The notes beneath the pieces are model-generated. The model saw only the letters and a program-made list of their open reading frames with translations. It searched no databases and was not told the origin of the DNA. DNA of 64,000 nucleotides. It comes from Tetraselmis striata (Eukaryota; Chlorophyta; Chlorodendrophyceae; Chlorodendrales; Chlorodendraceae). This document shows positions 1 to 64,000 of the stretch, piece after piece. The DNA is taken from the NCBI GenBank assembly GCA_006384855.1, contig VCJN01003303.1:49942-113941 (forward strand), in the 5' to 3' direction. How positions within the stretch are numbered: the stretch's first letter is position 1; each line of letters starts with the position of its first letter. Position numbers and translations under genes: made by a program.

Positions 1-30
1 TACCAGTCCTGTCCCGGGGTGAAAGAAAAC
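1..30 (-). repeat. SINE body fragment at window edge
   Basis: The reverse complement carries the block CCCGGGACAGGACTGG. The same block lies in the SINE-like copies near 2.05 kb and 46.67 kb. Only the edge of this copy is in the window, so its head and tail are not visible. Confidence 0.5.
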
Positions 31-1860
31 TACCAATATATTATTGTACCCGTTGCAGCTATGACTATACCAACATCAAAGGCGGAGCGGTGATATAAAT
101 AAGGGTTGGGCGTAAAATGACCCGGATAAACGACTTGTCACTTTACGTTACGTCAACCTTAGGTGGTGACGTTATTTTAGCTCCAGCGAAATTCCTCCTT
201 TACGCATCGAAACGGCGCCTGGCCATGCCGGTGTGCGACCACAGGGGCCGGTAGGGTGGCAGGGTGCTAAATACGACAATATCGTTCGCGGCATGACATC
301 GGCAGATAATTTTCAAGACCTCCCATCCGGCATTAAGATCGACATCTCGCTCTGTCGCGCCTCTCGCCCACTAGTCCAAGATATACCCATCCCCCCGATG
401 CCCCCCAATTACCGCTCCCCGGCCACACCAGCGTTGTCTAAGTAATAATAGTTGAAGTTCTTGCATGCCACCTTGGGTATAGCGTGCTGCCGTCCGCCTC
501 TCCTAGCAACTCTTCATGCATGTTTTAAGGGTAGTCGTCGAATCTTGCAACAATTACCCGTGCACTGCCATATGTGTCGAAAACTGGCATGTGCCCTCTC
601 CCTCTACCCACGCACACACATACATGCCTCGAGCCCTCGACTGGCCGTGTCTCTCGTTGACCGAAGCTATCGAACGGGTTGCTGCGCCCCCGGAATATTT
701 ATCGACCGTGCGGCTGTCTGATACCCGCCATCATCTACCGTTAGCTTGTAGCGATGCGGCCGTCGATCGGTAAATTGCGCTTGCCACATAACATCATATG
801 CCTCGACGGATGACTCCGTAGCCAATGATATGTGATGATTCAGTGTGCGTTATTAGCGCTACAAGCTAACATGAAATGTATGCTCGTGTTCCCATCCACC
901 AGCAAGTCGACAACGCCAACGAAGTTCCGTGGACTACATCGATTAATTTGACTCAATTGACGTATTTATGTGGCGTATCGTAACGTACTCGAATTGCGTC
1001 TTTACATAACGTACTTATGTAATGTAGACCCAAATATGAGTTACGCCCAACCCTACCTGGCAATGATGACAGAATTAATTAACCGCGGCAATGGCAGCAT
1101 GCAATCGAGAATCGGTATGTAATAAGGGAGGCAGCGCATTACCCGGCTAGGTACGGTCCGGTCCATTCTTCAGACTTTCCAGATCGCCGCGACCATTGAT
1201 CATTTTGCACTTGTCAGCTGGCGCCTTTTAGTACATTATTCTTCACATATGTTCTGCGTTAACTAGGCATGTTGATCAGTCCTTCTGCTGGTGTGCTGGC
1301 AGCAGCGGGTGGCTATTGGTACGAATACTACAGACTGGGTAGCGCATGGCGACGCCATGACCGCATCGCGGAATGCCAAGCCGCCCAGCTTGGTGCCTAT
1401 CTTGTTCACACATAAGACAAGGACTGTCTCTGTGGGTTCGTGCAGTTGCGGCGTAAAGCGAACGGCATGAACGGAGCCGAGGACGGTCTCGCTTGATGGG
1501 GTGGTAGCCGGGTGCCTGCTTTCTGATTTGGCGCTGGATCGCGGCATTGCCCCATCTCTGCCGTCACCCAGCCGTTCCGCGCGGTTCCACTCCTGAAAAA
1601 CAAACCCGCCACAATTGTAAACTATACTAACGCAAGTGCCACACCAATGTGACGAGAGAAAGAGCTGGAATGCCGCCTCTGTCTTTCTCTCGTCACTATG
1701 TCGACCCAATTTTCGCTTTTCGGACATGTTAAGAGTTGTGTTGTGGGGAGACCACACAGGGGTAGCGGGGTAGACTTTCGCTGACCAAGGGGTTTCCCGA
1801 TATAGTGGTTGCCAGCTGAAGCATATGGTCGCTACATATGGTGACATATGGCCGCTACAT
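31..1860. other. No gene seen
   Basis: No open frame here has recognisable domains. The one structure seen is a 14-bp inverted repeat, GTTAGCTTGTAGCG, at 740-753 and 857-870. It could be the stem of a small foldback element, but no target duplication was found. Confidence 0.5.
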
Positions 1861-1867
1861 ATGGTCG

Positions 1868-1947
1868 CTACAAACTGCTAGCGATAGATTTCTGCGTTTC
1901 TCAAATAGTGGTTGCCACCACCGAGTTCTATCGCTAGCAGTTTGTAG
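1868..1947. repeat. 21-bp perfect inverted repeat (hairpin)
   Basis: Positions 1868-1888 and 1927-1947 are exact reverse complements of 21 bp, separated by 38 bp. The left arm follows short CTACATATGG repeats, and the right arm is followed by a related CCATATG motif. A transcript would fold into a stable hairpin. It may be a small foldback transposon or part of a promoter; there is no further evidence of function. Confidence 0.6.
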
Positions 1948-2047
1948 GGGCCATATGCGACGCGTGGTCGGTACGAGTACAGGTAAGACCAGGACGGAAC
2001 CGCTGTATAATAGTTTTCTTTCTGCCGCTGCAGTACTGCTGGTGCTG

Positions 2048-2168
2048 TTTTCTTTCCCGCCCCCGGGACAGGACTGGAAACCCTTGCAGCGTCCCTACGA
2101 CGGCCGTTAAGGCAGCAATCCAGTCACTGAAAGCCCTGGGTAGGCGATGCTCCGTTATGGTCATCATC
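2048..2168 (+). repeat. SINE-like repeat body, headless copy
   Basis: This segment matches the reverse complement of about 46572-46690 with scattered mismatches. Shared blocks include CCCGGGACAGGACTGG and a downstream part ending in AAGCCCTGGGTAGGCGA. The tRNA-like head of the 46.7-kb copy is not recognisable here, so this is a 5'-truncated or diverged copy. Confidence 0.6.
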
Positions 2169-2602
2169 CTACTGGTGCCGTATCCCTTATACGCGATAAT
2201 TAATATAAACCTCATACGCGATCCGGTCTGAGCGCGGGGTAGTAACTCTGCGGGGGGAAATCTGCGCCGCCAGGCGCGGTTGTGCTTATCCGCTGATGCT
2301 TCTGTACCGCGGCAGGTCCGGCGCAGGTCCGGTACGAGACGCCGGCAGGCGCGGTGTATGCTACCCGTGCCGACTATGAGTTCGAGTACCGGTACCCGGA
2401 GTGATTTCCGGTACCCGGAATGATTCCAAGTCCGCTTGGTCCGGATGAAATATCGTCGTCGTGGTCATGCCAGCCTATATTTACGATACTCGCCGTACTG
2501 CAAACGGCATCGGTGTAGCGCGACTACCTTATGTACGAGGTAACAATACCCTACGCGCGCCGACACCCAACGAGGCTCGAGTACCTGTACCCTGCCTCGT
2601 CA

Positions 2603-2640
2603 AGTGCTGGGGCGGCTTCGGCCGATGTCCTGGGGCGAAC
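2603..2640 (+). repeat. Fragment of composite SINE 3' region
   Basis: About 38 bp match the 3' part of the composite SINE seen whole at 43661-44194 and in part at 37690-37939. The shared core is GGCGGCTTCGGCCGATGTCC followed by GGGGCGAAC. Sequence on either side has diverged. Confidence 0.55.
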
Positions 2641-4413
2641 ATTAAGGACTACTTTCCTTTTAATACCCTGCGTCGTGAAGCTGACATTTGCACTAGCAGT
2701 ATTAAGGATTAGCAGCTTGAGTTAATCAGTGTGAACTCTGCGTCGTGAGGCTGATATTTGCCCTAGCAGTACAGGCCAGTGGTGGATGTGTTACTGGCCT
2801 TTCTGTAAATCACAATGGTATATGTTCCGCGTACATGGTATTCGAAGCATATTCGCACCCCTGCTGGCTAGCCGGTTGTCCAGCGGATTTTGCCTGTACA
2901 CCGACTGCACACCATGCAGACCTGTTGGGAATCGACTACTTGTACCTATACAAAGCAGATAGGTGAATCCTCGTACTCCAACGACAAGCAAGTAGTCGTC
3001 ACTGACCCACTGTCGAAGTATCGCCACTGGCGGCGGAGTACAGGCGGCGACGCGCGGAGGAGCCTAGGACGTTTTAGAGCCATGTACCCGTGGCGACGCG
3101 CGGAGTCCAAGAGCCTAGCAACTGTCTCGCCAGTTTTAGCCTGTAACTCTGCTTTACGGATTTACATCCCGCCTTTGCTATTATATCACGTCGTTTCACG
3201 TATTCTTGGGGTTTCTGCTGGTACATACCTGCAACAAAGGTCCGCCTGCTGCTGTGGTCACCTATTTATTGTTTACCATGCTGTCATTACATTGCCGACG
3301 TTTCTTGATGTGCTGCCATAGCGCGAGGCTGCCGCGTGAGAGGGAGAAAGTACTTCCAGTCACGTTTGCTGAGAGGGCAAAAGCTACAAGCCCTTGTGGA
3401 GCAGTGGCCGGAGCGGCACTCTGCGGTAGTTGCTACGGAAAGCACACGATGCTGTGGGAGGCGGGCTGCGGAAACTGCACTGCTGCGAAACTGCCAGAAA
3501 AGAGTACGCATCAGTACAATTGTTTAAGATGGGGTTGCTGCGTGAGGTAGCGTGAAAAATGACACAATCGCCCCAGCTCCTAGCTAGCCATGAACCGGAA
3601 GTAAGTAGAGTAATTGTACCACTCCTGCTATTGTGTGTGCGTTGTTTGTGTGTTGGGGAGGGGGGGGGGGGGGGGGGCATCCGTTATACTATCGTCCAAT
3701 CGTAGCATGTGCTTCCAATGGCAGTGTCTGGCATGGGCGGTCCGCGCACCCCCATATCCATCATCCTAGGCCCGGGTCGACAGGTGCGTTGCGATTGACA
3801 GTTCTCGGAGGTATAAATTTGTCCGTCCGTTATGTCCGGTAATTACATCTGTCCTTTCGTCTCATGTTACTTCTATGTCGACATGTATGGCCTACATGTC
3901 CGCCATCCGCTACATTTATTATCCCGTATGCTGGGTGTATTACATCGAGTAAGGAATTATCAAGGATCAAGGATCCTCACCATATTGTTGTATACGAATG
4001 CCCAAATAACAGTTTAGTAGTCCCACCAGGCAAATGGGTGCTGGTATAATCCGTGGAATATTTGGGTATCATATTAACGGCAATGATACAGCACAAGCGC
4101 TCAGCCAGGATTCACCTAAAAGTTTGTGGTTTTTTGTGAAGCGACACAAAAACATGAAGATTTCGGGATATGAGGTGGCGCCATTATTTGGGAATATATG
4201 ACATATACCGTACGTATGCATAACTTAAGATGAGTTATAGATAGATGAGCGGATACGTACATATGAATCCCTGCGCACATGTAACTACATATAGCGATCG
4301 GTGTTCACTAGGGACAGCGTAGTATTACAACATAGGGGCGCCATTAATTCAGATAACAAAGTAAGGATCATTCTTCTACCGGTATTCAAATCATGACAAT
4401 ATGGGGTTCCTAT
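2641..4413. other. No gene seen; contains a poly-G tract
   Basis: No convincing coding region is visible. A G-run near 3660-3677 is one of many long G/C homopolymers in the window. The stretch becomes AT-rich towards 4.4 kb, downstream of the minus-strand EF-hand gene, and may include its 3' untranslated region. Confidence 0.5.
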
Positions 4414-6736
4414 CTACATACTTGCTATATTATCATGAATTGGATAATGGCGAGTGTATTTGATACTTGGGTAGGTTCTTGCTGCATACACATGGGCGTC
4501 GAAAAGGATTTGCGATATTTTAATTGTCGCTATCCCCATCGAAACCGTCACAGGATGCTGAATGCTGGCAAGCAGGGTGCTTAAGGCAGTGGGAGGTGAG
4601 GAGGGGCGTCGCACCTTGTAGGTATCGGGCGAGCGATGAACCGCCGCCGGGAAGCAGCTCGTAAGGCTGGTGGGCGTTGGCGAGCTGCGCAGGTGTGTGC
4701 CCATGCGCCCATCGCTGCCAGCTGCCTGGTCCATGGAGTGCTGGTACACGGAGCGGTAACGCATCGTGACGCGAACGTCTGGGCTGCGCGTGGCGTGCGT
4801 CGGCGCCTGCTGCCATCTCACGCCCGCCTCCCGCCGGACTCCATGGCCGTGGCGCTCGCCAGCACCTTCCATGACCCTCCGCACTTCATCATCCTCAGCG
4901 CTGGTTCCCTGCTCTTCCTCCGCCGCGCGGCCATTCTCCTGGCCGCCTTCCGCCGCATCCCGCCCTGCTCGAAGCTCGGAGCTCGCCTCAAGCATCGGCG
5001 GGGCACTTACGTCGGGCGGCTCCTGGCTAGCGCTGTGCTGCAACTGCTCAACTGTGCTCAGGGCCTTGCTGCTTGCATGCGCCATCCACTGGCGATCTTT
5101 TTCCCGCGCCATCGCCTGTAACGCCTCCTTCGATTTCTCTCGCCCCGCCTCCTCCAGTCGCCGCAGCCGCGCTGACCGACTCTCATTTCGCGCCAACCGA
5201 TCATCCATCTCATCTTGTTTCGTGCTCTCGCCTATGCCCTTGGCGCCAGAGGGCGACGAGAACGGAATGCACGACTGAGAGCGCGGAGGGGGCACCTCTC
5301 CGGTGACCGGTGGTAGGACGGGCTTCATGGTGAGCCGCGAGGTTCGCACACTGTTGCGGTTGACGGCGAGCTGCAGGGTCGATGAGAGACGCCTGGAAGC
5401 ATTGCGCGCCGGCAGCTGCGACAGACGGTCGGCCGCCGCGGCTACCTCCCGCCCGCGCGGGGACAAGTCCACGTCGCCGCGGATGTCGCTCGGTGCCAGC
5501 TGGTACTCGATCTCAGGCGGCGGCATGAACGAGGAGCGGCGAGTCTCTTGCGCGCGCATGCGATTGTGCGCCGTGGCGGCCAGAAGCATTCGTTTCTGCA
5601 GGCCCTTGCCATGCTCCTGTGGGCAACAATAGTTTCAGCCCCACCATGTCTAACGTCCTTCGAAACAACAGGGCTGAGGACTGGGACAATGAAGTAAAAG
5701 CATCCTTACCGCAATGGTGGAGTTGATGACGCTGCGGAGGTTACCCTTGATGGAGAGCATATCATGGCGCTCGTGCTGATGGTTTGTGGTGTTGCTGTGC
5801 ATTTCCAGCTGGTCATGTGCACTGAGAGCATGCACGATTGACCCCAACTTGGCACGCAGGCGGATCTTCTCCATCGTGCGCCCGTCCATCTCACGCGCGT
5901 TCATCTTTAACCCCATATCGCGCTCCCCCTTCTCGTGCAGAACTGCAGGCCACATGGCACAAACCAACCCAAGCGCCATCAGCAGCCTGTTCTGCTATCC
6001 GCTAAAGCTGCATGCAAGCCGCATGAAGGAGCTGAGCGGGCGCGGCATGGGCATACAGAGTGTTGCTGGTACTGCATCCTCGTCCTCGATCCCAAGAGCG
6101 CGCATCTCTTCTAGCCTATCCAGATGTTTTTGTTTTTGCCGGGCCTTCCAGCGCCGAATCCAGCCGCGAATCTGTGTGCACTCACACTGAGACCAATGCA
6201 ATCACTGGGAACCGCACGGACAGTGTCTACTCTAGACACGGGACGTGCGGTGACAGGTAGAATTAACGTGAATAAGGAAGGGCATGAAAGCAACCGGGCA
6301 GAATGCCAGGCACGCGCACCATGAATGCCACCTTGGTGGTAATCCAAAAGTACTCCCCACGGAGAATCTCCTGGTTCAGTTCTTCCAATTCGCGGTACGC
6401 CTCGGCCTTCTCGATCATTGACTCGGTGGCCTGCCTGTCTCCAGAGAGAATGGCATCGAGCAGCCGTTTGCGGCGGTAGCTGCAACGAAAGTTGGAGCGC
6501 CGTCAGCTACAGGTGTCATCTGCAAGGGCTGCTTCTCGCTCCGATGTGTCAACTGTACCTCACTCTACTGATTTACGTGCACATGGGCTTGCTGCCAGAC
6601 AAAAGGTGTGAGGAGATGACAGGTATAATATATTGGTATGCTTGCAGAGATACGCCAACTGCGGGCCACACACACACACACGCACGCCTCTCCCCTCTCC
6701 ACACATGCCACATGCCACATGAATCCCCCCCCCCCC

Positions 6737-6785
<49 letters not shown>

Positions 6786-7948
6786 CTGGTCCCAATATAT
6801 ACATCATTGAAGCATTATATGCAGCATTACTCAAGAGATGCAGGTGGTGAAGACAGAGCTAATGTGCCGTTGTCACCTTGTTGCAATCACGTGAAATGGC
6901 ACTGCGCCCATGCCACTGCTGCTCTTTGATTTCTCGTCTGGGTCCGCCATCAGCTGTTTGGTCATGATCTGCTCAAACTCTGGCAGCTCCACCTCGCCCG
7001 ACTTGTCCTCATCCACCTCATCCATCATCTCCTCCACCTGCCGCCGACTGGCCTTGATGCCCAGAACCTGCAGGGAGGAGCGGCGACAACCCCAGCCATA
7101 TCCGCCTGGTCACTGACTGCGCATCAACAAGAGAAATCCCCCCCCGCCCCCTGCCCCCGGCCTGTCTGTCCGGTCCTGCACCCCCTATCTCTGCGCAAAG
7201 TCCTCGCCGACATGCGCAGAAAGTACCTTGAAAGCCTCCTCCAGCTCGTCCACGTCGATAGCTCCTGACCCATCCTGGTCAATGAGGTCAAACGCCTGCT
7301 GCAGCTGCAGCTTCATGGCAGGGTCCAGCTCCGGCCTCACCACCTGCGCCACAGGCCCGTCTCTCCCTTCAGGAACAGTGCAGACAAGGCAGCTTCCCTG
7401 CCCCATTCACCCGCGGTCTGCAGTGGGTCCATCACTTCATGGGGAAAAGAGAAGGCGACCACCCGCCCGCGTGACGACATCCACTTCTTGCGCTCCTCGG
7501 TGTGGAGGGCGAGCAGCGTTTCCCGGCGCTCCCGCATACGCTTCTCTCGCGCCTTCGTCTCCTCCGGTGTTTCATCCAGCAAGCTATAGAAGTGACTCAC
7601 GTGTGTGCGGCGCTTGGGCGCCTTGGCCTGCTTCGTGGCCTTTTTCGTGCTCTCATCCACTCTAATGCTATCACTGGAGGGCTGCGTCACGGCAGGCTCC
7701 TCCTCCTCCAGCACGGTCTTCAGCGAGTTCAGGTCCTGCGCAGCCTGGAACAGCGCGTCCCAGCCCTTGCTTTGGAACACACTGGCATCACGGGTAGACA
7801 TCGCGGCGACAGATTGGGCCCGTGCAACGCTGCGCTCCCGCATTTGCTCCTCTCTGTCCTTTGGCTCCAGGTTTGGGTCGACGAAGCGCGGCAGCGCTAT
7901 CATATCATCCTCCTGATTATGCGACTTTGACAGCACGCCGGCGAACAT
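4414..7948 (-). CDS. EF-hand, IQ-like and coiled-coil protein, about seven exons
   Basis: This spliced gene encodes a probable calcium-binding protein. I chose the ATG at 7946-7948 because the open frame upstream lacks an earlier ATG. Exons as read: 7948 to about 7411, about 7360-7227, 7067-6877, 6479-6332, 6188-6057 (or from 6168), 5942-5710, and 5616 onward. Introns are GT-AG and the phases agree from exon 2 to exon 7. The join between exons 1 and 2 is unresolved. Exons 2 and 3 hold two canonical EF-hand loops, DQDGSGAIDVDE and DEDKSGEVELPE, each with acidic residues at loop positions 1, 3 and 12. Exon 5 has an IQ-like basic helix (IRGWIRRWKARQK). Exons 1, 4 and 7 are rich in charged helical, likely coiled-coil, sequence. 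A ciliary role is possible but is inference. The last ~50 codons before 4414 fall in AT-rich DNA and may not be translated. Confidence 0.75.
6660..6784. repeat. CA microsatellite with poly-C tract, intronic
   Basis: A short CA array at about 6667-6683, a C-run near 6724-6737 and a long CA array to 6784 lie in the intron between exons 3 and 4 of the EF-hand gene. The Cys-Val repeat reading frames on the minus strand here are products of this microsatellite, not proteins. Confidence 0.85.
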
Positions 7949-8736
7949 GGCGGACCCTGCCCTCGCCCTCAAAGGCGGCTCAAGTACTTGCTGCCTATCT
8001 TCTAAGGGCGGCGCAGGCGGCTTGCCAGAACAGGTGGCCCGCTCGAGGAGCTGTGCCGTGGCGTGTCAAGCAGTCGCTGCCACGTTCAGCAGGAACGGCA
8101 GCGGCGCTGTGTGCTGAACCCGCGCTCCGCAGCGCAACCGCAGTCACCGGCGGCCTCCGTCACCGATGCTTCATGGTGAATTGCACGGCTCCAACACCGG
8201 CTCCCCGGCAGCGGGACCTGTGAGAATCTCTGGTGGCCCTCAACCCTAGTCACAAGCGCGATGTGGCCCTCAATGTGGCCCTCAACCCTAGCGGCGCAAT
8301 AAGCACCCGCCGCGGAGGCCCCCTCTTCACCACTGTCACCTGCCCAATTATGTGCAGGCACTTTGCCTCTCCACAAGTGACGACGGTGCCGATATTGCTG
8401 AAATGTAGGACGTGAGACCCCTACGGGGCTACTGGGTCTGTGAAAGGAGGGCCAGGCTGCGTCACACACACGGTCTGACGCGGGACGTCGGCAGGCGACG
8501 AGGCGCAGCATGCGGGTACAGTACTACAGGCAGATAGTAGTAGCAGCATGCGGCGGCGAGATAAACACTAGCGACCATATATATCTAAAACTCGGCAAGC
8601 AAGAAATAAAACATATAGCGCGCGCTCGCGGATGATTTACAGCAGGCCACAAAAGTCTGTGCATGTTGTTATGGGTGTGATTTCGCTTGGGCGCTAACAG
8701 GATGGCGTCGTTATTTTAGCTATAGCGGATGACCCT
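7949..8736. other. Upstream region of EF-hand gene; short tandem repeat
   Basis: This is the presumed promoter and 5' untranslated side of the minus-strand EF-hand gene. No TATA element was assigned. At about 8232-8295 a unit containing GTGGCCCTCAACCCTAG occurs two to three times in tandem. No other gene was recognised. Confidence 0.45.
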
Positions 8737-10103
8737 ATGCTAGCCTCTACCTTGTTGGGGCGTCCTCGATCCACCAGGCTTTGGCCACCCCAACGTTGGA
8801 GCTTGATGCCGGCGCCAACGCGTCGGCGCCGATGTGGGATGTCGAGCTTCGCGCCGCTCATATATACCCGTGTCGTTGACGAGTGTGGAGACGCGGTGCT
8901 CGAGGATCTAGCGGGGCCGTTGGCCTCTGCCCTAAAGTTGCCCCCCTCCAAGCGCTCCCACGTTGCCCGTGCCGGCTGCTCGGCCGCCGGGGCTGAGCCG
9001 GCGTCGGCAATGCGCTCGGCGGCCGACCTGCAAGCTATCCCGCATTACTCGGACTTCCCCATGCACCCCATGCGGAAAGTACAGAAAACCCTGAGCCAGC
9101 GCATTCACACGGTCAGTTTCGCAAAGCTTGCTGCGCGTATGCCTACAAGCGGCCCTGACGGCAACCGCTTCCGAGGCCGCCTCTTACGCGCTGCGACAGC
9201 GTTCCTGGTGACTGATCTTCCAAGTGAGGGTCGCCTTGGTGAAGTCCGTGAGCGTTCCCCTGAGTACTACGACTCCATGTTCCGCGTTGCCACTTGCCGC
9301 CCATTTGGCCTTCCGGCGGCTCATGTCCTCTCCCTTGGCCAGCCATGCCCTTGTGCTTTTTGCTCCTTCTCGGTACAAGGTATGCTGGCCCGTTTTGAGG
9401 ATGTTGGCGCGGATTTCACTCCTTCAACTTGGGCGGTCGCATACTTTGATCACGTGGCACGTTGCTCTGGGGGCGACTCTAATCATACCGCACACGAGTG
9501 GGCGGCACATGGCCTTTCCGACATTATATTTGCCACGACGTGAAGCCCGCGCTGGGCGTGGGTGTCCATATCCTCACGGACCCGTCGGTGCTTGTTTCTC
9601 TTCCGAAGGGCAGCGACGGCCGGCCGGCCGATATTGGGCTTTTTGGGTATGGCGGTATCCGCGGGAACACGATTGCTGTCGATACCACCATTGCCCCTAT
9701 CCTCGGCGTGCCAAGCTCGGATCCAACGACCGCTTTGCGGGCTGCAGAGCGCCACAAAATCCAGAAGTATGACGAGGGTGTTCGTAACGCCGCCGGCATG
9801 CTTCGCTTTGTTCCTTTCGCCGTTTCCGAGTTTGGCTCGCTGGCCCCGCACACTGAGGCTTTCTTGGTGGAGCCCGCGAAAGCTAGCCATACACACACTG
9901 GCAAAAAAATCGGCCAGCTCTTGTCTGCGTGGCGCCGCCGTTTCTCTTTGCTTATCAACATGGCACATGCAGACAACGTTCTTGGCGGGGTCGCGGCCGC
10001 GCGTGCGGCACGTGGTGGTGCTCTTGCGCCTGCGTCGCGTCGCTCGTCGGCATCTGTTGCTATGACCCGGGTCATTGGCTGCAAGCGTCCTCGCCGCGGC
10101 TGA
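8737..10103 (+). pseudogene. LINE-type C-terminal remnant with endonuclease-like tail
   Basis: Two overlapping frames (8737-9543 and 9498-10103) read as one broken protein; the frame changes near 9535. The first part ends in a cysteine/histidine cluster (CPCAFC, later HVARC). The second contains RPADIGLFG followed after a short gap by AVDTT, then an alanine-rich helix with HKIQKYD and FVPFAVSEFG. That order (thumb-like helices, Cys-His cluster, RPAD...D) resembles the C-terminal part of LINE polyproteins with a restriction-like endonuclease. No reverse transcriptase lies upstream, which fits the 5' truncation usual for LINEs. The family assignment rests on motif order alone and is tentative. 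Confidence 0.45.
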
Positions 10104-12026
10104 TAGCCTACCCCGGGGCGGGGGTCCCTTTGGTTCCTGGCAGCTAATCGACTTCGTGGTTCCCTTGGCTCCTCCTTGGTTCTTGGCTCCCTGGCCTCCT
10201 GCCCGACCTTGGTTTCAGGCTTATGTCTCTCTTTTGCCGGCAACCTTTCATAGTTGATGTTAGTCCTGTTTGTAGTGGCATTGTGAAAGCCCTGATGTAA
10301 TGAATCATCCCTATGCTATGGAGTTCCGGTACAGGTACATTCAAAGGGCGGCGGGAACATGTCCGGAATGTGTATCTAGCCCAAATGCATAGAAATCCGC
10401 CAGAGAAAAAATCATTTCAGTGCCTTGCCCTGCCCTCAGAAAAGGGGGGGGGGGGGAGCATGAGGACCAGGAAAATTCGAGTTCCGGCGTATCCGTTATG
10501 ACACCGGTTGTTATTCGTATTGAGTTACTTTTTATTCGTGTTTATCGTCTGAACCCGCTCCTGCGGCGCCTGATGTTGAGCGCTTACACGCCGGTTCACC
10601 CTGCCCGCGGAGCGCAACGTATCGGCGAGATCCGGTACCGCAGTCGCGAACTACGTCGCTACTACCGCCAGTAACCGCCGGAGTGACCCCGCATTCGAAG
10701 TAGCCGTCACACGATGTAGGGCCGTCCCATGACCCGTGCCAGCGGCCGTGTCCTATGCTAGGGCACCTCAACCCAGCAAGCAGCCGACGGCGGCATCAGC
10801 CCCGATGCCGGCGTGGGTGACGCAGGGATGAAGCCCAATGATGCTTAGATCAGCCTAGTCACGCATAGGATGCATCCAGCAAGCATCCGCATTGCAATAT
10901 TAGAGACTTTGCATGGACGTGACGTCATTGTGAGCCGTATACCCCCGCATGTCTTAGCATGTCTCACATATTATTACACAATATTATTGTAGGCGCCTTG
11001 CCCGCCCTTCGGGGGGCGAGGGGGGAGGCAGGGGGGGAGGCGGACTAAAAATACCCCATAGGATTCAACGCTTTTTTCCACACATGGTGCCAGTCCATAT
11101 TAAACGTACGCAAACTATATGCCGTTACGATCATTGCGGGCGGGGGGGTCCTAACGAAACGGCGTAGTGCACATGGTGCGCTAGGGTCATAACGAGGGTG
11201 TGCGGTGCGCGCACGGCACCTTCATTGGGCAATATATGGTATCACGTGTTGGACAACTCCGGGGTGATGGTGGCCGCACGGCACGCCGGCATTTTAACCG
11301 GCGTTTTCCCCCATAGTCGTCGAGATACTATATGTGTTAGCCACAAAGCATGCACCGTGCGCTGCTCGGCGCATGGATTGCGTGTATGGTCAGCTAGAAC
11401 TGACTGGTCGCCCTGCAACGAGCAGTAATCGTGAAATCACGCGGAAATCATAAATTAAGAATCGCCATTTTAACAGGATTTAGATCTGAATAGCGCACTA
11501 GAAATCTTGTTAGCGAGGATTTGTAGTCCACCCATTAGCACATATTTTGATAAACCTGCGAAATTCTATGGCATGTCCAAGATACCCCCTACTAAGGCAC
11601 ACCAACCAGCCAACTCATTGTGGATGGGTAGTGGGGGGTGTTGGGGGGGGGGGGGCTATACTGATTAGGGCATGTAGTGTGCAACTCTACGCAAGCTTCC
11701 ATGTGCGAGGACTTCTTGGATGCGTCTCTACGTCGCGTCGACCCCGTCGTCATTTCGGCTCTTCCCATTTGGTTATGAGTGACATGTGCTACAACATGCG
11801 CGCGGGCATGCGCGCTAGTCGTTAAATTCTGTTGATGGGGGCGAGCCCGCGCTTAGCCCACGGTGCGGGTGGTGTTAGCATGCCCCAGTGGATTCGAAAG
11901 CACTTTATGTGTACTTTTTCTACCCAGCGAGGCGCATCAACCAAGGGCGCTTGTCTTGCAGCTTGAAAAAATAATCGCGGGCTTTTAATTATTTGGGGGA
12001 ATCGCCTGTATTATTGGCACACTGTC
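10104..12026. other. No gene seen
   Basis: No supported gene. Poly-G runs occur near 10443 and 11642. The stretch ends at the CTGTC target duplication that precedes the LTR element. Confidence 0.5.
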
Positions 12027-12103
12027 TGTTAGGGTTTGTTCCCCAAACCCTATCTTTGCATGCTCCCATACCCTCACCACTGTTAAATATACCATTTGCA
12101 TAA

Positions 12104-13598
12104 ATTGAAATTGAAATTGAAATCTGTTTCAACGTCTAGTCTGCTGCATCCACTCGCTCAGACTGAGTTGCTCTGAGGGCCGGCTATCTCTAACCACAGT
12201 GGGGAACACGAAGTGTTATCACAGCTCAAGCTACCGGCCATCCTCCAATGTTTCCTAGCCCCTCCTCCTTCCAGTGGGCTATAGCTAAGACAGCAGCGCC
12301 CCCCTGCTGTCCCTACCTAAGTCAGACCCATCCCATCCACAGCTCAGCAGGCACGCTAAGGCAGCCAAAGGCGTCCCGCCTGCTGCTACTGAGGTGTGAT
12401 GGGGGAGGGTAGCCAACCGGAATAGCTATATGGTGCTCAGTATTTATGTACCGCTGAGCCGGCTAGCTTGGGGGGGGTGGGGGCTACAATGCCCTCCATT
12501 TCTCAAATATATATTTTCTTTTTGGCACAGTATACCGCGTTTAATGGCATGATGACTCCGTCTCGTGCATGTACCGGAACCAAGCCCGCGGGTCGGGCGA
12601 TACTGTTTGTAATACTTGCGGGGAATAGTGCGGTAAATTCGAAAAATGCATTCCGGGCATACCGGCTAGAAACGTCCGTAGTTCTTGGGTGGCGGCGCTG
12701 ATAGTCTCGGGCGTGCTTCCAGCTTGGAGTTGGGTGCCGTGCCTGCGGAGCATCCGCATACGATCCACCTGCGGCTGCAAGGGGGCCGTCCGGCGTGGGG
12801 GCCGGCTGGGGCGATGAGCCTCTGCCGCGAGCTGGGCCATGCGGGACGCCTGGGCTGGTGTGCGGGATGTGGGGTTATGCTCGAGGGGTTGGTGGCCTCC
12901 GAGGCCTCTCTTGTCGAGGTGGGGGCTTGGGCTGCGGCCAGTGGAGCCGGCTCGGGGTGCGGGGCTGGATCGACGCTTGTCGCCGGCTGCTTGACTGCCG
13001 CTGGCGAGTCGCTCGTCGATGTCCATCTCCGTGACTTGAGGGGCTGCCGCGGCCGGGGCGTGGGCCACTTGTAGCTGGGTAGTTGGTGGTGGCTGGAGCT
13101 GTTGGGGGAGCTGACCGTGGTGCATCGCCGACTAATCGGCTGTAGGCGGCGCGGGTGGTGATCAGTCGCGATCTTCTCCCGCCCATATAGGTGCGTGATA
13201 CTGGTTGCGACGAGTTTCGCGTCGGATCCCGTGTGAGTGGCGAGTCCGGCTATGCTCACCCCTGCCGGAGCGGCGGCAGCCGGTATAGGGGCGCGTCGGG
13301 TCACCGCCTAGACATTGTGGGTTTATGTGTATACCCTGAGCTTGGGGCCGAGGGCACGGATCGGGTTCCGGAACTCACGGTTGCGGCGCAGGTCGGCCCC
13401 CGTCGCACGGTTGCGGGTCGCCAGATTGCCGAATAGCATGGCGACTTGCGTGGCACAGTCGGTATCAAGGGGAAGATCGATTGGGGGCTGGCGGGACTAG
13501 CCGCTCGAGACGCGGAGGCGGCGGCGGACAGCAGGTGGGAGGCGGGTGAATGTGAATTTTTTCGCGGCAATGGTTGATGGGGTCTTGGGGGGTTCGGC
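12104..13598 (-). mobile_element. Non-LTR insertion inside the 5' LTR
   Basis: This 1,495-bp segment is flanked by the 14-bp direct repeat TACCATTTGCATAA (12090-12103 and 13599-13612). The sequence occurs once in the 3' LTR, so it is a true target duplication. On the minus strand the segment ends in a short tail of TTCAAT units, as in several LINE clades. It carries a 194-codon open frame (ATG at 13125, end 12541) rich in Pro, Ala and Gln, with no recognised domain; it could be an ORF1/Gag-like protein. No reverse transcriptase is present, so it is non-autonomous or truncated. Confidence 0.8.
12541..13125 (-). CDS. Hypothetical Pro/Ala/Gln-rich ORF in non-LTR insertion
   Basis: A 194-residue open frame starts at an ATG at 13123-13125. 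The first half is low-complexity (Pro, Ala, Gln, Ser). The second half has basic and helical segments including QPQVDRMRMLRRHG and ATQELRTFLAGMPG. No conserved domain is recognised. Its position in a retroposed segment suggests an ORF1-type nucleic-acid-binding protein, but this is inference and another long frame overlaps it. Confidence 0.35.
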   Translation of the reverse strand: MHHGQLPQQLQPPPTTQLQVAHAPAAAAPQVTEMDIDERLASGSQAAGDKRRSSPAPRAGSTGRSPSPHLDKRGLGGHQPLEHNPTSRTPAQASRMAQLAAEAHRPSRPPRRTAPLQPQVDRMRMLRRHGTQLQAGSTPETISAATQELRTFLAGMPGMHFSNLPHYSPQVLQTVSPDPRAWFRYMHETESSCH

Positions 13599-13885
13599 TA
13601 CCATTTGCATAATTCTTGTAAACCATCCCCATTATCTTTACGACTATACTCGTATGCTTGCATGCGCCCAGTGCCCGAGGGTGATTTCCGAGGCCCATAT
13701 ATGTTATACTACACATGGCGCCATCTGACTGCTACTGCCCGGGCGGTCATCCGTGACCTCTAGCCTGATCTGCCACGACCTGCCAGTTATAAGCCGGCGG
13801 CTAACCGGTATGTAACCAGAATCCGTATGCTCAAACCACTGGACGGTCCGTGTATCAATACTACACCGCACTACTGCACCTTACA

Positions 13886-14600
13886 TTGTTTTCGCCGAGA
13901 TTTGGTTCGAACCCCCGACGGCAGCTCTCCGTGCTTCCGCCGCATGCCGATGACCACCCGCCGCAACGCCGCCGACTCATCTGCTCATGCTTTCGTCTGC
14001 CCCCTCCGTAACCCTCTCATGTCCAAGTCCAACGCCGAGCTTGCTCAGCTCATCCGCCGGGCGTTCGACGCCATCCCGGCCGAGCAGCGCTACTTGTAGT
14101 ACCCATGGTCGGCGTCATCCTCGCCGCTATTCCCGAGACCCCGACTCTGTTGTCAACGCCCTCGAGGCTGTCGCCCGCCGCGCCGACGTGCAGCTCGCAC
14201 CTACGAGATTGTCCTAGGCCACCTCGAGGCCGTCGACATCGAACACAACGGTGGCAACAAGCGCCCAAGCCCTGCCGACCCCAAGACTGACCCGCCAGAC
14301 AAGTACATATGTCCTAGCGCTAGCCCATCTCCTATGGCCACTGCCCCGCGCCCCCCCCCCCCCCCCCCCCCCCGATTGCCCCCACTGCTCCCATTGCCCC
14401 GCCCGGGTATGACCGCTACAAAGGTCCATGCGACACTTGCCAGGGACCACACTCTATTATGAATTGCCTTGTGACCTCGCCTGCCGACAAGGAGGCTTGG
14501 CAGTAGAAGGTGGCCAGCTCCGAGGCTGCCAAGGCTGCCACTGCCGGGATCTATAAGTTGCCCCTTAACCGCAAGTGACGGTTTGGGGCGGGCTGTGATG
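13886..14600 (+). pseudogene. Ty3 Gag/nucleocapsid remnant
   Basis: Directly after the 5' LTR lie short Gag-like frames broken by stops. At 14429-14467 a zinc-knuckle-like motif, CDTCQGPHSIMNC (C-x2-C-x3-H-x4-C), can be read, one residue shorter than the usual retroviral knuckle. A poly-C tract (about 14347-14373) lies just upstream. Confidence 0.6.
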
Positions 14601-15694
14601 AATCGTATTGTAATTCAGTCGATTTTCATCCGGTTTCGCTGTGTATCCATGAACCCGATGCTTGCTATGCGCCTGGCCTGCCCCCGAACGAGTAACCAGC
14701 TCCTATGAGTGCGGTCGAGCAACATCTGACGTATGCACACCATGTGGTCTCCTCTTCCGGTCACGACCTGCCGGTCGAGTCGATGCACATGCTACCGCCA
14801 TCGCGCGCATCGCAGGCTGCCCGGTTCTTGCTTGCCTTCGCCGACTTTGTCATGCATCCAAACAATTGGTCTGCCTCATGCCATGCCAACAGATAGTTGG
14901 TCTGCCAGCCTCTCTAGCATCGAACGCCGTGCCGCGGTTCATCGCTATAAGCGCCGCAAATATGCCAAACACCGTGCAAAAATCAATACTGACCGACTTG
15001 ACCTTACCCGCCTGATTCCACCACGTTTCGTCGTGACGAATTTGTGATTAAATTTCAAGTACGGCCCGGTCACCGTTGATGCATCGTCACCGTTGATGCA
15101 TCGGCCTCTGCATTTGATGTTGTTTGTCCGGAATTCTGCTCTTAAAATAAACCTTTTACTGATACCACGGTCGGTCACCGGTCACACAGTCTGACTTAAC
15201 GCTGCTTTTGGCAATGATACCCTGTCCATGCTCGAACAATTTAAGGCCCGGCGCCAACCTTTGATACCGGGCTAGTATCTTTTTACCCCGCTGGAACTCC
15301 GCGTTGGGAAAAACCTAGCAAGCCATTGTGGAAAAATATAAAAAACTTTCCGTGCTTCTCCGGTTGGTACTTATTTATCATTTCACACTCCTCTGCCACT
15401 GACAACTTATCAATGCCGGCTACGGCTTGGCCTGTTGATGTGTACCTAGCCGACTCCACCTTGTGTGAGCAGGAAGTCACTGCCTACAACGACAGCATGT
15501 GTAATGAGCACATTAAGGCTCTTGAGCTTCCTTGAGTCTGAAGGTAAGGTGTACCGACCCAACAAAATACTCAAAAAATCCCGCCACCCTTGGTTTAATC
15601 CTAAAAAAGCGGTTCTAACCGCAATGTCTGATAGTTATCTACTTATGTTAAAAGCCTAAATTAATGGACCACCCGGACATACCGCCCCCCCGCT

Positions 15695-15979
15695 ATGATG
15701 TTGGATTGTCGTGCACCTTTGTGTTTTATCAATGAGGAATATGCCCGAATGCAAAAAATAAAATCTAATCCGCTGCAACGTCAGATTCGAATAATTATGG
15801 CAGATGCCCGTATATCCCTCGCTTCACAATCGTGCACATTGAAATTATATTTCGATGGATATTCTGCTGATGTTGAATTTATTGTCACACCTTTACAAAC
15901 TAATTTCGGTTGTGTCCTCCAAAAGCATAAAAAAATGCCAACCATTGGACACATTTCCAATGTTCTGCCCTGGGTTTGA
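15695..15979 (+). pseudogene. Ty3 aspartic protease remnant
   Basis: An open stretch begins MLDCRAPLCFINEEYARMQK, matching the opening of retropepsin-like domains in Ty3 elements. The usual DSGA/DTGA active site appears as DCRA, so the active site looks mutated. It sits between the Gag remnant and the reverse transcriptase, the normal Ty3 order. Confidence 0.6.
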
Positions 15980-16059
15980 CTTTGAGACACCATTAGTCCT
16001 TGATGCAACTGTCCCTTCCGGCAAAATATACCCCCCCCCCCCCCCCCCCCCGCCCCCCC

Positions 16060-17390
16060 CCCCCCTCTCTGCTGAATTAGACAAATTAAAAAACGACATT
16101 TCTTTTCTGGATAAGGGTTTTATCAAGGAACCGTTTTCCCTTGTGCAACCTGTGTGTTATTTGCTCGCGAAGGCAATGTTGGCTTGCGCCTACTCTGCAT
16201 CGACATCGCTAATTGAACAAATATATTCAGCGTATCGATTTTTCGATTACACATGCTGACATGTTATTACATATGCTCTTTGGAGCTGCCATTTACTTTG
16301 CCCTTGACCTTGCTTTAGGTTGCCACCAATTTAGGATTATAAAAGATTCCGACACACAACAAACTTCGTTCAAATGTCATTTCGGCCAATTTGTTGTTTT
16401 GTTTTAGGTCATTCCATATCTGGCCTTACAAATGCCCCATCTGACTTTCACGTTGGATGAACCGCGTTTTACAACCGCACAAAAACACGTTTATCTTTGT
16501 CGATATCGACGATGTACTTATCTTCAACGATTCCCTCGATTGACGGCCATTTGCGACATTTAGACACCACGCTACGCCTCTTAAGTAGCTGCACATGACA
16601 TCCGACTTCACTTGCCTACGTTTTTTGTTTCTGCCCGAAACGGACTCGAATACTTAGGTCACATGGTTAGCAGCTCCAGCTCCCGTCCCCTTTGACAATC
16701 AAATGAAGAATGTTACAGACTGGCCCCCGCCTTGCACGGTTCAGCAAATACAACATTTTTGGGGGCTTCTGCAACATCTACACACGGTATGTACACATAC
16801 AGATATTTCCGATATGGCTGCCCCACTTTATGACATATGCCAGAAAATCCACCAAAAAATATTAGTATGGGGTGAGCGTGAACATGTTGCGTTCAATGCT
16901 CTTAAACTAGCCCTCTGCTCCGCCACGGTGCTCATGTCCCCACGAGCCGGCCTTGACTCCGAATTTGTTATATTCACCGATGCATCCAAATACGCCCTTG
17001 GCGCTGTACTTCTGCAAAAAGACTGTGATGGCAACCTTCGCCCTTTTGCCTATTATGCTAAGGGGCTTCAGGAAACCCACACCCGATAATATCCCACTTA
17101 TGATCAAGAAATTCTTGGTGTTGTTTGTGCGCTAAATGCATGGATGGCGCTGCTACATAGAATGTAGTTGAAAATCACTATTATTACTGATCATGCCACT
17201 CTTCGTCACCTCCCTACCCAATCGGCGTTAGGCCGCCGCCACACACTGTGGTAGATACACACCATCTTCCCATATTTATTGGCCAAACATCGCCGCTCTG
17301 GCGAACCACTGCTTGAAATTCTGTACGGAAAAGGCTCTCGGAAAAAAGGCCGATGCCATTTCTCGTCGCCCCTAGTTGATGCGCTATATA
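16060..17390 (+). pseudogene. Ty3 reverse transcriptase and RNase H remnant
   Basis: Pieces in several frames follow the Ty3 order. FLDKGFIKEPFS is the start of the RT domain, LDLALGCHQFRIIKDSD the palm region, and NVTDWPPPCTVQQIQHFWG the connection. VIFTDASKYALGAVLLQKD and TYDQEILGVVCALNAW are the RNase H with its catalytic Asp and Glu context, then TIITDHATLRHL. No intact catalytic YxDD remains visible. Stops interrupt every segment. Confidence 0.8.
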
Positions 17391-17734
17391 TGACTTGACA
17401 TTACTAAACCAGCAATTACTCGACAAAGACCTCGAATACATGCAAGATTTCTTATTCACAATGTGCCGCTACTATTATTGCTTACAAGTGGACCCTGCCC
17501 TCGTTGCCCGCATTAAATTGATTACAAATTCGACCCCACTTATGCGGGATCCTTATTTCACCTCTGCGTTTTGGAAGAAGTTATTCCGCTCCCTTAACAC
17601 CAAAACTGAATATTAGCTCGTCGTTCCACCCCGAGACCGACAACTAAACCGAACGCACGCACCGTACTATTGATCAATTTCCACGCTCTTATATGTGCAC
17701 CAAAACCATAACGGTTGGCTCGGTAACAATCGCT

Positions 17735-18198
17735 TGCTGAGTTTTGCCTACAAAAATAGTTATTACCATTCCGCTATAAAACAGTCGCCCTTTGAGGCTT
17801 GGTATGGCCTGTGGCCCCTTGTTCTTGCTGCCTTATTATCCCAACCCTTGCTTGGATTATAATGACCATGTCGACATTGTCCAACAATACGTAACACCCA
17901 TGCCATGATATGCGAAGACTTAAAACTCGCTGATGCGTACCAAATTGCTTCGGCTAATCGCCGCTCCCGCCGCTCCCCTGAAGAATTTAACGAGGTTAAT
18001 AACGTTTGGCTGCCCACTGATAAATTGTTATTACGCAACAACCAGCATGTTCGCAAACTCCGCCAGCGATTTCTCGGCCCGTTTCCGATTGTCCCAAAAA
18101 TATCCTCCAAGGCATACCGAATTCGAGTGCCCCCGACCATGGAATTTCACATTTCCAAATTGTGCTGCTGCTACTGCCCGATTTCCCTCAACCTTTGA
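17735..18198 (+). pseudogene. Ty3 integrase C-terminal remnant
   Basis: FAYKNSYYHSAIKQSPFEAW matches the end of the integrase core. NNVWLPTDKLLLRN, KLRQRFLGPFPIVPK, AYRIRVP and FHISKL match the integrase C-terminal domain. The zinc-binding HHCC domain and most of the catalytic core are missing upstream, so this is an internally deleted copy. Confidence 0.75.
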
Positions 18199-18232
18199 GA
18201 CCCCTGCTATAATTTTCTGAGCGGGGTAAGAA

Positions 18233-18576
18233 TGTTAGGATCTGTTCCCAAACCCTACCTTTGCATGCACCCATACCCTCACCACTGTTACATATACCAT
18301 TTGCATAATACTTGTAAACCATCTCCATTATCTTTACGACTATACTCGTATGCTTGCATGCGCCCAGTGCCCAAGGGTGATCCCCGCGGCCCATATCTGT
18401 AATACTACACATGGCGCCATCTGACTGCTACTGCCCGGTCATCCGTGACCTCTAGCCTGATCTGCCACGACCTGCCAGTTACAAGCCGGCGGCTAACCGG
18501 TATGTAACCAGAATCCGTCTGCTCAAACCATTGGTCCTTGTCTGAATAATACTGCACCGCACTACTGCACCTTACA
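18233..18576 (+). repeat. 3' LTR
   Basis: An intact LTR starting TGTTAGGATC and ending TTACA. It aligns to the split 5' LTR with modest divergence. It is followed at once by the CTGTC duplication at 18577-18581. Confidence 0.88.
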
Positions 18577-18581
18577 CTGTC

Positions 18582-19227
18582 ATGGAAATGCCCATACATT
18601 GCAACGGTAGCATGCATTGATTGATTTCAAGCTTGCGCAGCAATCACGCCATGCATGTCCACTCACCACCGGGAGCGCGCGTGCGAATGCGACGGACAGT
18701 AGTTACACCGCCAACATGTTGCTCCTATGTGCGTTGGCCGTGTTTCGCGGTGGGTACAACCATGCGCCAAACAACTACGGCATTGCGCCGATGAAGGACG
18801 TTCATAAAAGTGCGATAACCCTGCTTGGCGTAGAAGGCTTGCATGCACTGAAAGGCGAGGCTTCATGGCCCCGTAGCCCGTGTCTTGGGCACCAAGGGGA
18901 GAATACCCGCGGATTTCTGTTCGCAAAGACTTGTGTGGAGAGGTGTACAAATAATAAAAACCCGGTCGTAACAAATCCAACGCCATACATCTAGAACTAT
19001 GCACTGGCTAGAAACAGTACTCACCGTGCAATTTGTGGTTACAACCACGAGCGATATATCGGCGCCGTATAAGCATTACCTACTTCTAGAATGCGCGGTC
19101 GCGTAAATATTGTTAAAAAATGTATTGTTGATCGGCCGACCCCACCGGCCTCGTCGAGCGCGCAAGGCACCGACAGCCTTTTCACTCGCGCCACCCAGGC
19201 GCGGCCTCCGATGACGCCGCTGGTGTT
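18582..19227. other. No gene seen
   Basis: Short overlapping frames only, with no domain recognised. This stretch lies between the Ty3 element and the DIRS-type RNase H remnant and might include decayed sequence of the latter. Confidence 0.4.
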
Positions 19228-19775
19228 CTCGGCTCCTGGAACTTGCGTGTCCGTTTATCCGAGCACCTCATTGACGATGAAATGATTTTCCGAAAAATGG
19301 CGGTACATGAGACGTTTTTGCCCCTATTTTTCCGGTATCGGAACGCGGCCCCGCGTTCCTATTTGCGGTCGACGCCTCGGACAAACATGGCTGGGGTGCG
19401 GTCACGCTCGACGCCTCCGGTTTGTCCGCTCACGGCTTCTTCCTGCCCCACGGGCGGACGGAGTCGTCGACCACGAGATGCCCGGCGTGCTACTGTCCCT
19501 CCGACCCTTCGGTCGTCGGTGGTTTTTGCGTAACCGCGAGGCAATCCATGTGGACAACCATACCGCTTTCCGCATTGTGGACCGTGGCTTCTCATAGCTG
19601 ACGCTGAGTTTTCTCGCGCGCGAGGTTGCACGTGTCAATAAGGAGTACGGGATCGACCTCCGCGTACATTGATGGGTTCCTTGTAAGGAGAACCAGTTGG
19701 CGGGCGACATGTTGAAAATTACCAAAGGTAATGATTGGATGCTAAATCCCCGTCTGTGGCCCGCACTTCTCGGGG
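19228..19775 (+). pseudogene. DIRS-type RNase H remnant
   Basis: Fragments in shifting frames read as an RNase H domain of the DIRS group. The order is SWNLRVRLSEHL, then VDASDKHGWGAVTLDASG (first catalytic Asp), then HEMPGVLLSLR (Glu), then IHVDNHTA (Asp), then WVPCKENQLAGDML and NDWMLNPRLW. The last two correspond to the conserved W-V-P...N-x-L-A-D and D-W-x-L-N-P region downstream of RNase H in DIRS elements. Frameshifts and stops make it a pseudogene. No recombinase or split repeats were found attached to it. Confidence 0.6.
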
Positions 19776-21214
19776 GTGAGTGAGTGGTAGATTGCAGATA
19801 CATAAAATGCGCGGCTCCTGTATCCCGTCTCGCGACCACGAGAGCAGGGGCGCGTGACGCAGCAACGGGCGGAGTTGCTTAGTTACGTATCCAACAAATT
19901 AAGGCGGGAGCAGACGAAATGCACCACGGCTATGTAGCAAGTAAGGGGGAGCTGCGTGGTGCTCGATCATCGCATATGTAGAACTTATATTACCTGTCGG
20001 CGGGGGACATGCGCACCGCGGCCGGCCGTGTGGACGGGGTTGCAAACCGGCGGGGATGTCAAATGCGAGCTTGCCGCCGGGTCTCGTCGACAACATCCTC
20101 AGCGCGACTAGCACATGGCCTCACTGATCACATGGTCGATCAAGCCTCAGAGGGCTTGATCGTGTTCGATTCTAGAGAAGCCGTAGCTGTACCGCGGCAA
20201 GGCTAGTTATATACGGTGGGGATGGGTGTTGGTGATGCACCCCACGAGAGCCGTGTCGCGCCCCTTTCAACACGCAATACACGCGGGATCGTGTCGCTAG
20301 CGAGCGATTGGCGACCGGTGTTCGTGTTCAACACTATAACCCTACATGCATACTCATACCCATCATACTCGTAAACACATGCATGCTCATATACTTATAT
20401 GTACTCATGCCCGTATTGCTCATCTGCTCATTGTCCGTACGCCACCAGTACATGTTTCTCGTCATACCGACGTGCGGTCACATAACGCTTGCATGCCTCT
20501 GCCAATATATGCCCGAGACTGTCTGCAGCAATCCCCGACGACTTCAAGACTATAGATCGCATCTCCAAGCCTATGCACTGCACTACACATGCGCTTGCAA
20601 CCGGCTGCCAAAACCAATAGATGTATAAAGCCGTGTACGCCCCGGTACACTGTAACAATTACCTTTGCTGCAAACCTTTTCCTTGTCTCCGCTAAAGCCT
20701 CATGTGTAAAGCTTACAACGCGGGCATCACCGACGGCCCTACGCCCGACCCGCAGCATGCAACAGTTCAAGAAGGGCACTTGTCCTATATGACGATGTAT
20801 GGGTGCTCTTGGCGGGAGCTCGTCGGTAGGTGCGAGTCCCAAGGGTCGGCGCTACTACTGCCCATGTTGAACCGACGGCACCTACGTAGCTAACCATCCA
20901 CTTTCACCCGTACCACTTCGGCAATCCGCATGACCCACTTACTGACCGCCGCTGATCCCGCAACCTCAGCTTTACCTAGATTTGATCACTGCCTAAGGTT
21001 AGGTCGAGTAAAACTTTTGTCGGTTGAGTTGCGTCACGCTGGCGGGTGATCTGCGCCTTATTAGCAACGCAAAATGTGTTGAAAACCGGGCCCTTTCTCG
21101 CAACTTGCCGCGAGTAGTTATCATGATCATCACGCAATTTCACGGCTATTATCCATCTCGTTTAAAGAATTTACGACCATGTTCTAGAGGGAGTAACCTG
21201 GCCTGTAGTACTAT
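19776..21214. other. No gene seen
   Basis: No supported coding region, repeat or RNA gene was recognised here. Confidence 0.4.
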
Positions 21215-21518
21215 GTTTCAAAGTTGAGTATGGTTTTGCCAAACAGGTCGCGCATGCTGTTTTACACCGTCAAGAGCCGAAATTGGCAGGAAGGTAAAAC
21301 GGAGTCAGGGAGGGAAAACGGAGTCATGGAGGGCGCTGCGTGTAACGCAACGATAACTGGAAGATGGCAGGCTCAGCTACTATGGCTGCTTTTATATCTA
21401 CTCGTGCTGCACCCAAAAAGGGCGCAACGACAGGTGCCTAGTTCTCGTACCACTGAGCAACACTTGTAGCTGAAAATCGGTTAGGTCAAGGGAGGAAACC
21501 CCATAAAACTAGTTTAGA

Positions 21519-23103
21519 TCATTTCAAAGTTGAGTTTGGTTTTGCCAATCGGGAGCGAACGGAGAGAGCGGTGGATTGACGGAGAAGGGGTAGCGCCAGG
21601 TCATGAAGGAGGCACCGGGAAGGCCACCGTTGCGGAGTCCTGTTGGACTTGGAAATGGCGGAGGGGGGGATGTGGCCAAAGAAGAACCATGCACCAGGTG
21701 AAGGAAGAACGTTGGGGTCGATGTAGTCCAGAACGACGTCGGAGTTAGTGGCCCAGCCACCTTGGTAGCGAATGTGGGACAACAGAACTCCGATGGCGTT
21801 GGCGGCAGACGCTGCTCCCTTTCGAAGGCTGTGTGAGGTCCATGAAGTGCCGGCGGGAGGGGCAGCACCGACAAGACGGACGGATGTAGACAGCCAGTCC
21901 GACATTGTAGCGGCGGTCCAAGGTTTTGACTGCTCGCTTGGGGTGACCGCCCAGAAGTTTATTTCAGCCAAGGCAACAGTAACCAGGGGGACAGACTGTA
22001 CGTTGTCGATGAAGTGGTGCAAGAGACGTGCAACTCGGGGGTGTTCTGACACCGGAAGGAGAAGCACGCGCATGTCGTCGGGTCCCTGTCGGCTAGCGCT
22101 ACCTTTCTCGCGGTACACTTGCAGGGTAATGTTATAATCGTCGACATGCACATCCCGCACTCGGCAGGAGACGCCAGTACGTCCCCTGGCAAAGGGCATG
22201 AAGCTGACAACCGAGGCCACGAGGGCTCGGAAGTCGTGCTGGTACTCGGTGGTGGGAGCAGACACAATCAACTCGGCCTTCTCGACGAAGCTGTAAACTA
22301 CATCAGCAGGCAGAGGAACTCGCAAAGGGGCGGCTTCTAGACGGCGCTGCCGCAGCATCAGCCCACGCCTAGCTGCCGTAGGGTGTAGGCTGTCCTTGGC
22401 GATTGGGTAGAGGTTGTGTAGCTCGAAGAACGTGTTGATTGCAGGTAGGTAGGGTTGCAATGACTTAGCTCCAATGTGCCCTCGCTCACCAATCCAGGCA
22501 ACGTACCGGACGACGATAGCAGTGGTCGCCTCCAGCGGGCTGATGTTATCGGAGTCGTGGCAGAACTCCGCGAACTGAGACGGTCTGCCGGCGTAGCTCT
22601 TGAGTGTCTGAGCGGTGAGAGAGCTGGAGAGCAGGTCGAGCGTCCGCTGTCCTAACTCGTCTGAGCCGAAAGCATCCTGCGGTCGAGATCGCAGTGAAGC
22701 AGCCCAGGGAGCGACAGCTCGGGCTCGTCAATTACGTAAGTGTGTCGTTTTACCGACAGAGTACCAGTGGGCGACTACTGTTTGCAAAGTACTCGGCAGC
22801 AGCGGTTAGGTTCCCGGCGGTTGGCCGGTAGTCGCTGGACGGGTTTGCAGTAGGACCAGTACGGGTTTGCGGGGCTAGGTTCAGGTAAGAGGGCCGCCCC
22901 GCGCGCCCTTCGCGCTCGTAGCGCCTGTCACGCGAGTAACGTACACGCGCGAAGCTTGGTCGTTGCGAAGCAGTTGTAACACGCAGTGTGACAACCGACG
23001 GACGCATTGATGAAATGGTATGGGAGGCGGTTGGTTGAGCCGCCATGTGCAGGTGTGCGGATGGTTGAGCCGCACTCGGCTGTAGCTGTAAGAAGCGCCG
23101 CAC
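21519..23103 (-). pseudogene. Tyrosine recombinase, copy 2, frameshifted
   Basis: The catalytic half (22460-21519) is open and carries SHSLRKGAASAA (HxxR motif), YQGGWATNSD and the presumed nucleophile in VLDYIDP. It also holds FARGRTGVSCRVRDV, where the first catalytic Arg should lie. The N-terminal half (about 23103-22750) leaves frame near 22765, where copy 1 continues without interruption. The enzyme class cuts and rejoins DNA through a covalent tyrosine bond and integrates circular element DNA. This copy could not give a full-length enzyme unless the frameshift is a sequencing error. Confidence 0.8.
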
Positions 23104-23272
23104 CGAGGAAGGTCTTAATGCAGTATGTAATGTGTGTGTGGGGGGGGGGGGGTCATGTCATGACACAGGGCGCTCATTCCATCGTTGAGCTGCAAGGGTG
23201 CGCTTGGCGGCGGTCACCGAAAGGCGGCCTCGCAAGGCTCCAGCAGCTCCGACGATAGGGCGCCCCACACTG

Positions 23273-24148
23273 TCACTCGTGCTCACCTTCGCGGCCACGC
23301 CCACGTCCACCGCCACGCCCTCGTCCACGCCCGCGCCATGCAGCTGCTGCCGCTACTCGAGTAGTATCGGTTGCCTTTGCGCTGCTGGCCACAGTCGCCT
23401 CGAAGACGCGACGCTCGTAGTCCCTCAAGAGATCCCGAAAAATCGTGGAACCCAGATGCTCAGAAGCAGGCTGAAAGTGATGGGCTCGCAGCACGTCCAT
23501 AACACCTTGTTCACCGTGCACACGCTTGACCTCATTAAGCCTCCGTAGGAAGGCCAAACGAAAGCGAACCGCCTTGTGGATGGCTTCGGCGTGGTTCCGA
23601 GCTCTCGTGAGGTAGGGGGTGAAGTCTTGACTTGCAACAAGGACGTAAGGCAGCAGCTCGTCGAGAGCCACGAAAAGTGCGGCCATGTGGGCGCCGAAGC
23701 ATGACATCCATAGATACTCCTCCTAGGCTAGCAGACGCCGGTCATCTTGCTTGAGGTACTCGTCCGTTAGGTCGGTGCTCAAGGGGAAAAGTCCATGCAC
23801 TCGGCTGACCGGTCGAACGGCCTCGTAACCAGACTCTGCTCGATGCATTAGCTCTGGCACCGCAAGGTAGTCATCCTCGTCACTCACGGATTTTGTTCCG
23901 ACACGGCCGCTTTGGGCTAGCTCTAGCAAGTCGGGGCGACCAGCGGCTCCCCCGCTGAATGTCCGCTGTCCCGTGATGTGCTGCCCGGAACCGGAACCAT
24001 GTGCCCCTTCTCCAGCAACAACGTGCTCACGAGCCGTCAATTGGGTCAACGTTGTTGCAAACTCACGCAGTAATGTAGACTGGGTCCTCACGTCTGAGTG
24101 TAGCGACTCGAGCGTCGGCTCAACGACGGGTTCTTCGCCATCTGGCAT
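23273..24148 (-). pseudogene. Gag-like protein, copy 2, one in-frame stop
   Basis: An 876-nt frame runs from the ATG at 24146-24148 to 23273, the same length as in copy 1. One TAG lies near 23725, where copy 1 has CAG. Seen along the protein: an acidic N-terminus, a helical segment, a Gly-rich stretch, a central domain (FGAHMAALFVALDE through HFQPASEHLGS), then an Arg-Gly repeat tail (RGRGRGRGGGRGRGR) likely to bind RNA. There is no zinc knuckle. The Gag role is inferred from position and the RG tail. Confidence 0.7.
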
Positions 24149-24450
24149 TGTAACGCACGGATGTACGGATAAGAATATATATCACACACGGGTGGCGAGC
24201 CGGGTGTGGTCTTGAACAACCTGGGGTGACCTTGCTCGCAACAGGTTACGAGACAGTTTTAACATCGCTGCGTGTAACGCAGCGAAAACTGGGAGATGGC
24301 AGGCTCAGCTGTTATGGCTGCTTTTATGTCTACTCGTGCTGCACCCAAAAGGGCGCAACGACAGGTGCCTAGTTCCCGTACCACTGAGCAGCACTTGTAG
24401 CTGAAAAGCGGTTAGGTCAAGGGAGGAAACCCCATAAACTAGTCTAGATC

Positions 24451-25037
24451 ATTTCCCATCACTCGTGTATTGTGCCCATAACAGCACGGTTGCGCGACGA
24501 ATATATGATATAGGTTGAATTACATCTATGTAGGAATATACCTACAGGTACATAATTACTGATTCGTGTCGCTACCCTGCAAAAGAAATAGCCGCAATCG
24601 TACCTGGTAGAGGTGCGGTGGATCTATTATTGTTGCTGGTCTTTTTATTTTGTAATTCACACGCGCAGTAGTCACAGGATGCGCGCGGGCAGCAGCAGAA
24701 GCGCAGCGCCAGTCGTTAGCTGCTCGGCATATGCATAATCCGAAAATAACAGTCGTACAGAGCAGAGGCAGAAAGCACACCACAGCGCGGCCCTTGGTTC
24801 AAGCGCCCAGGATTATCGCTTGTTGACCAGGCCTGTGATTCTGCGGGTTTACAAACGCCGTGCCTTCTCGCTGCGCACGCGGAAAGCCGAGCGGCGGAGT
24901 TTGAACTCAACGCGTGGGCGGTGAATGGGGCGGTATGTCCTAGCAACCGCATGTACCCAGCGCACCCGACCTGACAGCAGCAGCTCATCTGTGTAGGGCA
25001 ACGATTACTACCGCCGTTTGCGACGTGGCGCGTCAGG
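24451..25037. other. No gene seen
   Basis: Spacer between the recombinase element and the RING-like gene. No gene or repeat recognised. Confidence 0.4.
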
Positions 25038-25539
25038 CATGGCCCCAAGGACGCCTATCATGTCGGATGGAAGAGGGGCATCTTACTCTCGCCTGCCTGG
25101 GCTGCTGCTGAGCGCAGTGCTTCCGCAACGGCGGACTCTCTCCGCTTCTGCCGCGTGCGCGACGAGCGCGCCGTCCTCCTCGGCACCGTCGTTGTCGTCG
25201 TCCCCTGCTGCTTGCTGCTCGGTTTGCCTCGGAACCCTAAACCAAACCTCAGGTAACCCTACTTTTGATACTGCTGCGGCATGCTGCGGGCAGCTGCTGT
25301 GCGTCACTGGAGCCTGCGCCCAGCGCACCCAAGGGCGGTGCCCGCTATGCCAGCGGCAGGAGCTCTGCGTGGACGCAACGGCCGAGAACGCCGCACCCTG
25401 GGAACTCGAGCTTCGGGCGGTGGAGCCCCGCCTCCGTGCTTTCATCGGCGGCCGCTCGGCTGCGTCCGCGCGGCTTCCCTCGCTGGCGGTGACGCTCGGC
25501 GAGTCTGAGTGCGCGCTCGACTACTTTGTCTCGCGCTGA
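25038..25539 (+). CDS. RING-like zinc-finger protein
   Basis: A 167-residue frame from the ATG at 25038. A Ser/Ala-rich N-terminus is followed by a RING-like domain: CSVC, then 17 residues, then CCGQLLC, GAC and CPLC. The central CCGQxxC replaces the usual C-G-H-x-x-C, so the histidine ligand is missing or another residue serves. RING domains usually act in ubiquitin ligases. The segment after the domain is helical and unassigned. A GTAACC within the domain could be read as a splice donor, but reading through gives the better zinc pattern. Codon use is GC-rich like the host genes. Confidence 0.5.
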
Positions 25540-27542
25540 AGGTTGCGTTACCGAAACGAGCCCCTCCTCCGTGGAGTGCAGCGATGCTACCGTTGGAACT
25601 CCACCACGCTCAGGGGGCACCCTTTTGCCGCGCGCCTTATTCCATCCATGCTGGGACGTCCATACTCTTGGACACACAGAGCGCCCCACGAAGTCGTCGG
25701 TGCCGACAGTGGGCGCCGCGCGACGGCCGAGCCTTCGCGACTACTTGCAGTATTTGACTACCCGTACGTGTGCTGTACCTGGCGGTGAATGTACAAAATG
25801 TTTCCATTCTTAAATCAACCTTTTTCGGGGGCTCGTGATAGCCTGAAGCTGTGCGCTGCTAGCGCTACATAGGCGACGGCTACCGCTGCTGTGCCAATGT
25901 AGAAATGAGTTGTGAATAATTGATGGTTGCTGTTTCCGGGGGTCGCTGGTGGTGCTACGGAGCTACAGACAAACTTGATTTTTCGTTTAAATACATATAC
26001 CCCCTCATGCTCCATGTTGCACTGGCAACCCACTATCTCGCGCTGCAGGTGCCGGAAGGCCCAACTGCACAAAATTTCATCCATCAGCGAGGGGGGAATA
26101 TGCCGGCACGCAGCTCCACATTGCTGTGCGTCACTCATTGCCACCACGCGAGCACGCTTTCTGCGTGTGAATGAATTCGCTGCCCAGCCCGTAGGTGGCT
26201 CACCGCCGCTTGCACTGTTTACAGCCTCTGTTTGCGCACCCTTACATTGGTATCAGATATCGCAGGATTTGGCATCACACCGCTCGAGTGCTCGACCGAC
26301 ATTCTGTCAACACATGGCCCGCTGTAAGCATGGCGATGCAGCGAGCCAATTACGGTACTGCATGCCCTTCGGTACCGAAGGCCCAAGCTCTGCAACTTAA
26401 ATATAGATCATTGATATGTGCTATTTCCAGTGGCGACATAGGCGGTACTGTACTGATATCATGCTGCTTCCGCAGCCCTGGTGACTGATTTCTGTTGGCG
26501 AAGCACAGCTAGTTTGCCACAGTATCGTGGGCTTATGCCCCCAGGTACAATAGGTTGCAATAATATGAAGTACGCCAGGTCTCTCTAGCCGCACATTTCC
26601 CCTGTTGCACCTGTTGGCGCTGCATGGTAGATGTTGCAAGCGTCTCCTGATGCGTGGCTTGGCTGGACATCACCCCCAGGGGAAGCGCAGGCAAGGAGGG
26701 AGGGGGGGGAGCACACATGTGATGATTGAAGCCCCCCCCCCCCCCCCCCCCCCCCCTTCCCCATCACCAAGGACCTGTAGCTGACCGCTAGCGGTGCCGG
26801 CCAGCCGACGTCACCTGCCTGGCGCTGTGCATGCTGGGCGACGTGGACAGGGGTTCAATCCAGAGCTGCGCGTGCCTGGATGAACTTGTCTCACAAAAGG
26901 GCGAGTTGGCGTTACCCAATATAAGCAGTGCAAGGTTCTACCGAGACCATGTAGCAACTCGTATCGCCTGCTACGCATGCTTAAGATTGGTCTAAGACTC
27001 GTTCCCAGTAGGGTTATAGATTGTCCGAATGCATTCGACGTTTTGACCAAATTCGACATGATGAGCAAAAAGGGTCCTCGCCAAAAGTAGGCATAGGTAG
27101 AAGACAAACATCTCAAACTTTGGCAATGGCTGATTTTGTTCATCAGGTCAATTGTGTAAGAGGGGTCACTCATGCGATCCTTATGTCCTAAGAAATGCGC
27201 ACCGCGCGCGCCAGAAACAACGTTAATGCCTATTCCAGTTTATACATCTGCTCTACATGGAGATAAACACTACCTACTATTTCTCCACTGCTCGCCCCCT
27301 CAGCAAGGAGGGGAAGACCCGGCCGCCGTAGGTAAGCTCATCGCAGGCCGCGAGATAAGACTGATATGCTCATCCCAATGAAAAGAGCGAAAGGTGCTCA
27401 CTTATCCTAACGCTCCCCTCCTTGCAGGAAAAAGCTCAAACCACAACCCTGGTTACCCCTTCCCCCCCCCCCCCCCCCCCACTTCCCCCACCACACACAC
27501 ATACTCCCCTATTTCGGTCCGAGTGTGGTGGAAATGCCATTG
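25540..27542. other. No gene seen
   Basis: No gene supported. Poly-C tracts lie at about 26727-26756 and 27463-27480. The stretch separates the plus-strand RING-like gene from the 3' end of minus-strand CFAP70. Confidence 0.45.
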
Positions 27543-27547
27543 TTACA
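27543..27547 (-). terminator. TGTAA polyadenylation motif of CFAP70
   Basis: TGTAA on the minus strand lies about 98 nt after the CFAP70 stop. TGTAA is the usual polyadenylation signal in volvocalean algae. A five-base match is weak alone; the position supports it. Confidence 0.45.
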
Positions 27548-27644
27548 ACGCAAACGTGACGGCTGCAGTCATCCGCCGGTTGCCTCCATCACAGCATGCC
27601 ATGCAGGGCAGCGCAGCCTCCCAGGTAGACCAAGCCAAGCCATG

Positions 27645-30600
27645 CTACCCCGGGCGGCGGTGGATGGTGGCCGTCTCCATCCACTTGGGCACGCGGAACA
27701 GCGCCTCGCTGTAATGCTCCAACTGCGGCGCCAACGAGGGGCGGGCAGGAGGGCGGGGGGGGGGGGGGGGGGGGGTTCCTCAGGAGAGCCAGATAACATT
27801 GCTAGTCCGGAGTCTGAAGCAAAACCCTGCTAGCCTCTGATGTGTGGTCCATCAGGTCACATGTACTCCGAATGGTTTCATGCGCCTGTGCCGGCGCGGT
27901 GTTGAGACCGCCTATATTTGGTCCCCGAATCCGCGATCATTTCGTCTTTTGAAGAATTTCAGCCATAGATGCAGGGCATGCTCGTACAGATATTGTTCTT
28001 AAAATCGCGTTGGTACCCGAACGCGTGCACATGTTTCATATATGGCATATATTATACATGATTTGGGGGGGAGAGGCAATCAACAATAGCGTGCGTGATT
28101 GAGTGAGCACACATCGAGAGCTATAATAATGAGTCAAAATCAATCTGTGAACAGCAGCAATTGCGCACTAGACAGGTGAGGCCTCTTAGCTGCGTATTTC
28201 CCATAACGCCAGAATCCCAGTCAGCTCAGCCGAATAATAACCCACTGACCCATAAGGATCCCCGCCCCCGAAACACCTCAACACGGCTGCACGTAACTTG
28301 CTACAGGGGTGCGGGCGCACCTCCGCCTGCGCTGCCTCATCGCCCAGCGTGACGAAGCACTTGCCGAGCTGCCCCAGGCAGTGCACCGCATTGCTGTCTG
28401 CCTTGTCCGCCGCGTACTTCCCGTCCGCCTGTACGACCGCCAGGTAGTTGTCCACGGCCGCCGGCAGCTCGTTCTGCTCGTACAGCGCATCGCCCAGCAT
28501 GGCGCGCAGCGGCGGGCCGTCCGCGAAGGGGATGGAGCGGCTGAGCACGGACTCCGCCTCCTTGTACATACCGCGCCCCATGTAGGCGCCCGCTATCTCC
28601 AGCATCAGCTCCGCGTCCTCCAGCTCCTCCTGCCAATAACGGCACACAGAACCGCTCTCAGTGACTGCGGAAGAGGTAACCGATCGCCCAATGGAGGCAG
28701 ATTAGGCAGCCGACAGTGCATGCAGCTCACACATTCATAGCTGAATGGGTTGAAATGTGATGCTAGGGTAAAATATGTGGTTGGTATAGTATATACATAT
28801 GATGTGATATATTATATAGGTATGCAACACCTCGAATGATATAAGCACACATGATATTTTGATTTATTCGTTGATACATACCATGCCATTTAATTGGGTC
28901 TAAAACAATGAACTCTTTTGGAGCAAGGAGTCGGAATATCCGTGTTGTATTCATGGTGTAATTTAATATGTTCCAAGATAAACAGACTGTCGCCCCTTCG
29001 GAAGGGGGGGGGGGGGGGGGGGTTAGAAACGTCAATATACTGCGAACCAAAAGCGTGGTTACGGCATGCATGTACCGCGATCGGTGACTGGTTTCGATTC
29101 AGGTTGTTAGTCAGCTGAGGTATGCGAGCATACATGACAGAACGAAAACATAGTTTGAGGCTGCGCGCATCTGGGTGGATGTGTCATTGCATGATGTGAT
29201 AAAGGGGGCTGGCGCGTGCACAGCGCGCCGCACCTTGTACGCAAACTGCAGGGCCATTTCCGACTCGGGCACGCGGTCCCCCTGGAGGCACGACAGCGTG
29301 AGGAAGCCCCACACTAGCGGATTGTGCGGGTTGAGGATGTTGGCCTCCGTGAACGCGAGGTCCGCCGCCTTGAGGTCGCCCATGCGCAGGGACGCGATGC
29401 CTGCGCCCAGCCAAGTGGACGCGCACGGCCGCGCGGCGCACGCCTGCAACGCCATCAAGGAAGAAGAGAAAATAGGGGGGGGGGGGGGGGGGGGAGGGGG
29501 GGGGGGGGGGGGGGGGTTCAGCAAAGAAGAAGAATTCCCGATGTCAGTTACACTTTTCCACACATCACATTACATTCCCCTCAGCCACATGATTGTGCAC
29601 CAGCCCACAAAGGTGCCCTAGCTTGAGGCGTCTTTCCCTGTGCCTCTTTGTTCAAAATGCACCCCTCAAGTAAAACCTTAATAACTGCAGGCGTGTGCAT
29701 ATGCGGCTTACCGCATGCTTCTTGTCCAAGGTGACCACGCACATGGCAGGCAATAACAAATCGATACATACAGTACAAATACAGCCTCAACATACAGGAA
29801 AGATCCTGGGGCCGTGGAATGTTGCTAGAGAGAGGGCCATTTCAATCAGTAACTTCCGACTCAGTGACTCTGAAGACGTGACAAAAATGTACACTAAAAT
29901 ACGTGTACATAAGGCATCTATGTATACGTACAGGTGCCGGCATGGTAATGAGAACAGCGCAAATAGAAACCTGCCCCGCCTGCCGATGGTCACATGCAGA
30001 CGAAACTATAGTGGGGGTTCTTATAGGTTGCATGCAAGCCCAATCTGAGGCCTGTAATATTTCCATACTTACTACAGGTGCGTTGGCACCCGTATGCACG
30101 ATGCACAGCTCTGCATAGTGTGGTTGGGCAGTCAACACTTGCCCCTTCCCCCCCTCCCACCCCCCCCCCCCCCCCCCCCTCTCTCTCTCCCTCTCACACA
30201 CACACACACACACACACCTAGATCCACCAGCGCAGGGGCCCTATACCCGTGTGCATTGAGCTCTGCGGAACAAGGCTGGGCGGGCAGGCGCACCTGGGTG
30301 TACACGTTGAGCGCAAACTGGTGCTGCTCCTGCACCAGGAAGCACGACCCCAGACGGATGTACATCTCCAGCGGGCATCGCGCTGGCTCTGCGCTGAGCG
30401 CGTGCTGGTAAGCCACGGCTGCGTCCTTGTACTGCCCCGTCTTGTACAGCACGTGGCCCATCAGAATGTGCGGACGCACGTCCTGGGCGCGGAGACGGCC
30501 AGCCCCAAGAGACCGTCCGTGGGGGGCGGGATGGGCTCAGACGGCAGGGCAGCGACCACGCACGGCTGCACTACTTTCATGGTCCAGAGCGTCAGTCAGT

Positions 30601-33600
30601 CCACCGGACCGGGAACAAGCGGCATCCACACTGGCAACCGCGCCGACGTCTTTGTTACCCACCACGTAAACAGCATCCTGGAGGTAATGCCAGCAGAGCG
30701 AACAGCACAACTGCCATCACACACTCAATCGCCGACGCTATGAAGGCCGGGACAGCTGAATCGGTGACCCCAAAGTAATATTGTTTGATGGTCGCTGACC
30801 CCCAGCACAATGCGATGCCAGTAATTGATACCAGCAGCATAAACTGAAGGACCAATGTCGACCGATGACAATGGTGATGACAAGTGAAGCAGACAGTGAC
30901 ATCTCCCTGAGAAAATGCCCCAAGAACATCGAAGCAAACGGCAAGGAGACTGAGGACACGCATGCACTCAGCAGCAACAGCAACGAGGCAACCCGGGCAG
31001 TCATGTGACTGTGGGGCCACATCAGGAGTGGCTGAGTCAGGCGCACCTTCTTGTCGCCGTGGCGCATTGCATCCTTTAGGTGCTTGATTGCCGCCTCGGG
31101 CTGCTCCTGCAGGCTGGCGGCGCGGCTGCAGCACAGCGCCATCTCCACACGCACCTGCTCCGCCCATGGCACATTGCCCGCCACTGCCAGAGCCTTGGCA
31201 GCGCACTTACCCAGCTTCAGGTCCAGCAGCATCAGCGCCAGCTGCATGAGACACAGTAGACAGAGGCGAGACAGAGGATGGGCGATATATATTTGGGGGG
31301 GGGGGGGGGGGGCGCAAACCGGTTTCAGCTGCCATAGGGTGCCACAAGACGCATAATTCAGTGGCGCGGCTTAAAAGGGGATGGTATGCAAGAGACCCTG
31401 TGCGCACTTGGAGGAAGAAGTTGGCAGCGAGCCCCACAAGGCCCTGCGCCTGCGCCCCCTGGCACAGCGTGACAGCCTTGAAGCGTGCGTTGCGTGCGCT
31501 GGCGGCGGCCTCTTCCCGGCGGTGCTCCGGCGCGTGCGGCACCTTGTCCGCGTACAGTAGCGCCAGCAGCGCCCACCCGACGCCGTTGTTCTCCGACTGC
31601 GCGATAGCGGACTGCGCGATGCTGTCGGCCCGCTCCATGAACTGCACATCTTGCGTGGCGCCCTCCTGCGGGGGCGCTCGCAGCCTTTCTTAGAACAATT
31701 TCGGAGCCAACTGCCCGAGTGCCGTAGCTTTAGCGCATCCAACACTTGAAACATAGGAATGCTGACATTAAATATATGCATATCCATGCAGGTACTAAAC
31801 AAAATGCAGTACCCAGGAGTGTTTTAGCGGATTGCACAGTTTGTGGGGTTACGCATTCACGGGACATGAAACAGCGAATTGCACTTCCAGGTGCGCTGGT
31901 GCCCTATGGCACCTGTATGAGCCCTTATCATAAGCCTCAAATATCGGGCATGCATGCATCCTAATATAGCACCCGCTAAATCCCGCAGTAGTTTCGTCTA
32001 CATTTGACCTGGCAGGCAGGGCAGGTACCTGTACGCAGTGCTTTTATAACCATGCCGGCACCCGTGTGAATACATAGATGCCTGATGTACCCGTCATACA
32101 TAGATGCCATGTAACCCGTCATATTTCAGTGTACAGATTTGTCACATGTTCGCAGCACATCACCAAGTTAATTGGCCCTCTCTTCAGCGACATTCCATGG
32201 CTCCAGGATCTGTACTGTATGTTGAGGTAGTGTATGTATTGTATGTTGAAGTGTTGAATCGATGCGCTGCATTTATAGCATTTCAAAACTGCACCGGCAC
32301 CAGTGTGCGGCGGATACATGAGACGGGGACACCGCCGAACGAGGGGGGGGAGCGGCGGTGGATGCCTACCTCCCAGAGCAGGGACGCCAGACAGAGGAGC
32401 CCGTCCAGGTTCCCGGGGTCCAGCGCGACCACCTCCTTGAACGCCTCCACCGCTTTGCCAACGTCGCCCATCCGGGAGAGGAAGCTGCCGTAGCTGTACC
32501 ACACCTCTGGATTCTTGCTCGCCAACAGTCGCTCCTGCGGGTGCAGAGGCTCTTGTCAGGAGGCAGTTACGCATAGTGTTTCCACAGCTGTGGCGTCCAC
32601 AGGAAGGGGGGCAAGACAGGGAACTGCCAATGAGGCGCATGGGGGCGCGCGTGCAAGGGCTGTGCCACCCACTGTGTGACAGCGGGAGGCGCGTTTGAAG
32701 TCCTCATTGACCTCGTACTCGTCCGCCAGAGCCTGCAGCTGCGCGAGGCGCATGCTGTCCGGCACCACCGGCTCCAGGCGCTTCTTGGGCCCCTTGATGA
32801 GATCGTTCAGCGAGCGGTGCATTTCATCCATGAGGTACACGTACAGGTCGTTGTACAGCTCCCGCATCTCGTCGTACCCCATCGCGCCCGACTTTTTGTA
32901 CTTCTCCTGCACAACGCGCACGATAACTCCCCGCAGCGTGTCCTTCAGCTCGAGGTACTTCCCCGTGCGGTTGAGCTCAAAGACGAGCTTGCGCTGCCGC
33001 GCCGCCATGACCTTCTCCTGCGCGTACGGCCCCTTCTCCCGCTCAAGCTCCTCGCCAAACATGGCCATGTAGTCTGCCGCCAGCGACTTGGCGGCGCGGC
33101 GGACCTCTGAACGGAAGTCGTCCGAAGCTTGCTTGGGCTCAACAATCTTCTCCAGATTGCTGCAAGCAGGCGCGTGCAAGACATTGCTCAGCCTCCCGTA
33201 GCACTGGATGAGAAATCACGACAGCGAGCCGCGCGTTAAGGGGCGTGCAGGGGCGGTCATTCCCCTTAAAAAGTTGTCCACGGGTCGGCGGCGTGGATTG
33301 GACAGCGAGTCTACCAGCAAAGCGAGGGGCGCACCGTTTTGGCACCATCTCCTCCAAAGTGTTGACGGGTTTTGGCGGGGGCTCCCACGGCGGGAACAGC
33401 GGCGCTGAGAGGGAGAGGCTGACGGTGAGCGAGGTCTCGGCTGCTGCCCAGGCGCATGGGCGCGGGTCCGCGCCCGGGACCGGAGGGAACTCCACACCTT
33501 CCGCCAGTAGCTTGCCCTTTAGGTTCACCTCCGGAGGGCCAAGGGGCTCAAGCATGCTCTTGTGCACGCGCCCAGCCGCCTTGGTCTCGCCAAAGCTCTT

Positions 33601-36600
33601 CTTGAACTTGACCGTCGCCTCGTGGGACGCTGCGCCTGGGTCCGCCAGGGCCGCCATGTCCAGGCGGGTGATGCCGTGGAACATGTCCACCGCATTGTCC
33701 ACGTACGCGCTCGTTGCCACCTTCAGCGCCCTGCACAGGACCACAAGGCGGCAGCGGGGGGCATGCAAGGCCCATCAGGCCAGGCGTCGCGGTGGGTGGG
33801 ATCAATCACCCACTCACCCAAAACATGAATGTCGTTTCAACGATAATTAAAGTCGCTTGGGCACAGCGGTGCGGACGCAAGGGAGCGGGAGAGGCGACAA
33901 GCAGCATGACAGTGCAGCCACCGGGACCCCGCACCTCGCAAACTCAAGCAACAGCGGTGTGCGGTCCTCGAGGGCTTCCGACATCGCTGCCACGACATCT
34001 GGTGCCAGGTAGAATCGCCGGCCGGTGTCGCTGAACTTCACGGTGGCCAGCTGGTCCGCATCGCCGGGCACAACTGCGCCCTGCGGAGTGCATCACGGGG
34101 GGGGACGGGGTGTCAGGAAGCAACCAGAGGGGGCGGCGGCGGCATGATTCAGTCTGGTGCACCTGGCCGTGCTGTGGTAGGCAGCGCATTGTAGGAAAGA
34201 TGTCGGGAAACTAACAGGGAACTATTCATCAGAAAGTGGATGTGGACACGTGCCGTGGATTCGACCCAACGTTTCATATACTTTTCAACGCAACGACCAA
34301 TGACATACTGTACACAAGTTATGGATCTACAAGCAAGACGATTTTTTGCATTTAATGGACAATCTCCTCCGCCATTCAGGGCGGCCTGTGAATTGATTAT
34401 TTGTTGGCACGCCGGTAGTTGATGAGGTAGTATGGAGTTTTCAAAGTAGTACAGAGTTTTTCCACAATAAAACTATTTCAAAAGCAGTATAGAGTTTCTC
34501 CACAACAATGATTCGTAGTGGAATTGTCATGTACGAGCAGTCCGAAAAACGTACCGGTATCAGTACCGCCCTTCACATCTGGCAGTTTGTAGTAAGGATT
34601 GCTCCATTGACCCTCACTCCTCATCGCGCCACCCGATATAATAACGTCAGGTATAAGCACTGTCCCTATTCCCGGTTCAACGACAAAATTACAGCAAATC
34701 GTTATTGTGGAACAGCTTTATAACTGACAATTTAGGTTGGCATGTGCACTTGAGGAGACAGATGAGCAATTCGAGCGGAAGGCGGGTGTGGGGTGGGGGG
34801 GGGGGGGGGGGGGGGGGGGGGAGCTGGGAGGGCACTTACCTGGGCAAGCGCCATCACCCGCGGTGCGGATGGCCCGTCGTCGGGGTCCAGCTCCGCCAGC
34901 TTGCGCGCCGGCACAGAGGGCAGCCACAGCGCAAACTTTAGGCTGAGCTCTGGCCCCGCCAAAGCCGCCGCGGCCTCCAGGCCCTCCGGAAGCGCGCCCG
35001 AGAGCTCCACGCCCAGGGTGGCCACACGCCCCTCGCTGGCCTCTTGCTCGGACAGCAGAGGGCACGGCGTGTACACCACAGTGGGCTCCGCGGGCGCAGC
35101 CTCGCTTCCTGCTGCGGGCGCCTGAGAAACATCAGCCAGAAGTGTGTCATCTTGATGCCTGCGTCTTCTAACAGGCGCACACCGTGTGCCTTGACTCCTG
35201 GCGAGTAAGCAACCAACTCATGGGTGGGGGGGGGGGAGGGGGGTAGAGCCAGCGAAGGAGGAGGAGGTGGACGTGGATGGTGGCAGTGCCCGGTGTAGAT
35301 GGGGAGGAGGGAGAGAAGGTGCTGGTGGAAGCAGGCGCTGAGGCGCAGGTGGAGGTGGAGAGTTGTGTGGAGCTATATTTATTTAAGATAAAAAGATAAG
35401 TTGTGGAGGTAGGGAAGGGAGGGGGGGGGGGGGGGGGGGGGCTTCGGAGATGGTGATGGGCCAGGGTTGGTAGTAGGTGTGCCGATAAAGACTTAATTGT
35501 GGACGCAGGGAAGGAGGGCAGTTGCGCTGGAGCTGGTGCCGGGGGCAGGGCGAACATGGAGAATGATGTGGGGGGACGATACACACTAGGCCATGTGTGG
35601 ATGCGCGATGGCCACATGGTGGTAAGGGTGGTAAGGGTTGGTTGTCGATAAGGATCAGCACGGAGATTGAGATGCAGGTTGAGCGTGGCATTAGGCTACT
35701 GGGGGGGGGGGGGGGGGCTCACCCCCTCACCCTCCACCCCCGCCGACGGCTCAGGCGTCTCGTGCGGCGGCACCACTTCCTCCTGCACTAACGAAACGCG
35801 CACCTCCACGCTAGCGCTTCCCATCACCTCGAGCCCCTCCGGCAGCTCCAGCGCCTGCAGCAGCGCCGCGTTGGCCCAAGCCCCGGTATCAGCGAACGCC
35901 TGGGGGCTTTGCTACAATGCCAGTTGATGCTTCGGCAGCCGAGGAGGCAAGGGGCAGCCGCACCTGCAGCGCCAGCGCGCCCTCCTGTACCTCGTGCTGC
36001 CCCAAGCCAAAGGGGAGCAGGTCCAGCGTGGCCTTGACCACCTGCACCCGCCACGCACCACTCGCCAGTCAGCCGCCGCATCACCCGAGCCTGGAGGCGG
36101 CCTCCCTCTGCCACACGTCATGGGTGCAAGATGCCGGAAGGGGCGGCTGGCTGCTGGCAAGCACTCACCTCCACGTTGACCATCTTTTTTCCCTCCGCCA
36201 TCTGTGTGCCGAGCCTGATGGAGAGCGGCGTGTTGAGAAGACCCTGTTGATGCCAAGCAACGGCAAGTCAGCCGGTGAATCATACCCATCCCGCAGGCCT
36301 GCGCAAGCCGTCAACTAACAGGTCCATTACAAGAGGCTTCCGTGCGCACTCATGCATCAGGGGCATGTCTAAGTGGTGATGGGGATGGGGATGGGGATGG
36401 GGATGGGGATGATGCTGGTGTTGGTGATAGGGATAGGTATGAGCATGGGGGTGGCATTGGTGGTGGCGGTGGTGATAGCGGCGATGGTGGGGATGGGGAT
36501 GGCGACGGAGATGGCGATAGTGGCGGTGGTGGCAGTCACAGTGGCGGTGGTGCTAGTGGCGGTGGTGATAATGGTGATGGTGATGGTGATGGCGGTATTG

Positions 36601-37096
36601 ATGGCGACGCTCCCATTTTTGTCTGCCAAATGTGTGTGTGTGTGTGTGTGTGTGTCTTGCAAAGGGTGGGAAGGGGCGCTGACCTCCAGCGTCGCGTGAT
36701 TCAGCGGGAGCGCCAGCCGCTGCACCACGTTCAGCTTGTAGCTGCCGTCCTCTTCTGCATGTACCGGCTCAGTGGTTATGCCCGTGGGCGGCGCGCCAAG
36801 GAAGGACACAGCAGCGTACACCATCTGTACTGGTGGCGGATCCTTTCCCTCCTCGGCGCTTGGGGCAGGCTGGGGAGCATGAACAGACGGGCGGCCTCGG
36901 CGTCAGAATACCCAGCAGAGTACTCCGGCTGCGTGAAAGCACGGTGGGCGGGTGCGTCGGCAGACGCAGAGGAAAGGGGGCTCACAAATAGCTGCGTGCA
37001 GCTGGTGAGGGTCACGTCCAGCAGCACCATGGGGCCGTCCCACTCCGGGGCTGCCGGTGCTGCCTTCTCCTCGGCGGCTGCCTTCTTCGGCGCCAT
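27645..37096 (-). CDS. CFAP70: Cilia- and flagella-associated protein 70, about 16 exons
   Basis: An axonemal protein needed for normal ciliary beating. The start is the ATG at 37094-37096 (MAPKKAAAEEKAAPAAPEW), and TAG at 27645-27647 ends a short last exon. Clear exons include 37096-36986, 36824-36684, 36243-36169, 36041-35964, about 35900-35731, 35121-34841, about 34071-33935, 33729-33330, about 33162-32690, 32535-32370, about 31680-31408, 31243-31034, about 30481-30291, about 29453-29236, about 28630-28311 and 27711-27645. Splice sites are GT-AG. The N-terminal half is beta-rich, as in the C2-like region of this family. The middle holds YNDLYVYLMDEMHRSLND. The C-terminal half holds TPR repeats, including NPEVWYSYGSFLSRMGDVGK and STWLGAGIASLRMGDLKA. 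The last two exons add a TPR-like region beyond the end expected from animal homologues. Several introns contain long G/C homopolymers. Confidence 0.9.
29474..29517. repeat. Long poly-G tract in CFAP70 intron
   Basis: About 40 G with a single A interruption on the plus strand. On the coding strand this is a poly-C run just upstream of a 3' splice site. It is the longest of many such tracts in this gene's introns. Confidence 0.85.
36373..36600. repeat. GGGGAT/GGTGAT microsatellite in CFAP70 intron
   Basis: Imperfect hexamer repeats of GGGGAT followed by GGTGAT/GGCGGT variants fill the intron between exons 2 and 3. The long Met-Gly and Gly-Asp reading frames here are produced by this repeat. 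Confidence 0.85.
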
Positions 37097-37352
37097 GTTG
37101 GAGCGCTGGAGGCCTGCGGTGGGGGCACACCCACGACCATAGCCTGAACAACGCCCCTTTTGTCTCCCAACCTAACAAAGCTACGCGAGGTAAGATATAC
37201 ACCCTGTGAAACCCGTAAATCGCCCGCCCTTGTTATTGGAGGGCGTGCGCGGGCATCTAGGCAAAAGGGCTCCGCACGATGACCTGCGATAACGGCGGGT
37301 CTGCCCATTCGAGCGCCGCAACGTCTGGTCCTTCAAGCACCGGAGAGACGAC

Positions 37353-37383
<31 letters not shown>

Positions 37384-37689
37384 ACACCACCTCCACATGA
37401 CAGCACCGGGCCGGTCGCCCCCCGCATGCCGCTATACGCACCTCAAAGAGCGCGACGCCCACGCGGTGCCGACCTGCAGTCCCTGGGCCACGCGGCTGCT
37501 TTGACACTGTTTGCTTCGTCGTATTGCGACGCTTAATTAGCAGTCGCTGCTGCTAGCGAGTGCAGAAGTAACTGTGTGGCTGCGTGTAGATGTCAGCGGA
37601 CAGCGAGCCCACATGTGACGGCCCCGGCCATGCTACATGTGACGCGGCAGCGCGCGTCGCAGGCAGTATATTAACGAGTCACAGCTGAT
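37097..37689. other. Upstream region of CFAP70
   Basis: This is the promoter side of CFAP70. A C-run followed by CA repeats lies at about 37350-37386. No core promoter element is assigned. It ends at the SINE copy that begins near 37690. Confidence 0.4.
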
Positions 37690-37939
37690 TATATTTTTGG
37701 TCACAGCTGACCGTCGTATACAGGGGCCACCCTCCGCGATGCCCGGCGGTACACAGTAAAAGTAAAGTAAAGTTCGCCCCGGGACATCGGCCGAAGCCGC
37801 ACCAGCACTTGACCTCTTGCGCCAACTGCAGTCGTAGGTCTGGCATAGCCCGTACGTACGGCATAGACCATTGCCTCATTCGAACCCCGAAGGGCTAATG
37901 CATCAACCGGGGAAACCCAGGACACTCCGGGACGGTATT
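37690..37939 (-). repeat. Composite SINE, 3' part, cut by the recombinase element
   Basis: The reverse complement matches 44030-44190 closely, including GGTTGATGCATTAGCCCTTC, the B-box-like GGGTTCGAATGAGG and the tail GGGGCGAACTTTACTTTACT. It stops at 37939, where the recombinase element begins. A short piece of the same SINE resumes at 41162 on the other side. Confidence 0.75.
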
Positions 37940-38125
37940 GATCTAAACTAGTTTATGGGGTTTCCTCCCTTGACCTAACCGCTTTTCAGCTACAAGTGTT
38001 GCTCAGTGGTACGGGAACTAGGCACCTGTCGTTGCGCCCTTTTTGGGTGCAGCACGAGTAGACATAAAAGCAGCCATAACAGTTGAGCCTGTCATCTTCT
38101 AGTTTTCGCTGCGTTCCACGCAGCG
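37940..38125 (+). repeat. A1 split direct repeat (left end)
   Basis: Matches A2 at 40857-41046 apart from a 4-bp insertion and a few substitutions. It begins GATCTAAACTAGTTTATGG and ends in the hairpin CGCTGCGTTCCACGCAGCG. Confidence 0.88.
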
Positions 38126-38239
38126 ATGTTAAAAACTGTCTCGCAACCTGTTGCGAGCAAGGTCACCCCAGATTGTTCAAGACCACACCCGGCTCACCAC
38201 CCGTGTGTGATATTCTCATCCGTGCGCCCGTGCGTTACC

Positions 38240-39115
38240 ATGCCAGTTGGAGAAGAACCCGTCGTTGAGCCGACGCTCGAGTCGCTACACGCAGACGTGA
38301 AGGCCCAGTCTACATTACTGCGAGAGCTTGCTATAGCGATGGCCCAATTGACGGCTCGTGAGCGCGTTGTTGATGGAGAAGGAGCACATGGTTCCGGTTC
38401 CGGGCAGCGCATCGTGGGACAGCCGACAGGCAGCGGGGGAGCCGCAGAGCGCCCCGACTTGCTAGAGCTAGCCCAGAGCGGCCGTGTCGGAGCAAAATCC
38501 GTGAGTGACGAGGATGACTACCTCGCGGTGCCAGAACTACTGCAGGGAGCAGAGTTTGGTTACAAGGCCGTTCGACCGGTCAGCCGAGTGCCTGGACTCT
38601 TCCCCTTGAGCACCGACCTAACGAACGAATACCTCAAGCAGGATGACCGGCGTCTGCCGGCCCAGGAGGAGTATCTATGAATGTCGTGTTTCGGCGCCCA
38701 CATGGCCGCACTTTTCGTGGCTCTTGACGAGCCGCTGCCTTACATCCCTGCTGCAAATCAGGACTTCACTCCTTACCTCGCGAGAGCTCGGAACCACGCC
38801 GAAGCCATCGACAAGGCGTTTCGCTTTCGTTTGGCCTTCCTACGGAGGCTTAATGAGGTCAAGCGTGTGCACGGTGACCAAGGTGTTCTGGACGTGCTGC
38901 GAGCTCAGCACTTCCAGCATGCTTCTGAGCATCTGGGTTCCGCGGTTTTTGGGGACCTCATAAGGGACTACTAGCGTCGCGTCTTCGAGGCGACTGTGGC
39001 CAGCAGCGCCAAAGCAACCGCTACTGCTCGGGTGGCGGCGGCAGCTGCAGGTCGCGGACGTGGACGAGGACGTGGCGGTGGACGCGGGCGTGGCCGCGAA
39101 GGTGAGCACGAGTGA
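38240..39115 (+). pseudogene. Gag-like protein, copy 1, two in-frame stops
   Basis: An 876-nt frame from ATG 38240 to TGA 39113-39115, with internal stops at about 38678 (TGA, where copy 2 has TGG) and near 38972 (TAG, where copy 2 has GAG). Length and domain order equal those of copy 2 at 24148-23273, including the Arg-Gly tail (GRGRGRGRGGGRGRGREGEH). No insertion or deletion separates the two frames. Confidence 0.7.
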
Positions 39116-39327
39116 CGGTGTGGGGCGCCTTTCGTCGGAGCTGCTGGAGCTTTGCGAGGCCACCTTTCGGTGACCGCCGCAAAGCGCACCCTTGCAGCTC
39201 AACGACGGGTTGAGCGCCATGTGTCCGGACCTGACCCCCCACCTTACAGACTTCATTTAGACCTTCCTCGGTGCGGCGCTTCTTACAGCTACAGCCGCGT
39301 GCGGCTCAACCATCCGCACACCTGCAC

Positions 39328-40777
39328 ATGGCGGCTCAACCAACCGCCTCCCGTACCATTCCATCACTGCGTCCGTCGGTTGTTACACTGCGTGTCACAA
39401 CTGGTTCGCAACGACCAAGCTTCGCGCGTGTACGTTACGCGCGTGACAGGCGCTACGAGCGCGAAGGGCGCGCGGGGCGGCCCTCCTACCTGAACCTAGC
39501 CCCGCAAACCCGTACTGGTCCTACTGCAAACCCGTCCAGCGACTACCGGCCAACCGCCGGGAACCTAACCGCTGCTGCCGAGTACTTTGCAAACAATAGT
39601 CGCACCTATGGAACTCTGTCGGTAAAACGACGCACTTACGTAATTGACGAGCCCGAAGCTGTCGCTCCATGGGTTGCTTCACTGCGATCTCGACTGCAGG
39701 ATGCTTTCGGCTCATACGAGTTAGGACAACGGACGCTCGACCTGCTCTCCAGCTCCCTCACCGCTCAGACACTCAAGAGCTACGCCGGCAGACTGTCTCA
39801 GTTCGCAGAGTTCTGCCACGACTCCGAGAACATCAGCCCGTTGGAGGCGACCACTGCTAATGTCGTCCGGTACGTTGCCTGGATTGGTGAGCGAGGGCAC
39901 ATTGGAGCTAAGTCACTGCAACCTTACCTGTCTGCAATCAACACGTTCTTCGAGCTGCACAACTTCGACCCAATCGCCAAGGACAGCCTACACCTCACTT
40001 CGGCAAGGCGTGGGCTGATGCTGCGGCAGCGCCGTCTGGAAGGTTGCCCCTTTGCGAGTTCCTCTACCTGCGGATGTAGCTTACCGCTTCGTCACAAAGG
40101 CCGAGCTGATTGTGTCTGCTCCCACCCCAGAGTACCAATACGACTTCCGAGCCCTCATGGCCTCGGTTGTCAACTTCATGTTCTTTGCCAGAGGACTTAC
40201 TGGCGTCTCCTGCCGAGTGCGGGATGTGCATGTCGACGATTACAACATTACCCTGCAGGTGTACTGCGAGAAAGGCAGCGCTGGCCGACGGGGACGCGAC
40301 GACATGCGCGTGCTTCTCCTTCCAGTGACCGAGCACCCCCGAATTGCACGTCTCCTGCGCCACTTCATCGACACAATACAGTCTGTCCCCCTGGTTATTG
40401 TTGCCATGGCTGAAACGAACTTCTGGGCGGTCGCCCCGAGCGAGCAGTCAAAACCTTGGACTGCCGCTACAATGTCGGACTGGCTGTCTACAGCCGTCCG
40501 TCTTGTCGGTGTTGTCCCTCCCGCCGGCACTTCATGGACCTCACACAGCCTTCGCAAGGGAGCAGCGTCTGCGGCCAACGCCATCGGAGTGCCATTGTCC
40601 CACATTCGCTACCAAGGCGGCTGGGCCACTAACTCCGACGTCGTTCTGGACTACATCGACCCCAACGTTCTTCCTTCACCTGGCGCATGGTTCTTCTTTG
40701 GCCACATCGCCCCCCTCCGCCACTTCCAAGTCCAACAAGACTCCGCAGCGGTGGACTTCCCGGTGCCTCCTTCATGA
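39328..40777 (+). pseudogene. Tyrosine recombinase, copy 1, one frameshift
   Basis: The first frame is open to about 40041 and the second from about 40046 to 40777. A one-base insertion (GAAGGTTGCCCC here against GAAGCCGCCCC in copy 2) separates them. The catalytic half holds the HxxR motif SHSLRKG (His and Arg codons within 40544-40555), GGWATNSD and the presumed nucleophilic Tyr at 40652-40654 in LDYIDP. The N-terminal half includes a SAM-like DNA-binding region (LTAQTLKSYAGRLSQFAEFC). The start is uncertain; 39328 is the first ATG of the frame. Confidence 0.82.
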
Positions 40778-40830
40778 CCTGGCGCTAACCCTTCTCCGTC
40801 AATCCCCCGCTCTCTCCGTTCGCTCATGAC

Positions 40831-41161
40831 TGGCAAAACCAGACTCAACTTGAAATGATCTAAACTAGTTTATGGCTGGGGTTTCCTCCCTTGACCTAAC
40901 CGCTTTTCAGCTACAAGTGCTGCTCAGTGGTACGGGAACTAGGCACCTGTCGTTGCGCCCTTTTTGGGTGCAGCACGAGTAGACATAAATGCAGCCATAA
41001 CAGTTGAGCCTGCCATCTTCCAGTTTTCGCTGCGTTCCACGCAGCGCCCCTGACTCCGTTTTCCCTCCACGCTTTCGCTAGACCATCCTGCCAATTTCGG
41101 CTCTTGACTGTGTAAAACAGCCTGCGCGAATGTTTTGGCAAAACCAGACTCAACTTGAAAT
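40831..41161 (+). repeat. B1-A2-B2 repeat block
   Basis: B1 (40831-40856) is followed without a gap by A2 (40857-41046), about 90 bp of unique sequence, then B2 (41136-41161). The B1/A2 junction reads GAAATGATCTAAAC. It has the sequence expected when the right end (GAAAT) is joined to the left end (GATCTAAAC). Confidence 0.85.
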
Positions 41162-41863
41162 GCCGAAATACATCGCGGCCAGGATGGTCTTCGTCTCACT
41201 TCTCAGCCGCTTTTTCCCTGTGTTAAGCGCAGTACTGCCGTTAAGTACTCGCGACGCCGTCCGCTCCGCCGAGCCGATCGCCCGCCAGCCCGCCAGCCCG
41301 CCAGCCCGCCAGCCCCCCAGCGCCAGCCAGTCAGCCAGCCAGCCGATCATCAGCACTCCAACGGCCCTCCTTCGGGACTAGCCGCGCAGCTTTGCGGGTT
41401 TTACCGGTTGTCGCGGTTGCGTGTGTCGGCGAGGATCCCGCGATCGGTCGCGCGATTAGGGGACTAACCGACTAATTTATTGCATGCGTCGAGCGCCCCC
41501 CCCCCCCCCACCCCCCTCCCGCCCCGCCGACAGGTCAGAGGACAGAAAAGGCCAGGACAGGACGCCACGAGGTCGGGACAGGATTCTTGGTGCAACCCGG
41601 CTCCGTTTCGCAGGCAAGATTGCCCCAGCCCGCCCGCCCGCCCTCCCGCGGTCAAACCGGCAGGCCTTAGCGCCCCATCGCGTAAAAACTAGTCCTTAAC
41701 CGAGCGGTATCCGCCCCTTGCTGTCGGCCCTGTCCGGCCGGCGACTCGGGGATCCGTAACCCTTGTACCTCGCACTAGGGAATGTTTGCCAGGACCCTAC
41801 CGCATTACCGAGTTTTCCCGCCTGGTATAACATAACCGTAGGTCCGGTAGGGTTGGCCCCGAT
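41162..41863. other. SINE stub, CCAG repeat and spacer
   Basis: The first about 24 bp after the recombinase element (reverse complement CCTGGCCGCGATGTATTTCG) continue the SINE interrupted at 37939. A CCAG/CCCG tandem array fills about 41279-41345, and a C-run lies near 41500. The rest, up to the LINE, may hold the LINE promoter; no gene was recognised. Confidence 0.55.
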
Positions 41864-43652
41864 ATGGGCAACCGCGCGCCATCGGGTGCAGCCGTCATAG
41901 TGACGGGGGTTCGCCCTTGGACGGTTGGGCACCTGGCTGAGGGCGCTGGGGCGTCCCTGCGTTGTGTGTGTTGTTGGGGGGACCCGTCGCCACTACCTGC
42001 CTTTTGGAGCCGCGTCGATCGGCCGTTTAATGGCCGGCCCTCGGCCATTCCGAAGATCGATCGTGTGTTGCAGCGGGATGGGCTAGTGCGCTTTGATGTG
42101 TATTATACCCAAGGGCAGGGTGCGCATGTCCGCGAGCGTTTACAACGTTTTGCGGGCCGGTGGGGGTGGTACTTGCGGGAACACCGCTCGTACTGGGATC
42201 GCCACGCCGCCCGCCCTCCCCCTCCCTCCCACCCCTTGCCCTTTCCCTTCCCTCCCATGCCCGCCCACCTGTGCGTTGCAACGCTTAATGTGAATGGGTT
42301 GTCTTGTAAGGTGGAGGATGTTGGCGCGCTGCTGATCGAGCGATCTGTAGATGTTCTGCTCGTTCAGGGGACCACGGTTAGGGCGACCGATATGCGAGTG
42401 CGTTTTAATGGGTACTCTGACTACTATTCGTTCGGGGACCGCGTTGCATCGGAACGTGGGTGTTGTGTGTTAGTCCAATCGCCGTACCGGGCGCGGGCAG
42501 TCGGCGCGCCCCACCCATGCTGGACCTGTGTCCGGGTGGGGGGAGGTTGCAATGACTCCGCGGCCACTATATTTATCTCGGCCTATTTGCCCACCGGCTC
42601 ACAGGGGGAACCGTATCGGGACCGCCTGCGCGAAGAGTTGGCGCGGCTTCGTACGAGTTATCCGAGGGATATGATCGTGGTGGGGGGGGGATTGGAACAT
42701 GGATGAAAGGGAGTTGACAGCTCTACTCAGGCGTTGGCGGTGCCTTCCCGGCGGTAAGCCCATGTGGCCGCGGGATGCATCGGCGCGCGAACGCGGTACT
42801 TGTCGGAGGGGCAGCTGCCGCGTTCTCGACCACTTCATCGCATGGCCTCCCACCATAGGCCCTCCCCCCCCTCTCTCGCCCTCGGCATGGGTGGACTACT
42901 CTTGGGACACCTCCGATCACTTCCCTGTCCTGTCTTCTTTCCCCATGGGCGCCATCCGTGAGGATGCTTGTCCACCTCCCCTGCATGAACGCTTGTCTGC
43001 AAGGTCCATTCCCAAACCGGCCCACGGTGACTCTCCCTCTGAATGGCCCAAGCCGTTCCACGATTTTGTCACCGCTAATCCGTTCGCGGTGCTCACCCCT
43101 CTACATGACCCACCTGTAGACGGCGGGCCCTCGGGAGGGGAGGGATCCCTAGACACCGGCGCCGACCACTTTATCCAGGCAATATGGTCGGCGGCGCGTG
43201 GGGTAGGGGTTGTTACCAAGCCCAGGCGTCGTGGCCTAGGGCCGCCGCTGCAACGGTCTATCCTAGGTGCGATTAATCGTCGGTGCGTGGCCTTTATGGC
43301 GTGCCGGGGGACTAGGGGCCCTCGGGATGCCGCTCTAGCGTCGGCACATTATGCTGCTGCACGGCATAGGGTCCGGACACTAGTACGTAATAACCGTCGC
43401 CGCCAGAGGGAGCGGGCCGTGCTAAAAGCGGTTCAGGATTTTAAGAAGGGTGGTGGGAGACGGGAGTTCTGGAAGTGGGCGCGCTCTCTCCGTAAGGGGC
43501 AGGGTTCATTCGAGGGCGCGAACGACCAGCCAGTACGCGCTCCGGTATCGGGGGTACTTCATACCGCGCCGGGCGAAATCAATGCGTGCTGGGCGCGGCA
43601 CTATCGGGAGCTTTTGCGTGACCCCCACCCCCTAGCACAACGGGTTGCGATA
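41864..43652 (+). pseudogene. LINE ORF2, endonuclease part, frameshifted
   Basis: The ATG at 41864 opens a region with a possible RNA-binding fold before a proline-rich spacer. TLNVNGLSCKVEDVGALLIE starts the APE endonuclease at about 42275. The usual catalytic QE is QG here (LLVQGTTV, codon GGG where GAG is expected). The DxN motif appears as GDWNMDERE only if one G of the run at 42682-42690 is removed. TSDHFPVLSSF (near 42915) holds the terminal catalytic Ser-Asp-His. The downstream linker is rich in Arg and Ala. The endonuclease nicks target DNA to prime reverse transcription. This copy looks inactive. Confidence 0.8.
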
Positions 43653-43660
43653 TACCGTGC

Positions 43661-44194
43661 TGACTCGGGCGCTCAGTGGTAGAGCGAGTGACTACGAGTA
43701 TGTAAGTCGGCGGCTCGAGACCGGCCGGGCCGTGAGAGCTTAGTCGTCACTGCATACTCGTACCGGTACTGTCTCATCTCGTAACAAAGACGCAGTGATT
43801 CAGTACCGGGGTACGTCACGAATCGAATGAGGACCTGAAAAATGGGCCAACGTGCGGATAGGCGGGCTGGTCCCAGCTCGCCTAGGCCGTCTGTCCGGAT
43901 TACGAGTACCTGTACCCGTAATACCGGCAAAACCTTTACAAGGTACATCCCTTGTCCGCTCGGTAGAGCGGTCGTCTCGTGTGCGAGAGGTACCGGGTTC
44001 GATTCCTGGCCGATGTATTTCGGCAATATCGGCCCGGCGTGTCCCGGGTTTACTCGGTTGATGCATTAGCCCTTCGGGGTTCGAATGAGGCAATGGTCTA
44101 TGGGCTATGCCAGACCTACGACTGCAGTTGGCGCACGAGGTCAAGTGCTGGGGCGGCTTCGGCCGATGTCCCGGGGCGAACTTTACTTTTACTT
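43661..44194 (+). mobile_element. Composite tRNA-derived SINE inserted in LINE
   Basis: A 534-bp insertion flanked by TACCGTGC (43653-43660 and 44195-44202). Two tRNA-like units can be read. The first has GCTCAGTGGTAGAGC (A box) and GGCTCGAGACC (B box, one mismatch). The second, near 43958-44006, has GCTCGGTAGAGCGG and GGGTTCGATTCC. A third B-box-like GGGTTCGAATGAGG lies near 44077. The 3' end is a run of TTTAC/TTTTAC units, as in SINEs that borrow LINE machinery. Neither unit folds into a full cloverleaf, so these are SINE promoters, not tRNA genes. Confidence 0.78.
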
Positions 44195-44202
44195 TACCGT
44201 GC

Positions 44203-46449
44203 GGCGTGGGAACACCGCCACGGTACATCGCGAACCATTGCCCCCGCACTTAACGGGATTAATGGGCATATAACCTGGGAGGAACTAGTCAAGGCTCTTA
44301 GGCGTTTAAAAAATAATAAGGCCCAGGGGCATGATGGGATCACTGCAGAGGCTTTGAAATTGGCAATATACGCCCCAAATAGCCATTTCGGCAAGGCATT
44401 GCTGGCCTTAATTAACGGGATATGGACTAAGAACTATATCCCCCAGCAGTGGCGTAGCTCGGCCATAGTATCGGTGCCCAAGAAAGGCGACGCGACCGTT
44501 ATGGACAATTATAGGGGTATTTCGATTATGGGTGCCGCTATGAAACTCCTTATGACCGTCATTTCCCAACGCTTGCAATACGTCTGCCAAGCTAAAGGGA
44601 TAATCCGCCGTTGGCAAGCGGGTTTTATGCGGAATGAGGAGGGCCCCATGCAAGTCGCCAGCTTGTTCGATATCGCGGCTCGTCATCAAGCGGCAGGTCT
44701 ACCCACGTACGCGGGTTTTATTGACTTTAGGAAGGCATATGACACCGTACCTCATGAGCTTTTATCCCTAAAACTACAAGCCATAGGAGTTACGGGTCAT
44801 ATGCTTACCTTCATTAAAACTTTATACAGGGATAGTATGGTACGGGTCAAGACAAGGGTGGCCCCGGGAACATTATCAGACCCCATACCCATAGAGCGTG
44901 GCCTCCGACAGGGATGCCCCGCTTCCCCCATCCTATTTAACATATTTATCAACGATATATTCGATGGGGTAGAACATCTAGGGTGTGATGTACCCCAGGA
45001 TGTGATGGGGTAGAACATCTAGGGTGCACCGACACACTAGCGGCAAGGCAACCACTAAGGGTGCCAGGTCAGTTATACGCGGACGACGCAGTAGGTATCA
45101 CAGGCTCGTTCGAAAATCTGCATGCCATGTTAGCCCACTTCTCGCAGTGGGCGGAGGACCATTTTATGGGGTTTGGGGTACTTAAGTGTGGGGTGATAGC
45201 ATTAGGCCGATACTCCGACGAGACCGCGTTACGCGAACAAGCTGCCCGATGGCAGCTTGGGGGGGAACGGGTACCGGTTGTAAATGAATATAGGTACTTG
45301 GGTACGGTCATTAAGTCGGATTTAGGTATGCAACACATAGTAGACGACCGGGTTAAGAAGGGTAAACGCGCTATTGAGGCGCTCGATTCGGTATTAGTCG
45401 GTGGACGGGACATAATTCCTATTAATGTGCGTGTGTCGGTTTTTAAAACATGTGTACTGCCGGTTTTAACTTATGGGTGTGAAGTATGGGGCATGGATAG
45501 AACTAGCGGCGCAAATAAATTACAAACCGTACTCAATCAGTGCTTGCGGTGCCTCATTGGGGTAGGTAAAAACTCCCCTGGGGTGGCCACTGCACCGATG
45601 ATGCGGGAATTGGATATTGCGCCCATAGAGGCTACGGCCGCTGCGGCACGGGCTCAGGCGTTCCTTAAAGCATCCGACTTGAATACATGTATAATTCATT
45701 TAGTAGATCAGCCAAGTCGGGCGCGCCCTAACACGTGGACGTCATGGACTGTGCGGTGGTTAGATCGACTAGCTAGGGCGAACGTAGGGCTAGCTGAGGG
45801 GGCGCACCTTCCACTTGAGTGGAGGTCACTAGCCGTGCGCGATGCCCCTAAACTAGTAAAGGCATTGGTGTGGGCGCGTTACGAATCGTCGGCATCGTTA
45901 GCACGCAATAACACCTGGGGTATTTATGTCCATGCGTCTTATGCGTCAAACCCGTTGCCACAGTACGGTGTGGGTGTCCCCGCGGGGGTGGTGGCCGGGT
46001 TGCACATTATGATACAATTACGCACCCAAGTATTTCCCACTGCCCGCCGATTGGCCCGGATTCATGCCATGCCTGAGCGGTTCCTTGAACACTGCCCTGC
46101 ATGTGGCGGAGGTGAATCTGAGACTATCGAACATATGTTGGTGGAGTGCCCGCGGTGGGGGTATCATCATCATAATTTTGGGTTGTTAGTTCCGGAGTTC
46201 AGGGATTTTATTAGTAGTCAGGTTATTGCGTCAACACCGGAGGACTTAACTGCCTTTATTTTGGGCGGGGTCCCCTCCCCCTCCCTTCACGGCGCCTTGG
46301 ATTTTACTGGGAATGGGCAATTTTTCCAGCTATGGCGTCGGGCCCTCCCTCACGTTGCACATGTATCGCACTCCCGAAATGCTTTGCTCCGCGGGTTGGG
46401 GCTTGCCCCAACTCGCATTACTCGAATGGGCCGACGCCCAAACGGGTAG
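44203..46449 (+). pseudogene. LINE ORF2, reverse transcriptase part, frameshifted
   Basis: The RT begins near 44260 (HITWEELVKALRRLKNNKAQ, then GHDGITAE), with SVPKKGDATVMDNYRGISI, GFIDFRKAYDTVPHE (first catalytic Asp) and RGLRQGCPASPILFNIFIND. After the 41-bp duplication it resumes in another frame with LYADDAVGITG, the YADD active site at about 45074, then the thumb and a long C-terminal region. CPACGGGESETIEHMLVECP near 46097 is a C-x2-C-x9-H-x4-C zinc finger typical of LINE C-termini. The stop is at about 46447. Confidence 0.88.
44963..45026 (+). repeat. 41-bp tandem duplication in the RT coding region
   Basis: The 23-bp string beginning GATGGGGTAGAACATCTAGG occurs at 44963 and again at 45004, a period of 41 bp. 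It lies between RT motifs B and C and shifts the frame, since 41 is not a multiple of three. Confidence 0.9.
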
Positions 46450-46571
46450 GGCGGACCTTTCGTGGTCAGTGCCGGGTATTTTGATGGCAGTGTTTTAGAC
46501 GGTGATCCAACAGTGTTGGAAATTCCGTCACTGGCCTCTAATTAGTCTTGCAGAATGCTTCGGCAATTTGC

Positions 46572-46768
46572 TTGATGACTGTAACGGAGCGTCGCCTACC
46601 CAGGGCTTTCCGTAACTGGATTGCTGCCTAAACGGCCGTCGTAGAGACGCTGCAAGGGTTTCACTGGTGCCAGTCCTGTCCCGGGGGCGAAAAAAGAACA
46701 TCGGCCAGGAAATAATCGAACCCGGTACCTCTCGCGTACGAGACGACCGCTCAACCGACCCGGTACAC
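46572..46768 (-). repeat. tRNA-headed SINE, second body type
   Basis: The minus strand begins with a tRNA-like head (GTCGTCTCGTACGCGAGAGG, then GGGTTCGATT) close to the second head of the 43.7-kb SINE. It continues with the CCCGGGACAGGACTGG body also found at 1-30 and about 2048-2168. The same tRNA head is thus joined to two different bodies in this window. Confidence 0.7.
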
Positions 46769-47011
46769 AGTGTCATGTGAACTATCGTCTCGATGAATTG
46801 TACGGTCTGATATTAATCGGTATCTTGAGTACCAGTATCTTGAAATCGATGCCCATTCTATTTCATAACATTTTATTACTGGTCATATATTGGTATTGAT
46901 GTAGAGGTTTGATTACATCGGGCTATTCTGTCACTGTCGTAGCGTCTCGGGAAAAAGGAAGAACTGTCTTGATAGGGGAAGGGAAGCGCCGACTTACTGC
47001 GCTTAACACTG

Positions 47012-47844
47012 TCCGGAAACCGGGTACGACGTCGCCGATAGTCCCTATCGCCTCCTACGAATGAGTTTGTGTCTCGCACGAATGTACGGCTGTCTCGCTC
47101 GCTCGTCAGTCTAACTCGACCGAGTGGCACGACAAAGCAAGCCCACTCGACACAACTAGCTCGCTGTGTACACTACGCTCTCGACGCTCTCGTCACGCAT
47201 GCTCACGATGCGCCATCAGGCATGTGAAAACATGAACACACGAGGGGGACCTCACGACAGTCACAATGTCCTTACATGTGTTCTCGCAGCAAGAGAGGCG
47301 TCCACGCGCAGTCCAAAGGCAGGTCGCGCCTCAGGGAGCGTTCACGAGTCAGCAGAAAACACAAACTGGAAGCTGCGGGTGGCGCCTTGCTGCTAACAAA
47401 CTCGCTGGCTACGGGTGCTACTCGCTGCCCTCGGCTCAACAACTGTCAATAATTATGTAATAATATCGTGCATACTACTACGAACGGATGGCTCTCCTGC
47501 ACCGTAAGGCACGGAAGTGCCAGCCGTATCTTACGTTATCTACGACGGAAAGCACGGTGGAATACTACTGTGGAATACTAAGAAACGTACTATGTCTTGG
47601 TCATCACGACGTGTCTTGCTCTCGCTCACGTGGATGATATGCTCGAGCTCCGTCTCCACACACATTTGGCAGCTCCAGATAAGAGTCAGAGCTTCCGTTG
47701 ATATCGGACCGCCAGCTAGGCCATGGTGCCTCGCGATTGGTCCTACTGCATTACTGCGGCTGGTACACAGTGGCTGCCATGCGCGTACATACGCTGCCGA
47801 CTGTCTGAAAATACTGCCACGCTGATCACGCGTACGCGATGACA
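47012..47844 (-). repeat. A2 long direct repeat
   Basis: An 833-bp repeat matching 53532-54369 with few differences. In sense orientation it begins TGTCATCGCGTACGCG and ends CCGGTTTCCGGA. A frame of about 100 codons occurs in both copies, but it has no recognisable domain and is not called a gene. Confidence 0.9.
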
Positions 47845-47904
47845 ATTGTCGTAGTGTCTCGGGAGAAAAAGGAAAAACTGTCTTGACAGGGTGAGGGTAT
47901 GCTC

Positions 47905-48699
47905 CTATCCCCCCCCCCAGCTGTGGAACACCGTGCCAGCAGCTGGCTCACACGCCTGGCTGACACGCCTCGCAGATCCACTCCTCGCTTGGGTCAACGT
48001 GAATGACTCCCGCTGGGACACAGGTCGTGTGCCATGGGTTGCCACACTTGTCACATACGACCATAGGGGCTGCCGCGCTGTCTTGCGTTCGGCCTCACGT
48101 CGCCGCGCCCCTGCCTCCTGCAGCCTACGCTGCCTAGCCTTGCTCATGATTTGGACACCCATGAACTGGCTTGTCTTGCCACGCCTCCGCTTCAGAAACA
48201 GCATCCTGAGCTCATGCAAGGCTGCGCCCTGCAAGTCGAGCTCTGCGGCATCGCGTTCCGACATGGCCTTAGTCAGGCGCAACTGAGCTGCGCGAACAAC
48301 TGCCTTCTCAGCCTCATCAGTCAGGCTCAGGGTGGCAACCCAGCCCTCCCAATTGCGCTGATGTGCATAGGCCACTGCGATGCGCAGCATGACTGACACT
48401 GAGGTGCTGGCACAGACATTGCCAATGGCCTGCAGCTGCTCCCCCTCAGTGCGGCCCAACTCGGTGCGGGTGTAAAGCCGTGGGTGCACATTCAAACACC
48501 TCTCCCTGATCCGAGCAGGGGTTGGCACATAGCGAGGCAGGTTGCTGCCTCGCACACGCAGCATGCCAGCGCCAGGCTGTCCAGTCGCATCCAGCACCCG
48601 CGTCACGGTGTCCGTCCTAGCAGGGAACTTAGGCAGAACCCTCATGGGCTGCCCATCCTCGTTGAGTCTCCTCATACGTGTGTGCGGCCTATCGTTGGT
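47905..48699 (-). pseudogene. Methyltransferase C-terminal part (motifs IX-X) and basic tail
   Basis: This frame continues the methyltransferase after the 990-bp insertion. It holds a target-recognition-like segment (RVLPKFPARTDTV, PTPARIRERCLNV), then GRTEGEQLQAIGNVCASTS. The QLQAIGN core fits C5-methyltransferase motifs IX/X, which close the AdoMet pocket. A basic, probably helical tail follows (LFLKRRRGKTS, KARQRRLQEAGARRREAERK). Near 48070 the natural reading appears to pass into another frame that encodes a PHD-like module; the frame annotated here runs on to 47905 without known motifs. Removing the insertion and one target copy joins it in frame to the upstream ORF. Confidence 0.7.
47948..48064 (-). 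pseudogene. PHD-finger-like module, shifted frame
   Basis: One frame over from the main frame, the minus strand reads APMVVCDKCGNPWHTTCVPA, then a short loop, then EEWICEACQPGV and a TGA at 47948-47950. The pattern C-x2-C-x4-H-x2-C-x18-C-x2-C, with Trp two residues before the last pair, is that of the second half of a PHD finger. The first Cys pair is not seen in any frame just upstream. PHD fingers read histone H3 tails; in an element this could guide integration, which is inference. Confidence 0.6.
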
Positions 48700-48734
48700 A
48701 AGGCTCCGCATCAAGAATCAATAAAAGATCGAAT

Positions 48735-49010
48735 CATGGTGCACCAGACAGATCGTGAATCGCACCAAGAATCAATATTTAGGCGCGGAATTTACTGGTG
48801 CACCGATATTTATTGGGCTGTAATATTCGGTGCACCGATATTTAGGCGCGGAATTTACTGGTGCACCGATATTAAGGTACCGGTATTTACTGGTGCACCG
48901 ATACTTCGGTGCCGACATTAACTGATGCACCAACATTTAACCGCATATTTTACCGATGCACCAATATTTATCTGCGTAATTGAATCAACGACTGGTGCAC
49001 CAAGAATCAA
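48735..49010. repeat. GGTGCACC palindrome array, block 1
   Basis: About eight units at a spacing of 31-39 bp. The typical form is GGTGCACCGATATTTA, then a variable GC-containing centre, then ATTTACT. Units vary (GATGCACC, CACCAAGAATCAA), so they are diverged tandem copies, not a CRISPR array. Block 2 lies at 49428-49660 in the same element. Confidence 0.8.
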
Positions 49011-49427
49011 CCGAGAATCAGCCACAGTGGGAGACATGTGTCATCGACGGCTTCGGTCGTGACGATGCTTAGAGAGGGTTGTACTCATTGATGATTCCCG
49101 CGGACGAAGGGGGAGGGCAGGGGCCGCAATCTTTTTCCCAAGTTGTATGGGATTGGTCCCATACATGCTTCTTAGTACTTAGCGCATCACACATGCTGCA
49201 GTAATGTGGTGTGCGTCCTGTCCACTTGATGCATGGATCAAAGTGTAATAATAATATGATGATGAAAGCCCATATGTAATAAAAACTCCTCGTACTTGTA
49301 CGAGTAATCATAATATGATGATGTTAATTGAGGCTCATTTTCATCGCATGAACTTGACACAATTTCCTTTCTTCCAGATTAACTTCAAATTCGCGGAGTA
49401 AAATCGATTAATACTGCATATATCACC

Positions 49428-49660
49428 TCTGGTGCACCAATATTTTCGCATAATTTTCTGGTGCACCAATATTTACACACGGAATTTACTGGTGCACCGA
49501 TATTTAGACACGGAATTTACTGGGGCACCGATATTTATGTGGTGGATTTACCGGTGCACCAATGTTTAGCAACCCAATTAAATCGATTAAAGATCGGATC
49601 AACTGGATCATGCACCAATTCTTGATCTTTTTTTTCCGTCATGCACCAATTCTTGATATT
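49428..49660. repeat. GGTGCACC palindrome array, block 2
   Basis: Further copies of the same unit (GGTGCACCAATATTTACAC, then GGAATTTACT), at least six, decaying to ATGCACCAATTCTTGAT near the right end of the TIR element. Confidence 0.8.
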
Positions 49661-49728
49661 TACCTCCTGAGGCTTGATGCGGAGCCCTAATCGTTGGTGG
49701 CTAACTGCAGCGCAAGCTTGCCACGCGA

Positions 49729-52700
49729 TTACTCGTCCACTATCTGGGCCAATGGCACTGGCGGGGGCCGATGGAACTCCCGCTCCACTGCGTCATAGTA
49801 GCTATTAGTGAACATGTTTGTCCACCAACAGGCTGTCCGCATAGTAGTGTCTCCACACAGGTGGGGCCAATGCACATTGGGGCGCCCAAACACTCGCCTC
49901 AGAAAGTCATAGGCTTGAGTGACTTCTGGGCTGCGCCTACCATCTGGCGCAGCGCACACATTCTCAATAATGTATCCGAACTGAGCTGGGGCTGAGGCCC
50001 ACTCAACAAAGCCTCTGCGCCTAGCCATGAGGTACTGCAAGTCCACCAGCATAGCTGCTACAGGCACGATGGTACCTGTCCGCGAGCCTGTTATGCCTAG
50101 CTGCATGCCCAGCGGCGATAGATGGCAGGGCGGTTCAAGTGTTACAAGGTCTACTTGGCCCATATAATCCAACGCTAACTCAGCGGTGAGCTGCGTGATG
50201 TCATGCCCCACAGCATCGCCTAGATCAAAGGCTCGCTGCATGACCTTGTCTGGCAAGCGCTCCGGCCATAGATCATGCATTAACTGCAGCTGCTTGCGCT
50301 CCTCATTCGCCTCAATGAGCTGCAAGTTCTCAAAGTGGACTCCCCCCTCAACCATCCTGAATGACACGGTGCCCATGCCAGAGTAGCCTGAGATGGCTCG
50401 CACCGCCCCTGCCTTGCCTCCTGCTGCATCAAGAGGAAAGACATAGCACTTGTTGGGGTCACAGTGCGGCAGCGCTCCGATGGCGTCCAAATCCGCCTGC
50501 GTGTAACCGCTCAACGGCAACTGTCTGCCCGCTTGCACTGCTGCTTGGCGTTGCTCATAGTACGGCGGCACTGGCCCCTCGCGTGCATAGGCGGTAGCGG
50601 TTGCGCCGTCACAGTCACCGATCCCCATGCAGCATGTGCCTATCCCATCACCTTGTTCTGTGCTGGTGGAGTGTGTGGCACCAAGAAAATCGAATACCGC
50701 ACTCCCCCCCCCCCCCCCCCCCCCAACACAGACCACTGGCTGCGGTGTTGGGACCACTTCGAGATGCAGACTCTCCACATCAGTGCCCAGAGTTCGGAAC
50801 GGCACCACTGCTTGCGGGCCGTGCAGGCCGCGCGCCACGTCCAGCAAGTAGCACGCAGTGCCATCGCTCAAGATAGTAAGGGATAGCGCTCGCACCACCG
50901 ACGTGTCCAGCAACACATCGGGGAGCGCAGGGTTGTCCAAGATCACCCAGCGCGGCCACGGTAGGCTGATCTCCCACGTTGTGCCACGGTTGAAGGTAAG
51001 TGGCAGTGGCTCCACAACCATGTCACACTGCGACACACCTGGCACGATGCCGCGCATGCGGACGTGGCCAATGCTGGGCTGAATGCCCTGCTCCTTGCAC
51101 AGTCTCTGGTAGAATGGGCGGCTGATGCCCGCGATGTCACAACCAGTGTCCACCAGCGCTGCGCTGATCGGCATGTCGGCTAGGTGCAGCGCCGTGTGCG
51201 CCATGTCAATCAGCGCTGTGCCCGGGCGATCAAAGCCGAGCTGCGCCTTGCGTGTGTAATACTCTGCCTGCTCCGCGCGGCGCTGCACCAAAGCTGCATC
51301 ATCCCGCGCAAGGTGCTGCCTCGCAGCGAGCGGCAACACGCGTAGTGTGATCACCTGACCACAAGGGTCGCCATTCGCGGCAGCCGTCGTCGCGGCGGTC
51401 GCTGCAGGCGCATCCGCGTCGGTGCTCAGGCTGTACGGCTGCGGCTGCGGCGGCCCAATGGGGGATGGCACATACGGGTCTAGGTGAATGCCCAACACGC
51501 TGCGCACGGCATGGCGTAACACGGCACTCATGTCTTGGTAGCGGAAATCAGTTAAAGTCAGCGGCGCTGACGCTAGCACACGCTTCACTGCTCGCGCTAA
51601 TGCGGCCTCACATGCGACATGATACTCGTCACGCCGATCAACATAGCCGTTCAACACCTCGGACAGTGCCGTTCGCCAACGGGTGGCCGCAGCAGCTGCT
51701 GCATTGCCACCTTCACACAACATCTTCATGTTGACGTTGGGGCAGGTCAGATGCTCTAAGGCATTGCGCCATGCATGCAGCAGCTGCTGCTGGCGCACAT
51801 CGAGCTGACTCCTGTCCATGACCTGCTCGTCAGACAGTGGCGGGCCAAACGACGCAGGCGCGCTGCCCGGCGTGCTGAAGTCCGGCTCAAAACCGCGCGG
51901 GCGATGTGCAAGTCGCTCCCGCGTCTCCGACCATCCTGGGCGCTCCATGCGTGCGCCTTGGTCGTTAGCAATTCCTGGGGGCAGCACCCGCGGGCGCCCA
52001 AGCCTTCGAGTGGCTGCAGGGGCCTGTGGTTGCACAGCGCTGGGCGGTGCAGCGGCAATGGCGGCGCGTGACTTGCGCCCCGAACGCCCCTTGACACCAT
52101 ACAGGAGGGTGCTCAGCCGCGCAGCAACTGCCTCACCACCGCAATGGCTGCCCTCTTCCTCAGCGGCATGCTCGACGGCTCGGATGGCCACCATAGTCGT
52201 GCCATCCTCCGTGCCAAGGTAGTAGGCGTCCTCCCATGACTCATGCTCGGGGCTCTCACCACCTGCTGCATGCATGACGGCGCCTTTGTGCTTGGGCTGG
52301 CGGCTGCGCCCATTGCGCTGCTTGCGGGAGTGCTTGCCCTCGCCATCTGGCTGCCCGTCGGCATGTGCATCACCAGCATGGGCTGCGCCCGGGGGCTGCT
52401 GCTTGTCCAGGTTCGGCTTCTGCAGCTTGGCAAGAAAGGCAGTGCGCCGCTGCAGGTCCATGGGGCGGTACGAAAGGCGCTTGCGCAGCCGCTGGTTGAG
52501 CGGCTGCGGGCACTGCGTGTAGGACGTGTGCCCTGCATCGGCCTTCTGGCAGTTGCAGCACTCGCTCCTGCGCGACTCCTCAGACTGGTATTGCTGCTGC
52601 CTACTGGCGCCGCCCCGCCACTGGGGTCCACTGCCTTGGCCAGCATGGGCATGCGCAGCATGGCTCTCCTCGGGCGACTCATAACCGGCGTGGGTGGCAT

Positions 52701-53517
52701 GTCCCGCCGCCGCCCGCCCCTCACGGGCGTTCTGCAACACCTTGCGGTCACGCGCACGCAGCGGGCATGATCGCTGCGCATGGTAGGGGTCGGGGATGTG
52801 CAGAGCAGCACACTCTTCACAGCGTGGCCGAAACTGTCCGTTTACATTGCGGCCCTCACGCCCCTCTCTAACCTCTACGTCATAGGGTTGGGTACTAGAC
52901 AAAGCGGCACGCAACATGGTCCTATCGCTGTCGCCTGCCATGTGCGCAACACGCTCCAGCGCCAGCGCGTCATCTGCCTCGCTCTCGCGTTGCTCTTGCT
53001 CGATCTCCTCGACTATGCGCGTCATGTGGCCTATGCGGTCCACACAGCGGTCGCGAGAGAGCTGACTCAGCGTGCACCCTGTCTCGAGGTCCAGGCGGTC
53101 CTCTACTAGCCTCTGCCTGCGGATGCGCAAGGCAGGCACGGAGGCCCAAGGCTCCAGCACTCGGCTAAGGAAGCGGCGGTTCAGATCATGCGTCGTGCTG
53201 GTCCTGACTTTCGCATGCGCGCGGTGCATCCTCGCGGCAAGCGTCGCTGGCCGCTCCATGAAGCCGTCGTGCGTAAGGCTGGTCCATAGGCGCTCGTGTA
53301 CATCCAGCGCGGTGACCTTAGACATTTCTGCCTTGAAGGTGTCCAGCTGCACCTTGTATGCAGCATCTCGCGATGCTGCATAGATGCGCTCCTCTGCTGC
53401 ACGTGCTGACGCAGGCGTCTCAGGGGGTGTGTAGGCGACCTCCGAGCCATCGTTGTCACCGCCCTCGTCTCCATCACGAGCGACGACCTCGCGCCGCCCA
53501 CGGGCAGCCGCCAGCAT
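49729..53517 (-). CDS. Gag-like / aspartic protease / C5 DNA methyltransferase polyprotein (N-terminal part)
   Basis: An open frame of about 1,260 codons from the ATG at 53515-53517. In order: an acidic and helical Gag-like region; a knuckle-like CEECAALHIPDPYHAQRSC near 52810 and CCNCQKADAGHTSYTQC (C-x2-C-x6-H-x5-C) near 52530; a Lys/Arg-rich linker; a retropepsin-like domain with ALVDTGCDIAGISRPFY near 51150; a Gly run coded by a poly-G tract near 50713; and a C5-cytosine methyltransferase. Methyltransferase motifs seen are I (ISGYSGMGTVSF, about 50345-50400), IV with the catalytic Cys (LEPPCHLSPLG, Cys codon 50125-50127), VI (IIENVC, about 49960-49978) and an MRTACWWTN motif VIII-like segment. 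The frame stops at 49729-49731, about 40 bp before the TIR insertion; motifs IX-X lie beyond it. Active-site residues are present. Confidence 0.85.
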   Translation of the reverse strand: MLAAARGRREVVARDGDEGGDNDGSEVAYTPPETPASARAAEERIYAASRDAAYKVQLDTFKAEMSKVTALDVHERLWTSLTHDGFMERPATLAARMHRAHAKVRTSTTHDLNRRFLSRVLEPWASVPALRIRRQRLVEDRLDLETGCTLSQLSRDRCVDRIGHMTRIVEEIEQEQRESEADDALALERVAHMAGDSDRTMLRAALSSTQPYDVEVREGREGRNVNGQFRPRCEECAALHIPDPYHAQRSCPLRARDRKVLQNAREGRAAAGHATHAGYESPEESHAAHAHAGQGSGPQWRGGASRQQQYQSEESRRSECCNCQKADAGHTSYTQCPQPLNQRLRKRLSYRPMDLQRRTAFLAKLQKPNLDKQQPPGAAHAGDAHADGQPDGEGKHSRKQRNGRSRQPKHKGAVMHAAGGESPEHESWEDAYYLGTEDGTTMVAIRAVEHAAEEEGSHCGGEAVAARLSTLLYGVKGRSGRKSRAAIAAAPPSAVQPQAPAATRRLGRPRVLPPGIANDQGARMERPGWSETRERLAHRPRGFEPDFSTPGSAPASFGPPLSDEQVMDRSQLDVRQQQLLHAWRNALEHLTCPNVNMKMLCEGGNAAAAAATRWRTALSEVLNGYVDRRDEYHVACEAALARAVKRVLASAPLTLTDFRYQDMSAVLRHAVRSVLGIHLDPYVPSPIGPPQPQPYSLSTDADAPAATAATTAAANGDPCGQVITLRVLPLAARQHLARDDAALVQRRAEQAEYYTRKAQLGFDRPGTALIDMAHTALHLADMPISAALVDTGCDIAGISRPFYQRLCKEQGIQPSIGHVRMRGIVPGVSQCDMVVEPLPLTFNRGTTWEISLPWPRWVILDNPALPDVLLDTSVVRALSLTILSDGTACYLLDVARGLHGPQAVVPFRTLGTDVESLHLEVVPTPQPVVCVGGGGGGGSAVFDFLGATHSTSTEQGDGIGTCCMGIGDCDGATATAYAREGPVPPYYEQRQAAVQAGRQLPLSGYTQADLDAIGALPHCDPNKCYVFPLDAAGGKAGAVRAISGYSGMGTVSFRMVEGGVHFENLQLIEANEERKQLQLMHDLWPERLPDKVMQRAFDLGDAVGHDITQLTAELALDYMGQVDLVTLEPPCHLSPLGMQLGITGSRTGTIVPVAAMLVDLQYLMARRRGFVEWASAPAQFGYIIENVCAAPDGRRSPEVTQAYDFLRRVFGRPNVHWPHLCGDTTMRTACWWTNMFTNSYYDAVEREFHRPPPVPLAQIVDE

Positions 53518-53531
53518 GTGGGCCCTCACAA

Positions 53532-54369
53532 TCCGGAAACCGGGTACGACGTCGCCGATAGTCCCTATCGCCTCCTACGAATGAGTTTGTGTCTCGCACG
53601 AATGTACGGCTGTCTCGCTCGCTCGTCAGTCTAACTCGACTGAGTGGCACGACAAAGCAAGGCAGCCCACTCGACACAACTAGCTCGCTGTGTACACTAC
53701 GCTCTCGACGCTCTCGTCACGCATGCTCACGATGCGCCATCAGGCATGTGAAAACATGAACACACGAGGGGGACCTCACGACAGTCACAATGTCCTTACA
53801 TGTGTTCTCGCAGCAAGAGAGGCGTCCACGCGTAGTCCAAAGGCAGGTCGCGCCTCAGGGAGCGTTCACGAGTCAGCAGAAAACACAAACTGGAAGCTGC
53901 GGGTGGCGCCTTGCTGCTAACATAACTCGCTGGCTACGGGTGCTACTCGCTGCCCTCGGCTCAACAACTGTCAATAATTATGTAATAATATCGTGCATAC
54001 TACTACGAACGGATGGCTCTCCTGCACCGTAAGGCACGGAAGTGCCAGCTGTATCTTACGTTATCTACGACGGAAAGCACGGTGGAATACTACTATGGAA
54101 TACTAAGAAAAGTACTATGTCTTGGTCCTCACGCCGTGTCTTGCTCTCGCTCACGTGGATGATATGCTCGAGCTCCGTCTCCACACACATTTGGCAGCTC
54201 CAGATAAGAGTCAGAGCTTCCGTTGATATCGGACCGCCAGCTTGGCCATGGTCCCTCGCGATTGGTCCTACTGCATGACTGCGGCTGGTACACAATGGCC
54301 GCCATGCGAGTACATACGCTGCCGACTGTCTGAAAATACTGCCACGCTGATCACGCGTACGCGATGACA
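53532..54369 (-). repeat. A1 long direct repeat
   Basis: An 838-bp repeat equal to 47012-47844 apart from scattered substitutions and a few small indels. It presumably carries the promoter for the polyprotein that begins about 15 nt downstream. Confidence 0.9.
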
Positions 54370-55085
54370 TCACCGGTACAAGTAATGTTAAGATTCTAGT
54401 TTGACCGTTTGAGTGTTAGCTACCTGTACTCGCAGTAAACGCGTACCGCTTGGACTTCCCGGCGCTAGCGACACCATGTCCACCGCCGCTAGCACTGTGA
54501 GATTCAGATGTGACGCAAGTGTGCCCTACTGGTGACGAACGACGACAATACGGGGACGATACGGGACGGACGAGGGACGTGGATTTCATACCCAGTAGCG
54601 ACGACTATCGCGCGCGACCTGTAAAGTACTATATGAATTTCTCGTTTCGATAATTTCATCAAATTGATATGCGCACGCGGGCTCGCGTGTCGCGCGCCGA
54701 CGCGGAGTACCCCGGCTAAGTACAGGCGGCTGCACGTACTCGCTGCACATCGCTGCACATCGCTGACCCTGCGGTGTGCGGCGATGTGCGGCACGACGGG
54801 CGGAGGTGTGGGCGGATGTAGGTGGTACGGTAGGTGGTAGGCGGTAGGTGGTGTTCGTAGGTGCGCGTTTTAATGCAGCCGCCCTAACTGCTGATGATTG
54901 TGTAACGCCCCAGCACGCACATGAAGTACGGGGTCGCCTGCGGTCACCGCCGCTCACCGCTGAACCAAGCGCGGACAGCCGCGCACTCGCATTTGTGCTC
55001 CCTGCCGGTGGTGGGCTACATCCACCCCAACTCTCAAACCCCCCCCCCCCCCCCCCCCCCCCCGCGCGCGCGCGCGGCAGCAGGC
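54370..55085. other. Spacer with poly-C tract
   Basis: No gene recognised. A C-run at about 55040-55062 directly precedes a CG dinucleotide run and the ATG of the zinc-finger gene. Confidence 0.4.
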
Positions 55086-56703
55086 ATGCCGGGAGAGGGA
55101 TGGATATCGAGTGTGTCGAAGAATGGCGTGTACACATGCAAGCACTGCCACGGCATCGTGACGGGCAGTAGTGAAAGGACGGCGCGAGAGCGGCACTTCC
55201 GGAAATACCCGAACTGTAGCCACTCGTTGAAGCGTGCGGTTAAGTTGCACCGCAAGGCCGCCTTATTACAAGCAGCAGCAGCAGGGCGGCAGCAGCAACA
55301 GCAACAGCGGCAGGGGCGGCAGCGGGAGTAGCTGCAGCCGTCGGAAACGGCCCGCCGGCGCCGGTCTCGGAGGACGATGTGATGGGTGTGGGGGAGGACC
55401 CCGTTGGCGAAGATGGTATGGACATCGACGCGCCTGCGTGGCCGCCGGCGGACGTGGAAGCTGCCGATGAGGGGGTGATACGGAAAGGCGATCCCGGTGA
55501 CTTCTACATGAAGGTCATCGCCAAGAAGTTCCGGGGAGTATGGCACTACGGCGTGATAACCGGCGTCGTTACCGAGTGGGTGTTGGAGGACTACGGCGGG
55601 GCAACCCAGTGGCGCGCTGTTTACGAGGACGGTGACATTGTGGACCTTCTGCGTTCAGAGGTGAGTGGGCCCGGCCTGCGTGCTGGTGGCACCACTCAAC
55701 TGCGGTTGTATGGAATCACACGCACCCGCCCGGTCGGCGTGGCAGGTTGTGGAGGCTATGGCGGCTGCCCAGGAGCACCCCCATGTGGATGCGGACGGGG
55801 ATGCTCGCTTGGTAACCGTCCATGAAGGCGATGACTTGTCCAGTGAATCACTCACCTTGCCCTGCGTGCGTTCAACACAACCCGGCTGGCGGAGGCCAAG
55901 CAGAACACTGGCTGCCATGGCGTGTGCCATGTGCATGTGGTCCTGGGCTATGTCAGCATGGTCAACCTCTTCCCCCTTGCGCCGTTCCACCTGTTTTTTT
56001 TTGGCTTGGGAAGGGACTTCTGGAGGAAATTTGTCACCGTGCAGGGCCACATACATTGGATTCCGAGCTATGAAGCAGGAAGACCGGCGCCAGGCTTTAG
56101 TCCCGATAACTAAATTTTTTTCCGACACCTTTGGACGCGGGTTGCGCCCTTCGTTTGCGGTGTCCAAGAAGTCGAAAGGTAACCCCCCCCCCCCCCCCCG
56201 GGCGTGGGCGTGGGCGTGGGCGTGACGGCATTCCCCTCCATGACTGCAGGGTCAGGCAAGGTGACGGTGCAGTCCGGCTGGGTCATGGAGGATTGCTTGC
56301 ACCACATGGAAACGTTTTCCATTCTTAACGCCGGTCCGTTGTTCGAGGAGGCCCGGGTGAAGGCGATCATGACCGAGAAGGAGCTCGCGTCCCCAGCGGT
56401 CGTGCGTTCGGTGTCGCGACTGGCGGTGCTTGGGCACATGTACAAGCGTCTGCAAGGAGCTGCGTGGTTCGTCACGCGGTGGGGGTTGCAGAATGTGGTG
56501 ACGGAGGTGGACGCGCTCACCAGGGAGCGGAGGACTCGATACCCAGCTCGGCGCCAAGGCGCGGCGGCCGGGGCAGCGCGGCGCCAAGGCGCGGCGGCCG
56601 GGGCAGCGCGGCGCCAAGGCGAGTGGGATGGGTGGGGCAGCGGTTGCTACCGAGTGAGGCGTAGCATCGTTTGCAATAGCAACGCAGCCTTTCCGGTTGC
56701 ATA
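55086..56703 (+). CDS. Zinc-finger / Tudor-like / transposase-like protein, several exons, structure uncertain
   Basis: The ATG at 55086 opens GEGWISSVSKNGVYTCKHCH and a BED-like finger (CKHC...RHFRKYPNC). After a CAG-repeat region the frame changes to an Ala-rich linker, then FRGVWHYGVITGVVTEWVLE and WRAVYEDGDIVDLL, which resemble a Tudor-type chromatin-reader fold. A donor (CAGAG/GTGAGT) follows near 55660, with an acceptor near 55748. Later exons appear to hold GYVSMVNLFPLAPFHLFFFG and GWVMEDCLHHMETFSILNAG, which recall the core of CACTA-like transposases. The end is placed at 56703. The frame change in the CAG repeat is either a frameshift or an unrecognised intron. A DNA-transposon protein or a domesticated one is plausible but unproven. 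Confidence 0.4.
56551..56621. repeat. 30-bp tandem repeat, about 2.4 copies
   Basis: The unit beginning GCGCCAAGGCGCGGCGGCCG repeats exactly at 56551, 56581 and partly at 56611. In the plus frame it encodes the decapeptide RRQGAAAGAA. Confidence 0.85.
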
Positions 56704-56788
56704 GTGTGGCACCGCCTGGATGTAACCTACGCGCAAAGTGCAAGTGTTACACGTCCGTGTGCCCCACCCAATGACATTGCGCCCGACC

Positions 56789-57595
56789 TCACTGACGGCA
56801 TGTCTCGCTCTCCTTCATCTCCTGGGCCGTCCGCCGCCTCACCCTGCGCACCCTACCAGCCGCGCGTGCCTTCTCGGAAGCCTCACACACGGCGGCGCGA
56901 GTCGCGTCGTGGAACGCGTCCCTGACATGGCGGAACTCCGCCCTCACCGTGGCCGTGGTCGGGCAGGGGACTGCCCGCTGATGGGTCGCCATGCATGGGT
57001 ACTTGGGGCCGCACAAAGCCGGGGTGCCGTCGCAGCAACACTCCCAGTCCGTCCGTTGGCCGCAGTCCACGCATGACGGGCGTCCGGCCAGGACACGCAC
57101 ATGATAGTGCATGTGGCCGCCTCCCGCCACTGCTCGTAGTGCTCCGGTCAACATGGCGACGAGCAAGTCGGCATGTCCCGCAGGTGGCTGCGGGGCGGGT
57201 GGCGCGAGCGCAGCCTCGCTCGCCTCGACAACCCCCTCAGCCCGATCAGTCGCCTCGACCACAGCCTCCTCCGCCTCCTGACGCGGCGCACCATGCGCAT
57301 CATCGTCGCCTGGCAGGGCGCCCCCCCCCGCAACGGCGCCGTCGGCGGTGGCCGACGCCGTCGTGGCGGGGTGTTGTGAGGAGGCGGCCCTAGACATAGG
57401 TGGGGCCGGCACCGCCATGTGTTGCTCCACATGCGGTGCGGTTCCTGACGCGACAGCTCCGTCGCACCGGTACCGGCGCCGGCACCCCACGCCTGCTGGG
57501 CTTACCACCAACCGGCATGTTTCCTTTGGGAGGCGGTTCATCCGCGTCGGAGGTGAGCGGCGGTGCCTGTGTGGGTGTGGATACTGCCCGGCCAT
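56789..57595 (-). CDS. Cys-rich C-terminal domain protein, transposase-like
   Basis: A 268-residue frame from the ATG at 57593-57595. The N-terminal half is Ala/Pro-rich and acidic. The C-terminal half has PSCVDCGQRTDWECCCDGTP, then ALCGPKYPCMATHQ and a basic, helical end (RAAGRVRRVRRRTAQE). A cysteine cluster of the form C-x2-C...W-x-C...C...H followed by a basic tail resembles the C-terminal zinc finger of piggyBac-like transposases. There is no catalytic domain in this frame, so it would be a terminal exon or fragment. The opposite-strand frame overlaps it and looks like a shadow. Confidence 0.35.
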   Translation of the reverse strand: MAGQYPHPHRHRRSPPTRMNRLPKETCRLVVSPAGVGCRRRYRCDGAVASGTAPHVEQHMAVPAPPMSRAASSQHPATTASATADGAVAGGGALPGDDDAHGAPRQEAEEAVVEATDRAEGVVEASEAALAPPAPQPPAGHADLLVAMLTGALRAVAGGGHMHYHVRVLAGRPSCVDCGQRTDWECCCDGTPALCGPKYPCMATHQRAVPCPTTATVRAEFRHVRDAFHDATRAAVCEASEKARAAGRVRRVRRRTAQEMKESETCRQ

Positions 57596-58144
57596 TAGGG
57601 CTCCCGCCGCCTGCCGCTCCGCCGACCCACGCCGCGGCGTGTGCTGCGCCCCGCATAGTCGCCTCGAATATATTATACATGACGCGGGGACGGGGGGGGG
57701 GGGGGGGATTCGTGCGTTTCGTATGTCGGCGGAACGGCGTGCGAAGCTGCGGCTGGCGAAGGTGGTGGAAGTAAGCGTGGCGGCGTCGGCGGCGTATTAC
57801 CGTGCGTGCATGCGTGCGCAACCCCGCGGCAGCAAGCGCCGGACTCAGCGTGTGCCGGCGGCAGAGCTGCGAAGCCATGGACACGGTACGGGATGCCAAG
57901 TCTGGCTAAGCAACTGCCGAGGCTGGCGGCTTAACCCCCATGTCCGGCGGTTGAGGGACGGAAAGTGCGTAGAAGTTGATCGGCAAAGCGGGCATATAAG
58001 CCTGGCTGTGCTAGGTTCCTATTAAGTAATGGCGGTTTGTGCTAAGCAATTCGTAGGGGTGGACCATGCAGCGCAGGTAGGGGGCGGTATAAATGAGGCC
58101 GGGCACATATACTGCTCCACGAAACGACACTGTCGCACGTGTAG

Positions 58145-58334
58145 TTGAATAGAACCCCCCCCCCCCCCCCCCACCCCCCGCCGGGTCGGCCCGCCGACCC
58201 GCCACGGCATGTAATATCTGTCATGCATCGCCGGGGTATGTGTGAGTGGATGCCCCGCCGCCACATCCCCCCCCCCCCCCCCCCCCCCACCCCCCCTCCC
58301 CCCCATTTACACTTGTGCACTCATTAAGTTTGGG
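58145..58334. repeat. Two poly-C tracts
   Basis: C-runs at about 58155-58184 (one A break) and 58267-58313 (A/T breaks). The surrounding sequence is unassigned. Confidence 0.8.
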
Positions 58335-59002
58335 GTGGTTTCGGAGCAGTATATGTACGTATGTATATACATACAATGGATAGTAGGACCTGCGCGGCAA
58401 GAGCCGGGGCTGGCGGAGTGCGTTGGGGGTGCGTAGAGTAGCGTGTTGGTGAGATTCGGGGTGCATCGGACGCCGGATGCCCATCCACCCAGCGTAAAAG
58501 ACGCGTACGTAATATTCACACTATATATATTCACACGCAAATGTGTGAAAACCGGACATTCCGTGCCGGATGGGTGGGAATACGGCGTCCGATGCAGCCA
58601 AAACACAAGCAACAAGCTATTCTATGCACCGCCAATGCACTCCGCCAGCACCGCCTCATTCTCTGTCGATTTCGAAAACGCCTTCACATTATCCACCGCT
58701 AATTGCAATTGCCACCGTGTAATGTTGTCACGATGTGCGCACACAACAACACTTACTACCGGTTCCGACGCGGATGGAGGCGGGGCTTGCGGAGTGCATT
58801 GGCGGTGCGTAGAGTAGCGTGCTGTAAATACTTGGGGTGCATCGGACGCCGGATGCCCATCCACCCGGCGTAAAAGACGCGTAATATTCACACTATATTC
58901 ACACACAAACCAATGCACTCCATCCGCAACCCCCGCCTCATTCCCAGTCGTACGTGCTTGCTTGTGCACACGCACGGAATGCTTGCACTGCTCCGAAACC
59001 AC
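58335..59002. repeat. Nested inverted-repeat (foldback) cluster
   Basis: GTGGTTTCGGAGCAGT at 58335-58350 pairs with its complement at 58987-59002; a third copy of the complement lies at 59179-59194. Inside, a segment of about 125 bp near 58409-58530 recurs directly at 58785-58912 and in inverse orientation at about 58540-58660. Each copy includes GCATCGGACGCCG and GGAGTGC[A/G]TTGG. The layout suggests a foldback transposon or MITE with duplicated arms. Confidence 0.6.
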
Positions 59003-59077
59003 TGTCACATATATATACCCCGCTCATTGGGTACCGATTGCGGCGCATGCACGGCTAGATATTTGTTTACATAAACC

Positions 59078-59108
<31 letters not shown>

Positions 59109-59750
59109 GTCCCGCTACTCACCCTGCATTGGATTAGGGCGACGATTGCAAACAAGACGAGGAGCGAGGCGCGAATGAACTGCTCCGAAACCACGCGATG
59201 TGCCCGGTGACCTCCATATCCAGCACGTCCACCGATGCAAGTAATAAGGACAGGACCCCCCCCCCCCCCCCACCCGCCAAAGTGGAGGAAGTGTAGGAGT
59301 ACAACCGGAGCATGACGTGATCCATTGTCGCTTATTTACAAGCACGGGCGGTGCTGCCAGACCCGATCGTCTACGGCCGATATAATATTCACACTATATT
59401 AACATCGGTGCACACCGCCGCACACCGCCGCACACCGCCACACAACGCTGCGCGCGCACATTCGTCGTGCACATATACGCGCGCCCTACCGCACATATTA
59501 TCCCGGATTCACTCGGTGAAACCGCGTATTCACTACGCCGTGCTACTTCAACAATAAACATTGCGAAATTACACCGACACAATGCCGCACCGACTAGCTC
59601 TTGACAATACGTGCATAGAAAATAGTAGTGGCGCGCTGCTCCTCGCCTCCGATGTGTCGTTGACTGCTGCGGAAGGCGGTCGTCGACTGGGTGTTAGTTT
59701 CTCCACCTCGGCCGCCCCCCCCCCCCCCCCCCCCTTCACCGCTCACAGCG
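59003..59750. other. No gene seen; G/C homopolymers
   Basis: A poly-G tract at about 59079-59102, a poly-C at about 59257-59271 and a CACACCGCCG tandem triplet near 59408-59440. No coding region supported. Confidence 0.45.
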
Positions 59751-60360
59751 CCATGGCAGACCTCGCCCCCCGGGCAAAAAGTGGGCGGCGAGCCTTGTTG
59801 TCTCGCGTGTCCGCGCCGCCGGCATCGAGGAGGACGAGAAAGACATGAGGAAACGCGTGACAAGGTGGGCGCGCAACAAAACACTCCACCCTCCACATTA
59901 GCACGCACCCACTCGTGGCTAACTTGTGCCGCGCGCAGGTTCGTCCGGGAGCGCCGTAAGGCCCACCTCAACGCCAAGGCTTCCACAGTGCCAGCGGCGC
60001 AACACGTGGTGGCCGAGGAGGCCGCATCCTCAGCCGCTTAAAGGCGGAACGATTGTGGCTTGTTGTGGGCGTCTGGGCACAGGGGGCGTCCCGACGCCAA
60101 GGTAAGGAAGCTCATGGCGGCGTCGTCGACGGCACAGCCTCCCGGGGTGGTGAAGACACTGACGGATGACAAGAAGCGGAAGAGGCCAGTGAAGAAGCGC
60201 CGAGGTAAGAAACTGACGGTCGCGGAGTCGGAGGCGCAGGCGGAGGCGGAGGCGGAGGCGGAGGCAGCGAGATCGTCGAAGCGGAGGGTCCCCCGGGCAC
60301 GCAAGAACAAGAACAAGCAAGCAGTAGCCCCCGCCCCCTTACCCCCCTCCCCTCACTCCC
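59751..60360 (+). CDS. Hypothetical basic protein exons
   Basis: Two segments look coding but cannot be joined with certainty. Segment one uses a donor at 59864 (ACAAG/GTGGGC) and an acceptor near 59939 (GCGCAG/GTTCGT) to give EEDEKDMRKRVTRFVRERRK and then KAHLNAKAS, ending at TAA near 60039. Segment two, from the ATG at 60114, gives a Lys/Arg-rich stretch (DDKKRKRPVKKRRGKKLT), an Ala-Glu repeat (EAQAEAEAEAEAA) and RVPRARKNKNKQ before G/C homopolymers. A nuclear or DNA-binding protein is plausible. No family recognised. Confidence 0.3.
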
Positions 60361-61221
60361 CTGGCGGGAGCGGCGGGCGGCGGGGGGGGGGGGGGGGGGG
60401 GGGAGGGGGGGCGGGGGGACCACGCCCGCCCGCCTCCCCCCCCCCCCCCCCCCCCCCCCCGCCCCCCTCCACATGCCCCGACGGCAGCTGTCGCGAATAT
60501 TGTAATTCATACATTCTTCGGCAAACCGCTGCCTGCCCCCGCCCTCCCCCTCGCGAATATTTATGTAACGTGAGCACCCTTTGGCAAAACATGAATGCCA
60601 AACCGCCCATCTGATGACCTTTGATCGGACGGCTGGCAGGCCCGTTCAGCAGTACTAGCTATAATGTACACAAAATTCCCCAGTGTTACCAAATACGTAC
60701 GGCTGCGATTTGCGCTCCCATGTACTAATAGTCGTAGTTATCCACAGGACGACTCGTCATCGCGCCCGGGTTCGTACTAGATACCCGGTACCGGCTTAAT
60801 AAATATATTGCGTACTACCCGGTACTACACGGACAACCTTGTACTTTATACGTCAGTGCCATGTAACACGTCACCGCTAGTACGACTACCAGAATGATTA
60901 CAAAAAGGATTTATCGCCCGCCGGCAATAACGCCGGATGTACTCGCACGTAACTGGATGGACGTGCCGCCACCAGCAGCAGCCTTCACGGATAAATAATA
61001 GTCGCTAGTAGTAGTGCTTCGTCACCCGTATGTCACATCTGAATCTCACAGTGTAGCGACAGCATGCGACAACCCTGCTACCTGACTAACCTGCACCACG
61101 AGGGGGGTCCACCTTCTGCCTTTGCGCCAGCTACCCAGCTAGCGCGGCGGCATCACACTGTCTCTCGTAGGTGTGCAAGGTGTGAACATCTACGAGTGGA
61201 CGGTCTCTACAAGTATTCCAC
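60361..61221. other. No gene seen; poly-G and poly-C pair
   Basis: A G-rich run (about 60380-60418) is followed by a C-run (about 60437-60468) and could fold back on itself. The remainder to 61221 has no supported gene. Confidence 0.45.
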
Positions 61222-61300
61222 CACGAAATTGAAATTGAAATTGAGTTACATCCTAATTCGCTGCTCTCCGCCGCCCGAACCGAGTTGTTCTTAGGGTTTT
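61222..61300 (-). repeat. Tail of a non-LTR element related to the 12.1-kb insertion
   Basis: GAAATTGAAATTGAAATTGA at about 61226 matches the tail that ends the insertion at 12104. Some similarity continues (CCGAGTTG[T/C]TCTTAGGG here against CTGAGTTGCTCTGAGGG there). It is probably a truncated 3' end of the same family in the same orientation. Confidence 0.5.
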
Positions 61301-63346
61301 ACAGCCCCCTTTAGGACTTAGGCCGAATAATCGTCTAGCCCTAGATAGTCCTAAAGCAGGAGCTGAGTCGAGGCAGGGCCCATTGCTGGATCGTTATTCC
61401 ACACGGCCAGCAGGATTATAATGAGCAGAGATTTGGGAAAAGGGATTCTTACAGTACCGGAATGCCGGTGACCTGGGTGACTGGCCCGGCGGTGGTTTTG
61501 CCGGCCTATTTATAGTCGCTGGTTTCCGTCATTCCGTGCGCTGTGTACCGATCCAATACGCCACCTGTGCTGCGTCTAACTACTAGACTAATACTAAAAT
61601 CGACGTGTGCGGTCCTAACCCGCGGCCCGTCGCTATTTTAGTCACATACTACTAAGTACAGATACGGTTCCTAGCATCTTCGTCTGTCCGCAGCACAGTG
61701 ATATAATATTTCACTACTATTGCTATAGCAAATGCTATAGCGTTCTAGATGGTTCTAGCAGGCTATAGTACCTACTGCTAAGACACTCCTAAGGCAGCGC
61801 TCCGTCTAACGCTTCGTATCATCATCCTCTAACAGGTGACACCATAGCGTACGACAATCGCCGCTGCTGGTACGCAGGCGTATGTACAGGTTACTCGCAC
61901 CCCATGTGGGTACTCGTAATACTGTCCTGCACTACTGCTAGTCGCCTTGTAGTCGCTCGTACTGTCGCCTCGTCGTCCTCGTACCAGTACTTCGCCTTCA
62001 CTTGTACTCGAACTCGCAATGCTCATACTCGTACTTCGCTTGGCTCGTACTCGTTCTCGTCCGCCTCAGTCGCCAGTTCTTCGCTCCTTCGTCGGCTCCC
62101 GCAGTACAAAGTACAGCAGTGTAGAGTACATAACACTCTCACCCTGTTATAAATGAACAGCGGCCGCACTGTTCGCCAGTACGTTCAGCAGAACTCGGCC
62201 GTCGTTGTAGAGTGGCGTAGCCAGAATATGAACAGATATGTACAGGTGGCGACACTCGTCATACAGGCAGTCCCTTCGGAGAAAAAAAAACTCATAGTCG
62301 AGCATCATCTGGTGGTGCAGCAAGTTGAAGCAAATCGCCACCAAAGGCACCGATAGGTGTCGTTCGGTGGGTAGCCACAGAAATGCAGCATTCTTCGAGC
62401 TCAGCCTCGTCGCGGCGTACTGTCGCAAGTCCCTTTCGACTTTTCCGTGTGCGCCATCGCCCCTATGCTGCCATCGGAACGCACACTCGCGTTAGTCGTG
62501 GTAAAAGATCTCATACCAAAGGCTCTTGCGTCGCAGTTCGTCGAGTTAGCAGGCTCGCATCTTCTCAGCGGTGTCGGCATCGGCACGCAGCGCTTCGGTG
62601 TCGCTCATCGCTTAGCAGTAAGTCGTCGCTGCTCGCGATGTCGTCGGTGCGTCACATGTCGCACTCGTGCCCGCAGTCGCTCACTCGCTGAACCGTAGTC
62701 GCATGTCGTCCACGGATTTTTCTCTCAACTCGATCTCGGTCAAAGCTCGTAGCAGGGCTGGTAGAGGGAATCATCGGCCAGTACCTTACAGTACTTCCGC
62801 AAGTAGATAACCGTCCCATACCGGATACCTCCTCGCCATTTGTACTCGTAGTCGATTACTCATCGCAGCAGTACAATATCTTCGCAGCTCCCATCGCGCC
62901 ATCGTCGCGTTGGCCGTCGTCGAGTCTCCTGTCTTGGCAGCAGGCAGCAGGGTCTCCTCCGCTATACCGCATCATGTCGAGAGAAATGCGTGCGTCCGGA
63001 CATTGAGCCGTGGTCACCCAGGATTTTCACCTGACGGCTCATGTCATAATCTCGCAGCGCTCTCCTCGAATCTGAGTCTGCAGCTGTTTTGCACTGGCGT
63101 ACGAAATTAATCGTACCAGTACCTGTGAGGGAATGCGCTTATGGTGGCAAGAGTCTGTGCTATTCCGAGGTTGTGAGGGTGAGTATTGTGTTGTTACAGT
63201 CCGGCAGGGCGCCGCGCTGATATATCAGCGGGCGCAGTGCGGACGACAGGGCGCAGGCGCAGCCACTACAAGTGGTGCGCGCGCTACGCGCCTTAATGTG
63301 TGCTATGGTTGATTAGGGTTAGTGAGGGTATAGGATATATTATCAC
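61301..63346. other. No gene seen; part is LTR of the right-end element
   Basis: No coding region recognised. The part just left of 63347 should be the 3' LTR of the minus-strand Ty3 element. Its far end could not be placed because the other LTR is outside the window. Confidence 0.45.
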
Positions 63347-64000
63347 ATTCCACCCCGCTCTGATGAATCTGAGCTAGCAGATTCACGGTGAAAACCTTTG
63401 CGGGTGGCTCGCCTTAGCAGCAAGGTATGTTGGTGAGGTCGAGATATGGTTGTAACGTTCTGACAGCATATAATGTTGCATCAGCGGTGAATACCGCATC
63501 GTTTCATAGGGCATCCAGTCATCTCCGGTTGCTGGAAAATTATGGAACCTTACTTTGAACAGCAAGGCTTTGCCCTTTGCATACAGTCTGGGGTATAGTG
63601 CCAATTTACAGTCAGTGATGTCCGCAATGATTGGGTCATCAGTTCTGCGCGTGCCCGCCAATCAAGGCATAAGGAATGTCTGTTTGCGCAGATATAGTAT
63701 CCCAGAGTCTCAGCTTTGAGACATGAAACACTGGGTGGCACTCAAGCTCAGGTGGTAATAGTATTTTGTAGGCCTGAGGATTCACCTGTTCGATGACCTC
63801 ATATGGTCCTACATATCGTTGTTTGAGCTTAGGACACTTCTGTCCTCTTATGATCATATCGTCAGTTTTTATCATTATTTTGTCACCGATCTGAAAAGTC
63901 ATCGGCTGTTTATTGTTTTTGTTATGGTAATGCCTTTGGTATTCTTTGGCAATTATGATACTAAGCGGCGCTTCGCGCCGGGGATCTGTGGAGGTGCCCC
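63347..64000 (-). mobile_element. Ty3/gypsy 3' end: integrase C-terminus and chromodomain-like tail
   Basis: Reading in from the right edge, the minus strand gives EYQRHYHNKNNKQPMTFQIG (end of the integrase core), then YVGPYEVIEQVNPQAYKILL and CHPVFHVSKLRLWD, the integrase C-terminal domain. After a frame change near 63650 a chromodomain-like segment follows (LFKVRFHNFPATGDDWMPYE, then YNHISTSP), with a stop near 63383. AGAGCGGGGTGGAA followed by TGTGATAA at 63347 looks like a polypurine tract and LTR start. It is better preserved than the 12-18.6 kb element. The rest lies beyond the window. Confidence 0.8.

Follow-up and report, generated by a model that had tools for sequence, protein, structure and literature searches.

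A methyltransferase-bearing, reverse transcriptase-less retrotransposon family, probably of Ty3/gypsy type, in Tetraselmis striata

Background

A methyltransferase-bearing gypsy element with DIRS-like repeats is already known from Klebsormidium nitens, where KnitGypsy-Dnmt3, according to its published description, is a Dnmt3-bearing Gypsy element whose repeats follow the DIRS arrangement (de Mendoza et al. 2018, PMC5890265). The Tetraselmis striata family analysed here resembles it, by that description, in having a C5 methyltransferase (MTase) inside a Ty3/gypsy polyprotein together with DIRS-like repeats. The two differ in that KnitGypsy-Dnmt3 is described as typical Gypsy in its domains, whereas the Tetraselmis family belongs to a chlorophyte and has neither reverse transcriptase (RT) nor integrase; in that the words "PHD" and "protease" do not occur in the main text of that paper, whereas the Tetraselmis family has both; and in the self-complementary primer site of the Tetraselmis family, a feature that the description of KnitGypsy-Dnmt3 does not mention (PMC5890265). 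SymbioDIRS-Dnmt3, as described there, shares the A-coding-B-A-B repeats and a C5 MTase in Pol but has RT and a tyrosine recombinase, whereas the Tetraselmis family has 4-bp TSDs and relatives with a gypsy-type integrase (PMC5890265). The chromoviruses Tf1, Sushi and Tcn1 are described as self-priming, with a primer site complementary to their own sequence, and the Tetraselmis primer site is likewise complementary to the element's own sequence (description in PMC6317226). As summarized in PMC12477816, an N4C/N6A methyltransferase is found in a DNA transposon of Ectocarpus.

Elements of the type encoding P0003 have an MTase region 71% identical to that of the family studied here and homologous gag, protease and PHD parts, and differ from it by carrying RT, RNase H and integrase. 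Elements of the TR-GAG/LARD type are non-autonomous, helper-dependent, gag-coding LTR elements without pol enzymes; the Tetraselmis family differs from these in retaining an MTase and in its split repeats. The Tf1/Sushi/Tcn1 chromoviruses have ordinary LTRs and are not known to carry an MTase.

Results and discussion

Structure of the element

The window, a stretch of 64,000 nucleotides of T. striata contig VCJN01003303.1, contains an element of the plan A1-internal-B1-A2-B2 (Table 1). Its direct repeats D1, D2 and D5 share 98–99% identity, and A1 and A2 differ at 13 of 832 aligned bases, with 11 gap columns in addition. An earlier note, made from the sequence alone, had described direct repeats around the internal part and an A2 lying between matching B segments, and both descriptions hold, B1 and B2 being found on its two sides. 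The same note had placed all motifs in one polyprotein: zinc-knuckle-like motifs, the DTG protease and MTase motifs I, IV (PPC), VI (ENV) and IX can be recognized there by eye, but motif X lies beyond a stop and a MITE. It was right that the element has no RT or integrase; neither was matched, and only the PHD end of P0003 has a counterpart. This PHD-finger-like frame (~47957–48082), which the note had overlooked, is 69% identical over 42 aa to the PHD at the C-terminus of P0003.

Table 1. Features of the element and its flanks (positions in the window)
Feature	Positions	Strand	Basis
Whole element, A1-internal-B1-A2-B2	46935..54369	-	Ends and TSD located, repeats compared
TSD GTGA, left copy	54370..54373	-	Flank sequence
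A1 repeat, start = TGTCATCGCG; final ~30 bp of A missing here	53532..54369	-	Repeat comparison and alignment
Deletion point; ~1.68 kb of L009 (L009:1855-3535) absent	53527..53532	-	Alignment with L009
P0001 polyprotein frame (1281 aa), covering gag and its zinc knuckles, the DTG protease and MTase motifs I-IX	49732..53574	-	ORF and motifs
C5-MTase-like domain, first part (motifs I, IV, VI, IX), bounds approximate	49732..50575	-	Profiles and motifs
MITE inside MTase, with inverted ends, inner repeats of 31 bp and, by eye, a 9-bp duplication ACCAACGAT	48702..49687	.	Repeats
C5-MTase-like domain, last part (motif X, AIGNVCASTS), past stop and MITE, bounds approximate	48320..48690	-	Motifs
PHD-finger-like frame, -1 relative to MTase frame	~47957..48082	-	Similarity to P0003 C-terminal PHD
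G-run, polypurine-tract-like, directly ahead of B1	47909..47918	-	By eye
B1	47847..47908	-	Alignment; upper bound by eye
B1/A2 junction palindrome GACAATTGTC	47841..47850	.	Pattern count: 1 in window, 0.04 expected
A2 repeat	46976..47844	-	Repeat comparison
B2, end = CTACGACA	46935..46975	-	Alignment
TSD GTGA, right copy	46931..46934	-	Flank sequence

The element in the window is a damaged copy of its family. Its MTase is broken by the stop and the MITE, and motif IV is altered, the QD of PPCQD having gone. The segment missing beside A1 relative to L009, another copy in the genome, comprises the end of A, the self-complementary primer site, the leader and the start of gag. Because this ~1.68 kb is absent, the 4.7 kb previously taken for the original internal length is not that length, and positions 48702–49687 are MITE.

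Absence of RT in the family and its RT-bearing relatives

L009 is a young copy, with an open RT-less polyprotein frame of 1753 aa and A repeats that differ at 4 of 867 aligned bases. No RT or integrase belonging to the copy was found between MTase and PHD in the window copy, L009, L011 and L014 or in the covered part of L013. Loss limited to the window copy is ruled out: other copies also lack RT and integrase, and the loss is therefore a property of the family. The suspicion that most copies might hold an RT or a recombinase is not borne out among those fetched (the same five, L013 in part), and the RT-less element with its own MTase that the earlier note had proposed is more than a deletion in this copy, several copies running from MTase to PHD without RT. 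Since RT-less copies with both ends visible (window, L009 and L014) share this structure yet have different TSDs, the structure spread after the deletion.

Two sets of RT sequences were rejected as the family's own. The RT at L011:457–2679 (26% identical to P0003) belongs to a nested element of another kind, because it interrupts the C31 copy, whose MTase holds a nested foreign gypsy and resumes at L011:3801. The RT fragments of L016 (23–33%) are on the opposite strand, one past the end of the copy and one before its start.

The homologues P0003 to P0006 combine the MTase region with RVT_1, integrase (rve, H2C2) and PHD domains, as found by scanning P0003 and P0006 and, for P0004 and P0005, from precomputed domains and alignment. 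The polyproteins of these relatives are ordered gag-PR-MTase-RT-RNase H-integrase-PHD, thus with the PR-RT-RNase H-integrase order of Ty3/gypsy descent, and are homologous to the window family on either side of the deleted part. An RT-bearing family is present in the same genome, with at least 20 MTase matches at 43% identity (a lower bound for these relatives), 10 of 20 lying in open frames of 2760–2970 aa; among 43 matches there were 14 B1-A2-B2 places and 21 single A places. In one of its copies, C1657, the stretch matching P0003 residues 1794–2562 (RT to integrase) was read directly and is 57% identical. C1657 unites a Gypsy polyprotein, a C5 MTase and DIRS-like repeats, as does KnitGypsy-Dnmt3, and the window family has the same without the RT. 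This genome has RT-bearing copies that share repeat plan, TSD length and junction palindrome with the window family; the A and B sequences of C1657 have no BLAST similarity to those of the window, and its MTase is 43% identical. No copy combining the A repeats of the window family with the family RT, and so no cognate helper, was found. RT-bearing C1531, with nearly the same ends, carries stops and frame breaks. A second RT-less lineage has a separate, comparable deletion, has also kept gag-PR-MTase and PHD, and has its 3' end in common with an RT-bearing copy.

We consider it very probable that the window element belongs to a non-autonomous Ty3/gypsy-type family of T. striata that descends from an RT-bearing ancestor and receives RT and integrase in trans. 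The ancestor would have had the order gag-zinc knuckles-protease-C5 methyltransferase-RT-RNase H-integrase-PHD, and an internal deletion would have removed RT, RNase H and integrase while gag, protease, MTase and the PHD end stayed. The family may make its own gag, protease and MTase, with RT and integrase supplied by RT-bearing relatives whose ends have the same junction. Its own copying and insertion enzymes are lost and therefore probably borrowed from relatives that themselves bear an MTase. The parasitism on another element suggested in the earlier note is, as dependence, the likeliest reading.

It is possible, although we regard it as doubtful, that the family is a collection of deletion products, with gag-PR-MTase kept by chance as a relic and the MTase doing nothing. 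This would be partly compatible with descent from an RT-bearing ancestor and mobilization in trans, which need no active MTase. Most fetched copies are broken, and purifying selection on the MTase is weak or absent (Ka/Ks 0.35–1.16 in pairs with L009, significant in one of five). In the window copy, L009, L011 and L014, PHD and MTase lie in different frames, and in L013 the PHD itself contains a frame break; no slippery site for a programmed -1 frameshift from MTase to PHD was seen by eye, though the overlap is open. Against a mere relic stand the shared RT-less structure with different TSDs, the young L009 with its open frame, the second lineage that retained the same parts after a comparable deletion, and gag, which is clearly under purifying selection (Ka/Ks 0.30–0.40, p 1.1e-6 to 1.3e-3, in all four pairs tested with L009; the pair L019–L009, with 60 silent sites and Ka/Ks 0.75, was excluded as too short).

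Primer site and junction palindrome

In all five copies tested, from two families, the primer site has a complement of 16–22 nt inside A, whereas no control window (0 of 310 and 0 of 56) had one of 16 nt or more. Because the sequence beside A1 can pair with a site inside A, as in Tf1-like self-priming, reverse transcription is probably primed by the element's own RNA. The G-run preceding B1 and the primer site following A1 suggest B+A as the counterpart of a retroviral LTR. The palindrome is found at B1/A2 in the A family (that of the window), C2553/C553, C1657 and RT-bearing C1531; one further match to its pattern, at L015:5660, is in an unrelated position. The integrated A-int-B-A-B form would resemble a circle with two LTRs that has been opened at the palindrome GACA-AT-TGTC, which may be the place where two integrase-processed ends abut.

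More tentatively, split-repeat MTase gypsy elements might constitute a distinct integrase-dependent type, self-primed, with an LTR of B+A and a circle opened at the palindrome, whose RT-less offspring have at least two origins. The MTase would then act in cis on its own template, because gag-PR-MTase-PHD could not be supplied in trans.

The methyltransferase-like domain

C5 MTase motifs IV, VI and X, with the catalytic Cys, are present in the family. Profile searches gave a divided answer on the MTase identity proposed earlier: the window protein alone had no match in single-sequence searches of NCBIfam, PDB and Pfam, but the profiles of its relatives do match C5 MTases. PF00145 was matched by all six aligned relatives (best E 3e-5), and L009, the only one of the six for which the score is given against the cut-off, reached E 0.002 and 18.1 bits, under the Pfam gathering cut-off of 22. 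The MTase profile matched HhaI (E 0.0016) and, in profile-profile comparison, five bacterial/phage C5 MTases (prob 88%, E 3e-6), whereas all 11 control segments, taken from the relatives' polyproteins and lacking the motif IV–VI region, gave prob <=0.6%. The substrate of the putative MTase would be the cDNA or the inserted copy. That the domain is no longer a DNA methyltransferase and serves RNA methylation or a structural role is unlikely; the score of L009, a degenerate-looking motif I and the lost QD of the window copy would fit such a change, but PC, ENV and IGN are invariant across the six aligned sequences, and L009, C31 and L014 have intact motifs, as does L017 as far as its sequence goes.

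Integration class

TSDs of 4 bp were found in six of the eight A-family copies with both ends examined (window, L009, L014, L015, L016 and L018), with none in L012 and L017, and also in the RT-bearing C1657 copy. The TG...CA ends and the short TSD of fixed length are those of Ty3/gypsy elements, whereas the split direct repeats are those of PAT/DIRS elements; the tyrosine recombinase and absence of TSDs that mark the latter were not seen, no tyrosine recombinase domain being found in P0003 and P0006 (scanned) or P0004 and P0005 (precomputed domains). The designation "PAT-type" used in the earlier note therefore fits the layout but not the mechanism, since 4-bp TSDs, TG...CA ends and rve-bearing relatives point to a Ty3/gypsy integrase and not to a tyrosine recombinase. 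Origin from a true PAT/DIRS element that has since lost its recombinase would account for the A-int-B-A-B plan but is highly improbable given the TSDs, the ends, and the rve integrase with gypsy-type RT in four RT-bearing relatives, for which no tyrosine recombinase is listed.

Implications

Literature searches found no DNMT-bearing Gypsy retrotransposon in Tetraselmis, no Gypsy retrotransposon with a cytosine methyltransferase in a chlorophyte, no PHD finger with integrase in a Chlamydomonas gypsy LTR retrotransposon, and no palindromic circle junction of this kind. The RT-less families, the self-complementary primer site and the palindromic junction appear to be new. The family separates the parts that a helper can lend (RT and integrase) from those it has retained (gag, protease, methyltransferase and PHD), and provides a natural experiment on the purpose of a retrotransposon-borne DNA methyltransferase. 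The layout of its repeats points, in addition, to a testable explanation of DIRS-like split repeats in integrase-type elements, on which de Mendoza et al., in their description, remarked without accounting for them (PMC5890265).

Anatomy of the window element

The window (positions 49942–113941 of contig C2666, in an assembly of 224 Mb and 2903 contigs) carries the element on its minus strand, from 54369 down to 46935, with A2 flanked by the short B segments; between A1 and A2 there are 13 mismatches in 832 aligned bases, of which 6 are transitions, as well as 11 gap columns. A run of 921 residues is identical to the T. striata gene model P0007 (TSEL_041977). This copy is damaged. Relative to L009 (the stretch around the copy on contig C2722), about 1.68 kb adjoining A1 is missing, and with it the last part of A, the primer-site region and the beginning of the gag frame; motif IV of the C5 DNA methyltransferase (MTase), PPCQD, has lost its QD; and motif IX is followed by a stop and then by a MITE, judged Mutator-like by eye, before the remainder of the MTase. 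Because of the missing 1.68 kb, the 4.7 kb taken in the earlier note as the original internal length falls short of it, the corresponding A1-to-B1 interval in L009 being about 6.3 kb.

Features of the window and of other A-family copies
Sequence	Position	Strand	Feature
Window	46935–54369	-	split-repeat retroelement
Window	49732–53574	-	polyprotein frame: gag with zinc-knuckle motifs, DTG protease, MTase up to motif IX (motif names by eye)
Window	48702–49687		MITE inside the MTase, ~1 kb: inverted ends, 31-bp inner repeats containing GGTGCACC, 9-bp duplication
Window	41831–46446	+	LINE-like element adjoining the retroelement
Window	39235–40410	+	tyrosine-recombinase-like frame
Window	21522–22727	-	tyrosine-recombinase-like frame
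L012	5894–6872		rearranged copy, inverted inner piece (gag, by eye) beside the element's end sequence
L017	2048–4655		rearranged copy, inverted inner piece (MTase) beside the element's end sequence
L014	1754–1870		A2 shortened to ~114 bp, fused to the last bases of B2

Among the neighbours, the LINE-like element has endonuclease (PF03372, E = 2.9e-4, below the cut-off) and RVT_1 (E = 6.3e-22) matches in neighbouring frames. The tyrosine-recombinase-like frames (PF02899, E = 1.6e-6; PF00589, E = 0.007, below the cut-off) perhaps belong to Crypton- or DIRS-type elements.

The A family lacks RT

The A repeat had 29 matches across the assembly (24 candidates, all scored), and sixteen 10-kb stretches were taken from thirteen contigs, i.e. 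every contig with an A match besides the window's own. The earlier note had described a retroelement with MTase and protease but no reverse transcriptase (RT), and the other copies bear this out: no RT lies between the MTase and the PHD in the window, L009, L011 or L014, nor in L013 as read from just behind the MTase. When the RT-integrase-PHD part of P0003, an RT-bearing Ty3/gypsy polyprotein homologous to the window protein, was compared with L009 and the window, the PHD end alone matched and no RT was found. Alignment with the relatives, together with the PHD matches, places the stretch behind the MTase directly against the terminal PHD, which is in the -1 frame in the window, L009, L011 and L014 and is itself frame-broken in L013. 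The main frame of L009 is unbroken over 1753 aa. The gypsy element of the C31 copy (L010/L011) is of another kind, with 26% identity to P0003, and was rejected as the family's own because it is nested within the MTase; pieces of further gypsy elements occur close to L016. The rearranged copies in L012 and L017 resemble autointegration products, and the A2 loss in L014 probably occurred before or during insertion, as its target-site duplication (TSD) is intact.

The MTase identification was supported by profile searches. PF00145 was matched by all six aligned members, L009 scoring below the curated cut-off, and the family profile matched HhaI with E = 0.0016, in a list with chance matches (e.g. 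PACSIN1) from E = 0.05. With hhalign, the profile built from E. coli Dcm plus four phage enzymes was matched at 88% probability (E = 3e-6), with PPCQ and ENV paired; when 13 segments from the relatives' polyproteins were compared, the two that cover motifs IV–VI matched (94%), whereas the 11 without that region did not (probability ≤0.6%). L009, C31 and L014 keep the motifs intact, as does L017 over the part that its sequence covers.

Selection was examined on L009 codons. For gag (codons 171–700), the 4 pairs tested had Ka/Ks of 0.30–0.40 (p = 1.1e-6 to 1.3e-3; L019, with Ka/Ks 0.75, was excluded for having only 60 silent sites), and 0.37–0.47 over the whole frame in 3 pairs. For the MTase, Ka/Ks against L009 was 0.48, 1.16, 0.50, 0.49 and 0.35, with p < 0.05 in one of five pairs, and 0.31 to 1.20 across all 15 pairs; amino-acid changes at invariant columns numbered 8 of 71 against 20% expected (L013 omitted; p = 0.04, which is optimistic given the relatedness of the copies). 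Since A1 and A2 have diverged by 1.6% in the window copy and by 0.5% in L009, against a silent divergence between them of about 4%, part of the change arose during the family's mobility. From these codon comparisons, gag may be read as needed in cis or preferentially. Between copies of the A family, silent divergence tends towards smaller values in the MTase (0.02–0.09) than in gag (0.06–0.12), with overlapping ranges.

RT-bearing relatives and a second RT-less lineage

A protein search with the MTase region (7998 scored candidates) returned five proteins: four RT-bearing polyproteins with RVT_1, rve, H2C2 and PHD domains, including P0003 (71% identity over the MTase region), and one T. striata model. 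Among the 8000 candidates sharing most words in each case, the gag-protease query matched P0003 and P0007 only, and the MTase profile one further T. striata model. Against the genome, the window protein had at least 58 matches (36 of 497 candidates scored); those listed include 20 to the MTase, with 43% identity, of which 10 lie within open frames of 2760–2970 aa. In the copy on contig C1657, A1 and A2 are identical over 1054 bases, B1 and B2 share 98.5% identity, the TSD is CTTG and a palindrome lies at B1/A2; part of this copy matches P0003 residues 1794–2562 (RT to integrase) with 57% identity, and its frame ends with the integrase end and PHD. The remaining copies of the C1657 family were assessed solely from frame length and MTase match. 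The C1657-family B1-A2-B2 unit had at least 43 matches (40 of 203 candidates scored), the 43 listed being 14 full units (97–100% identity), 4 B1-A2, 21 single A, 2 A-B and 2 fragments. This genome thus contains an RT-bearing family, apparently a recent one, with the same repeat plan.

A second RT-less lineage comprises the copies on C2553 (L039) and C553 (L040), in which P0003 residue 1726 runs straight to 2670: the RT and integrase core are gone, the integrase end and PHD are retained, and the post-MTase stretch and integrase end share one frame that contains stop codons. The 3' ends of both copies, together with the first A2 bases, are 90–91% identical to the C1531 copy (L047), which has a frame-broken RT region (L035) with 80–87% identity to P0003. 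The C1531 copy and this lineage look like a helper and its non-autonomous partner, even though the former is itself broken. That two distinct deletions each left gag-protease-MTase and PHD in place is suggestive, though the cases are few.

A proposed replication cycle

Six of the eight A-family copies examined at two ends have a 4-bp TSD (window GTGA, flanking both ends; L009 TTCT; L014 TAAA; L015 GTTA; L016 GAGG; L018 CCGT), the exceptions being L012, with one base different, and L017, whose end holds an inverted inner piece; L010/L011, L013 (not both ends) and the fragments in L019–L024 are outside this count. This TSD pattern is integrase-like. At B1/A2 the two ends of the element (...GACA and TGTC...) meet, separated by two bases, in the perfect palindrome GACA-AT-TGTC, which is common to the window (1 seen against 0.04 expected), L009, L011, L013, L014, L039, L040 (altered only in the adjoining bases), L046 and L047; a longer palindrome pattern gave one unrelated match (L015:5660). 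Beginning 0–5 bases after A1, 16–22 nt form a perfect complement to a site within A, near position 480 in L009, L010, L014 and L016 and at 355 in C1657. As the four A-family copies are related, these are two independent cases, not five; the sequences differ between the families while the complementarity is kept, and the longest complements in the 310 and the 56 control windows were 9 and 10 nt, so that none attained 16. A G-run lies directly 5' of B1.

Taken together, the TSDs, palindrome, complementarity and G-run suggest a model in which reverse transcription would be self-primed, as in Tf1, Sushi and Tcn1 elements (PMC6317226), the LTR would be B+A, and the inserted form would be a two-LTR circle opened at the B/A palindrome. 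The A2/B2 joint differs among copies, as would be expected of an end-joined circle junction, and L016 (A, part of gag and B, with a TSD) and L018 (A-B, with a TSD) would fit as related products. The PAT-type plan proposed in the earlier note holds for layout only, A2 lying between B segments; beyond layout, the TSDs are integrase-like and the relatives carry rve.

Retrotransposons with an MTase have been published, including a Klebsormidium Gypsy element whose repeats are DIRS-like (PMC5890265), and a 2025 survey mentions DNMT3s within retrotransposons of streptophytes and dinoflagellates (PMC12344493). No paper on such Tetraselmis elements was found in the open-licence literature, within which, as far as our searches go, the chlorophyte occurrence, the RT-less MTase-keeping families, the terminal PHD, the self-complementary primer site and the palindromic junction are new. 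The window element is real: an unusual, non-autonomous form of an element type already known, most probably a parasite of another element, and any function of its own MTase is putative.
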